From: a virus
Virus record (IMG/VR): IMGVR_UViG_3300043775_000685
Location: 1-26,869 of that record
DNA: 26,869 bases
Direction: 5' to 3' (one strand)
Shown: positions 1 through 26,869 of the stretch, piece by piece
Numbering within the stretch: the first letter of the stretch is position 1
Layout: each line of letters starts with the position of its first letter
The notes under the pieces: generated by a model
Database searches by the model: none
What the model was told of the DNA's origin: nothing
Seen by the model: the letters and a program-made list of their open reading frames with translations, nothing else
Made by a program: the position numbers and the translations under genes

Positions 1-1
1 C

Positions 2-1273
2 GCACCAACAACGCAAAATTTTATCGAAAAAGGTCTATATCTTAACTCAGACCTTTACTCCATTATCAACTTAATCATTAACAAAGTCAGCACCGCGCCG
101 ATAGTTGTTTATGAGGTTAAGGACCAAAAGGCTTTAAATTACTACAAATCCATGAGCCGAAACTTTGAGAACTCAGGCGCTAAGTTTCAAGCCGAGAGAC
201 TCAAGACCAAAGCTTTGGAAGAGGTCCACATTCCTGAACTTGAAAAGCTATTTAAAAAGCCAAACGAGTTTCAAACTTGGGATAACCTTTTAAAAGAAAT
301 TGCTGCATTCCGTCTTATTACTGGCAACGCTTACATTTATGGCGCTAGACGTGGAGAGCAACCAAACGCTCCAATCATTGCATTGTATTCTTTGCCTGCA
401 CAGTACATGGAAATTATAAGCGGTGGTTTAAACCAGCCGATTAAGGAATATCGATTGACATACAATGGCTACGACAGAATCGACGCTGCAAACGTGGGCC
501 ACCTAAAAAATATTAATCTAAGTTACCAAGCTGGTACCGCTAATCACCTTTACGGCGCATCGCCTTTGCGTTCAGCAGTTCGCGACCTTACCACGTCAAA
601 CGACGGTAAGCAAGCGCTTTTATCTATGCTTCAAAACATGGGTGCAAGAGGTATCTTAACAGGGGACGGAACGGTTAACATTACCCGAGAGCAAGCGCAA
701 GGACTGAAGGAGGATTACGCGCACAATTACCAAGGCGCAACAAGGGCTGGCGACGTTATTATAACTCCAGCCAAACTTTCTTGGGTGCAGATGGGAATGA
801 ATGCAGTGGATATGTCAATACTTGACACCCAAAAGGTAATTTTGCGTTCTTTATGCCGCGTTTACGGCGTTGACGCAAAGCTTCTTGGCGATACTGAGGC
901 AAGTACTTTCAACAATACTGAAACTGCTTATAAGGCCCTAATTAATAACGTAGTTCGTCCTTTGCATATTGAAATCCGAGACGTGCTTAACAACTGGCTT
1001 TTGCCTTCTTATGGCAACAAAAATCTATTCCTAGATTTTGATTACATGGCTTATCCTGAAATGCAGGACGACATGGACAAACTTGTTGGACAATTGTCTC
1101 AGGCTTGGTGGCTAACTCCAAACGAAAAGCGTGCGGCCATGAATTACGGAGAATATCAAAATATTTTGATGGAACAGCCATTTATTCCGCAGGGATTAAT
1201 GACTTTGGCTGAGTTCTCAGCGCAACCAGTTGACGACCTAGAAAATTTGGGAGACTATGCCCAAACCAACTAA
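2..1273 (+). CDS. Phage portal protein, HK97-like (5' partial)
   Basis: The portal forms the dodecameric ring at the capsid vertex through which DNA enters and leaves and to which the neck attaches. The reading frame is open from the left edge of the window, so the gene starts upstream. An internal ATG at 152 is not the real start, because the upstream codons read as good portal sequence (LNSDLYSIINLIINK, then STAPIVVYEV). The body has the familiar portal features: LITGNAYIYGARRG, SLPAQYMEI, an LYGASPLRSA segment, and near the C-terminus a SILDTQKVILRSLCRVYGV helix with the following TEASTFNN segment. It overlaps the next gene by 17 nt, which suggests translational coupling. Position directly before a minor head protein, protease and capsid gene agrees. 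Terminase should lie left of the window. Confidence 0.93.
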   Translation, partial: APTTQNFIEKGLYLNSDLYSIINLIINKVSTAPIVVYEVKDQKALNYYKSMSRNFENSGAKFQAERLKTKALEEVHIPELEKLFKKPNEFQTWDNLLKEIAAFRLITGNAYIYGARRGEQPNAPIIALYSLPAQYMEIISGGLNQPIKEYRLTYNGYDRIDAANVGHLKNINLSYQAGTANHLYGASPLRSAVRDLTTSNDGKQALLSMLQNMGARGILTGDGTVNITREQAQGLKEDYAHNYQGATRAGDVIITPAKLSWVQMGMNAVDMSILDTQKVILRSLCRVYGVDAKLLGDTEASTFNNTETAYKALINNVVRPLHIEIRDVLNNWLLPSYGNKNLFLDFDYMAYPEMQDDMDKLVGQLSQAWWLTPNEKRAAMNYGEYQNILMEQPFIPQGLMTLAEFSAQPVDDLENLGDYAQTN

Positions 1274-2048
1274 AAAGGACCTAGCGCTTGCAAAGCAATT
1301 GGACGCATTGCAGAGACGTTACGAGCAGCGATACGAGAAGCAAATTTACACTGCTTTAAAAAAGCAAATGCAACCGTATTTGGATGCTATTAAAGAAGCG
1401 GACGCAAATATTAACCGATTTGATTTAATAACTCCAGCGCCATTGGCGGACGTATTGGAAAATCTTTTTGTCGTTGCTGGCACCGCTTATGCCGAGGCAA
1501 TGTATAACGCAATCCAGCCACCAACTAAAGCAACCAAAGAAGCTTTGCGAGCAGGCTGGCGCGACTTTATGCGTCTGTTTGCAATTAGAAATCTGCCTCA
1601 AACTTTAATTCAGATTAACGAGACCAGTCAAAAGATAATCCGAAATATTGTTTTAGGTGGATTAAGTGAGGGCCTTGGAACGCTTCAAATTGCTAGCATA
1701 ATTCAAGAAACAATTACGACTGTATTTACCAACCGAGCCAAGCTAATTGCTAGGACAGAAATGGCAATTGCTACCAACAACGCAGCAATGCAGTCGGCAG
1801 CAACTTCGGATTTTATGTATGAAAAGAAATGGATTCCAGCGACGGACAACAGAACAAGACCTGACCACGCTGCCATGCTTAATAAGCCTTGGATTCCGTT
1901 TGACGAAAACTTTATTGTAGGCGGTGACGAAATGAGGCAACCAGCAGACGGAACGCAAGGCGCTGGAGCGGACCAAATTTGTAATTGCCGCTGCAAAGTT
2001 GTTTTTAGAATTATGAGAGACGTTGACGGCTTACCAATTAGAAAATGA
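1257..2048 (+). CDS. Minor head protein, SPP1 gp7 / Mu gpF-like
   Basis: A 263-residue head morphogenesis protein of the SPP1 gp7/Mu gpF family. These are minor capsid proteins present in a few copies near the portal and needed for head assembly or DNA ejection. The N-terminal half is helical and charged. The C-terminal domain (roughly residues 150-256) carries the family signature: NRAKLIARTEMAIATNNA, then KKWIPATDNRTRPDHAAM, a tract ending in GGDEMRQPADG, and a terminal CNCRCKVVF cysteine cluster. The start overlaps the portal gene by 17 nt, and the stop overlaps the next start (ATGA at 2045-2048), so three genes are chained. Confidence 0.9.
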   Translation: MPKPTKKDLALAKQLDALQRRYEQRYEKQIYTALKKQMQPYLDAIKEADANINRFDLITPAPLADVLENLFVVAGTAYAEAMYNAIQPPTKATKEALRAGWRDFMRLFAIRNLPQTLIQINETSQKIIRNIVLGGLSEGLGTLQIASIIQETITTVFTNRAKLIARTEMAIATNNAAMQSAATSDFMYEKKWIPATDNRTRPDHAAMLNKPWIPFDENFIVGGDEMRQPADGTQGAGADQICNCRCKVVFRIMRDVDGLPIRK

Positions 2049-2623
2049 TTGCTTACGTTATTAACCTTGACCACCGAAAGGATAAATGGAGGTCGTCAAT
2101 GAATGAGTTGGCGCCGCATTTTAACCTTGAGCGAGTAAGCGCAATTAAACACGACTGGGGTTGGCTAGGACTTGCCAAAACATTTAAGCAGATATTTACT
2201 GAAGCAACTGGAGACGTTTTAATATTTGAGGACGACGCTACTTACCGAGGTTGGTCAACTAATTTAGACGAGGCAATTCAAGACCTGCCAGCTGACTGGG
2301 AAATGCTTATGCTGGGAGCCAATATAAAAGATTCAAGACTTGACAGGATAAGCAAGCGTTTGGTTCGGACTTACGGCTCGTGGACAACTCACGCAATTCT
2401 TTACTCTCACCGCTTTGCAAAAGAAATGGCAGAAATAGACTTGGACATACCAATTGACGAATATTTCAGGACACAAGTGCATCCTAAAGGTAATTCCTAT
2501 ATTTGCGTTCCGTTCCTATCTTTTCAGCGACCAAGTGAAAGCGATATTGAGGTAGGTTATAAAAACTATACAAGCCTATTCGAGGACAGTGAGGCAAAAG
2601 CTTTTCATTTTGTCAATCAATAA
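2045..2623 (+). CDS. Glycosyltransferase family 25-like protein
   Basis: A 192-residue protein resembling GT25 enzymes, which transfer a sugar (often galactose) from a nucleotide sugar to a lipo-oligosaccharide or protein acceptor. Visible family features are the opening VINLDHRKDKW (residues 5-15), a GWLGLAKTF segment, the metal/nucleotide-binding acidic motif FEDDA (EDD at 62-64), THAILYS (115-121), PIDEYF (136-141) and QRPSESDI near the end. It lacks a signal peptide or membrane helix, so it should act in the cytoplasm. The start codon overlaps the minor head protein stop by 4 nt (ATGA), meaning it is co-translated with head genes. The acceptor is unknown; a virion protein or a host surface glycan are both possible. 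Assignment to a glycosyltransferase is confident, the exact specificity is not. Confidence 0.85.
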   Translation: MIAYVINLDHRKDKWRSSMNELAPHFNLERVSAIKHDWGWLGLAKTFKQIFTEATGDVLIFEDDATYRGWSTNLDEAIQDLPADWEMLMLGANIKDSRLDRISKRLVRTYGSWTTHAILYSHRFAKEMAEIDLDIPIDEYFRTQVHPKGNSYICVPFLSFQRPSESDIEVGYKNYTSLFEDSEAKAFHFVNQ

Positions 2624-2636
2624 TTTTATAGGTTTG
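2610..2636 (+). promoter_or_regulatory. Predicted Bacteroidota promoter before the prohead protease/capsid genes
   Basis: TTG at 2610-2612 and TAGGTTTG at 2629-2636, separated by 16 nt, match the Bacteroidota sigma-ABfr consensus (TTG, about 17-20 nt, TAnnTTTG). The element overlaps the 3' end of the glycosyltransferase gene and lies about 40 nt before the protease start. It could boost capsid expression above that of the portal region. The spacer is at the short end. Confidence 0.5.
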
Positions 2637-2677
2637 CTTTTTTTTTTAACCCTTTTATTTTTACAAAAAAAGAGACC

Positions 2678-3391
2678 ATGATTTACAAAAATATAAGCCA
2701 AGGAATTATTGAGGACGTTGACGACGTTAAAGGACTAGTAACTGGTTACTTTTCCGCGTTTAACAATATTGATTCCGACGGCGACGTAATTGTATCAGGT
2801 GCTTACAAGAAAAGCGTTGCAGAAAATGGACCAATGGGACGCAATCGAATCATGCACCTGCTCCAGCATAACCCTTTGATGCCATTGGCTAAGCCTATGG
2901 AGTTAATGGAGGACGCAAAAGGCTTGCGCTTTACCTCTAAAATTACCGAGACTAGCTACGGCAAGGACGTAATAAAGCTTTATGCTGAGGGCGTTTTTAA
3001 CGAGCATTCAGTAGGCTTTGAAATTATCAAATCTGACAACAAAGCTGGATATAGAGAAATTAGAGAAATTAAACTTTGGGAGGGTTCAACTGTTACTTGG
3101 GGAGCCAATCCAAACACACCGATTGAATCAATGAAAAGCTGGGACCAGCCAAAAAGCGAGGAAATGATTGCAAAGTTCTGCGGCATACTTAGAAATGGCA
3201 ACCTTACCGACGAATCAATGATTCAGCTTGAAATCGGATTAAAGCAAATTCAAGAACATTTAAAGGCATTGCAAACAAAATCAGTCCAGTCCGTAGAATC
3301 CGACGCAAGTCAATTCACAAGCGAATTAGACCCGACCTTGGCAATGGCTTTGGAGTTCGAATTTATACCAAAACTTAAAAAATTTATTTAA
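2678..3391 (+). CDS. HK97-type prohead maturation protease (S78/U35)
   Basis: A 237-residue serine protease that is packaged into the prohead and cleaves the scaffold-like N-terminus of the capsid protein. The core spans residues 15-150: VTGYFSAFNNIDSDGDVI, then a strand with the catalytic histidine (LLQHN, H64), KGLRFTSKI, and the nucleophile strand NEHSVGFEI (H110, S111), followed by WEGSTVTWGANP. The C-terminal 80 residues are variable and helical, as usual for the family, where they target the enzyme into the prohead. It is preceded by a 54-nt gap with a predicted promoter and an A-rich leader. The capsid gene follows after 6 nt. Confidence 0.93.
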   Translation: MIYKNISQGIIEDVDDVKGLVTGYFSAFNNIDSDGDVIVSGAYKKSVAENGPMGRNRIMHLLQHNPLMPLAKPMELMEDAKGLRFTSKITETSYGKDVIKLYAEGVFNEHSVGFEIIKSDNKAGYREIREIKLWEGSTVTWGANPNTPIESMKSWDQPKSEEMIAKFCGILRNGNLTDESMIQLEIGLKQIQEHLKALQTKSVQSVESDASQFTSELDPTLAMALEFEFIPKLKKFI

Positions 3392-3397
3392 AACACA

Positions 3398-4600
3398 ATG
3401 GAAGCAATTAAATCACAATTGGATTCAGTACTTGCGAAATTGGAGTCAAACGAAGCTTTGATTTCAGACGTAAAGGCTATGAAAGAAGCTGGTGAGGAGT
3501 TCAGAAAGTCACTTTCTGCCGAGACCGCTAAATTGAACGCAAAAGCTGACGCTCTTCAGGCTCAGCTTGACGGAGTAGATGCAAGAACTCAGGCTGGCTT
3601 TGCTGGTGCTAAGAAAGGTGCAAATTTCTCTTCAGAATTGGAGAAAGCTTTGAGCGGCGAAACTTTCGCTAACTACAAGAGCGGAAACGCTAACAAAGTA
3701 AAGTTGGACCTTGAATTGAAAGGTTCTGACATGACCGTCGGAAACGCTTACACTGGCGAAGTTATCCCAGCAGACAGAGTTCCTGACTTAAAGTTTACTC
3801 CAAACAGAAAAGTAAACGTACGTCAGTTGTTGCCAGTTGGTCAAACTTCTAGCAACCTTATCCGTTTTGTACGTGAGTCAGCTTACGACAACGCTGCTGC
3901 ACCAACTGCTCAAGGTTCTGCAAAGCCTCAGTCCGATTTCGATTTGACCGCAGTAGACAGAAGCATCCGCACAATTCCTACTTTCATGCGTTTGACAAAA
4001 GAGATGTTGGATGATACCCCAGGTCTTATCGCTTACCTTTCTAGCCGTGCGCCTAGCAAATTGTTGAACGTAGAAGATACTCAACTTTTGTACGGAAGCG
4101 GTACAGGTCAAAACTTGCATGGTTTCGCAACTGACGGTTCTGCTTGGACTACTGTTAAATTCGGTACTCTAATCAACAGATTTGACGTTCTTGCTGCGGC
4201 GGTGGTTCAAACTACTAAGAACGAGTATGCACCAAATGCAATCATGATTAACCCTTCTGACTATTTGCAGTTGGTATCTGTTAAGGAAAGCACTGGTGGC
4301 TATATCATTCCTTCTTACGTTACAATGTCAGCTGGTCAAATGTTTATCATGGGCGTTCCAGTTTACGCAATCAATGGCGTTGTTGCTGGTGACTTCTTTG
4401 TAGGTGACTTTGCACTTGGTTCTCAATTGTTTGTTCGTCAGGGCATTACTCTTGAATTCTTTGAGCAGGATGCAGACAACGTAACTAAGAACTTTGTTAC
4501 TGTACGCGTTGAGGAGAGAATTGCTTTGGCAGTTTACACTACTCAATCAATTGTATACGGAACTTTTGCAGCTGCTTTGGCTAACGGTTCCGCAGTATAA
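3398..4600 (+). CDS. Major capsid protein, HK97 fold
   Basis: A 400-residue HK97-type major capsid protein. Residues 1 to about 75 form a charged coiled coil (delta domain) that acts as a built-in scaffold and is normally removed by the adjacent protease. The rest carries the usual features: DRVPDLKFTPNRKVNVRQLL, a RFVRES segment, TFMRLTKEMLDD, LLYGSGTGQNLHGF, INPSDYLQL, MFIMGVPVYAING and a C-terminal EERIALAVY strand. The gene lies between the protease and a clear terminator. Codon use is biased to C/T-ending forms such as AAC, GAC and CGT more than in its neighbours, consistent with very high expression. Confidence 0.95.
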   Translation: MEAIKSQLDSVLAKLESNEALISDVKAMKEAGEEFRKSLSAETAKLNAKADALQAQLDGVDARTQAGFAGAKKGANFSSELEKALSGETFANYKSGNANKVKLDLELKGSDMTVGNAYTGEVIPADRVPDLKFTPNRKVNVRQLLPVGQTSSNLIRFVRESAYDNAAAPTAQGSAKPQSDFDLTAVDRSIRTIPTFMRLTKEMLDDTPGLIAYLSSRAPSKLLNVEDTQLLYGSGTGQNLHGFATDGSAWTTVKFGTLINRFDVLAAAVVQTTKNEYAPNAIMINPSDYLQLVSVKESTGGYIIPSYVTMSAGQMFIMGVPVYAINGVVAGDFFVGDFALGSQLFVRQGITLEFFEQDADNVTKNFVTVRVEERIALAVYTTQSIVYGTFAAALANGSAV

Positions 4601-4625
4601 GTAAATAGGTGTTTGTTTAATGTGA

Positions 4626-4656
4626 AAAGGGTCGCCATTTATGGCGGCCTTTTTTT
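4626..4656 (+). terminator. Rho-independent terminator after the major capsid gene
   Basis: A hairpin with arms GGTCGCCA (4630-4637) and TGGCGGCC (4642-4649), one G-U pair, and loop TTTA is followed by seven T (4650-4656). It sits 26 nt after the capsid stop codon, so it should limit transcription into the glycosyltransferase and connector genes. Confidence 0.88.
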
Positions 4657-4703
4657 ATTTATCTAAAAATCAATACCTTTCAAGAAATCAACAATAAAAA
4701 AGC

Positions 4704-5690
4704 ATGAATATAGTTTTTTTTGTCCACGCTTGGGCAGGGACGCACAACTCAGGAGCCGAGTGGACCGTACAGCATTACGCCAAATATTTTAACCAAAGAG
4801 GTTGCAGTATTGAGGTAATTTTACCCGAAGGCCAAATTTATCCCGATGGTGAAAAGTTTGCGTTTATCAAGTTTATTACTGGCTATTATTCAAACGACTT
4901 TTTTCTAGCCTTACAAAATGCAAGCGTAATATTTACGCATTTGGATAATACAGGCGTTGCGATTAACTGGGCAAGGCAATTTAAAAAGCAATTGATTTTT
5001 TTAAGCCACAACGATTCAGATTATAGGAACGTCAGATTTAAAGCGCAAAATATTCACGTCGTTTATAACAATAAAGCAAACGAAAAGAATGTACAAAACG
5101 GCGCTTATCCAAACGCTTCCATTGTCTGCAAGCCTCCAATTTTTCCTGAGGACGTAAAATATAACCGAAAGCATGGGCAGTATATTACCCTAATTAACTG
5201 CAACGAAAACAAAGGTGGTCAGATATTAATTGAACTTGCCAAGCGATTGCCTAAGCGCAAATTTCTTGGCGTTCTTGGAAGCTACGGCGAGCAAATAATT
5301 GACGACACCTTAAAAAATTTAAAGTACGTGGCCCAAACGCCTGACGTTCATTTAATTTATGGCAAAACAAATATTGTGCTTGTGCCTTCATTTTATGAGT
5401 CTTATGGACGTGTAGGCTTAGAGGCGGCTATTAACAGGCTGCCAGTAATATGCACTCCAACGGACGGATTGAAGGAATGTCTTGGACCTGCTGGCTTGTA
5501 TTTTGACCGTGACGACCTTGACGGAATGGCTGCTAAAATTGAGGAGTTGATGAGCGACGAAATTCTTTACGACTTCCACCAAAACATTATGCGCAACCTT
5601 GCCGAGGAGCGTCTTAAATACCAAGACCAAGAGTTAGAAAGATTCTTTAATTTTATTGTTGACAAAGCAAAGAAACCATACAATGAGTGA
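4704..5690 (+). CDS. Glycosyltransferase family 4-like (GT-B) protein
   Basis: A 328-residue retaining GT-B glycosyltransferase resembling GT4. The N-terminal acceptor domain starts MNIVFFVHAW with NSGAEW (15-20), matching the GG/SGAE loop of the family. The C-terminal donor domain has INCNENKGG (164-172), LGSYGE (191-196) and the signature PSFYESYGRVGLEAA, where E232 and E240 form the E-x7-E motif. No membrane segment or signal is seen. It lies after the capsid terminator and before the connector gene, which it overlaps by 8 nt. It is a second, unrelated glycosyltransferase inside the head module. Substrate and acceptor are unknown; modification of a virion protein is the most economical guess from position, but it is only inference. 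Confidence 0.87.
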   Translation: MNIVFFVHAWAGTHNSGAEWTVQHYAKYFNQRGCSIEVILPEGQIYPDGEKFAFIKFITGYYSNDFFLALQNASVIFTHLDNTGVAINWARQFKKQLIFLSHNDSDYRNVRFKAQNIHVVYNNKANEKNVQNGAYPNASIVCKPPIFPEDVKYNRKHGQYITLINCNENKGGQILIELAKRLPKRKFLGVLGSYGEQIIDDTLKNLKYVAQTPDVHLIYGKTNIVLVPSFYESYGRVGLEAAINRLPVICTPTDGLKECLGPAGLYFDRDDLDGMAAKIEELMSDEILYDFHQNIMRNLAEERLKYQDQELERFFNFIVDKAKKPYNE

Positions 5691-6273
5691 CCTATTATAT
5701 ACACCAAGCAACCTTTCATTTACTGGCTATGCAGTTCAGTTTGCAGACGTTGCACCAGTTACCGAGCCAGTTACATTGGCAGAGGCTAAAGAGTACGCAA
5801 GAATTGACGGCAGCGCTGAGGACTCTTTAATTACCAGCCTTATAAAAGTTTCTCGCCTACATTGCGAGGCGTTTATTGGCAAGGCAATTATCCGCAAGAC
5901 TGTCACAATTGATTCTTTTTCTTTTCCTTACCAGTGGCAGTTGCCTTACGGTCCTTTGGTTTCTGCAAGCGACATAACTAAAGTCGTGACAATTGACCAA
6001 AATAACGTGGAAACTTCTTTAAATTACCAAGTAAACATTGGCTTGTTTCCAAAAATTGTAATTACCAGCGCAAACCAATCATTTAAATTTAAAATGGTTT
6101 ATACTGCTGGATTTACAACGGTTCCCGAGGATATTAAGCTTGCCATTAAAATGATGGTAAATACAATGTACGAGCGTCGTGAAGACTTTAGCGACCTGCA
6201 GGCGATTCCTTCACCTTTGGGAGTTAAAGCGTTATTAATGCCTTATAAAACTTACAACTGGTTTGGTGCATGA
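5683..6273 (+). CDS. Head-tail connector protein (gp6-like)
   Basis: A 196-residue adaptor of the HK97 gp6/SPP1 gp15 type that forms a ring below the portal. Recognisable are the EPVTLAEAKEYARIDGS opening, the EDSLITSLIKVSRLHCEAFIGKAI helix pair, a strand-rich middle (QLPYGPLVSAS), and a C-terminal VPEDIKLAIKMMVNTMYERRED helix. The ATG at 5683 is preferred over an upstream TTG at 5656 because it overlaps the previous stop by only 8 nt and MSDLLYTP is a natural start. It is followed by overlapping head-closure and neck genes. Confidence 0.85.
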   Translation: MSDLLYTPSNLSFTGYAVQFADVAPVTEPVTLAEAKEYARIDGSAEDSLITSLIKVSRLHCEAFIGKAIIRKTVTIDSFSFPYQWQLPYGPLVSASDITKVVTIDQNNVETSLNYQVNIGLFPKIVITSANQSFKFKMVYTAGFTTVPEDIKLAIKMMVNTMYERREDFSDLQAIPSPLGVKALLMPYKTYNWFGA

Positions 6274-6611
6274 GGACTAATAAAGAACTTAAAGCTGGCG
6301 ATTTACGGGAACGCATTCAGTTTCTTAATCCAACGCTATTTGCGGACGGCTTTGGAGGTTACTACTCTTCGATGGGCGTGACTTATACGTGCTGGGCAAA
6401 AGTTACTAACCTGACAGGAGCGCGACAGAATAGCGAGGACCAAATGGTTATAAAAAACGCTTGGGAAATCATTATTCGAGATAATCCTTTGGTGACTATT
6501 ACCAAGTCGATGCACATTGTTTTTGATGGCAGAACGCTAATTATTGACAATATTATTGACGTGCAGGAATACGACAGAATGATTAAGTTTATTGCTAAAG
6601 AAAGGGACTAA
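6270..6611 (+). CDS. Head-tail adaptor / head closure protein (SPP1 gp16-like)
   Basis: A 113-residue small beta-barrel head closure protein. It has the usual start, AGDLRERIQFL, a central TYTCWAKVTNLTGARQNSEDQ segment, then WEIIIRDNP, and the final DGRTLIIDNIIDVQEYDRMIKFIAKE strand set. Proteins of this family cap the connector ring and keep DNA in the filled head. The start overlaps the preceding stop (ATGA, 6270-6273), and the next gene follows with no gap. Confidence 0.85.
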   Translation: MRTNKELKAGDLRERIQFLNPTLFADGFGGYYSSMGVTYTCWAKVTNLTGARQNSEDQMVIKNAWEIIIRDNPLVTITKSMHIVFDGRTLIIDNIIDVQEYDRMIKFIAKERD

Positions 6612-7055
6612 ATGCTAAGTATTAACTTTGACAAAAAAAGCCTAAACGCCTTTTATAAATATTTAAAGGACTTAGAGGGCGACGTTGCTGACTTTGTACG
6701 TGCAGAGGTGGAGGATTCCATGCTGGCAATTGAGACAGAAGCCGCGTCAAATGTCAGAGTTGATACTGGAGCGCTAAAGCAAAGCATTCAATCAACGCCA
6801 ATTAAAGTGACCAAAAACGAGGTTACTGGAGGAGTTGAAGTAGGTGCATTTTACGCGCCTTACATTGAGTTTGGAACTGGTGGAGGTGTTGTGGTGCCAA
6901 CTGAGTTAAAAACCTTTGCAATGCAATTTAAAGGCACAACTGGACGCAAAAGAAACTTTGATGCTGACCCTTTCTTTTATCCAGCAGTTTTTAAGCAAAG
7001 AAAAGAATTGCCGAAAAATATTGAGCGCACATTAAAAAAATTATTTGAGAAATGA
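6612..7055 (+). CDS. HK97 gp10-like neck/tail component
   Basis: A 147-residue protein of the HK97 gp10 family, found between head-closure and tail-terminator genes in siphoviruses. The diagnostic stretch is ETEAASNVRVDTGALKQSI followed by VGAFYAPYIEFGTG, and later a DPFFYPAV motif. A helical N-terminus precedes it. The start follows the previous stop directly, and the end overlaps the next gene by 4 nt. Confidence 0.87.
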   Translation: MLSINFDKKSLNAFYKYLKDLEGDVADFVRAEVEDSMLAIETEAASNVRVDTGALKQSIQSTPIKVTKNEVTGGVEVGAFYAPYIEFGTGGGVVVPTELKTFAMQFKGTTGRKRNFDADPFFYPAVFKQRKELPKNIERTLKKLFEK

Positions 7056-7477
7056 GAAATATTAAAAAGTTTGTTCGCAAGGCTTACTGGTCTGCTTTAA
7101 ACGGGACTATTACCTACAAAGGTGCGCCAGTGCTTTGCTACGACACCTTTGCTCCTGACGAGGCTAGTTTTCCTTATATTCTTATCACAAATCAGACTCA
7201 GGAGGATGACAAGGATAACCAAGAGTATAACTATATCACCACCATTACTTTGGACGTTGTAACGGCAGGAATTGCGCCTTACGGACGCCTCGACGCGGAC
7301 TCAATTGCGGACTCTATTTTGCAAATTGTTTGCCTTTATCCTGAGAACTATTTAGCGTTAGAAGTTGGCAAAATTGTAACGGCTAAATTGGTCCAGCAGA
7401 CTAGCCTTTCAAGCATTACCGACACAAATATTGTGCATCGGGAAATTATGACAATTGAAAACTGGATTGATGGCTAA
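7052..7477 (+). CDS. Tail terminator / tail completion protein
   Basis: A 141-residue protein with the order and composition of tail terminators (DUF3168/gpU-like): an N-terminal helix, PYILITNQTQEDDKD, a strand region YITTITLDVVT, helix DADSIADSILQIV, and a C-terminal HREIMTIENWIDG strand. Members form a hexamer that caps the assembled tail tube and joins it to the head. The assignment rests on position between the gp10-like and tail-tube genes and on secondary-structure pattern more than a strong motif. Confidence 0.7.
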   Translation: MRNIKKFVRKAYWSALNGTITYKGAPVLCYDTFAPDEASFPYILITNQTQEDDKDNQEYNYITTITLDVVTAGIAPYGRLDADSIADSILQIVCLYPENYLALEVGKIVTAKLVQQTSLSSITDTNIVHREIMTIENWIDG

Positions 7478-7934
7478 GGTTAATGGCTCGGTTTTATTTG
7501 TTTCAGTTGGACTTGACAAAATAGCCAAGTCAACGGCTTACAATTTATCTGCTGAAATGAGCCAGCTGGACAAAATAAGCAACGAGTCAGGATATTTTGC
7601 AGACCACATTTCCAAGCTTGGCTCTTGGTCCTTATCCAGCGACTCACTTTACATTCAAGACGGATTTTCTTTTGGTAATTTATACACCGCTTACGTTAAT
7701 CGCGAGCGCGTTTATTTATCGGTTGGCCAAGACGACAGTCTAACCTTTATCGGACTTGCAACAATTGAATCTTTGAGCCAATCGGGACCAATGGAAGAGG
7801 CTGCAACAATTTCAGCAACTTTTAAAGGTGTTGGCGGACTTTATCCGACAATTTTACCAGCCGAGCGCTTTATTGTTGACGAACTATTTGAGATTATAAT
7901 TGACCAAGACGGAAACTATTTGGTCTATACTTAA
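7470..7934 (+). CDS. Tail tube-like protein, paralogue 1 (with C-terminal extension)
   Basis: A 154-residue protein clearly related to the next gene product. Shared features in the same order: a G-x-V/L-x-V-x-V start, YNLSAEMSQLDKI, then FADHISKLGSWSLSSD, a glycine-tyrosine-threonine (GNLYTAYV) segment, LTFIGLATIESLSQSG, MEEAATISATFKGVGGL. The last 30 or so residues (ILPAERFIVDELFEII and on) have no counterpart in the neighbour. The ATG at 7470 is preferred to a TTG at 7455, and overlaps the terminator gene by 8 nt. This looks like a tail tube protein or a specialised tube subunit; which of the two paralogues forms the bulk tube cannot be read from sequence alone. Confidence 0.7.
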   Translation: MAKVNGSVLFVSVGLDKIAKSTAYNLSAEMSQLDKISNESGYFADHISKLGSWSLSSDSLYIQDGFSFGNLYTAYVNRERVYLSVGQDDSLTFIGLATIESLSQSGPMEEAATISATFKGVGGLYPTILPAERFIVDELFEIIIDQDGNYLVYT

Positions 7935-8005
7935 ATTTTATTGTATTGCATTTTTTGCAAGTCCTTTTATTTTTAAAAAAAATTAGAATTTAAAATCACA
8001 AAAAT

Positions 8006-8428
8006 ATGGCAACTGCTGGCAAATTTAATGGCACCCTTTTGAACGTTTACCTTAACAACGTAATGATTGGATGCGCTACCTCTTCTGAACTTTCTGTAAA
8101 CGTTGACCTTGCAGACGCAACTTGCAAAGACGACGGCGGCTGGGCTGACCACATTGCAGGTCTTCGCGACTGGTCTGTTTCAACTGACGGATTGGTTGCA
8201 TTTGACGACACAAACAACATTGGCGACATTTACACGCTTTTGAGCGGTCGCACAGTTGTTGCTCTAAAATTTACAACTAACGTAACTGGAGACCTAGTAT
8301 TCTACGGAAATGCATCCGTTGCATCAATCAGCGTTTCAGCTGAAATGGAGGCTGCGGTAACTTACTCAGTAGAATTTACTGGAAAAGGTCCTTTACTAAA
8401 GGCGACCGTAGTACCAGCATCAACTTAA
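8006..8428 (+). CDS. Major tail (tube) protein, paralogue 2
   Basis: A 140-residue tail tube protein: GTLLNVYLNNVMIGCATSSE at the start, VDLADATCKDDGGWADHI, GLRDWSVSTDGLVAFDD, GDIYTLLSGRTVVAL, then the ASVASISVSAEMEAAVTYSV strand pair and an FTGKGPL ending, as in TP901-1/lambda V-type tube proteins. It has its own 71-nt leader with a motif shared with the protease/capsid leader, and codon use like the capsid gene, suggesting it is the abundant tube subunit. It is paralogous to the gene just upstream. Confidence 0.82.
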   Translation: MATAGKFNGTLLNVYLNNVMIGCATSSELSVNVDLADATCKDDGGWADHIAGLRDWSVSTDGLVAFDDTNNIGDIYTLLSGRTVVALKFTTNVTGDLVFYGNASVASISVSAEMEAAVTYSVEFTGKGPLLKATVVPAST

Positions 8429-8447
8429 ATAGTATTATATTTCGCCT

Positions 8448-8816
8448 ATGAATCACACAGGCAGAACTATTATCACAATTAATGGCAGCACCTATTCCGT
8501 AAAATTCGGGATGGGTGCTTTGTTGCATTTTAGCGAAGGACTTGGCTACGACGTCCAAGAGACAATCGGCGAGTTGACCCAAGCTGGAGTTGGTCAAATT
8601 AAGGCAATCGCAAAGTTTATTTATGCGGCTTTGTATGTCGACGCGCTTTACCACGACAAAGAATTTACTTTAGAACTTGTTGACGTTATCGACTGGGTTG
8701 ACACTAATCCAACCGACGAAATTGGTAAGGTGGTGGTCGTTATCATGCAGGGAATTAGTTCAATTACCAAGGTAGATTATCCAGCTGGAGACGCTGAGGA
8801 GTCAAAAAAAAAATAA
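8448..8816 (+). CDS. Tail assembly chaperone, short form (lambda G-like)
   Basis: A 122-residue protein between the tail tube and tape measure genes, where siphoviruses encode the tail assembly chaperone. It is mostly helical (FGMGALLHFSEGLGYDV, IKAIAKFIYAALYVDALY, VVVVIMQGIS) and ends in a lysine run coded by ten consecutive A just before the TAA stop. Such proteins coat the tape measure protein and recruit tube subunits. No motif names the family directly; the assignment comes from position, size, helical content and the frameshift site joining it to the following frame. Confidence 0.8.
   Translation: MNHTGRTIITINGSTYSVKFGMGALLHFSEGLGYDVQETIGELTQAGVGQIKAIAKFIYAALYVDALYHDKEFTLELVDVIDWVDTNPTDEIGKVVVVIMQGISSITKVDYPAGDAEESKKK
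8804..8813 (+). promoter_or_regulatory. Slippery A10 run for -1 frameshift in tail chaperone
   Basis: Ten A in a row end one base before the zero-frame TAA stop (8814-8816). Slipping back one base continues into an open frame through 9175, reading KITFRDVCHYAIGELG and onward with good protein character before its first ATG at 8882. This is the classical G/GT arrangement. Because the run is homopolymeric, transcriptional slippage that adds one A would yield the same fusion, so the two mechanisms cannot be told apart here. Confidence 0.82.
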
Positions 8817-9175
8817 CATTTAGAGACGTTTGTCATTATGCCATCGGGGAGTTAGGTATTGCACCTGACTCCTTTTATTTTATGTCGTTTGCCGAGTACC
8901 AGTCGATTGCCTACGGCTACCAAATGCGGCAAAGCAAAGAGGAAAATTTATTTAGAACGCTTTGGGTTCAGCTTAACAATGTCAACGTTACCAAGAAATC
9001 TGACCTAATTAGAAAGCCTGACAAGTACTGGAGAATTCCTTTGCTGGACGCAAAACCAATTGTTATCCCGACACCTGAGGAGAAGGCCAAGGCTTACGAA
9101 ATTGCAAAGCAATGGCAAAACCTTAAATTTGAAGAGGAAGCCAATTTTGATACAATAACCAAGACCATAAAATGA
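8813..9175 (+). CDS. Tail assembly chaperone, frameshift extension (lambda T-like)
   Basis: This is the downstream part of a predicted 242-residue fusion made by -1 frameshifting at the A10 run; the first 122 residues come from the upstream gene. The extension (about 120 residues) is open with no stop from the slip site, and begins ITFRDVCHYAIGELGIAPDSF, matching the small downstream tail chaperone domains that start with an alpha-helical segment and a Y-x-x-x-G-Y core (FAEYQSIAYGYQMR). An ATG at 8882 would only give 97 residues and would drop the conserved N-terminal part, so it is not the preferred start. The stop overlaps the tape measure start (ATGA at 9172-9175). Confidence 0.8.
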   Translation: MTFRDVCHYAIGELGIAPDSFYFMSFAEYQSIAYGYQMRQSKEENLFRTLWVQLNNVNVTKKSDLIRKPDKYWRIPLLDAKPIVIPTPEEKAKAYEIAKQWQNLKFEEEANFDTITKTIK

Positions 9176-11031
9176 GCGCAAAATTAAATGTTGACATTGT
9201 CGCCCAGCTAAAGGAATTTAACAAGGCAATGTCCGACGTCAGGTCGGAGGTTGATAACTTAAATAAAAAAGTTGCACAAGGGAATAACCAAAGCGCAAAA
9301 TCAACAAATTCTTTAACTAGCGCTTTCACCAATTTAGGTAAAACCTTAGGCGGTTTATTTGCCGCCGATATGCTTTTAAGTTTTGGAAAATCAGTTGTTG
9401 CAACTACTGCTGAGTTTCAAAAAATGGAGGCAGTTTTAACGACTACCTTAGGAAGCAAATCCGCTGCTCAGGTTGCAATGCAAGACATTGTTGAATTTGC
9501 TTCCAAAACTCCTTTTCAGGTTAATGAATTAACTGACGCTTTTGTAAAATTAGCCAACAGAGGTTTTAGACCTACATTGGCAGAAATGACTTCTTTGGGT
9601 GACCTTGCCTCCTCTACTGGTAAATCTTTTGACCAGTTAACAGAGGCAGCTTTGGACGCAATGACTGGCGAATTTGAACGACTTAAAGAGTTTGGAATTC
9701 GTGCCAGCAGTGAAGGAGACAGGGTAAAATTTACCTTTAAAGGAGTTACAACTGAAGTACAAAAAACAGACGCAGCAATACAAGACTATTTAATTAGCTT
9801 GGGACAAGCTGAAGGAGTTAGCGGCTCGATGGCTGCAATTTCTGAGACTGTTGGCGGGCAAATATCCAACCTAGAGGATAATTTTACACAATTACAATTG
9901 GCAATTGGCTCCTCCTCTAGCGGATTGATTTCTAGCGTACTTCAATTGTCAAACCTAATTCTTAGCGATTTAGTAACCTCTTTAAATGCAGTTAATACAG
10001 TTGCTCAAGCAGCTGGAGACAATGGATTACAGGCTTTTGGGAGGCAATTGCTTTCATTTATTGACCCAGCTTACGCAGCCACATTGGAAGGCGTTGCCAT
10101 TGGTATAAATGCAGTAAAAAAAGCAGCAGTTGAATCTGAACAAGCTATTAAAAATGAGAATTTAGCTAAAGAGCAAGCCAAAAAGGTAAGCGCTGAGTTA
10201 GCTGAAAAGCATAAAAAAGAAATTGAGGATTTAAAGAAAAAGGCAGAGGCTGCAAAAAAGGCACATGAGGAACGAATAAAACAACTTAGAAAGGAGTCTG
10301 AGGAGTTTCAAAAGCACGTACGTGCAACTTATAAACTAGCAGTAAGAGACCCATTTGCCGAGCAAGGTCCTGACCTAAACAGGAATGCAGATGCTGAGCG
10401 TCAGCTATTAATGGAAAATGCTGGCAAAAGACTTTTGGTTCTTAATAAACAGATTAGCGCATCAATGCAAGGAATAATTATTCCTGAGGATGCAATTACT
10501 AGATTAAATGCAGCAGCTGAAGCGCAAAAGCAAATGGCAATAGAAACCGCTTTAGTTGCTCAATACATGGGAGCCGCTTTATTTGTTGGCGATATGTTTG
10601 GACAAGCAATTAGTCAACTGGGCGAAGGTGGTAAAGCTATATTCCAAGGAATAATGGACTCTTTAAAGGCTTTAATTATCAGATTTGTTGCAGCCATTGC
10701 AGCAGCTTTGACTTTAAACATTTTGACTGGTGGTTTAGTAATGAAAGCAGGTGCTGAGGCTGGCGGAAAATCAGGACTTGGCAAGCTATTAAAAGGTGGA
10801 AAATCTTTTGGCATTGGCGGACTTACTCCATTTGCTGCTGGAGGTATTGTCTCAGGTCCAACCGCGGCGCTAGTCGGCGAATATACTGGAGCAAAAACTA
10901 ATCCTGAAGTAATTGCACCTTTAAGCAAATTGCAAAACATGATGGGCGGAAATGTTACCTTTACGATTAGCGGTGACAACCTAGTTGGCACATTAAACCG
11001 AGCAACCAAAACAAGACAACGCAAATTCTAA
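9172..11031 (+). CDS. Tail tape measure protein
   Basis: A 619-residue tape measure protein, the rod inside the tail that sets its length. The N-terminus is a coiled coil (VAQLKEFNKAMSDVRSEVDNL), followed by the conserved tape-measure domain: ATTAEFQKMEAVLTTTLGS, VEFASKTPFQVNELTDAFV, LGDLASSTGKSFDQLTEA. A lysine/glutamate-rich coiled coil occupies roughly residues 320-390. A hydrophobic helix pair (IIRFVAAIAAALTLNIL) and glycine-rich FAAGGIVSGPTAALVGEY segment lie near the end. It is short for the class; at the usual rule of about 1.5 Angstrom per residue the tail would be near 90 nm. The gene is more AT-rich than the structural genes upstream. Confidence 0.93.
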   Translation: MSAKLNVDIVAQLKEFNKAMSDVRSEVDNLNKKVAQGNNQSAKSTNSLTSAFTNLGKTLGGLFAADMLLSFGKSVVATTAEFQKMEAVLTTTLGSKSAAQVAMQDIVEFASKTPFQVNELTDAFVKLANRGFRPTLAEMTSLGDLASSTGKSFDQLTEAALDAMTGEFERLKEFGIRASSEGDRVKFTFKGVTTEVQKTDAAIQDYLISLGQAEGVSGSMAAISETVGGQISNLEDNFTQLQLAIGSSSSGLISSVLQLSNLILSDLVTSLNAVNTVAQAAGDNGLQAFGRQLLSFIDPAYAATLEGVAIGINAVKKAAVESEQAIKNENLAKEQAKKVSAELAEKHKKEIEDLKKKAEAAKKAHEERIKQLRKESEEFQKHVRATYKLAVRDPFAEQGPDLNRNADAERQLLMENAGKRLLVLNKQISASMQGIIIPEDAITRLNAAAEAQKQMAIETALVAQYMGAALFVGDMFGQAISQLGEGGKAIFQGIMDSLKALIIRFVAAIAAALTLNILTGGLVMKAGAEAGGKSGLGKLLKGGKSFGIGGLTPFAAGGIVSGPTAALVGEYTGAKTNPEVIAPLSKLQNMMGGNVTFTISGDNLVGTLNRATKTRQRKF

Positions 11032-11034
11032 CCA

Positions 11035-13368
11035 ATGGCATACGGCTTAAAATACACGATTCCATTTAAGGACGTAGACAACAACACAAACCTTGTAAGC
11101 ATTTACCAAGACGGATTTGTTGGCTCATCAACCGAGTTAATTGCTACGGACGTACCTGCGGTGCATAAATACGAGCGAGAGGACAACGAGGACATATTGT
11201 CGCCAATAATGTCAGCGACGTTAACAATTAGCTTTTACTCGACAGAAAACACCGACTTCACCAATTTTTTTAGCTATTCTGACCGAGAGTTTTATGTGGT
11301 CCACGAGTTTGATGGAGACGTAGTATTTAAAGGCTATTTGTTGAACGACATTGTAGGCGAGCCATTTCAGGACCCACCTTACCCAGTTGTATTAACTGCA
11401 ACGGATGCGCTTGCTCAACTTAAAGAGGTTGCTTTGACTGGTCCAAGTGTTGATACCGATTTGGGAACTTTGGTATTCCAGCAGTTGAATAGCCTTGGTC
11501 TTGCAATGGATTTTGAACTATGCAACGACCTTTACGAGGGCCTAGTAATGGACAACACAAAGTCCATTTTTAGCCAAGACGAAAACGAGAATTTGATGGT
11601 GCAAGCTGGCACCTTTGATGCTTTAGGTTTAAACGCTTTTGAGTTTTTAGCTGAGGTTTGCAAAACATTTGGTTGGGTTTTATTTCAATCAAACGACAAG
11701 TGGATTATTCAGCGACCAATCGCTAGGAATATTTCCAGCACCGTTATTTACCTTTACGACTTCTTTACTGGCGAATTGACCTCGTCAACAAATAATCCAA
11801 TGACATTGGAAAAGGTTGCTGACCAAACGAACGTTAATACTGACTGGGTGCCAGTACAACAAGACCAGCTTTTGCAGTATCAAAGGCCGATTAAAAAGCT
11901 TACAGTTACGCAAGGGGATTTGGGCCAGTCAATTATTGCAAATGGCGAAAACTTTAATGAGTCCAGCTGGTTTTTGGAAGGGCCTTATCGACCAGTAGAT
12001 TGGACGGTAACGCCTGACCCCGATAGTACACCAATTCAGGTTTTCCCAAATAATATTCCTTCTCAAACAGGTTACGATGACGAGCAAGGAGTTTCTTGGG
12101 ACATTCGTTTTATGCCAAATGGCGAAGAGACAGACCAGCCAATTACTTCAAAACCAGTTTTCTTGGACTTTGCTGGATTAAGCCTTGACTTGGAAATAGA
12201 TATTAATTTTAAAGAACCATTAGACGGATTAGGTATTGCAATTAAGCACGTTGACTCTAGCGGAACTGCAAGGTATTTGCAAACGGCTATTGTTGGCAGT
12301 TTTAAATTGCTAGACTGGAGCGAAACATACAATACTTTTATTTTTTCTTCTACAAGAGAGGTGCAAACTAGAAAGTTTAAATTAGACTCTTTTGTGTTGC
12401 CTACGGCTGGATTTTTATCGCTTGAATTAAAATATGTTGGCGAGGATTATATTAGTGAAGGAACCACAGTTGTTACAAGCGCCAAGATTACTCCAATTTT
12501 TGAAGGTCAAAGAAACCCATCGCAGGTAAAAAAGATTTACGAGACCGCTAGAGCCTATACTAGCCTACGTGAGGACACTTTAAGATTTAGCGACCTTTGT
12601 ATAACCGCGTCAAAAAACTGGCTAAAAATCGGCGAATTGCCTGCCATTGTGTTTGTTGAAAAGTCCTTGGCATCGACTCCAAATATTATTCAAGTTCCAA
12701 GCGGTGCGGTGACTCAGGTAAATAGACTTACAGATACTTTAGGCGCCAATACTTTAAGTTTCTCAGGTGGCACGGTGACTGGCACATACCAGCGCCAATT
12801 TGTGGCAGCAAGTACGTTTACAATTGATTCTGTTTTTATCCTTGTCAGCAGTTTGTCGGGCAATCCTCCACCTCCTAGCGCTGAGTTAAACGTAACGGTT
12901 ACGACCATTTCAACAACGCAAAGAAATGTAACGGTGACCTTTGACGATTACGACTATACTGGTCAGGCAAACGTGCAAATGCAGGTGTTTTTAAAGGATT
13001 CAAACGGCAACAATTACCAAACCTCAACTTTCTTGTTGCAGGTTAACGCAAATGGAAGTATAACCTATACTCAAACAAATCTGTCTTTTGAAAACCAAGC
13101 ACTTCTTGGCGGTTATTCGCCTACCTTGCGCGATTGCTACGCTAGAAACGTGCTAAGCGTTTACAATGCTTTGAGTTATCGCTTGGAGGGTTCCTTTAGA
13201 CGCAAAGGCGATACCTTTGGATTTGCAGATTTGACGGCCGAACTAGATTACACTGGTTATTCTACGGTCAGATTGCAAGTAATTGGCTGGGAATACGACT
13301 TGGCAAGTCGAGTTGCAAGAATTATCTTTGGGCAAGTACCTACTGCATACGTTTATCCAATTTCATAA
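11035..13368 (+). CDS. Tail tip / hub-like structural protein
   Basis: A 777-residue protein directly after the tape measure gene, where distal tail and hub proteins are coded. The N-terminal 130 residues (YTIPFKDVDNNTNLVSIYQD; DILSPIMSATLTISFYST; REFYVVHEFDGDVVFKGYLL) look like a beta-sandwich of the Dit/gp27-hub kind, including the -F.G.L- strand followed by LTATDALAQLKEV. A long beta-rich region follows, and near residues 600-680 a fibronectin-like or carbohydrate-binding-like stretch (VTVTTISTTQRNVTVTFDDYDYTGQ). The C-terminus reads LRDCYARNVLSVYNALSYRLEGSFRRKGD. No enzymatic motif was seen. Function as tail tip or central hub is inferred from position and fold pattern. Confidence 0.6.
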   Translation: MAYGLKYTIPFKDVDNNTNLVSIYQDGFVGSSTELIATDVPAVHKYEREDNEDILSPIMSATLTISFYSTENTDFTNFFSYSDREFYVVHEFDGDVVFKGYLLNDIVGEPFQDPPYPVVLTATDALAQLKEVALTGPSVDTDLGTLVFQQLNSLGLAMDFELCNDLYEGLVMDNTKSIFSQDENENLMVQAGTFDALGLNAFEFLAEVCKTFGWVLFQSNDKWIIQRPIARNISSTVIYLYDFFTGELTSSTNNPMTLEKVADQTNVNTDWVPVQQDQLLQYQRPIKKLTVTQGDLGQSIIANGENFNESSWFLEGPYRPVDWTVTPDPDSTPIQVFPNNIPSQTGYDDEQGVSWDIRFMPNGEETDQPITSKPVFLDFAGLSLDLEIDINFKEPLDGLGIAIKHVDSSGTARYLQTAIVGSFKLLDWSETYNTFIFSSTREVQTRKFKLDSFVLPTAGFLSLELKYVGEDYISEGTTVVTSAKITPIFEGQRNPSQVKKIYETARAYTSLREDTLRFSDLCITASKNWLKIGELPAIVFVEKSLASTPNIIQVPSGAVTQVNRLTDTLGANTLSFSGGTVTGTYQRQFVAASTFTIDSVFILVSSLSGNPPPPSAELNVTVTTISTTQRNVTVTFDDYDYTGQANVQMQVFLKDSNGNNYQTSTFLLQVNANGSITYTQTNLSFENQALLGGYSPTLRDCYARNVLSVYNALSYRLEGSFRRKGDTFGFADLTAELDYTGYSTVRLQVIGWEYDLASRVARIIFGQVPTAYVYPIS

Positions 13369-16300
13369 TGGCAAATAGAAGGTTTATTGATTTCCCAATT
13401 GCGGCAAGTGTTGGAAATGATGACATTGTTTTAATTTGGCAAGACGGAGTAAACAAACAGACGACCAAGGCGACTCTTTTTGCAGGCTCGCCAAATAGTT
13501 TGGCTGGCTTGACAGACGTAGACATTTCAGCGCTTGCAAATGGTCAGATTTTGCAATACAATTCGACCACGAGCAAATGGGAAAACGTAGACCGTACAGA
13601 TATTGATTTGGACCAATTAGGTGACGTGACAATTGTCTCGCCTACAAATGGCCAAGTTTTAGTTTATAATTCCAGCACTAGCAAATGGGAAAACTCCAGC
13701 GCTGGTTTTGTGCCTTATACTGGAGCAGTTACAACTGTTAACCTTGGCGCCCAATCAATTTTAGCTGGCTCTTTTGTAAAAGCTGGCGGAACGTCTACAC
13801 AATTCTTAAAAGCTGACGGCTCGGTTGATTCAAATACTTATTTAACTACTGGAAGTGCTGCGGCAACTTACGTTCCTTACACAGGCGCAACCGCGGACGT
13901 TAATTTAGGCACGCACGATTTAACGGCAGAACGTGGCACGTTTGAAAACAACGGCTCAAGCGACACGCTAACTGTTAACCATACAAGCGGAAGCGGTTAT
14001 GGTATTAAGGTAACCAAGGGAGGAAGCAATGAGGCTTTATATGTAAGCAAAACAAGTGGCAGCGGAAACGCAATGACTGTTATTGGCGGCCGTACTTCAT
14101 TGGTCGACCTTGCATTGTCTACGGTTACAAATACGGCTGGCGATTTCTTAACGCTTAGCGGTGGCGTGGTGCATAAAAGAACGGCGGCAGAAGTTAGAAC
14201 AGATATTGGAGCGGGAACTGTCACAAGCGTTGCAGCTTTGACTTTAGGCACAACCGGAACGGACTTATCAAGCACAGTTGCCAACGGAACAACAACGCCA
14301 GTTATTACGCTAAACGTGCCTACTGCATCGGCAACAAACCGAGGAGCATTAAGCAGTGCGGATTGGACTACATTTAACAATAAAGAAAACGCAATAACCG
14401 CTGGCACAACTGCTCAGTACTTTAGAGGGGATAAGACATTTCAGACGCTAAATACTAGCGTTGTTCCTGAGGGGACCAATTTATATTATACCGAGGCTAG
14501 GGTAAATGCCAACACAAACGTGGCTGCCAACACGGCGGCTCGTCACAATGCGGTGACTCTTGGAACTGCCAACGGACTAAGTTTGTCAACTCAGGTGCTT
14601 TCTCTTGGATTAGCAAGTGCAGGAGTAACAGGAGCATTGAGCGGAACGGATTGGAGTACATTTAACAACAAGCAGAACGCTTTGACGCTTACCACAACTG
14701 GAACAAGTGGAGCAGCTACTTTGGTTGGAAGTACGTTAAATATTCCGCAATATCAAGCGGCAGGAACTTACGTTACCTCTGTAACCGCATCAAGTCCTTT
14801 GGCATCCAGCGGTGGTACTACTCCAAATATTACTATTCAGCAGGCAAGTGGTTCTCAAAACGGATTTTTGTCAAGCACAGATTGGACAACCTTTAACAAC
14901 AAGCAGAATGTTTTGACTAATCCTGTGACAGGGACTGGTTCCTCTGGTCAAGTAGCTTACTGGTCGTCAAGTTCTGCAATAACTGGAGAATCAAATCTAT
15001 TTTGGGATGCTACTAACGATAGGCTAGGTATTGGAATTCCTGCACCTGTTTATCCGTTGCACGTTAAAAGAGCATCAAATATTAATATTGGAATTGGTCA
15101 GCAAAATAGTGGGATAAGTTTAGAGGCAGTTAATGATTTAGTTAACGCTAATATCCCAATGAGTTATTATGCAAGTGCTCATTATTTTTTTAATGGAAAT
15201 ATTGGCATTAATACAGCCTTTAGTGGAATTAATACACCATCACAATTAACAATAAAAGCTTCTATTGCAGATGGCAATCAAATATATCTTGTACAAAGTA
15301 ATGACGATAGAGGATGGAGATTTAAAGCACAAACAGATGGACATTTTTATCTGCAATCTGCTTATACTTCATCTAATTCAAATGTATTAAAAGCATGTTA
15401 TGATACGGGAAATGTTTTAATTGGTACAGTAAATGACGCTGGCTTTAAGCTAGATGTTAACGGAACGGGAAAGTTTAATCAGAATGTTACAATAGGAAAT
15501 GCAGTAGCTGCAACTAATATAAAACTATTATTTAATGGAGTAGCTAATAAAGCGGCTGGAATTGAGTTTCAACAAAGTGGTACTCCACAATGGTATTTAG
15601 GTAACGGAATTGCTTCTGAGGATAACAACTTTGAATTGTACAATAGTAACGGTACTATGGCAATGAAGATTACTAAATCAACAAATGCAATAAATTTTAT
15701 TGGCGCAGCTACCTTTTCGAGTAGTGTGACGGCTGGTGGATTTTTAACAAATGCAGCAAGTGGAACGGCTGGACAAGAAGCGATAAGAATTAATAACGAT
15801 AACGGTTACATTGGTTTTTTTAATGGAGCAAACAATACTAGAAGCGGATACATTCAAGGAAATACAACAGACCTAACTATTGCAACTAGTCCATCAAATC
15901 CAATAATATTTGCTACTGCAAACGCAGAAAAAATGCGAATCCACCAAAACGGAAACATTGTTTTTAAAGGTCAATCAACTGCTACAAGTGGAGAATCATT
16001 ATTCCAAAATAATGATAGTGCTTTAAGTTTTTATTCAACACAAACCTCAGTTTTAGCTTCTAAAGAAATAAGGTTTTTTACAAAAGTTGTATCTGGAGAA
16101 CAAAGAATGACCATTTTAGCAAATGGAAACATATTAATTGGAACGACAACGGACAATGGGCCAAGATTACAAGTTTCGCCAAGCGCATCTAGTTGGATAA
16201 GTGGAACATTTGCAGGAACAGGAGGAACTAATAAAGTTGTAATTGGTAATTATGAAGCAGTTGCTTCTATTGGAGCACATAGTAATGCTTTAGACGCATG

Positions 16301-16550
16301 GGCAAATTTGGCAATTAATTTTGGAGGTGGTAATGTTATGGTTGGAACAAATACGGATTCAGGAGACAAACTTAGAGTTGCAGGCACTACTTTTTCAAAT
16401 ACTCTTATGACTTGGAATCCTGCAAATGATAATAGGTCTGGAGTTGCTTGGCGACTAGGTGCTGCAAGTATTGGAACAGATATACTAAACAGACGTTTGC
16501 GAGTAAATGTAGGCGGAGTTGAATATTACATTGGAGCAGTAGAAGTATAA
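13368..16550 (+). CDS. Large repeat-rich tail fibre / receptor-binding protein
   Basis: A 1060-residue fibre, the likely host-recognition protein. The N-terminus (ANRRFIDFPIAASVGNDDIVLIWQDG) probably attaches to the tail tip. Repeats include two NGQxLxYNSxTSKWEN copies (about residues 59-110), two VPYTGAxxxVNLG copies (about 115 and 167), three D-W-T/S-TFNNK copies (near residues 332, 429, 505) and three NxLIGTxxDxGxKLxV copies (from residues 682, 921 and 989). These are typical of Bacteroidota phage fibres. From about 14990 the DNA becomes more AT-rich, suggesting a swapped C-terminal module. The C-terminus (RRLRVNVGGVEYYIGAVEV) lacks the S74 intramolecular chaperone that often ends proteins with DRLGIG-type repeats. 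The start overlaps the preceding stop by one base. Confidence 0.85.
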   Translation: MANRRFIDFPIAASVGNDDIVLIWQDGVNKQTTKATLFAGSPNSLAGLTDVDISALANGQILQYNSTTSKWENVDRTDIDLDQLGDVTIVSPTNGQVLVYNSSTSKWENSSAGFVPYTGAVTTVNLGAQSILAGSFVKAGGTSTQFLKADGSVDSNTYLTTGSAAATYVPYTGATADVNLGTHDLTAERGTFENNGSSDTLTVNHTSGSGYGIKVTKGGSNEALYVSKTSGSGNAMTVIGGRTSLVDLALSTVTNTAGDFLTLSGGVVHKRTAAEVRTDIGAGTVTSVAALTLGTTGTDLSSTVANGTTTPVITLNVPTASATNRGALSSADWTTFNNKENAITAGTTAQYFRGDKTFQTLNTSVVPEGTNLYYTEARVNANTNVAANTAARHNAVTLGTANGLSLSTQVLSLGLASAGVTGALSGTDWSTFNNKQNALTLTTTGTSGAATLVGSTLNIPQYQAAGTYVTSVTASSPLASSGGTTPNITIQQASGSQNGFLSSTDWTTFNNKQNVLTNPVTGTGSSGQVAYWSSSSAITGESNLFWDATNDRLGIGIPAPVYPLHVKRASNINIGIGQQNSGISLEAVNDLVNANIPMSYYASAHYFFNGNIGINTAFSGINTPSQLTIKASIADGNQIYLVQSNDDRGWRFKAQTDGHFYLQSAYTSSNSNVLKACYDTGNVLIGTVNDAGFKLDVNGTGKFNQNVTIGNAVAATNIKLLFNGVANKAAGIEFQQSGTPQWYLGNGIASEDNNFELYNSNGTMAMKITKSTNAINFIGAATFSSSVTAGGFLTNAASGTAGQEAIRINNDNGYIGFFNGANNTRSGYIQGNTTDLTIATSPSNPIIFATANAEKMRIHQNGNIVFKGQSTATSGESLFQNNDSALSFYSTQTSVLASKEIRFFTKVVSGEQRMTILANGNILIGTTTDNGPRLQVSPSASSWISGTFAGTGGTNKVVIGNYEAVASIGAHSNALDAWANLAINFGGGNVMVGTNTDSGDKLRVAGTTFSNTLMTWNPANDNRSGVAWRLGAASIGTDILNRRLRVNVGGVEYYIGAVEV
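14340..14930 (+). repeat. Diverged direct repeats inside the fibre gene (TFNNK units)
   Basis: Three related DNA/protein units start near 14360, 14650 and 14880. Each reads gattgga.tacatttaaca-like at the DNA level and encodes D-W-(T/S)-T-F-N-N-K-(E/Q)-N. They are spaced unequally, with trimeric-fibre-like glycine/serine stretches between them. The repeats could support recombination between fibre genes. Confidence 0.75.
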
Positions 16551-16570
16551 AAATTAAAACAAAAAAAATT

Positions 16571-16852
16571 ATGAGAAAAATCGAACCAGTACAAATTTGG
16601 AAAAATGGAGAGCAGCTAGAGGCTAGTCTGCTGCAAGCAACAATTATAAATGATAATCTTGAGAGTGCTTGTACTTTCTACTATCAACTTTTGACAGGTG
16701 GAGACGGAACAGAAGCAATGCCAATAACTTACGGTCAGTCGGTTGCCGAGGGTAATATTTCTTTAAGCGGAGAAGATTATTTGGCATGGAACGGCTCCAA
16801 TGATTATGCGTATTCCTATATTGCCGAAAAATTAAACCTTACACTTATATGA
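16571..16852 (+). CDS. Small tail-associated protein of unknown function
   Basis: A 93-residue acidic protein following the fibre gene after a 20-nt A-rich leader. It starts MRKIEPVQIWKNGEQ and continues with ATIINDNLESACTFYYQLL and AEGNISLSGEDYLAWNGSNDYAY. I do not recognise a named family, but small proteins with this start, in the same place behind a fibre gene, are common in Bacteroidota phages. A role in fibre assembly or as a fibre accessory is inference. The stop overlaps the next start (ATGA at 16849-16852). Confidence 0.7.
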   Translation: MRKIEPVQIWKNGEQLEASLLQATIINDNLESACTFYYQLLTGGDGTEAMPITYGQSVAEGNISLSGEDYLAWNGSNDYAYSYIAEKLNLTLI

Positions 16853-17136
16853 ATGTAAATTTAGCAATCGCCCTGACTGACATTGAGGGCAACAAAATTC
16901 AAAACGAGAAAGGCGAAGAAATGCTTTTGTCTAAAATGGTAGGCAACGCTTTATTTTCAGCCGAGGAAAAGGAAGACCCGATTCGACTTTACGAGCTGGC
17001 CAAGAAAATTTACTACTCTGAAGGCGAAATTGAACTAGGCAAAAGCGATGCTGACCTAATCAAGGAGAAGGTCAAGGCCAAAGGCTTTACTGTGCTGGTT
17101 TTAGGGCCTCTCTACGAGGCTTTAAAGGAAAAGTAA
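16849..17136 (+). CDS. Conserved phage protein of unknown function
   Basis: A 95-residue protein, probably the last gene of the structural operon. It reads as a strand-rich start (NLAIALTDIEGNKIQ) followed by helices (DPIRLYELAKKIYYSEGEIEL; DADLIKEKVKA) and a hydrophobic end FTVLVLGPLYEAL. No catalytic motif or membrane helix is seen. Its start overlaps the stop of the preceding small gene, and a strong terminator follows 22 nt after its stop. It is not recognised beyond that. Confidence 0.68.
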   Translation: MNVNLAIALTDIEGNKIQNEKGEEMLLSKMVGNALFSAEEKEDPIRLYELAKKIYYSEGEIELGKSDADLIKEKVKAKGFTVLVLGPLYEALKEK

Positions 17137-17158
17137 TGGTAAACCACCACCGAGCATT

Positions 17159-17184
17159 TAAAGCGCTAGAAATAGCGCTTTTTT
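17159..17184 (+). terminator. Strong intrinsic terminator with GAAA tetraloop
   Basis: AAGCGCTA (17161-17168) pairs perfectly with TAGCGCTT (17173-17180), extended by an A-T pair, with a GAAA tetraloop (17169-17172) and a T tract at 17179-17184. It ends the head-tail transcription unit and separates it from the lysis-like block. Confidence 0.93.
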
Positions 17185-17186
17185 AT

Positions 17187-17210
17187 TTGCTTTAAAATGC
17201 CTTATTTTTG
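17187..17210 (+). promoter_or_regulatory. Possible promoter for the lysis-like block
   Basis: TATTTTTG at 17203-17210 fits the Bacteroidota -7 element TAnnTTTG exactly. The nearest TTG (17187-17189) is only 13 nt upstream, shorter than usual, so the -33 match is poor. The position is right, just after the terminator and 24 nt before the next start codon. Confidence 0.4.
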
Positions 17211-17233
17211 ATAAACGAATAGCGATTGATAAC

Positions 17234-17437
17234 ATGAATATCTTGCAAAAAGACGAAATAGGAGTACCATCCACACTTGTGGCATTTGTGGCAAATGTTT
17301 TTCAAGCAATTGGGATAGATTTCCTAAATGTGGTTCTCACTATGATTATCTCTTTGCTTTCGATTGTCTATTTGATTTTTAAGATTAAGAACGAGAAAGC
17401 AGTTTTTGACAAAAAAGAAAATGAAAAAAGGGACTAG
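17234..17437 (+). CDS. Small membrane protein, holin candidate
   Basis: A 67-residue protein with an amphipathic/hydrophobic N-terminal half (STLVAFVANVFQAIGIDFL) and one strong membrane helix (VVLTMIISLLSIVYLIF, about residues 33-49), ending in a charged tail KIKNEKAVFDKKENEKRD. Size, helix plus basic-acidic tail, and position at the head of a block with an M15 peptidase fit a holin or holin-associated protein. Holins share no sequence motif, so this is inference. It overlaps the next small gene by 17 nt. Confidence 0.65.
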   Translation: MNILQKDEIGVPSTLVAFVANVFQAIGIDFLNVVLTMIISLLSIVYLIFKIKNEKAVFDKKENEKRD

Positions 17438-17543
17438 CGTAATAAAGGCAACGCCATTTGGAAAGCGTAGAAATGGCAAAGCCAAGAAAGCATATTCTAA
17501 AAGCATTAATAAGCCTAAAAAATACAGAGGTCAAGGGAGATGA
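17421..17543 (+). CDS. Very basic 40-residue protein
   Basis: A short open frame that begins with ATG inside the end of the preceding gene and ends TGA, overlapping the next start (ATGA at 17540-17543). About 16 of 40 residues are lysine or arginine (for example GKRRNGKAKKAYSK), with no acidic residues. The tight overlaps on both sides and the strongly non-random composition argue that it is translated. It may bind nucleic acid or membrane phosphates; its function is unknown. Confidence 0.6.
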   Translation: MKKGTSVIKATPFGKRRNGKAKKAYSKSINKPKKYRGQGR

Positions 17544-17764
17544 AACAGTTTTTTACATGGTTAAAAGGATTCTTGTCTGAGAATGGTGAAGCTTCTAGCA
17601 AGCGATTTGTGGGAGTATTTAGTGCCATAGCCTTGTGCTGGACATTGTACGCAAATCACGATGCGGTAAATGAGCCATCTGAGGCTTTGGTTTATTCCGT
17701 AGCTGCCTTATCTGCTGCTGCATTAGGAATTACTGCTGCGGAAAAGATATTTAAGAAAGAATGA
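17540..17764 (+). CDS. Two-helix membrane protein, probable holin
   Basis: A 74-residue protein with an amphipathic start (MKQFFTWLKGFLSENG), then two predicted membrane segments: RFVGVFSAIALCWTLYA (about residues 22-38) and ALVYSVAALSAAALGITAA (about 49-67), separated by a short polar loop NHDAVNEPSE, and a basic end EKIFKKE. This is the plan of a class II holin, with both ends inside the cell. Its position, three genes before or next to the M15 peptidase, supports a role in opening the inner membrane. It overlaps its neighbours on both sides by 4 nt. Confidence 0.72.
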   Translation: MKQFFTWLKGFLSENGEASSKRFVGVFSAIALCWTLYANHDAVNEPSEALVYSVAALSAAALGITAAEKIFKKE

Positions 17765-18513
17765 AAAACCTATCTAAGGAAGAACTATTAAGCCGTATGG
17801 AGGCAATTAATCGCAGCAATGCGATTATTTACTTTGACCTTAATGGTTTTATTCTTGGAGTAAATGTAATTTTTTTAAAAGCCATGGGATTGGGTGAGGA
17901 TGAGCATAATAAGCTAATCGGAAAACACCATTCTATTTTTGTCAGCTACGAATATTCAAAGTCTGAGGATTACACTAAATTTTGGGAAACGCTTCGAGAA
18001 GGAAAGTTCTTTGAAGGAGAATTTGAAAGGCGAAAAATAGACGGGAGTCCAATCTACTTGCAAGCAACTTATAATCCTATCTTTAATGAGGTTGGTGAAA
18101 TAACCAAGATAATGAAAATCGCAACCGACATTACTGAAACGATTTTAAGCAAAAATAAAATTGAGGAGTTGTCTGGTAAAGTCAAGGCAGAACTAGAAAA
18201 ATCAAACAAACTAAGAGCAGCAATTGAAATTGAAAAGGATGCTGCCCTAAATGACTTGGATGCAACAATAAAAAAAAGCCAAAACGAGTTAATCAAGGTA
18301 ATTGTAAAGTCTGCCTTGTTTGTAATTATGTCCGTTGGTTTTATTACAACAATAATGTATTCCTTTGCAATTTTATCAAATAAGGACACCCAAATAATTG
18401 GCTCTACTTGGTCCAATATGTTTTCCGTACTTTTGACCAATGCTTTTTCAATTGTCGGAACAATCATGGGAATTAAATACGCAACTTCAGAAGACAAAAA
18501 AAATAAAGAATGA
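17761..18513 (+). CDS. PAS-domain membrane protein in the lysis block
   Basis: A 250-residue protein with three parts. Residues about 15-125 form a PAS domain: IIYFDLNGFILGVNVIFLKAMG, then FWETLREGKFFEGEFERRKIDG, and PIYLQATYNPIFNEVGEITK ending in the IATDITE sequence typical of PAS domains in chemoreceptors and kinases. Residues 130-178 form a charged coiled coil. Residues about 180-204 and 218-241 are two membrane helices with a short loop, ending KKNKE. No kinase, cyclase or methyl-accepting domain follows. PAS domains sense redox state, oxygen, light or small ligands through flavin, heme or other cofactors; none can be named here. Both ends should be cytoplasmic. Overlaps of 4 nt with the holin candidate and with the peptidase gene tie it to the lysis genes, so it may couple lysis timing to cell state. 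This is inference. Confidence 0.82.
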   Translation: MKNLSKEELLSRMEAINRSNAIIYFDLNGFILGVNVIFLKAMGLGEDEHNKLIGKHHSIFVSYEYSKSEDYTKFWETLREGKFFEGEFERRKIDGSPIYLQATYNPIFNEVGEITKIMKIATDITETILSKNKIEELSGKVKAELEKSNKLRAAIEIEKDAALNDLDATIKKSQNELIKVIVKSALFVIMSVGFITTIMYSFAILSNKDTQIIGSTWSNMFSVLLTNAFSIVGTIMGIKYATSEDKKNKE

Positions 18514-18974
18514 AAATTAGCACGCACCTAAACTTGGCAGAAGTTACACGTAGCGATTCTGCAAAGCGTCACGGCATTGACAACACGCCAACTGCTGAGC
18601 ATTTGGAAAATTTCAAGCTACTTGCTGAGAAAGTATTTGAGCCAATCCGTTTGCATTTTAAAGAGCCTATTTTTATTTCCAGCGGTTACCGCTCCAAGGC
18701 TTTAAATGATTTTATTGGAGGTAGCGCGTCGTCTCAGCATTGCAAAGGTCAAGCCATTGACATAGACATGGACGGAAGCAAAGGCGGAGTCACCAACAAA
18801 ATGGTTTTTGACTTTATCAAAAGCAGACTAGATTTTGACCAGCTTATTTGGGAATTTGGAACGGATGCTAATCCTGACTGGGTCCATGTAAGCTATGTAA
18901 AAACAGGCAACAGAAAGCAAAAGCTAAAAGCCGTAAGGGTTGGCGGCAAAACAGTGTACCAAACTATTCCTTAA
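18510..18974 (+). CDS. M15-family zinc peptidase, probable endolysin
   Basis: A 154-residue peptidase of the M15A type, which cuts peptide links in peptidoglycan. The zinc and catalytic residues are visible: SSGYRS (57-62), SQHCKGQAIDID with H77 and D84, and WVHVSY with H126; E115 in LIWEFG is the likely catalytic acid/base position. There is no signal peptide, so export would depend on a holin, which agrees with the upstream membrane proteins. It starts four bases inside the end of the PAS gene and its stop shares a base with the next start. Confidence 0.9.
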   Translation: MKISTHLNLAEVTRSDSAKRHGIDNTPTAEHLENFKLLAEKVFEPIRLHFKEPIFISSGYRSKALNDFIGGSASSQHCKGQAIDIDMDGSKGGVTNKMVFDFIKSRLDFDQLIWEFGTDANPDWVHVSYVKTGNRKQKLKAVRVGGKTVYQTIP

Positions 18975-19855
18975 TGGAAATCAAAAAAATCTCAAGGAAT
19001 TTGCACCAAATTAACCTTGACCAAAAAGAGTCAAAAATTGCTTTGTTGTCTGACATTCACTGGGACAATCCTAAATGCGACCGAGAAAAACTAAAGCGGC
19101 ATTTGGACTACTGCAAAGAGCAAAAGATTCCAATTTTTATAAACGGCGATTTCTTTTGTTTAATGCAGGGTAAATACGACCCAAGACGAAGCAAAAAGGA
19201 CGTGCTTCCTGAGCATAACAAGGCAAATTATATTGATGCAGTAATTGAGGATGCAGTTGATTGGTGGAGTCCTTACGCTCACTTATTAACTGTTATCGGT
19301 TACGGAAACCACGAGACTGCAATTATCAAGAATTTGGAGACCGACCCATTGCAAAGGTTTGTTGACTTACTAAATTATAACAACAAAAGCATCGTTTATA
19401 CTGGAGGCTATGGTGGCTGGCTGGTTATTAAAAAGCAATTGGAAGGCAATACTTTCATGACAAAAAATTTGAAGTACCACCATGGTCTAGGATTAGGCGG
19501 AATTGTTACACGCGGCGCCATAAACCTTACGAGAGCCTTAGAAATATACGAGAATATGGACATTTTTGTTATGGGCCACATACACGAAAACTCCAGCAGA
19601 AACGACGTCAGGGACACTGTGCAATATAACACAGGCAAGCATTGCCATGAGTTAGTGCAAAAGCAAATTCATTTGGCAATTTGTGGAGTTTATAAGGAGG
19701 AATACGAGGACGGATTTGGCGGCTGGCACGTTGAACGTGGCGCTCCTGTTAAACCTACTGGAGGAAGAATTTTAAACTTTAACGGCAGAAGGGTAAGAAA
19801 TAAGGAAAATGATTATTTTGAGTTACTTGTCGACAGTTGTAAATTTCCCTTATGA
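18974..19855 (+). CDS. Calcineurin-like metallophosphoesterase
   Basis: A 293-residue two-metal phosphoesterase. The full motif set is present: LLSDIHWD (D27, H29), INGDFF (D59), YGNHET (N112, H113), KYHHG (H169/H170) and MGHIHEN (H202, H204). It has no signal peptide or membrane anchor and no second domain. Members of this superfamily cleave nucleic acids, cyclic nucleotides or phosphoproteins; phage copies are often adjacent to lysis or DNA-processing genes and are usually uncharacterised. Specificity cannot be read from sequence. It is overlapped by one base with the peptidase gene and by 4 nt with the next gene, indicating one operon. Confidence 0.88.
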   Translation: MEIKKISRNLHQINLDQKESKIALLSDIHWDNPKCDREKLKRHLDYCKEQKIPIFINGDFFCLMQGKYDPRRSKKDVLPEHNKANYIDAVIEDAVDWWSPYAHLLTVIGYGNHETAIIKNLETDPLQRFVDLLNYNNKSIVYTGGYGGWLVIKKQLEGNTFMTKNLKYHHGLGLGGIVTRGAINLTRALEIYENMDIFVMGHIHENSSRNDVRDTVQYNTGKHCHELVQKQIHLAICGVYKEEYEDGFGGWHVERGAPVKPTGGRILNFNGRRVRNKENDYFELLVDSCKFPL

Positions 19856-20073
19856 AAGCCAAGCTAATATTTGAACTACCTGAGGACCACCATGCTTGGT
19901 ACATGGCAGTAAATGCCAGCGGTATGCATTGCGTTTTAAATGAGTTTGACCAATGGTTACGCTCAAAGATTAAATACGAGGACCTAAACGACGACCAACA
20001 CCAAGTTTTCCAAGCGTGTCGGGACCAGTTGCGGACTTTGCTTTACGAGGAAAATATAGACTTAGACAAATGA
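19852..20073 (+). CDS. Small conserved phage protein, unknown function
   Basis: A 73-residue protein with LIFELPEDHHAWYMAVNASGM and NEFDQWLRSKIKYED, followed by a helix FQACRDQLRTLLYEENIDL. The stretch DQWLRSKIKY plus a later RDQLR helix recurs in small unnamed phage proteins; no function is known to me. It is locked between the phosphoesterase gene (4-nt overlap) and the next gene (ATGA overlap at 20070-20073). Confidence 0.72.
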   Translation: MKAKLIFELPEDHHAWYMAVNASGMHCVLNEFDQWLRSKIKYEDLNDDQHQVFQACRDQLRTLLYEENIDLDK

Positions 20074-20606
20074 TTGACCAAAGAATTCAAATTGCAATTT
20101 TAGCCTTTCTTGGCGGAGTTATTTTAGCTTTTGTTGTATATCCTAGACCTGAGGTAGAGACAGTTTACAAGTTTGAAACCGTGACAAAAACGGACACTTT
20201 GTTTGTGGACAAAGTGGAGACAGTTTACATTCCTAGAACTAGCATAAAAACCGAAGTTTTAAGGGACACAATACTAATTGATTTTAAGCCTAAAATTAGC
20301 CAGTTTACGGCGTCCTTTCCTTTTGAGCATGGAAGTACAAGCGTGAGCGGTGAAGTCCTTGGAGAGGTGCTAAAAATGAGCGCTACGAATGATTTTAAAA
20401 TACCAGTAGTGACCAACACAATTACCAACACCGAAACCAAGACTATTATTCAGAAACCAAAAGGAATTTACTTGGGTGCTGGCGTCAATTCTTTGCTCCA
20501 GCCGAGCGCCTCGGTTGCCTACTTGGACAACAAGTATTTATTTAGCTATCAATACCAGCCTTTGCAGAAAGTCCACCAAATCGGCGTGTCTAAAAAGTTG
20601 TTTTAA
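20070..20606 (+). CDS. Membrane-anchored periplasmic protein, possible spanin-like
   Basis: A 178-residue protein with one N-terminal membrane helix (IQIAILAFLGGVILAFVVYP, residues 7-26) and a short positively charged N-terminus, so the rest should face the periplasm. A polar, threonine/valine-rich middle (VETVYKFETVTKTDT) is followed by a beta-rich end with GVNSLLQPSASVAYL, LFSYQYQP and a final IGVSKKLF; the closing phenylalanine and alternating pattern resemble an outer-membrane beta strand. An inner-membrane anchor plus an outer-membrane-like end in the lysis block suggests a spanin-type role. An upstream non-ATG start at 20016 was rejected in favour of the ATG at 20070. Confidence 0.65.
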   Translation: MIDQRIQIAILAFLGGVILAFVVYPRPEVETVYKFETVTKTDTLFVDKVETVYIPRTSIKTEVLRDTILIDFKPKISQFTASFPFEHGSTSVSGEVLGEVLKMSATNDFKIPVVTNTITNTETKTIIQKPKGIYLGAGVNSLLQPSASVAYLDNKYLFSYQYQPLQKVHQIGVSKKLF

Positions 20607-20613
20607 AGGTTAA

Positions 20614-20666
20614 CAAAAGTTTTTAATTTGTAAACTTTGAGGTTACTATTCGGCAAAATTCCGAAT
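20614..20666. terminator. Possible bidirectional terminator region between convergent genes
   Basis: The plus-strand gene ends at 20606 and the minus-strand gene ends at 20666. Between them are AAAGTTT (20616-20622) pairing with AAACTTT (20632-20638), and ATTCGG (20648-20653) pairing with CCGAAT (20661-20666). Neither is followed by a clean T tract, so termination is likely only by position. Confidence 0.35.
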
Positions 20667-20869
20667 TACTGCTCACCATTTACAATATCTTTAAGCTGGT
20701 TATAAATAGCCTCGGAAAGGTCTCCCCAATACATTTCACATTTTCCGTCCTTAATTGGTGGCTCAATAAAATACGATTGCCAATATTCACATGGTTTAGC
20801 AGTATAGCGGTAACAAGTCTCTTTAAATGGGCAATTGGTACCAGCGCACATGGTAATATCAGGACTCAT
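20666..20869 (-). CDS. Cysteine-rich 67-residue protein
   Basis: A small protein with five cysteines (C8, C13, C19, C27, C44) in the pattern C-x4-C-x5-C-x7-C-x16-C, within CAGTNCPFKETCYRYTAK and DGKCEMYW. It could hold a metal or an iron-sulfur cluster, or form disulfides; sequence cannot decide. The ATG at 20869 is preferred over a TTG two codons upstream. It overlaps the end of the upstream minus-strand gene by 11 nt. I know the look of this protein from Bacteroidota phages but no function. Confidence 0.72.
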   Translation of the reverse strand: MSPDITMCAGTNCPFKETCYRYTAKPCEYWQSYFIEPPIKDGKCEMYWGDLSEAIYNQLKDIVNGEQ

Positions 20870-21128
20870 TTCCAATAAGCTTTAGCAATATTAAATAACC
20901 AATCAAATCATTTACAACGTCCTCGTCGTCGCGTTCTAAGCTGCCATTTTTAATCCTCTTTAGCTTGTCGTCAATTCTGACAAGTAGTCCTTCCTTAGCG
21001 GACAACTGACTAAATACGCCAAGGGGTTCCAGCGCCGAGTTGCCATACTTTTGATTTTTAGCAATTAGCAGGTCTCTAATTTCCTCCAGTGCAACTGTAA
21101 CCTGTACGGCAAAAAAATTCTTATCCAT
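20859..21128 (-). CDS. DUF1599/Nmad1-like protein (MazG-like helical fold)
   Basis: An 89-residue all-helical protein. It begins with ALEEIRDLLIAKNQKYGNSAL (residues 13-33), has EGLLVRIDDKLKRIKNG (46-62) and the acidic helix DEDVVNDLIGYLILL (68-82). This order of E-E, K-Y-G, R-x-D-D-K and D-x-x-x-D matches DUF1599, also called nucleotide modification associated domain 1, which resembles all-alpha nucleoside triphosphate pyrophosphatases. A role in nucleotide pools or base modification is known for relatives only by association. It lies in a minus-strand cluster of three small genes. Confidence 0.78.
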   Translation of the reverse strand: MDKNFFAVQVTVALEEIRDLLIAKNQKYGNSALEPLGVFSQLSAKEGLLVRIDDKLKRIKNGSLERDDEDVVNDLIGYLILLKLIGNES

Positions 21129-21154
21129 GGATTTTTACAAATTCAAGCCACCAT

Positions 21155-21460
21155 TTAATAAGGCAAATTGTCACCATACAAAACCCAAGCATCGCTGGAA
21201 TCTTTTTCAAGTTTCGCTTGGTGGTAAAACGTCTTAAAGTCCAAGTACTTTTCTCCTTTAACATATTGGCTCGTTTTAAATTTAGATTTGCCTTTTTTGA
21301 CCAGCAGGCCATCGCCAAACAAAATATAAAATTCGTTCTCAGCGACTGGCTCGTTAAAATCAAGGTATTGGTGCCACCAGTCTACTGGCTTGCGGTTCTC
21401 GTCCAGCACCTTGCTTGCGCTCAGGTAGCCAAACGGATTAATTATTTGTGCCTCTTCCAT
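21155..21460 (-). CDS. Unknown 101-residue protein heading the minus-strand cluster
   Basis: First gene of the leftward cluster. It reads MEEAQIINPFGYLSASKVLDE and then VDWWHQYLDFNEPVAENEFYILFG, a lysine-rich middle, and FYHQAKLEKDSSDAWVLYGD at the end. No family or catalytic motif is recognised; the N-terminal part resembles small phage regulators only in size. The ATG at 21460 was chosen over a TTG at 21466. The divergent, 136-nt gap to the early promoter side probably holds its promoter, but no good consensus is seen on this strand. Confidence 0.65.
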   Translation of the reverse strand: MEEAQIINPFGYLSASKVLDENRKPVDWWHQYLDFNEPVAENEFYILFGDGLLVKKGKSKFKTSQYVKGEKYLDFKTFYHQAKLEKDSSDAWVLYGDNLPY

Positions 21461-21534
21461 ACGCAAGTTAAAAGCAGAAAAAATGAAACGGTAAAAAATT
21501 AGGCTTTTTTGTTGGAAAAAAAGTTAGAAATATT

Positions 21535-21563
21535 TTGGAATCTAATTTATTTATTTAATTTTG
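21535..21563 (+). promoter_or_regulatory. Consensus Bacteroidota promoter for the early region
   Basis: TTG at 21535-21537 and TAATTTTG at 21556-21563, separated by 18 nt, match the Bacteroidota consensus exactly. Transcription would start near 21570, about 27 nt before the first start codon of the rightward early genes, in a gap between divergent operons. Because it resembles a host housekeeping promoter it should be active on entry. Confidence 0.8.
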
Positions 21564-21596
21564 GGTATTGATTTCATCAAACCCTAAGAAAAAAAC

Positions 21597-21863
21597 ATGT
21601 ACAGGTTATTTGTTTCTAAAACAGAAAATGAGGAGCGGCTAGTTCAAATTATCAAAACTAGCAAAGACCTCAAGCAAAGAAAAAAAGCTTTATTGGAATT
21701 AAGATTTTTGTGCGGAATTCCTAAAGATGACTGTGACAAAATGGTTGGCTTATTAAGCATAAAAACAACTGAGGTATATCAAAAAATCAAAAATAAGAAT
21801 TGGTATTGCCAGCAATTTAGCCACGCAAGCATTTATTATGAGGACACAATGATTAAAAGATAA
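21597..21863 (+). CDS. Early unknown protein, 88 residues
   Basis: The first gene behind the early promoter. It is mostly helical and basic: SKTENEERLVQIIKTSKDLKQRKK, LLELRFLCGIPKDD, MVGLLSIKTTEVYQKIKNKNW. The middle and end have the rhythm of a helix-turn-helix (CGIPKDDCDKMVGLLSIKTTEVYQKI), so DNA binding is possible. First early genes of phages often act against host functions or regulate the early operon. No family recognised. Confidence 0.65.
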   Translation: MYRLFVSKTENEERLVQIIKTSKDLKQRKKALLELRFLCGIPKDDCDKMVGLLSIKTTEVYQKIKNKNWYCQQFSHASIYYEDTMIKR

Positions 21864-21884
21864 TTTAACCCTAAAAAAGTATTT

Positions 21885-22163
21885 ATGAAAAATTTATCTG
21901 AAAATATTAATGGCATTTTAGAAGGCGATTTGCTAGCTTTTAGTAATTCTGATTCTTTTAAAGGTGCTGGCTATTTGGTGGAATTTGTAACTCCAAAAGC
22001 CATTTTGGTAGACGGTAATTGGATTCCAAAAAGCCAAATAATTGATGTTGAACTTGGAGTAAAATTCAATGGCGGAATTGAATGCAAGGATATTTGCCTC
22101 AATTCTTGGTTTGACGACCAATTATGTAAGGATATGCATAAAAAAGCAAAATGGGCATATTAA
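21885..22163 (+). CDS. Early unknown protein, 92 residues
   Basis: An acidic protein with beta-rich character: NGILEGDLLAFSNSDSFKGAGYLVEF, PKAILVDGNWIPKSQIIDVEL and GGIECKDICLNSWFDDQ. No transmembrane helix or known motif. The pattern of short strands around WIPKSQI resembles a small beta barrel in which a conserved tryptophan and proline precede a lysine-serine pair, as seen in some small early phage proteins, but no name can be given. It follows the first early gene after 21 nt. Confidence 0.63.
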   Translation: MKNLSENINGILEGDLLAFSNSDSFKGAGYLVEFVTPKAILVDGNWIPKSQIIDVELGVKFNGGIECKDICLNSWFDDQLCKDMHKKAKWAY

Positions 22164-22176
22164 ACTAAAAACACTT

Positions 22177-22452
22177 ATGGGAAAACTATTTAAAGATTCA
22201 GAAATACACCTCGACCAAGAGGTGCTATTTGATTACGAAGGCGAAGAGTATTGCTGGACTGGCCATTACGAGGTCAAGCAATGCGGAGAGGAGTCAGACT
22301 GGGATTATTGCGGCGACTCTGAATTTGAGGTCGAAATTGAGACAACTAAAAGCGTCACCAAGTTTAACGAACAAACAAACGGCTGGGATGAGGTCACACC
22401 TACCAACTCCTTGATTTACGAAGTAATATTAAACATTGAACGAAATATTTAA
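22177..22452 (+). CDS. Early acidic unknown protein, 91 residues
   Basis: A strongly acidic protein: FKDSEIHLDQEVLFDYEGEEYCWTGHYEV, then KQCGEESDWDYCGDSEFEVEIE and a C-terminal strand LIYEVILNIERN. The first ATG after the AAAACACTT leader (22177) is preferred over an upstream alternative start at 22069, which would overlap the preceding gene by 95 nt. Acidic small early proteins are sometimes DNA mimics that block host DNA-binding proteins, but nothing specific shows this here. Confidence 0.68.
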   Translation: MGKLFKDSEIHLDQEVLFDYEGEEYCWTGHYEVKQCGEESDWDYCGDSEFEVEIETTKSVTKFNEQTNGWDEVTPTNSLIYEVILNIERNI

Positions 22453-22465
22453 ACAACAAACACCT

Positions 22466-23011
22466 ATGAAAGAACTCATTGCAATCCAATCGGAGTTGAA
22501 GGCTCCAAAAAACCAGTACAATGCCTTTGGAAAATATAAGTATCGCAGCTGCGAGGACATTCTTGAGGCTCTTAAACCATTGCTTTTAAAATACGAATGC
22601 ACCTTAACAATTGAGGACGAGGTAAAAGAAGTCGGTGGCATTGTATTTATTGAGTCTACTGCTGCAATACAAAAAGACATGGAAGGCAGAGCGGTTACTG
22701 CTCAGGCTGGCATTGACATAAACCGCAAGGGCATGGATGTTGCGCAAAGTTTCGGAGCGTCGAGCAGTTACTCTCGAAAATATGCGCTTAACGGTCTTTT
22801 TCTTATCGATGACACCAAGGACCCTGACGCAACAAACGACCACGCGCCAAAGCCTCCAGTGCCTACAAAGGTTAAGCCAACCGAGGAGCAGTTTGCATAC
22901 ATTGTGCGCTATTTAAACGGAACGGATGCCCAGCAAAAGCAAGCTAAGGAGGCGATAACTAAATACGAATTTACACAAGACCAAAAAGATACTTTAGACG
23001 GACTACTATGA
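22466..23011 (+). CDS. ERF-family single-strand DNA annealing protein
   Basis: A 181-residue recombinase that binds and anneals single-stranded DNA, used in phage recombination or genome circularisation. ERF family features are AFGKYKYRSCEDILEALKPLL (residues 20-40), a beta strand GGIVFIESTAAI, and the core QSFGASSSYSRKYALNGLF (94-112) followed by DDTKDPD. The C-terminal 60 residues are a proline-rich linker and a small helical tail, often used for interaction with a single-strand binding protein. The ATG at 22466 follows an AACAAACACCT leader. It overlaps the next gene by 4 nt. Confidence 0.9.
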   Translation: MKELIAIQSELKAPKNQYNAFGKYKYRSCEDILEALKPLLLKYECTLTIEDEVKEVGGIVFIESTAAIQKDMEGRAVTAQAGIDINRKGMDVAQSFGASSSYSRKYALNGLFLIDDTKDPDATNDHAPKPPVPTKVKPTEEQFAYIVRYLNGTDAQQKQAKEAITKYEFTQDQKDTLDGLL

Positions 23012-23490
23012 ACTTATACGAAATTACAAGAGAGGCACTAGAACTTGCCTCTCTACTGGAAACCGAAGAGTTGACTCCTGAACTGGAGCAAATGCTGGTA
23101 ATAAACCAAGAGCAACTCCAAGCCAAGGCTGGCAATTACGCCAAGGTAATCGCAAACATTCAAAGCGATGCGGATGCAATCGACCAAGAAATTAAGCGAC
23201 TGAAGGCAATGAAGGAAAGCAAGGACCGAGCCATTACAAGGCTAAAGGACGCGCTTAGAGAGGCAATGCTAGTAAGTGCCATCGACAAAATAGAAAGTCC
23301 TTTATTCAAGCTTAGTTTGCGCCGTAGCGAAGCGGTGGAAGTCGACGTGCTGGAGGCTTTGCCAAGTGAGTTTTTAAACATTAAAAACGTGGTAACCGCT
23401 GACAAAGTAGCAATCAAGGACGCCATCAAACGTGGCGAGAATATTACTGGAGCAAGAATAATTGAAAACTTTAACCTGCAAATAAAATGA
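23008..23490 (+). CDS. Siphovirus Gp157-like protein
   Basis: A 160-residue protein matching the Gp157 family: an N-terminal helix NLYEITREALELASLLE, a long coiled coil (QLQAKAGNYAKVIANIQ, then DADAIDQEIKRLKAMKESKDR), a middle ALREAMLVSAIDKIESPLFKL and the strand-rich end SLRRSEAVEVDV with LPSEFLNI. Family members sit next to single-strand annealing or nuclease genes; one phage member has been linked to phage resistance, but the biochemical role is unclear. Overlaps the annealing-protein gene and the next gene by 4 nt. Confidence 0.87.
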   Translation: MNLYEITREALELASLLETEELTPELEQMLVINQEQLQAKAGNYAKVIANIQSDADAIDQEIKRLKAMKESKDRAITRLKDALREAMLVSAIDKIESPLFKLSLRRSEAVEVDVLEALPSEFLNIKNVVTADKVAIKDAIKRGENITGARIIENFNLQIK

Positions 23491-23699
23491 AACAGACAGC
23501 AGTAGACTACCTATTTGAAAAGCTTTGGGGTATTCACAAAGACAAATTTACTTGGCAAATGATTTTAAAAGAAGCAAAGCAAAAGGAAAAGCGACAAATA
23601 AAAGATGCTTACCGATGTGGAGCGTGTGACTTAGATATTCAGTATTCAGATGTTGGAGAAATCAATTCAGAACAATTTTACAACGAAACATATAAATAA
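23487..23699 (+). CDS. Small phage protein, unknown function
   Basis: A 70-residue protein: TAVDYLFEKLWGIHKDKFTW, a lysine-rich helix QMILKEAKQKEKRQIKDAY, then CGACDLDIQYSDVG. This type of small protein (helix, KEAKxxEK helix, short acidic end) is common in phages of Bacteroidota and Firmicutes, but has no known role. It overlaps the Gp157-like gene by 4 nt. Confidence 0.68.
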   Translation: MKQTAVDYLFEKLWGIHKDKFTWQMILKEAKQKEKRQIKDAYRCGACDLDIQYSDVGEINSEQFYNETYK

Positions 23700-23700
23700 A

Positions 23701-23838
23701 ATGAACAAATACACCTATTTAGGCAAGACAATACAACGCCCAGCAGACCTAGCGCCGAGAGGCGTTAAGTCTACTTACCAAACTGAAAAGCTACCTTTTA
23801 ACGAAACTTTTGAGCGCCTGTGGAAACTAAAGAAATAA
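23701..23838 (+). CDS. Unknown 45-residue protein
   Basis: Starts at ATG 23701 behind an A-rich leader, one base after the previous stop; a longer reading from 23650 would overlap the previous gene and is less likely. It reads MNKYTYLGKTIQRPADLAPRG, then KSTYQTEKLPFNETFERLW. No motif is seen. Its stop shares one base with the next start (TAATG). Confidence 0.6.
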   Translation: MNKYTYLGKTIQRPADLAPRGVKSTYQTEKLPFNETFERLWKLKK

Positions 23839-24152
23839 TGGACGAAGTAAAGCGCTTGTATATTGAAGGATTGACGCGCAAAAAAATAGCGGCTAAACTT
23901 GGTTTGGATTCAGAGCAGGTAGGTTACATTCTTTACACCAAGTTAAAGCTGCATGAAATTTACCCTCGTAAATTGATGGACGAGAATATTTTTAAAATAC
24001 TAACCGACCAGCAGATAACTAGGATTTTAACTTTGGCAACTTATGGCTACTGCTGCCGAGAAATAGCAGAGGACCAAAACCTAGAATTCCGCAAGGTCAA
24101 GAAGCTGCTGGACGTGGCAGAATCCAAAAACATGATTGAGAAAAAAATATAA
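23838..24152 (+). CDS. Probable DNA-binding protein with two helix-turn-helix segments
   Basis: A 104-residue protein with two clear helix-turn-helix patterns: YIEGLTRKKIAAKLGLDSEQ (about residues 8-27) and GYCCREIAEDQNLEFRKVKK (about 72-92). Linked by a basic middle (KLHEIYPRKLMDENIFKIL). It may regulate early genes or act in replication initiation. The ATG at 23838, overlapping the preceding stop by one base, is preferred to a GTG at 23820. Confidence 0.7.
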   Translation: MDEVKRLYIEGLTRKKIAAKLGLDSEQVGYILYTKLKLHEIYPRKLMDENIFKILTDQQITRILTLATYGYCCREIAEDQNLEFRKVKKLLDVAESKNMIEKKI

Positions 24153-24210
24153 ATTCTTTTTTATTGCTTAGATTCTTTTAATATTTGTTAAACATTTAAA
24201 CCAATACACC

Positions 24211-24300
24211 ATGAAAATCATCGGAAAAATCCTGTACGCAATCCTAGCATTTGCACCAATCTTTGCCTTGTTTTATATGCTTGGCCTTAAATTATCCTAA
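24211..24300 (+). CDS. 29-residue single-helix membrane peptide
   Basis: A short frame behind an ATACACC leader, after a 58-nt gap: MKIIGKILYAILAFAPIFAL continues to LKLS, with one hydrophobic helix covering nearly the whole peptide after two lysines. The start context resembles other early genes. It could be a small toxin-like or regulatory membrane peptide, or an untranslated coincidence. Confidence 0.45.
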   Translation: MKIIGKILYAILAFAPIFALFYMLGLKLS

Positions 24301-24320
24301 ACACCTAAAAACAAACACCT

Positions 24321-24620
24321 ATGGAAACGATTAAAATTAAAACCACACACTTTGTAGAGACCACGTTTAACGTGCCAAAGTATTTTCGAATTGCGCACCA
24401 TTACCAAATGATTTTGGACGAGAACAATTACCTATTTGTCAAGTCTAATATGGAAAGTACTTTGCTGGTATATCCTGAAATTTCAATTGGACAAATTGTT
24501 TGGTCAGCTGCACGCTGGCACGAGGCTCAGATTAAACAAGAATTAATTCCAGTAACTGAGCAAGAATTTAAGGACGAATACACCAAGGCCAATGTTTTAC
24601 TATTAAACTACTTGAATTAA
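24321..24620 (+). CDS. Unknown 99-residue early protein
   Basis: Behind an ACAAACACCT leader. It starts METIKIKTTHFVETTFNVPKY, has a strand-rich middle (YQMILDENNYLFVKSNMESTLLVYPE) and a helical end (TEQEFKDEYTKANVLLLNYL). No known motif. It resembles small phage proteins of unknown role that begin with repeated beta strands. Its stop shares a base with the next start. Confidence 0.66.
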   Translation: METIKIKTTHFVETTFNVPKYFRIAHHYQMILDENNYLFVKSNMESTLLVYPEISIGQIVWSAARWHEAQIKQELIPVTEQEFKDEYTKANVLLLNYLN

Positions 24621-24829
24621 TGGAAAGCACCGACTCACAAAACGCACTAATCAAGGGATGGCTATTAAACGGCTATTCCTTGACTCAGCTGGAGGCACTT
24701 ACGCAGTTTGGATGCTTTAGACTAGCCGCTAGGATTGCAGACCTTAGAGACAAAGGTTTAAACGTGGTAACCGATATGGTTACGCTGGAAAACGGAAAAA
24801 GAGTTGCACGATATACGGTAAAAAGATGA
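24620..24829 (+). CDS. Helix-turn-helix protein, HTH_39-like
   Basis: A 69-residue DNA-binding protein. The pattern NALIKGWLLNGYSLTQLEAL, then FGCFRLAARIADLRDKGLNV and a wing ENGKRVARYTVKR, matches the phage helix-turn-helix domain HTH_39, in which the F-G-C-x-R-L-A-A-R-I helix is the recognition region. Such proteins are common in Bacteroidota phage early regions and are probably regulatory. Overlaps the preceding and following genes. Confidence 0.85.
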   Translation: MESTDSQNALIKGWLLNGYSLTQLEALTQFGCFRLAARIADLRDKGLNVVTDMVTLENGKRVARYTVKR

Positions 24830-25191
24830 CACGCGAGGAAATTATAACCGAACTTAACCACCGCGCAACGCAAAAGTATTTAGTATACTTGGCACTTCAG
24901 GAAATAATGCTGGATTACTACGAGGACGTGACTATGCTTAAAGCATTTGACGTAAACCTAAGGACTAAGCATAAAAACATGATTAACGCGCTTAAAAGAA
25001 AGTCTACTGAGGCGTTTAGATTTCTTGAAAATTACGACGGCGGTGAGGTAACAATTAGACAGTTTCACGAGTTTGTTACTTTGTTTGAACGCCTCCACAA
25101 TTCGATTGACCAAGGTGGCAATCTATTCCACGACTGCTTGTCAGCAATTGAACAAATTTTAAACGACTATGAGGGGACGAAATCTAACTGA
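24826..25191 (+). CDS. Unknown 121-residue helical protein
   Basis: Almost entirely helical: TREEIITELNHRATQKYLVYL, EIMLDYYEDVTMLKAFDVNL, MINALKRKSTEAFRFLENYD and VTLFERLHNSIDQGG. No known motif; it starts with a 4-nt overlap after the HTH gene. Possible regulatory partner of that gene. Confidence 0.66.
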   Translation: MTREEIITELNHRATQKYLVYLALQEIMLDYYEDVTMLKAFDVNLRTKHKNMINALKRKSTEAFRFLENYDGGEVTIRQFHEFVTLFERLHNSIDQGGNLFHDCLSAIEQILNDYEGTKSN

Positions 25192-25318
25192 ATATCAAAA
25201 AGAATTAATCTTTGAAGCTTGGCAAGACCGAAAGCCAATTAAGGTAATTGCTATGGAAATGGGCCTGTCTTATGGTTGCATTTATTTTCAACTAAAGAAG
25301 CGTTGCCTCGTTGGATAA
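25169..25318 (+). CDS. 49-residue helix-turn-helix protein
   Basis: A short frame overlapping the previous gene by 23 nt: MRGRNLTEYQKELIFEAWQD, then PIKVIAMEMGLSYGCIYFQLKKR. The pattern E-x-I-F-E-A-W, I-x-x-I-A-x-x-M-G-L-S-Y-x-x-I-Y is a complete helix-turn-helix of the kind seen in small phage sigma-like or terminase-small-subunit-like proteins. Its 3' end contains the -33 element of the next promoter. Confidence 0.6.
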   Translation: MRGRNLTEYQKELIFEAWQDRKPIKVIAMEMGLSYGCIYFQLKKRCLVG

Positions 25319-25338
25319 ATCGAAAAGATTTATATTTG
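25311..25338 (+). promoter_or_regulatory. Consensus Bacteroidota promoter before a structured RNA
   Basis: TTG at 25311-25313 and TATATTTG at 25331-25338, with a 17-nt spacer, match the Bacteroidota consensus exactly. Initiation about 7 nt downstream would fall at or next to 25345, where the first hairpin arm begins. Confidence 0.85.
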
Positions 25339-25344
25339 TGTATC

Positions 25345-25430
25345 GAATCATTCCTGAGGTGAGAGGCAAGAATGATTCCATAGGTTAAATTAACCTGCCC
25401 CGACAGACTCTCACCTGTTGGGGTTTTTTA
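25345..25430 (+). ncRNA. Predicted structured small RNA or leader with kissing loops
   Basis: Hairpin 1: GAATCATTC (25345-25353) pairs perfectly with GAATGATTC (25370-25378), 16-nt loop. Then the palindrome at 25382-25396 and a terminator hairpin (25398-25423). AGGTGAGAG in loop 1 (25357-25365) is exactly complementary to CTCTCACCT (25408-25416), seven of whose bases lie in the terminator loop, giving a loop-loop kissing interaction. A consensus promoter ends 7 nt upstream and a T tract follows. It is either a separate RNA of about 85 nt or an attenuating leader of the gene starting at 25435. I do not recognise it as a named family. Confidence 0.72.
25382..25396. repeat. 15-bp palindrome, possible operator
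   Basis: AGGTTAA-A-TTAACCT is a perfect inverted repeat around the A at 25389. It lies between the two RNA hairpins. It may be a short RNA hairpin or a DNA site for one of the small helix-turn-helix proteins encoded just upstream. Confidence 0.5.
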
Positions 25431-25434
25431 TTTT
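25398..25434 (+). terminator. Intrinsic terminator directly before the DUF6291-like gene
   Basis: CCCCGACAG (25398-25406) pairs with CTGTTGGGG (25415-25423) over nine pairs including one G-T, with the loop ACTCTCAC (25407-25414), followed by TTTTTTATTTT. The T tract runs into the start codon at 25435, so the gene needs readthrough or antitermination to be transcribed from the promoter at 25311. Confidence 0.9.
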
Positions 25435-26139
25435 ATGGAAGGGAAAAAATCATTTGTACTTTATACGGACCAAAGAGAAGTCTTTGAAGAGCTTGACGAC
25501 GAGCAAGCTGGAAAGTTAATTAAGCATATTTTTAGCTACGTTAACGACGAAAATCCTGAGGCCGAGGACAAGTTTGTGCGTCTTGCCTTCCTGCCAATTA
25601 AGACCCAGCTTAAAAGGGACCTAAAGATTTGGGATGAAAAAAAGCATTTAAGAGTTGAAGCTGGTAAAAAAGGAGGTCTAGCAAAAGCTAGCAATGCTAG
25701 AATTGACCTAGCAAATCCTAGCAATGCTACAAATTCTCTAGCAAACGTAGCTGTTAATGTAAATGGTAATGTTAATGTAAATGATAATGTTAATGTAAAT
25801 GGTAATGTAAATAAACAAATAAGCGCTGGCGCACTTTTTTCTTTGGAGGAGGTCTTTATTGATTTTAAAAAAGAAAAGCCTTTAAAGAGACCGTATATTG
25901 AGCGAATGGCCCACGTGCATTCGATAGATAATTTAACAGTTGAAAAGCTATTTGAAAAATGGGCAGTTTTAAAAGAAGGTGAAAGCATGACCATAGCCAA
26001 GGCGGAAAATAGTTTTAATCTTTACCTTGCCAACAATTTAAAAACCAGCTACAAGCCACCTGAAAAGTCAAAAACTTACAACGTATTTGACGAACTTTAT
26101 GAGGATTTACAAAAACAAAAACACCAAAATAATGAATGA
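25435..26139 (+). CDS. DUF6291-like replication-associated protein
   Basis: A 234-residue protein. The N-terminal domain (KSFVLYTDQREVFEELDDEQ, AGKLIKHIFSYVND, AFLPIKTQLKRDLKIWDE, then AGKKGG) has the look of DUF6291, found in replication regions of Bacteroidota phages. A low-complexity linker follows: LA-x-x-SNA repeats (residues 82-105) and an asparagine/valine run (106-127). The C-terminal part (SLEEVFIDFKKEKP, then RPYIERMAHVHSIDNLTVEKL) is helical. The linker is encoded by phased DNA repeats that look like an origin. A role like an initiator or helicase-loading protein is inference; the N-terminal family call is moderate. The start codon directly follows a terminator T tract, with no A-rich leader. 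Confidence 0.72.
   Translation: MEGKKSFVLYTDQREVFEELDDEQAGKLIKHIFSYVNDENPEAEDKFVRLAFLPIKTQLKRDLKIWDEKKHLRVEAGKKGGLAKASNARIDLANPSNATNSLANVAVNVNGNVNVNDNVNVNGNVNKQISAGALFSLEEVFIDFKKEKPLKRPYIERMAHVHSIDNLTVEKLFEKWAVLKEGESMTIAKAENSFNLYLANNLKTSYKPPEKSKTYNVFDELYEDLQKQKHQNNE
25678..25752 (+). repeat. Three phased 30-bp direct repeats (iteron-like)
   Basis: CTAGCAAA occurs at 25678, 25708 and 25738, exactly 30 bp apart. In the first two units a CTAGCAATGCTA follows 10 bp after the start (25688 and 25718); the third unit continues as CGTAGCTG. Repeat length equals about three helical turns and the half-units lie one turn apart, so all sites face the same side of the helix. This is the arrangement of initiator-binding iterons. 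Confidence 0.8.
25753..25815 (+). repeat. 18-bp AT-rich tandem repeats (possible DNA unwinding element)
   Basis: Three copies of GTTAATGTAAATGGTAAT (25753-25770, 25771-25788 with one change, 25789-25806), then a partial copy. The strand shown has no C at all across the tract. It directly follows the 30-bp repeats, as an AT-rich unwinding element follows iterons in lambda-like origins. It also encodes the Asn-Val run of the protein. Confidence 0.8.
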
Positions 26140-26761
26140 AATAATTTTAACGCACCTTCGCAAAATGGAATTTGTTTGCGGACTGAAGCAATTTAAAGAA
26201 TATAAAAAAGAAGAGGCCAGCGAATTACTTGCCTGCCTTAGCAAGTTATTTGGCAGTTACGGCTGGATGACAGAGGCAAGAGTTGACTACATTCTTTACG
26301 CTGGTATGCGAGGACAGTACGGCGATTTTTACCACGTAAACGAGAAAACAGTAAGCGTTTGGATTAATCAATATTATGCGCACCACCAAAGCCAAATTGT
26401 GCAGGAGGTCCAAGCTTTAAACAACAAAGAAAAGGAGCCAAGCAACGAAGAAATTGCCTACTGGATTGAAGTTGGTAAGCAGACTTTTCGAGACAATTAC
26501 AAAGAGGCAAAAGAAACTGGACATTGCAAGCACCTAGCTGACTGGGGAGTTTATTGGTTTAATAAATTTCAAGAAAAAGGAATTTTAAAACCTTGGGAGT
26601 TTAACGTGGAGGAAATGGAAAACGACGTGCGGAAAGAGTTACGCTTGACGGTTCGATATGTGGACGAGACCAGCGTTGGCGCCAAGACTAAAAACAAGAT
26701 TTGGAAATTGTTTATTTTGGACGCGATTAGACAAAACAAAGAATTAGATAAATTAATTTAA
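26132..26761 (+). CDS. Unknown 209-residue protein after the DUF6291-like gene
   Basis: It starts MNEIILTHLRKMEFVCGLKQF and has a segment WMTEARVDYILYAGMRGQYGDFYHVNEKT and SVWINQYYAHHQS, a helical middle, and an aromatic section WGVYWFNKFQEKGILKPW. No Walker motif, helicase or nuclease signature was seen. Position directly after the probable initiator gene, with an 8-nt overlap (26132-26139), suggests a replication role such as helicase loading, but the sequence does not prove it. The ATG at 26132 was chosen over an upstream start at 26087. Confidence 0.7.
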   Translation: MNEIILTHLRKMEFVCGLKQFKEYKKEEASELLACLSKLFGSYGWMTEARVDYILYAGMRGQYGDFYHVNEKTVSVWINQYYAHHQSQIVQEVQALNNKEKEPSNEEIAYWIEVGKQTFRDNYKEAKETGHCKHLADWGVYWFNKFQEKGILKPWEFNVEEMENDVRKELRLTVRYVDETSVGAKTKNKIWKLFILDAIRQNKELDKLI

Positions 26762-26773
26762 ACAAAAAAAACC

Positions 26774-26869
26774 ATGAGCAAGATTTACGGCGGAAACGCA
26801 AAGATTATCGAAACCAAGTTTGGCCAAATGACTAAGATAAGCCAAAGCAGAAGCGACCTTGAGAAGTTG
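26774..26869 (+). CDS. Partial unknown gene running off the right edge
   Basis: An ATG at 26774 behind an AAAAAAAACC leader opens a frame through the window end: MSKIYGGNAKIIETKFGQMT and then KISQSRSDLEKL. Only the first 32 codons are present. The KFGQMTKIS-type start resembles small unnamed genes in Bacteroidota phage replication regions. No function assigned. Confidence 0.6.
   Translation, partial: MSKIYGGNAKIIETKFGQMTKISQSRSDLEKL

Follow-up and report, generated by a model that had tools for sequence, protein, structure and literature searches.

In the excerpts of the literature drawn on here, proven glycosylation of phage virions has so far been confined to a few mycobacteriophages (PMC12363180, PMC12619734, PMC11256854, PMC11600133). 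Both the capsid and the tail of one of them, Che8, are proven to be glycosylated (Freeman et al. 2023, as cited in these four papers); in the same excerpts its gp110 is described as essential for capsid glycosylation (PMC12363180), the glycans are placed on the C-termini of the capsid and tail tube (PMC12619734), and mycobacteriophage capsid glycans are said to bear on antibody recognition of phages (PMC12363180, PMC11600133). We find that gp110 matches the Pfam GT25 model (1.2e-7) and that the Che8 capsid and tail proteins end in KTGS and SDGS, respectively. Che8 resembles the locus described here in its phage-encoded enzymes, in the GT25-family enzyme gp110, and in its GS-ended capsid and tail proteins, but its enzymes are a GT25, a GT2, and a GT2-methyltransferase with no GT4, and their genes lie near the right genome end, far from the capsid gene.

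A second counterpart is the Streptomyces phage TurkishDelight, the sole match to our GT4 enzyme among 50,697 phage records and likewise the only match to two of its distant homologues. Its gp20, annotated as a glycosyltransferase, is a GT4 homologue with 26% identity to ours; within the head module its gene follows that for the major capsid protein, which ends in SPGSTS. Unlike our enzyme, gp20 consists of two fused GT4 domains, and two other genes separate it from the capsid gene. Neither a capsid-GT4 pair nor a Ser/Thr tail rule is described in the titles and abstract openings of the open papers that our searches listed, a scope outside which most subscription papers fall.

Two glycosyltransferase genes in the head module

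We analyzed a freshwater phage sequence of 26,869 nt (IMG/VR virus record IMGVR_UViG_3300043775_000685, positions 1 to 26,869; hereafter the window). Its head module (Table 1), which also includes a portal gene (PF04860, 2e-50), contains two intact glycosyltransferase genes on the plus strand. As the sequence-only reading had proposed, the GT25-like gene is start-stop coupled to the minor head gene, exactly so, through an ATGA at 2045–2048, and the GT4 gene lies between the capsid terminator and the first connector gene. The capsid stop codon is followed by 103 nt, including a terminator hairpin, before the GT4 start, and the GT4 stop codon (5688–5690) overlaps the adaptor start, so that GT4 is coupled downstream too. 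A hairpin plus T-run is present in 10/10 capsid/GT4 intergenic regions inspected, with differing stem sequences. The closest capsids among named phages are ~32% identical and belong to phages with mixed hosts; the Bacteroidota host named in the sequence-only reading is putative.

Table 1. Features of the head and tail region of the window
Feature	Position	Strand	Evidence
Mu F-like minor head protein	1257..2048	+	PF04233 3e-14; stop codon shared with GT25-like start
GT25-like glycosyltransferase, 192 aa, GT-A type (by predicted fold)	2045..2623	+	COLGALT1 fold match, PHROG_24091, EDD 62-64
Prohead protease S78	2678..3391	+	PF04586 7e-22
HK97-type major capsid protein	3398..4600	+	PF05065 1e-35
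Capsid C-terminal tail ALANGSAV codons, candidate glycan acceptor	4574..4597	+	GS in 76/77 lineage ends
Intrinsic terminator, capsid/GT4 gap	about 4625..4656	+	hairpin plus T-run
GT4-family glycosyltransferase, 328 aa, GT-B fold (predicted)	4704..5690	+	PF13692 3.7e-12; PHROG_26352 3e-58
Head-tail adaptor, ATG at 5683	5683..6273	+	PF05135 5e-8
First copy of the major tail protein, ending in ...NYLVYT	7470..7934	+	PHROG_1407 7e-12
Second copy of the major tail protein, ending in ...VVPAST; alternative to the capsid tail as candidate acceptor	8006..8428	+	PHROG_1407 3e-27

We propose that the two enzymes probably glycosylate virion proteins: they would be made late, together with the head proteins, and would attach sugars to those of the virion. 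The sequence-only reading had suggested this function from gene placement, and it now has comparative backing in the fixed position of the genes, the Ser/Thr capsid ends that accompany GT4, and the Che8 precedent; the enzyme activities and the virion-protein acceptor are what we infer. Phage glycosyltransferases are also known to modify DNA bases, according to an excerpt of one paper (PMC12619734), but PHROG scans of part of the window ORFs recognized no base-modification genes and both genes are placed in the head module, and we regard a role in glycosylating phage DNA as extremely improbable.

Family and fold of the two enzymes

The product of the downstream gene is, by family and fold, a canonical GT4 enzyme, predicted to transfer sugar by a retaining mechanism. 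It matches PF13692 (47.2 bits versus a cut-off of 27) and PF00534 (45.5 bits versus 26.4), its structure model is confident (pLDDT 90.6), and E232 and E240, invariant across 47 GT4 sequences, fit the E-x7-E motif of the family. The model matches MshA, BshA, and PglA, all of GT-B fold, with query-normalised TM scores of mostly 0.7–0.8; these enzymes differ from the window GT4 in sequence (13–18% identity) and in using small-molecule or lipid-linked acceptors, PglA among them.

The GT25-like label stands by predicted fold and motif and finds no support from the Pfam GT25 model: PF01755 gave no match to the 192-aa protein, which is therefore named GT25-like, and PF00535 alone appeared, under its cut-off (0.0088). 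The AlphaFold model (mean pLDDT 89.6) has human COLGALT1, a GT25 enzyme, as its best PDB fold match (4e-10), COLGALT1 is the sole PDB match to the family sequence profile (2.6e-4), PHROG_24091 matches at 3.6e-6, and E62, D63, and D64 are invariant across 21 GT25-like sequences. COLGALT1, a procollagen galactosyltransferase, glycosylates a protein, as proposed here for the window enzyme; it and Mimivirus R655, the other of the best fold matches, differ in being eukaryotic or giant-virus enzymes with 15–17% identity, and the COLGALT1 acceptor is hydroxylysine (PDB title). Kinship to Che8 gp110 is weak (window profile, 1.9e-5 among 10 proteins; hhalign, E 5e-4, probability 32%).

GT4 enzymes often use lipid-linked or small acceptors, as do the nearest fold matches here, which would suit enzymes that remodel glycans on the surface of the infected cell and so prevent superinfection or the loss of phages to debris, with their late-operon position incidental. 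Phage glycosyltransferases that change host serotype are indeed known, again from an excerpt (PMC12619734). However, neither enzyme has a strongly hydrophobic segment, and no tyrosine integrase (PF00589) was found in 18 long relatives, which makes lysogenic conversion unlikely. Both results weaken the superinfection alternative raised in the sequence-only reading and led us to reject a lysogenic-conversion glycosyltransferase cassette, which consists of membrane-embedded enzymes in a temperate phage. A host-surface role also leaves unexplained the fixed capsid-side position in unrelated phages and the Ser/Thr capsid ends (below), and we consider it unlikely.

Conservation and selection in the window lineage

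We compared 174 loci of the window lineage, which form 93 groups without a common 1,500-base stretch. The minor head gene adjoins GT25 in 131/137 loci, the capsid gene adjoins GT4 within 200 nt in 145/146, and GT4 adjoins the adaptor gene in 138/138; GT4 was found in every locus spanning its site, with zero loci lacking it. Both glycosyltransferase genes are under purifying selection. Among eight head-module genes tested, GT4 has the lowest dN/dS (0.034, compared with 0.057 for the portal, 0.093 for GT25, and 0.099 for the capsid). Because they are conserved, fixed in place, and under purifying selection, the two ORFs are not chance reading frames; on the dN/dS result we also rejected a simple moron. 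Displacement of these genes away from head genes in relatives, named beforehand as the observation that would count against virion glycosylation, was not found in this lineage.

The genes could instead be accessory cargo at insertion-tolerant boundaries, with no head-specific role. Some relatives carry extra modules inserted at the same gene boundaries, and one contig (L075) has cleanly lost GT25, which is thus not always needed. That GT4 is both universal at its site and the most constrained gene tested argues against cargo, which we regard as very unlikely.

GT4 genes beside capsid genes in distant phages

The GT4 profile of the window lineage had no match in sequenced genomes; the comparison also covered distant homologues. 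Among the best 80 loci by similarity (50 virus records searched; loci of one contig can recur), a PF05065 capsid was present in 42/50 records and without a match in 8/50, and a capsid gene lay on the same strand within 400 nt upstream of GT4 in 38/50, as it does in the window (103 nt). GT4 lies 2.4 kb from the capsid gene in L201, 6.3 kb in L220, and 11 kb in L206. In sequenced genomes, 60 such loci were found and 56 examined; a capsid lay upstream in 43/56, within 400 nt in 39/56, and 13/56 had no upstream capsid match. Most distant homologues (38/50 and 39/56) are thus also found beside head genes rather than away from them. By gene neighborhood, the window enzyme belongs to a phage GT4 clade that appears tied to the major capsid gene across many unrelated phages; this recurrence points to viruses that add sugars to their own virions.

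Distant GT25-like genes show a different setting: queries limited to window-like and TurkishDelight-like head genes found none nearby at 16 loci. The one exception with a distant GT25-like gene among head genes is a phage region in a Saprospiraceae MAG (L514), in the order MuF, protease, capsid (ending VIS), ORF, GT25-like, ..., GT11, GT4, adaptor, where the GT25-like gene and GT4 both lie between capsid and adaptor. GT2 matches occurred in just 2/50 GT4-negative records, in both cases one gene after a GS-ended capsid; the GT2 of L345 has no detectable kinship to Che8 gp110.

Capsid and tail protein C-termini as candidate acceptors

Capsids encoded beside GT4 share a C-terminal feature. In the first distant set, among the best 80 by similarity, 40/40 end in Ser or Thr, as do 38/39 capsids within 400 nt of GT4 in sequenced genomes; among other ORFs of 39 first-set loci the fraction is 76/552, and few downstream genes are so ended. 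We also classed the best 80 capsid loci by similarity: 17 have GT4 and 55 lack it, 7 have flanks too short for a call, and 1 has a truncated capsid. Ser/Thr ends characterize 56/56 GT4-positive versus 15/70 GT4-negative capsids. The other capsid-end counts do not account for relatedness; here, the kinship-aware comparison yielded four independent pairs (sign test, P = 0.125), too few independent changes to reach significance. None of the named control capsids (10 plus 9, hand-picked from match lists; prophiT49-3 and prophiGD43A-4 are near relatives) is Ser/Thr-ended.

In the window lineage the rule holds only as an internal GS. The window capsid ends GSAV, with Val last, and lineage capsids (in forms GSAV, GSAS, and GSGN) carry GS in 76/77 and a terminal Ser/Thr in 8/77, while 27/27 11b-type capsids lack the tail. 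Judged by mycobacteriophage-type C-termini, the window tail proteins fit and the capsid GS is followed by two residues. The first major tail protein ends in Thr in 54/54 lineage sequences and the second in ST in 49/49 true copies (5 further rows, being matches to the first copy, were left out, as were the adaptor ends, which came from a wrong reading frame).

These ends suggest where GT4 would act: on a hydroxyl residue in the short, presumably flexible capsid tail (ALANGSAV), and/or on the tail tube proteins (VVPAST and LVYT), with the GT25-like enzyme most likely extending the same glycan or starting it, in an order of steps that we infer. For the window we tentatively favor the capsid tail, which may be the glycosylation site. 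A glycan carried by the tail tube, or by some virion protein other than the capsid, is a sub-case of virion glycosylation and accords with the invariant Thr ends of both tail proteins beside the variable capsid ends, and with the SDGS end of the Che8 tail protein, but in distant phages it is the GT4-adjacent capsid that carries the invariant Ser/Thr end and few downstream genes do likewise, and we judge this sub-case somewhat unlikely.

With similar reserve, we suggest more broadly that the capsid-side GT4 clade could be vertically kept in phages of at least two phyla (Actinomycetota and Bacteroidota) and could O-glycosylate a terminal Ser/Thr capsid tail, placing hundreds of sugars on each head, and that this tail could be a portable acceptor tag that arises in capsid families with a linked glycosyltransferase (GT4, GT2, or GT25). 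If so, a capsid-linked clade and a predicted acceptor tail would make virion glycosylation a common trait readable from sequence, directly testable in cultivable Streptomyces prophages, and the glycans would matter for antibody recognition of phages and for particle behavior in water. Finally, the GT4 reading frames of some loci start inside the capsid gene.

The head module carries two glycosyltransferase genes coupled to structural genes

The 26,869-base IMG/VR virus record is a siphophage fragment that starts at, or within, the portal gene (see table). A sequence-only reading had placed two glycosyltransferase genes in the head module, and this is borne out because both overlap structural genes, GT25-like at its start and GT4 at its end; the downstream coupling of GT4 to the adaptor gene is an addition to that reading. 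The name GT25 calls for caution, as Pfam's GT25 model gives no assignment for the protein. We keep the label since COLGALT1 is both the best fold match (E 4e-10) and the sole match of the family profile among PDB sequences (2.6e-4), and since an EDD motif is invariant in 21 sequences. Viewed by eye, one ORF outside the head module resembles a PAS sensor domain and has hydrophobic stretches; its neighbors are the endolysin gene and, on the other side, a small ORF that looks membrane-like. The only PHROG match of the PAS-like ORF is to an unknown family (0.0024).

Features of the window (positions in nucleotides)
Feature	Position	Remarks
Portal	152-1273	First gene of head module
Mu F minor head	1257-2048	Stop overlapped by GT25-like start
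GT25-like	2045-2623	Between minor head and protease
S78 protease	2678-3391	Between GT25-like and capsid
HK97 capsid	3398-4600	C-terminus ALANGSAV
Terminator	about 4625-4656	Between capsid and GT4
GT4	4704-5690	End overlaps adaptor start
Adaptor	5683-6273	Head closure and tail genes come after
Major-tail-protein-like, first	7470-7934	Tandem with second
Major-tail-protein-like, second	8006-8428	
PAS-like ORF	17761-18513	

Gene order and GT4 sequence are conserved across the lineage

IMG/VR scans for relatives (the best 80 of 132 for GT4, 73 for GT25-like and the best 80 of 133 for capsid) gave 174 lineage loci, in 93 groups without any common 1,500-base stretch. Adjacency is nearly fixed: minor head with GT25-like in 131/137 loci carrying both, GT25-like with protease in 145/145, capsid with GT4 in 145/146 (the remaining locus has a partial capsid match only) and GT4 with adaptor in 138/138. 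One locus has no GT25-like gene, its protease directly following minor head, and GT4 is present in every lineage locus that has both capsid and adaptor. Relative to the window, median identities are 96% (GT4), 91% (capsid), 84% (GT25-like) and 54% (adaptor). Median dN/dS is lowest at GT4 (0.034 vs 0.099 for capsid), and constraint on GT4 is therefore stronger than on the capsid; other medians are 0.057 (portal), 0.086 (protease), 0.089 (minor head), 0.093 (GT25-like), 0.099 (neck) and 0.105 (head closure).

The adaptor is the most variable head gene (by median identity), sitting between the highly conserved GT4 and moderately conserved neighbors. A hairpin and T-run are kept at the capsid-GT4 terminator in 10/10 intergenic regions folded, with varying stem sequences. 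The six minor head-GT25-like exceptions come from four contigs and have a longer minor head gene, as read in L159, and a 67-residue ORF before GT25-like. In L159 (4895-6445), the Mu F protein has a C-terminal extension of ~250 residues containing HEFAH, a zinc-protease-like motif, and the 67-residue ORF contains Cys; the same gap and ORF occur in the three other contigs (L019/L092/L141, L094 and L168).

Capsid-GT4 pairs and Ser/Thr capsid ends recur in distant phages

TurkishDelight, a Streptomyces phage, is the only named phage with a homologue of the window GT4 (26% identity), again in the head module, between the major capsid and major tail/adaptor genes. Scanning with its C-terminal GT4 domain returned at least 360 relatives, of which the best 80 were kept (~25–38% identical to the window GT4). 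Among 50 of these records searched, 42 contain the capsid family, always on the same strand; the capsid ends <400 nt upstream of GT4 in 38 (mostly 36–191 nt) and at 558 nt, 2.4 kb, 6.3 kb and 11 kb in the others. The eight records without a PF05065 match include TurkishDelight-like ones. A second, independent set comprised 60 loci in sequenced genomes, chiefly those of Streptomyces and its relatives; leaving out four archaeal partial matches, the capsid profile lies upstream of GT4 in 43/56, and within 400 nt in 39. Judged from these sequences, the pair evidently predates the window lineage.

Capsids beside GT4 end in Ser or Thr in 40/40 first-set and 38/39 second-set cases (the exception ends GSA), against a background of 76/552 other ORFs in 39 first-set loci; typical ends are GTPSGS, NPSGS, AGGSS, EQPGS, TAAS and TSLT. 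In a capsid-led scan (best 80 loci, eight of which could not be judged for GT4 state), such ends occur in 17/17 capsids with GT4 vs 15/55 without (Fisher 4e-8, relatedness ignored). Adding 39 of the 40 first-set capsids and 15 named phages gives 56/56 vs 15/70, a pool in which some contigs occur twice so that rows are not all distinct. GT4 state changes five times on the capsid tree, and four independent pairs are supported. Across these, the tail tracks GT4 in a mean of 3.6 pairs and runs opposite to it in none; with only four pairs, the sign test (p 0.125) cannot reach significance. In alignments, GT4-adjacent capsids run a few residues, ending in Ser, past the common end of GT4-free relatives. 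Alignments of a second capsid family likewise show Ser/Thr ends where Bbif-1, ReT1v-2, Muddy, JacoRen57 and Morrigan end otherwise.

Seven GT4-free capsids also end in GS. In two of their loci (L345 and L361), the adaptor gene is followed closely by one for a GT2 enzyme, and these two are the only PF00535 matches among 50 GT4-free records. L361 carries two consecutive GT2-like ORFs there (5545-6392; the second by eye), the first 62% identical to that of L345. A short contig filed under Algoriphagus aestuarii, perhaps a stray, has a capsid end matching those of L212 and L214.

Phage virion glycosylation is already known; our open-literature search met no description of a GT4 clade that keeps its place next to the capsid gene across phages of several hosts and is accompanied by Ser/Thr capsid tails.

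Candidate acceptors and a proposed route

One paper names the glycosylated proteins of mycobacteriophage Che8 and an essential enzyme, gp110 (PMC12363180), and another locates glycans of this kind at the C-termini of capsid and tail tube (PMC12619734). In Che8, the capsid ends KTGS and the tail protein SDGS. Pfam assigns gp110 to GT25 (1.2e-7), and the window GT25-like profile matches gp110 weakly. The window capsid runs ~7 residues past 11b-type capsids, 27/27 of which lack the GS-containing tail; the GS pair is retained in 76/77 lineage ends, but Ser/Thr is the last residue in just 8/77. The tandem tail proteins end in Thr in every relative read (54/54 for the first, 49/49 true copies of the second). 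Because the capsid keeps GS but rarely ends in Ser/Thr and the tail proteins invariantly end in Thr, capsid tail and tail tube are, singly or together, candidate acceptors in this lineage.

The sequences show the families and folds of the two enzymes, their placement and constraint, and the statistical association. Both enzymes probably serve virion glycosylation, as the sequence-only reading had proposed; that they instead modify the host surface seems unlikely. For virion glycosylation we infer activity, sugar donor, acceptor and order of steps as follows: late transcription of the head operon would yield capsid, tail and both soluble enzymes, and GT4 and the GT25-like enzyme, taking their nucleotide sugars from the host, would modify C-terminal tails either ahead of assembly or while it proceeds.

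A distantly related phage provides a second case of GT25-like and GT4 in one head module. This phage region of a Saprospiraceae MAG (L514/L520) starts with a Mu F-type end, followed by a protease gene and a capsid gene whose product terminates in VIS. A small ORF and a GT25-like gene (28% identity to the window's, 1e-17) come next, then several ORFs that Pfam does not name, and after these GT11, GT4 (35% identity over 280 residues) and adaptor (PF05135) genes. By eye, the interval from GT25-like to GT4 (L514:1129-4995) holds glycosyltransferase-, HNH-type- and methyltransferase-like ORFs, the four scanned giving no Pfam match; together with the GT11 gene, this set is possibly a longer virion glycan pathway.

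Follow-up and report, generated by a model that had tools for sequence, protein, structure and literature searches.

A putative flavin-type PAS sensor joined to a membrane hairpin in phage lysis cassettes and its kinase-linked relatives in large phages

The lysis cassette in an IMG/VR virus record of 26,869 bases, which was analysed over its whole length and is called the window here, encodes a 250-aa protein composed of a PAS domain, a coiled coil and a hairpin of two transmembrane (TM) helices. At the sequence level, the flavin type of the PAS domain, the hairpin, a kinase-regulator-hairpin triad in related phages, a single fusion giving rise to the PAS-hairpin form and the linkage to endolysin genes are well supported. 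We infer, in addition, flavin binding, signal transfer from sensor to hairpin, a deletion route of the fusion and an effect on lysis. The reading that we somewhat favour is that of a one-piece sensor-effector, which would adjust the lysis time of the infected cell. Control of lysis timing is preferred as a reading since lysis genes surround the gene, it shares its slot with a PHROG holin and its output is confined to the membrane.

Portal and tape-measure genes are present in the window. The nearest relatives of the portal protein are found in Cellulophaga phages (34% identity), which makes a Bacteroidota host likely. The ORF of the PAS-hairpin protein begins with ATG. The features of the cassette are as follows:

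17234..17437, + strand: 67-aa single-TM protein, a syntenic cassette member in close relatives (synteny)
17540..17764, + strand: hol74, a 74-aa membrane protein and holin candidate (conserved directly before M15 in relatives)
17761..18513, + strand: PAS-coiled coil-two-TM hairpin protein, 250 aa (ORF, Pfam, AlphaFold2, alignment)
17818..18132, + strand: PAS core, residues 20-124, AerC/Aer/MmoS/NifL-like (Pfam, PDB sequence matches 3ewk, 2gj3 and 8dik, Foldseek)
17929..17931, + strand: codon of His57, a secondary FAD determinant (conserved in 107/107)
17983..17985, + strand: codon of Trp75 in F-alpha, the primary FAD determinant (conserved in 107/107)
18133..18375, + strand: unbroken helix, residues 125-205, leading from the coiled coil into TM1 (about 181-203) (AlphaFold2, hydropathy of homologues)
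18391..18492, + strand: TM2 helix, residues 211-244, nearly invariant and amphipathic (AlphaFold2, conservation, shuffle test)
18510..18974, + strand: M15 peptidase endolysin (Peptidase_M15_3, 7.9e-19; phrog_894 endolysin, 9.3e-33)
20016..20606, + strand: 196-aa protein with one N-terminal TM helix and a long hydrophilic part, spanin-like by shape only (sequence, synteny)

The gene overlaps hol74 upstream and the M15 gene downstream by exactly 4 nt each, so that the original prediction, which had been made from the sequence alone, was exact in its coordinates. Its assignment of an M15 peptidase was likewise borne out by the Pfam and PHROG endolysin matches. No family in Pfam, PHROGs or NCBIfam matched hol74 at E<=0.01. 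The gene of the 196-aa protein is retained in the cassettes of many relatives, and searches of Pfam and PHROGs gave no significant family match for its product. Directly after the M15 gene lies a metallophosphoesterase gene (Metallophos 1.4e-5; window 18974-19855). In contigs L014, L020 and L059, the metallophosphoesterase homologue forms a block on the other strand with the small gene that follows and the gene of the spanin-like protein. A glycosyl transferase group 1 domain is encoded amid the phage structural genes (window 4704-5690).

The PAS domain claimed from the sequence was confirmed by profile searches and by structure prediction. Four Pfam PAS models exceeded their gathering cut-offs (PAS_9, 5.8e-10 and 39.8 bits at a cut-off of 27; PAS_3, 2.1e-8; PAS, 3.2e-8; and PAS_4), and NCBIfam sensory_box matched at 8.8e-13. 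The AlphaFold2 model calculated from a 15-sequence alignment displayed a PAS fold at residues 6-123, with a mean pLDDT of 78.7 and a pTM of 0.48, the latter leaving the relative placement of the domains uncertain. A Foldseek search with this model returned 531 PDB chains at E<=0.001, among which LOV, NifL and MmoS PAS proteins ranked top.

A sequence search of the PDB at E<=0.01 yielded only three molecules, MmoS (3ewk, 2.3e-9), NifL (2gj3) and Aer (8dik), all of which are flavin sensors. A Trp in F-alpha is the primary FAD-binding determinant of PAS domains; secondary determinants are a His in clusters 9 and 14, which as a secondary FAD residue belongs to the Aer and AerC clusters, and an Asn in clusters 4 and 14 (PMC10468136). 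AerC relies on a conserved Trp that it has in common with the membrane-bound Aer (PMC13401364). In our alignments W75 coincides with the F-alpha Trp of MmoS, NifL and Aer, and H57 with the His of MmoS and Aer. In the PAS domains of the PAS-hairpin family, W75 and H57 are invariant (107/107). The position of the secondary Asn appears to be occupied by Arg90 (107/107), and a member of cluster 9 (AerC) may have Arg there. Bacterial AerC-type PAS domains reach 46-51% identity, and among the best bacterial matches on plasmids, many bear the annotation of a PAS-containing methyl-accepting chemotaxis protein. Some phage members possess two PAS domains, as does AerC; many homologues in L055-L058, L061, L065-L071 and L073-L081 are about 370-390 aa long and of this kind. 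Since both PAS copies branch inside the family, the double PAS is probably the result of a tandem duplication. The PDB matches, the invariant W75 and H57, the chemoreceptor-annotated matches and the AerC-like double-PAS members together make flavin binding a strong prediction. Redox sensing by the domain, as proposed at the outset, is in line with the flavin-type pocket residues H57 and W75, the cofactor itself being predicted.

The aerotaxis receptors Aer and AerC (PAS_FAD1/PAS_FAD2) resemble the phage protein in their FAD-type PAS domain with F-alpha Trp and conserved His, AerC also in the tandem PAS of some family members and Aer in its membrane anchor. The phage protein differs from them in that it has no HAMP or chemoreceptor signalling domain, ends after the hairpin and is encoded in a lysis cassette rather than among chemotaxis genes. 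NifL and MmoS share the PAS sequence matches, but are soluble or kinase-type proteins that have no membrane hairpin as output.

In the AlphaFold2 model, the unbroken helix 125-205 holds the coil and TM1 and is followed by a short turn and TM2 (211-244), in agreement with the coiled coil and the two C-terminal membrane helices originally predicted. The protein ends about 6-8 residues past TM2. A comparison of 54 genes encoding the 250-aa form gave a protein diversity of 0.04 for loop and TM2 (TM2 0.040), as against 0.19 in the PAS domain, 0.28 in the coil and 0.25 in TM1. Diversity at 4-fold silent sites was 0.54-0.63 across all parts (about 0.59) and thus saturated. As this includes TM2, recent recombination was ruled out as the cause of its invariance. 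TM2 is amphipathic, its hydrophobic moment being reached by only 0.4% of shuffled sequences, and one face is lined by the polar and small residues S215, N219, S222, T226, S230, G233 and G237. This pattern fits tight helix packing as well as pore lining and does not separate a holin from an antiholin.

A TM helix and a gene beside the endolysin, by which holins are recognised, are both found in the PAS-hairpin protein. Of the holin-like hairpin that had been proposed, the two-TM architecture stands, whereas no holin family in Pfam, PHROGs or NCBIfam was matched. We found no homologue of known function for the hairpin. A Foldseek search with the hairpin of the kinase-linked form (type II) gave nothing significant, the best hit being ATP synthase c at E 5.8, a generic hairpin. 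A weak match of phrog_1544 to coil and hairpin (0.0014-0.046) was set aside as evidence.

Viral metagenomic contigs contain hundreds of matches to the protein. At least 85 distinct proteins from metagenomic phage contigs have the complete architecture, which is not due to chance. When 4 kb were available on either side of the gene, a peptidoglycan hydrolase gene (M15, GH19) was located within 4 kb on the same strand in 31/32 loci. The hydrolase gene directly adjoins the PAS-hairpin gene in 52/85 cases (33 M15, 17 GH19 and 2 GH24). The association with lysis genes seen in the window is hence strong in numerous phages and extends to three unrelated endolysin folds; PAS-hairpin homologues away from lysis genes, which would have spoken against it, were all but absent from this set. 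The order of the cassette varies, with the PAS-hairpin gene before or after the endolysin gene and with or without hol74. Relatives of the M15 gene provided 39 classifiable hol74/M15 cassettes; ten read hol74-PAS-hairpin-M15, four have other genes in the slot and 25 have hol74 directly before M15 with the slot empty. The gene is therefore optional, and lysis does not need it. In L107, a protein assigned by PHROGs as holin (2.9e-15) occupies the slot between hol74 and M15 along with another small membrane ORF, and the same pair occurs in L134.

These cassettes bear on the question whether the protein is itself the holin, that is, a signal-gated two-TM pore former with hol74 as a structural or accessory component. 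The hairpin as sole output, the invariant and amphipathic TM2 with its polar, small-residue face, the position in the slot of a PHROG holin in close relatives and the pairing with three unrelated endolysin types are all consistent with this explanation. A precedent is pinholin S21, a protein of about 70 aa with two TM helices, of which TM2 works and TM1 regulates; the likeness is by description, and S21 lacks a sensor domain. On the other hand, the many cassettes in which hol74 directly precedes M15, the recognised or candidate holins that adjoin the gene in most cassettes (other holin candidates are present in 30/36) and the failure to match any holin family render a holin rather unlikely. 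Since close relatives can do without the gene and further holin candidates are found nearby, we lean modestly towards a hairpin that would act as signal-gated partner or antagonist of hol74 rather than as a pore alone.

Several neighbouring genes in related cassettes are worth recording. In L087 (5347-5996), L133 (5301-5997) and L136 (5347-5995), the hol74-M15 slot encodes a small protein with a TM helix together with a lipoprotein-like protein of 119 aa; by eye only, the two resemble a spanin pair. An ORF that by eye only looks like a GIY-YIG endonuclease, and that may be a homing gene within the lysis cassette, directly follows M15 in L134 (2822-3460). A groEL-like chaperonin gene, again recognised by eye only, is located in L222 (2899-4533) shortly upstream of a cassette of PAS-hairpin, GH19 and Phage_holin_4_1 genes.

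A search with the more distant homologue L138 recovered a second architecture on contigs of up to 430 kb, in which the same coil and hairpin, without PAS, stand behind a short N-terminal domain (NT2) that gave no family match. Its gene is the third of an operon in the order histidine kinase (usually with PAS), CheY-like single-domain regulator and hairpin. The original prediction that no kinase or other output domain is present thus holds for the window protein, while relatives carry the same hairpin downstream of a kinase and a response regulator. For regulators with enough flank, pooled from a scan with the regulator as only bait and from earlier loci, the hairpin gene was directly downstream in 89/89 distinct regulators, a count that is partly circular since part of the pool was found via the hairpin itself; loci found by the regulator bait contributed no exception. 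The kinase gene was directly upstream in 85/89. An H-box was present in 128/128 kinases by pattern match, and HATPase_c matched down to 3.6e-15. The receiver (Response_reg 2.3e-8) displayed invariant D9, D10, D61, S92 and K114. Kinase and receiver therefore have the hallmarks of two-component proteins, namely H-box and HATPase in the former and Asp acceptor, acidic pair, Ser and Lys in the latter. In L225, L229, L240, L257, L284 and L329, a single regulator gene and a single hairpin gene are preceded by two histidine kinase genes, and in the second of these kinases a PAS is often not detected, which suggests several inputs to one output.

The kinase-linked hairpins, too, are linked to hydrolase genes. 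Twenty-nine contigs of 67-430 kb also contain a GH19 endolysin gene, in one or two copies. The distance from the hairpin gene to GH19 was at most 3 kb in 21 of them, compared to 1.4 expected under random placement and a maximum of 8 in 20,000 simulations; a few near-duplicates (e.g. G400 and G401) slightly reduce the effective number of contigs. Recognised holins were found near some triads. One of five kinds of hydrolase was encoded within 4 kb in 39/67 kinase-linked loci with enough flank, and none was recognised in 28/67, so that proximity to lysis genes holds in part for this form. The link is strong, not universal. A second explanation, which we also regard as unlikely, takes up this point and ascribes to the hairpin system a role in membrane signalling other than lysis (host take-over, superinfection exclusion, motility or respiration control), with membership in the late operon by gene order only. 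It would account for the 28 loci without a recognised hydrolase, for L261, L263 and L316, in which reading by eye revealed no hydrolase and other neighbours, for a chromosomal version without lysis genes and for a PAS type best known from chemoreceptors. It does not readily account for the frequency of GH19 next to the hairpin in large contigs, for the near-constant same-strand hydrolase beside PAS-hairpin genes and for the persistence of the hydrolase link while the surrounding gene order changes.

The chromosomal version is an operon of kinase, regulator and NT2 protein in a Bacteroidetes MAG (L290; CANIVF010000058.1, 5648-9029). Its kinase has three PAS domains, and its single-domain regulator is 70% identical to the phage regulator. 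In the NT2 protein, a HisKA-HATPase kinase core takes the place of the phage hairpin. This swap argues, as one example, that the hairpin is the output end, and, judged solely from domain swaps, the signal would run from sensor to hairpin. Reversal of the signal, with a hairpin that senses the membrane and feeds PAS, kinase and regulator and with the window protein as a remnant sensor deprived of its output, appears improbable. Membrane hairpins can anchor sensors, as in Aer, which combines a PAS domain with a membrane anchor, and some phage kinases bear TM helices of their own. However, the module that replaces the hairpin in L290 is an output module, the relay kinases already possess their own PAS and TM sensors, and a remnant would not retain a nearly invariant TM2 at saturated silent sites. 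No bacterial triad other than that of G001 itself emerged from up to 395 genomes sampled from the phylum. The scan of bacterial genomes with the window family detected none with a PAS-hairpin, and with the type-II hairpin the sole find was L290, in which the N-terminal domain is shared but the hairpin is not.

The one-piece form most simply goes back to a single fusion. In trees built on 114-128 columns, all PAS domains of the PAS-hairpin proteins formed one clade (95/78), as did their hairpins (100/98). The sister of the PAS clade was the first PAS of the kinase of L224 (joint clade 100/97), a 430-kb contig in which GH19, M15, kinase, regulator and hairpin genes are arranged in succession. 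Monophyly of both halves and the sister position of a phage-kinase PAS point to one fusion, which may have taken place inside such an operon by joining the first kinase PAS to the gene-3 coil, with kinase core, regulator and NT2 being dropped. No second hairpin gene was detected in eight large PAS-hairpin contigs searched over their whole length. Ordinary acquisition of a bacterial PAS gene by phages without a common function, conceivable as PAS domains are abundant and AerC-type domains are fairly similar, is very improbable given one clade on both trees, the large number of proteins of the same architecture, strong protein-level constraint and a bacterial genome scan that found no PAS-hairpin.

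For the favoured one-piece sensor-effector, the following mechanism can be envisaged. The cytoplasmic flavin-type PAS (AerC/Aer/NifL/MmoS) would sense the cell's redox or energy state. A change of state would pass along the unbroken coiled-coil helix to TM1 and shift the hairpin, with the nearly invariant amphipathic TM2 as the putative working part in the membrane. The hairpin might then promote or restrain membrane opening. In large phages, which retain the whole kinase-regulator-hairpin operon, the same job would be expected via phosphotransfer; their regulator has a single domain, and the gene that follows it always encodes the hairpin. More tentatively still, and a little short of an even chance in our estimate, phages of probably Bacteroidota hosts may carry a dedicated lysis-control circuit, as a relay in large genomes and as fused PAS-hairpin elsewhere, which would read redox, act on the membrane at the protein level without transcription and set the moment of lysis.

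Known systems share individual traits with this proposal. We know of no PAS domain, coil, kinase or regulator in the antiholin-holin pairs RI/T of T4 and ArrA/TeaA of ICP1. These pairs inhibit lysis in response to conditions (PMC7182436), and T4 RI acts in the periplasm (PMC8385771). By description, they are like the proposed role in being phage-borne and in timing lysis at the membrane in a condition-dependent manner. VqmA has a PAS-type sensor. Together with Qtip of phage VP882 it represents a phage-encoded receptor system that adjusts lysis in response to a small-molecule cue (PMC7790227). In contrast to the window protein, VqmA works by transcription on the lysis-lysogeny switch and has no membrane part. 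LrgA and CidA are multi-TM proteins unlike the hairpin described here. In Gram-positive bacteria, the LytSR/LytST two-component system is tied to these holin-like proteins (lrgAB, cidAB) and to oxygenation (PMC3507848). Unlike the phage relay, it is bacterial and acts on expression.

When to lyse is one of the major decisions that a lytic phage takes, and condition sensing at lysis is known from few cases, namely lysis inhibition in T4 and ICP1 and quorum cues in temperate phages. The occurrence of the system suggests that phages possessing it may read the state of the cell before or while lysing. If true, a phage-borne phosphorelay would act on a membrane hairpin beside the endolysin, and phages would keep two-component systems coupled directly to the lysis machinery. 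The one-piece form is small enough for testing, with W75/H57 and TM2 as ready-made targets.

In the searchable literature, which excludes preprints and most subscription papers, no system of phage-encoded kinases in lysis or of PAS domains with holins was described. Searches of 50,697 phage records by tblastn with the whole protein, coil-hairpin, type-II hairpin, regulator and kinase yielded nothing of the system. A function in anti-phage defence was rejected, as PADLOC gave no match for the PAS-hairpin protein, the regulator, the hairpin or the L290 protein and one weak fragment match in the kinase. Two further candidates were discarded: H1 (MT836939.1), the gene of a bacterial chemoreceptor with two PAS domains from a faecal record, which does not belong to the system, and H25 (MW462191.1), a different kinase-regulator pair in a bacterial-looking contig. 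Both records (L162 and L458, respectively) are filed as phage, carry bacterial chemoreceptor/two-component genes and look bacterial.

Follow-up and report, generated by a model that had tools for sequence, protein, structure and literature searches.

Putative self-recognising leader RNAs with covarying kissing loops upstream of replication genes in Bacteroidota phages

In ColE1 (RNAI/RNAII) and in pT181-type attenuation, replication is controlled with allele specificity through the kissing of loops of ~7 nt, carried by two RNAs that are transcribed from opposite strands. Copies of the phi29 packaging RNA, which belongs to the context of DNA packaging, can be joined by 4 bp between two of its loops that are complementary to each other. 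In P4, an RNA derived from the leader, CI, pairs with sites in that leader and stops transcription of the replication genes of P4 itself, and in Gifsy-1 a single promoter gives rise to both a terminated short RNA, IsrK, and a read-through mRNA on which the short form acts (both PMC4825925). The P4 CI RNA arises by processing of a transcript that is not translated, and its pairing involves two flanking sites.

The locus described here lies in a 26,869-nt stretch of viral DNA (IMG/VR record IMGVR_UViG_3300043775_000685, positions 1 to 26,869; hereafter, the window) and encodes a predicted RNA in which the loop of a 5' hairpin is complementary to the loop of the intrinsic terminator of the same RNA. 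Unlike in ColE1 and pT181, both loops lie in one RNA, and no antisense promoter was seen in an unsystematic look. The presence of complementary, covarying loops within one phage RNA is shared with the phi29 packaging RNA, but here the RNA precedes replication initiators and not packaging genes, the match spans 7 bp as opposed to 4, and the molecule carries an intrinsic terminator. As with the P4 CI and P1 C4 RNAs, a phage leader RNA is complementary to its own leader ahead of replication genes, a likeness of analogy only; the difference is that one terminated RNA is predicted to pair, loop to loop, with the terminator loop itself, and no lysogenic use is expected here, as no PF00589 integrase was found in ten contigs of 27-41 kb. 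RF01695, the Rfam C4 family (P4 CI RNA/P1 C4 antisense RNA), gave no match at its gathering score and was absent from the Rfam matches up to an E of 10. The Rfam trpB motif (RF04312) also has a 5' hairpin followed by a terminator, but its weak match of 28 bits is below the gathering score of 59 and the listed consensus structure marks no loop-loop pair; no Rfam family exceeded its gathering score for the RNA. The combination of a terminated leader and a read-through mRNA is shared with IsrK, but IsrK switches translation on, and a kissing-loop terminator is not described for it in the excerpts of PMC4825925. Neither the P4 CI RNA nor IsrK is homologous to the RNA described here, and the portion of the literature that was covered yielded nothing on kissing terminators in Bacteroidota phages. 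The features of the locus, in window coordinates, are as follows.

25169..25318, + strand: small upstream ORF of 49 aa with weak helix-turn-helix similarity (PF13518, E 0.01, below cut-off)
25311..25338, + strand: Bacteroidota-type promoter (TTG at 25311-25313, 17 nt, TATATTTG at 25331-25338)
25342..25429, + strand: predicted RNA of ~88 nt, with its ends (the inferred transcription start and the last base of the T-tract) set by the promoter and terminator positions
25345..25378, + strand: HP1, the 5' hairpin, with loop AGGTGAGAGG at 25357-25366
25359..25365, + strand: kissing strand 1, GTGAGAG, in the HP1 loop, covarying with and the exact complement of 25408-25414
25382..25396, + strand: HP2, the middle hairpin, AGGTTAAATTAACCT (AGGTTA-AAT-TAACCT), from folding
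25398..25429, + strand: HP3, the intrinsic terminator hairpin, with the T-tract at 25424-25429
25408..25414, + strand: kissing strand 2, CTCTCAC, in the terminator loop, covarying with the HP1 loop
25435..26139, + strand: downstream gene, DUF6291 (PF19808), replication-initiator-like, with relatives annotated 'replication protein'

The promoter claimed in the first-pass annotation is present at 25311-25338, though its motif occurs with the same spacing three times in the window against 0.93 expected, making it unremarkable taken alone. The hairpins claimed alongside it agree with the coordinates: the outer stem of HP1 comprises 9 bp (25345-25353/25370-25378), followed by one C.A mismatch and two more pairs, the 15-nt palindrome corresponds to HP2 (25382-25396), and HP3 has a 9-bp stem (25398-25406/25415-25423) closing the 8-nt loop ACTCTCAC (25407-25414). 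A 9-nt match between AGGTGAGAG (25357-25365) and CTCTCACCT (25408-25416) had also been proposed and exists, but only seven of the nine bases lie inside both loops, GTGAGAG in HP1 being complementary to CTCTCAC in the 8-nt terminator loop, and the last two bases (CT, 25415-25416) belong to the terminator stem. The 9-bp extension into this stem is not conserved in relatives and was rejected as a feature. A covariance model of the family matches the window at 25341-25434 with 106 bits, and the downstream ATG, at 25435, lies 11 nt past the start of the T-tract.

Relatives were collected by a DUF6291 protein search, which returned 53 IMG/VR loci, supplemented with contigs recovered by the exact pattern of the window's loops, still more by looser patterns and a wider set by a covariance model built without the loop-loop pair. 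The RNAs were located by promoter, HP1 arms and T-tract only, and the loops were defined by folding. Most of the 53 DUF6291 loci have the same promoter, hairpins and terminator upstream of the gene, with different loops. The IMG/VR relatives contained 68 distinct RNAs of this sequence family, falling into two subfamilies, and the middle helix is predicted in the folds of all 68. Loci picked independently of the loop match contributed 53 of the 68, with the caveat that several contigs share samples of origin, leaving independence incomplete.

All 68 distinct RNAs possess an exact loop-loop match of 7-8 nt, distributed across seven loop variants (GTGAGAG, GTAGGAG, GTAGCAG, GTGGTAG, GTGGAAG, GTCGGAG, and GTCGCAG), and the sole row without a match was a chance regular-expression match lacking structure. 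In the collected loci, a pattern that imposed nothing on the three central bases of either loop gave 97 matches, all of them complementary and representing four variants. Loops swapped between different variants had mostly 3-5 nt of complementarity, and those swaps that did match over 7-8 nt were rows in which one core stands under two labels (e.g., GTAGGAG and GTAGGAGT). Some neighbouring variants differ by one compensated pair, namely GTGGTAG (L036) versus GTGGAAG (L156) and GTCGGAG (L135) versus GTCGCAG (L034). Covariation was scored on a sequence-only, structure-blind MAFFT alignment of 19 RNAs, in which the HP1 columns are 98% paired, with four pairs changed on both sides, and the columns of the loop-loop pair (the kiss) are 96% paired, the misses coming from one shifted row. 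Both partners have changed in seven pairs of this alignment, which scores 0.447 for covariation versus 0.177 for shuffled alignments, with the covariation collapsing for slid versions of the pairing. The kiss is confined to both loops in all variants, and the two main subfamilies show almost no variation in the GT and AG at its ends or in the AGGT before HP2. The presence of G-U pairs in HP1 points to a structure of RNA rather than DNA. Compensatory change in the hairpin arms and in the loop-loop pair, which the first-pass annotation had proposed to look for in relatives, was thus found, and the outcome it held to be incompatible with its reading, relatives that keep the genes and lose the hairpins or the loop match, did not occur. 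On these comparisons, pairing of the two loops at the RNA level is strongly supported and appears very nearly certain.

A de novo detector that looks for a terminator hairpin and an upstream hairpin with complementary loops, using no knowledge of sequence, returned 150 matches (146 of at least 7 nt) in 3.75 Mb of collected loci, which are enriched for the family, and a single weak match (6 nt) in 1.25 Mb of shuffled sequence. Together with the folding z of -3.4 for the window stretch, this agrees with the initial claim that matching loops are very unlikely by chance. The detector also identified, in other phage contigs, RNAs of the same architecture that are seemingly unrelated in sequence. 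A second group of phages (class-3, contigs G302-G305) has two such RNAs per contig, the first of which, with loop GGTGCAAG, precedes an HTH_36 initiator-like gene; this loop recurs elsewhere in its contig, but in unrelated contigs too. The gene behind the second RNA varies from contig to contig (DNA methylase, DUF4326, or HNH/helicase, assigned by eye), and the loop of this RNA is GTAGCAG, GCACTAC, AGTAGAGGT or GTTGAGGTT, each with an exact partner, such that two different loop variants occur in one genome. A further version, GTAGGAC, is found in L181 on the same backbone as the GCACTAC of L180, and L109 has two more RNAs that match the architecture. In the contigs that were read, a TAnnTTT-type box precedes the unrelated-sequence RNAs by a few bases, and the terminator stem is followed after 10-17 nt by an ATG.

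The RNA occupies the interval from the promoter to the start of a coding sequence, which in most cases specifies a replication initiator; these initiators are of several unrelated kinds. The genes that follow it encode DUF6291, Lin1244_N (DUF4373-like), DnaD-like, small HSDR_N_2-like, or HTH_36 proteins, and four of these five types have relatives in cultured phages annotated as replication proteins. Across the downstream-gene types, the ATG usually lies 7-18 nt past the T-tract start, and no TAnnTTTG box was found between the terminator and the ATG in any of the RNAs counted, all of which had been selected for a TAnnTT[TC] box upstream. With the RNA placed between promoter and gene, no message can reach the gene from that promoter except by reading past the terminator.

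Several other properties of the region were noted. The 3' end of the 49-aa upstream ORF overlaps the -33 region, ending inside the promoter, and a similar upstream end recurs in relatives; its product could be a regulator. The promoter spacer contains a palindrome (ATAAATC-GAAAA-GATTTAT, 25316-25332), which was considered as an operator and rejected, being poorly conserved, with perfect inner arms in 12% of relatives versus 3.6% when swapped. A leader peptide was likewise dismissed, an AUG within HP1 occurring only in subfamily 2. Inside the DUF6291 gene (25677-25812), CTAGCAA-type iteron-like repeats with a 30-nt period (2.3 copies) are followed by AT-rich 18-nt repeats (TGTTAATGTAAATGGTAA, 3.4 copies), an array resembling a lambda-O-style origin inside an initiator gene. 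The DUF6291, Lin1244_N and DnaD-like proteins share a near-identical C-terminal tail (NVFDELYEDLQKQKH..NNE; window 26075-26139 and the downstream genes of L059 and L072) and have unrelated N-termini, as if the initiator front alone had been exchanged. Elsewhere in the window, two ORFs among the structural genes (2045-2623 and 4704-5690) have translations that appear, by eye, glycosyltransferase-like.

The loop variants are distributed in a manner that suggests frequent replacement. The window and L007 share 94% identity on both flanks of the RNA and 57% within it. The gene tree of DUF6291 has at least 18 changes of variant compared with a minimum of 4, and some of these changes must be exchanges of the whole RNA; many may be whole-RNA exchange and not stepwise compensation. 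Five variants occur with DUF6291, five with DnaD-like and three with Lin1244_N genes, and several variants occur with more than one downstream-gene type. The behaviour of the swaps suggests that specificity itself is under selection. The 9-nt loop of the window has no other copy in its contig, suggesting self-recognition, and a trans target in the same contig was rejected accordingly.

Outside of the collected phage contigs, weak model matches occurred in 36 of 299 Flavobacterium genomes, the loci of the 30 best-scoring genomes having only AT-rich matches of 5-6 nt and no kiss. Plasmids gave no DNA match. No convincing example was seen in the cultured phages 11b and 6H, in the parts of Cellulophaga phi10:1, crAss001 and elemoC that were covered, or near the replication genes of tant8-1 and P2559S. 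In Flavobacterium phage 11b (33630-33729, equivalent to L055 2709-2808), a promoter, hairpin and terminator precede a DUF6291 gene, with a weak model match of 17 bits; the loop of the hairpin, CGGGCAGG, has its complement, CCTGCCCG, on the 5' arm of the terminator, so that pairing there would compete with the terminator.

The best explanation, and a reasonably probable one, is that the RNA acts as a leader that attenuates the downstream gene through its kissing loops, besides releasing an RNA of ~88 nt. As a transcript must cross the terminator to arrive at the gene, the position makes an attenuator or leader role the simplest reading; an intrinsic terminator lies between promoter and start codon, with no further match to the promoter box ahead of the gene. 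The first-pass annotation had offered a self-kissing or dimerising small RNA or an attenuator, both of which gain support from the covariation and are compatible with each other, and the placement from promoter to start codon favours an attenuator or leader that yields a short RNA. A host-type early promoter would produce a short leader folding into HP1, HP2 and the terminator, with exactly 7 bp formed between the terminator loop and that of HP1. The majority of transcripts would end at the terminator, freeing the ~88-nt RNA, and the replication or other early gene would be expressed by regulated read-through only. The loop-loop contact may tune the frequency of termination, rendering control allele-specific, and would be expected to stabilise the terminated form; the freed RNA may additionally pair with nascent leaders of the same variant, imposing negative feedback on replication. 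No competing antiterminator hairpin was recognised by folding of the stretch or in relatives, and a kiss that extends beyond neither loop could apparently coexist with the terminator hairpin instead of competing with its stem. A strong early small RNA with incidental low read-through would look similar.

The likelihoods attached to the attenuator and to its rivals overlap, since dimeric and trans-acting modes can coexist with attenuation. In rough A-form geometry with the stems closed, an intramolecular kiss at 120 degrees or more is attainable in only 1-3 of the 68 RNAs, the linkers usually being too short, which leaves an opening of HP2, a sharp bend in the kiss or dimerisation of two RNAs. 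The terminated RNA could itself be the product, as a kissing homodimer in which HP1 of each copy engages the terminator loop of its partner, the gene being a mere neighbour on read-through; a two-fold dimer would need no long linker reach, and the window's loop has no other target in its contig. Nonetheless, the geometry is crude, an opened HP2 or a bent kiss would allow a monomer, and a free-standing RNA would not have to lie directly ahead of a gene whose ATG adjoins the T-tract, and we regard this reading as unlikely. Somewhat less doubtful, though still on the unlikely side, is a trans-acting immunity or incompatibility RNA with the logic of P4 CI, which would pair with the nascent leader of a co-infecting phage of the same variant and force termination before the replication gene. 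The hypervariable cassette between near-identical flanks, the many variant changes on one gene tree, the shuffling of variants among downstream genes and the two different variants in one class-3 genome are all in keeping with such a role, but cassette shuffling is also a product of ordinary mosaicism, pairing within the molecule may leave the loops unavailable, and, given the lack of PF00589 integrase in the ten contigs, lysogenic immunity is unlikely.

Another rival is a riboswitch or a leader bound by protein, with an aptamer shaped by the loop-loop contact. The usual riboswitch layout of promoter, compact fold, terminator and gene speaks for it, as does the near invariance of the GT/AG kiss ends and of AGGT in the two main subfamilies; such a leader is nevertheless improbable, as the RNA has no large conserved unpaired core, the architecture is kept in sequence-unrelated versions, nothing in Rfam matches at the gathering score and no described riboswitch model fits. 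That the RNA is an ordinary promoter and terminator with hairpins kept by common descent and an accidental loop match gains some plausibility from the commonness of two-hairpin terminators, of which the weak Flavobacterium matches, without a loop match at the checked loci, are examples, but it is contradicted by loops that co-vary in every variant and by unrelated RNAs that share the loop-loop feature, making it extremely improbable. A wider proposal, tentative and rather unlikely, is that these RNAs represent a widespread phage class with sequence-unrelated versions, in which a 5' hairpin reads the RNA's own terminator loop and allele-specific kisses serve both as orthogonal self-recognition switches on replication genes and as trans-acting RNA incompatibility between co-infecting virulent phages.

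Returning to the kissing-loop attenuator, the covariation of the loops and their repeated swaps are indicative of a self-recognising switch of a new type acting on early genes of phages. The covariation of loops can uncover structured RNAs in uncultured phages for which Rfam has no family. If the proposed role is true, the loop pairs would constitute a naturally occurring orthogonal set, and the RNAs would be well suited to studying how termination is altered when a tertiary contact is made with the terminator loop. Bacteroidota phages would govern their replication genes by a self-recognising RNA, with a specificity that resides in ~3 base pairs and is exchanged in the manner of a cassette, and RNA-based exclusion between phages would occur without lysogeny.

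Follow-up and report, generated by a model that had tools for sequence, protein, structure and literature searches.

A DUF6291 gene with an internal repeat array

The question raised by this locus is whether a block of short repeats lying within the coding sequence of a viral gene acts as an origin of replication, and whether the protein encoded around it is the corresponding initiator. An earlier reading of the window (the whole stretch of 26,869 nucleotides analysed here) had placed a lambda-O-like origin in this gene, at 25678–25815. Judged from the sequences of the window and its relatives, the region is in all probability a phage replication origin located inside its own initiator gene. 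The features on which this view is based are as follows.

25435–26139, plus strand: DUF6291 gene of 234 aa, the putative initiator, with the presumed origin inside it; assigned from PF19808, phrog_19415 and the neighbours of its relatives
25435–25668, plus strand: N-terminal domain, codons 1–78, predicted to be all-helical by AlphaFold2; its synonymous sites drift normally
25663–25692, plus strand: basic motif GKKGGLAKAS just 3′ of the N-terminal domain, a candidate DNA-recognition peptide
25678–25751, plus strand: iteron array of direct and inverted half-sites, conserved against drifting spacers
25753–25812, plus strand: C-free tract made up of ten TGWWAN-type hexamers that spell VNVNGNVNVNDNVNVNGNVN in the protein, a candidate unwinding element
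25813–25884, plus strand: DNA-conserved segment after the tract, codons 129–150, with a synonymous observed/expected ratio of 0.175
25885–26139, plus strand: C-terminal domain, exchanged in relatives directly after the tract
26132–26761, plus strand: next gene (209 aa), overlapping the putative initiator gene by 8 bp and conserved in the clade

The 234-aa protein belongs to DUF6291, as the whole Pfam model PF19808 is covered by residues 6–84 (E 3.1e-24) with 85.4 bits, above the curated cut-off of 27.2; it also matches phrog_19415 (E 5.7e-28). In a Pfam scan of the window protein to E 0.1, DUF6291 was the only family found and the lambda O family profile was unmatched. The gene is therefore better called a DUF6291 gene than initiator-like in general, and a kinship with lambda at the sequence level has to be given up. 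Neither the name DUF6291 nor a description of such a family appeared in the open-access literature searched.

A fold obtained from the single sequence (pLDDT 34.7) was discarded for an AlphaFold2 model based on a 33-row alignment. The latter predicts helices at residues 11–18, 22–36, and 46–93 (block pLDDT 70–91), a disordered linker of low pLDDT at residues 94–131, and a helical C-terminal domain. Neither Foldseek nor VIA-align 2 matched this model convincingly to a PDB structure, and no DNA-binding fold known from solved structures was recognised for the N-terminal domain; PDB sequences searched with a profile yielded no match. The low-complexity linker, rich in Ala, Asn, and Val, would be the outcome of the DNA elements being translated in that frame. 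In three pairs of relatives (L039/L040, L043/L044, and L035/L036), the C-terminal domains differ while the N-terminal part and the tract are similar.

Iterons, hexamer tract and the segment beyond

The array begins 243 bp inside the gene. Direct half-sites CTAGCA were read in the window at 25678, 25688, 25708, 25718, and 25738, and the longer CTAGCAA is present in five exact copies within 25678–25751, spaced by 10, 20, 10, and 20 bp. Inverted partners, absent from the earlier description and seen on reanalysis, lie at 25695 (TGCTAG), 25725 (TGCTAC), and 25747 (GTAGC); positions 25688–25700 read CTAGCA-A-TGCTAG, a perfect palindrome centred on one base. The original prediction had described three 30-bp repeats, each divided into half-sites one helical turn apart. 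The sequence CTAGCAAA does occur at 25678, 25708, and 25738, and the two full units (25678 and 25708) agree to 77%, but the third unit is truncated. Similarly, CTAGCAA is repeated 10 bp on in the first two units (25688 and 25718), while the third consists of one half-site and a partial inverted one. Tandem Repeats Finder (TRF) reports a period of 30 with 2.3 copies and a score of 89. Across the window CTAGCAA occurs 14 times against 4.75 expected, a count reached by no shuffle, and none of 300 shuffles contained at least three copies within 62 bp.

The C-free AT-rich tandem repeat was recovered as described: there is no C from 25752 to 25815, and TRF finds an 18-bp unit in 3.4 copies (score 108). 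The tract, 80% A+T, is the only place in the window where (TGWWAN)4 is found, and the pattern appeared in no shuffle. When separate 60-bp regions of the window are ranked by stability, three fall below the tract, which comes fourth from the bottom. An easily melted AT-rich tract thus adjoins the iterons in the manner of a lambda-type origin. Beyond it, within 25813–25884, GCGCTGGCGC (25823–25832) is followed by the T-rich run ACTTTTTTCTTTGG (25833–25846). The GCGC and CGC arms of 25823–25846 are kept in 17 of the 17 genes displayed despite residue changes, and this hairpin is a possible priming or helicase-entry site. The span 25678–25815 initially proposed for the origin thus contains constrained DNA but ends too early, since conserved DNA extends to about 25884.

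Selection at the DNA level

The clade of the window was sampled through 53 IMG/VR relatives, reduced to 29 distinct genes in the codon alignment, with the synonymous expectation derived from codon use. The observed/expected ratio of synonymous change is 0.149 for codons 80–150 and 0.653 outside, and none so low was obtained in 20,000 permutations. Broken down by part, the iterons stand at 0.17, the tract at 0.11, and codons 129–150 at 0.175, compared with about 0.47–0.75 outside the linker. The synonymous codons of the linker are nearly frozen, and it is therefore the DNA itself that is conserved. A check proposed at the outset was that repeat spacing should be kept while residues drift. Among 26 relatives, the half-sites retain their spacing, and mean identity was 0.975 at direct and 0.949 at inverted half-sites against 0.821 in the spacers, in keeping with this proposal. 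When the half-site mask was shifted circularly, a single one of the 76 shifts did as well as the real position. Repeated palindromic sites of the initiator type, conserved as DNA, were thus found within the putative initiator gene. One relative (L025) matches the window at 0.71 of nucleotides in its N-terminal part, 0.89 in its tract, and 0.82 in its C-terminal part, but at 0.27 in the iteron segment, which indicates that the iterons were replaced and both neighbours retained.

The same architecture across the DUF6291 family

A genome scan provided 80 further loci, and more were taken from phage records. The layout of helical N-terminal domain, lineage-specific palindromic iterons, (TGWWAN)n tract, and swappable C-terminal domain recurs in phages of Bacteroidota, Clostridia, and Proteobacteria. 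Linker DNA was more repetitive than synonymous-codon shuffles (p ≤ 0.01) in 69 of 101 DUF6291 genes; applied to the other parts of these 101 genes, the same test singled out one N-terminal and four C-terminal regions. The iteron segments contain 264 short palindromes where 104 are expected, a 2.5-fold excess, and the N-terminal parts 162 where 177 are expected. The iteron types found in family linkers include TAGCAA, CGAAGC, TCAACA..TGTTGA, AACGnnCGTT, AACCCAsTGGGTT, TCGCAT, ATGCG..CGCAT, GTTATAAC, and AACAACC. In one member (L058, 5001–6206), the array is greatly expanded, with a linker of nearly 200 codons and many CGAAGC half-sites.

In the tract, codons keep fitting G-W-W-A-N-T while the residues vary (V/D, N/S/T). 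Tract serine is encoded by AGT in 86 of 89 cases, as opposed to 180 of 1047 elsewhere; as TCT and TCA are equal to AGT in A+T content, this bias does not come from an A+T preference. Asparagine is AAT in 329 of 336 cases and aspartate GAT in 195 of 206.

The tract can also be used on its own as a search pattern. A DNA-only scan of viral contigs with (TGWWAN)7 returned at least 120 stretches. The 80 loci listed contained 76 ORFs of at least 60 aa, of which 67 are DUF6291 by Pfam and three have a DnaB_2 domain. Among the matches listed, 106 of 120 stretches lie beside such a domain according to a domain profile that covers the N-terminal domain only and was trained partly on scan sequences; the remainder among these matches are several truncated members and a few unrelated microsatellites. 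The reversed pattern yielded 46 stretches in the entire collection, 11 of them near the domain, and long GATAGT-type tracts fit the forward and reversed readings alike. Tract-bearing ORFs match PHROGs annotated as primosomal, replication initiation, and DnaD-like loader proteins. In each of 9 related records the tract is confined to a single site, and no second array beside a tract was found in three related genomes. In Aeromonas phage 4_L372X (L141, 4001–4378), the annotated DUF6291 ORF departs from its usual frame within a GATAGT tract. Past an ambiguous base it encodes IVIVIV and soon ends, which looks like a change in the length of the tract or a misassembly.

Genome context

In the window, genes for an Erf annealing protein and Gp157 lie upstream of the DUF6291 gene. 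The 209-aa product of the gene that follows has no significant Pfam or PHROG match, and across the clade of the window this gene falls into no known family; it is possibly a helicase-loading partner, a role guessed from its position. Among 97 representatives, the gene immediately downstream encodes DnaB_C in 34, Toprim in 10, an IstB/DnaC-like protein in 7, and a G39P-type loader in 2. Among the neighbours already annotated in distant members are the primase/helicase of elemoC, the DnaB of one Vibrio and one Aeromonas phage, and a COG1484 protein of Cellulophaga phi13:2. By inspection, no helicase was recognised within 5 kb after the next gene in L016.

The detrended GC-skew minimum lies at a mean distance of 0.131 of the genome from the tract in 17 genomes or large fragments, where 0.25 is expected at random; after a crude coding-strand correction, the distance is 0.196. 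It is close in some genomes (207 bp in Harreka, 1.1–1.3 kb in relatives from the clade of the window) and distant in others, and in the circular genome of Harreka, genes switch strand near the minimum too. In the window, the skew is positive nearly throughout because the genes run one way. Overall, GC skew is weakly consistent with an origin at the tract.

Directly upstream of the DUF6291 ORF, a strong terminator-like hairpin with a T run (25397–25424) adjoins a 16-nt inverted repeat (25341–25356/25367–25382). The hairpin could be an attenuator controlling expression of the initiator.

Alternative explanations

The repeats may in principle serve the protein only, as a disordered Ala/Asn/Val linker produced by replication slippage and devoid of DNA function. 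Slippage can generate tandem repeats, and the low complexity and the low pLDDT of residues 94–131 would suit such a linker. However, the codons are frozen in relatives whose flanking synonymous sites drift, half-sites are kept while spacers change, and the wider family exchanges residues under an unchanged TGWWAN pattern, which makes this explanation highly unlikely. Frozen codons would also follow if an antisense gene overlapped the region or the transcript formed a structured RNA, and a 154-aa ORF does exist on the minus strand (25536–26000). This ORF covers codons 34–188, whereas the constraint covers codons 80–150, and it acquires extra stops in several relatives (L009, L031); the antisense gene was rejected on these two grounds. 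With a folding z of −0.61 and no Rfam match for an RNA structure, overlapping constraint of either kind is extremely improbable.

Alternatively, the repeats could be an operator or another regulatory site, for example for autoregulation of the replication operon, with the origin located elsewhere. Half-sites arranged as palindromes would fit a repressor-type site too, self-regulation is common among initiators, and the terminator-like hairpin stands just upstream of the ORF. Yet the array is placed well within the gene with the hexamer tract next to it, promoter-like matches at the array are no better than chance, and the three related genomes have no other array beside a tract. The family association with helicase, primase, and loader genes also speaks for replication, and an operator is very unlikely. 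The lambda-O-like reading is instead supported in the sense of "works like": iterons, tract, and layout recur in relatives, the DNA is conserved with its half-sites kept, and distant relatives preserve the architecture with other iterons. Counting against it are an N-terminal domain in which no known DNA-binding fold was recognised, a next gene of no known family in this clade, skew minima that lie farther from the tract on strand correction, and the three less stable 60-bp regions.

Basic motifs, associated iterons and a second family

Which part of the protein would recognise such diverse iterons? The N-terminal domain was considered as the determinant and rejected (Mantel r 0.055, p 0.1): the same iteron class is shared by 14–21% of pairs at 20–70% N-terminal identity, and by 50% only above 70% (16 pairs). 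The type of basic motif after the long helix, on the other hand, predicts the iteron sequence in 74 representatives. With the iteron segment taken to exclude the motif codons and three more, the proportion of shared iteron 6-mers is 0.275 for the same motif type and 0.073 for different ones, a difference of 0.202 against a maximum of 0.034 in 2000 permutations, which ignore phylogeny and use motif classes defined after the linkers had been viewed. The proportion is 0.068 for different motifs at N-terminal identity above 0.55 and 0.241 for the same motif at identity below 0.4. GG(L/I)KSGE goes with CGAAGC (4 of 4; elsewhere 1 of 70), GNLKRW with ATCGCA (5 of 6; elsewhere 1 of 68), and GKxSAE with TCAACA (16 of 19; elsewhere 3 of 55). 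From this pairing we infer that the basic motif is a candidate recognition peptide for the iterons, although the association can also arise from adjacent segments travelling together without recognition.

One tract match (L150) has a different N-terminal family, whose relatives match or nearly match DUF1376, below the Pfam cut-off. This DUF1376-like set matches PHROGs for primosomal and replication initiation proteins and shares the layout of motif, palindromes, and (GAAAAT)n tract, the presence of the tract being biased because the scan was partly seeded by the peptide ENENENEN. The motif–iteron pairing, unseeded by the peptide and with motif classes drawn after part of the set had been viewed, is xSRRxN with CATATG in 42 of 42 and xxRWNK with GGYANTRCC in 11 of 12. 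It is conceivable, if slightly on the doubtful side, that DUF6291 and DUF1376-like initiators both carry a portable specificity cassette, in which a basic peptide and its cognate iterons are exchanged together, with a common TGWWAN tract read as a single strand. Such a cassette would sit between a generic N-terminal domain and the hexamer tract with its replaceable C-terminal domain.

Proposed mechanism and relation to known systems

In the mechanism envisaged for the intragenic origin, the DUF6291 protein would bind the CTAGCA half-sites, probably via the basic residues at the end of its long helix, and a nucleoprotein complex would assemble on the helically phased array. Opening would then take place in the weak, C-free tract alongside, and the C-terminal domain, alone or with the product of the next gene, may load the replicative helicase there.

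In lambda, the origin lies in the middle of the initiator gene O and consists of inverted-repeat iterons and an adjacent AT-rich tract, and a partner gene follows (PMC7466680, PMC5043065). The present locus is alike in its intragenic layout, in inverted-repeat iterons with an AT-rich tract adjoining, and possibly in the order of initiator and partner gene. It differs in that its half-sites are short and irregularly paired, compared with four 19-bp inverted repeats in lambda, in that its tract is a strict series of TGWWAN hexamers, and in that its next gene matches no known helicase loader. The oriL of Bacillus phage SPP1 (gp38/gp39/gp40) similarly combines direct repeats and an AT-rich unwinding element inside gene 38 of the origin-binding protein (PMC6316719). 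At the present locus, too, repeats and an AT-rich element lie in the putative initiator gene, and two DUF6291 loci precede a gene for a G39P-type loader. However, the likeness to gp38 is one of layout, the protein family being different, and SPP1 possesses a second origin, oriR, whereas in the three related genomes a second array did not turn up. At oriC of B. subtilis, DnaD binds single-stranded TnnT pairs (PMC10201434). DnaA-trios are trinucleotide repeats that flank DnaA boxes and are bound single-stranded by DnaA. The hexamer tract resembles the DnaD element and the DnaA-trios as a series of short polar repeats beside double-stranded initiator sites, in the opening region. Unlike them, its unit is the hexamer TGWWAN, it lies in a phage gene, and it stays in place when relatives carry a different C-terminal domain. 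A hexamer so strict and polar, retained even where the iterons and the C-terminal domain have changed, suggests a specific reader; by analogy, the tract may be recognised as a single strand. Thus, the locus very likely represents a known, intragenic origin type with a protein family different from that of lambda, and the surprise would be the specificity cassette.

An origin at this position would supply a function and a mapped origin for a large family of phage proteins annotated as unknown, and (TGWWAN)n would be a DNA signature for locating such origins without annotation. A repeated polar melting motif, hitherto discussed for DnaA origins, would be placed in phage initiator genes. If the motif–iteron pairing reflects recognition, it would amount to a natural code of origin specificity across dozens of phage lineages, from which new replicons might be developed for Bacteroidota and Clostridia. 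If the cassette exists, this specificity could be read from about ten residues.

Some genes elsewhere in the window deserve mention. A group 1 glycosyltransferase gene (4704–5690) lies among the head genes, and another ORF (2045–2623), without a Pfam match, is glycosyltransferase-like by eye. A PAS-domain protein of 250 aa (17761–18513), unusual for a lysis region, is encoded next to the phage M15 peptidase gene.
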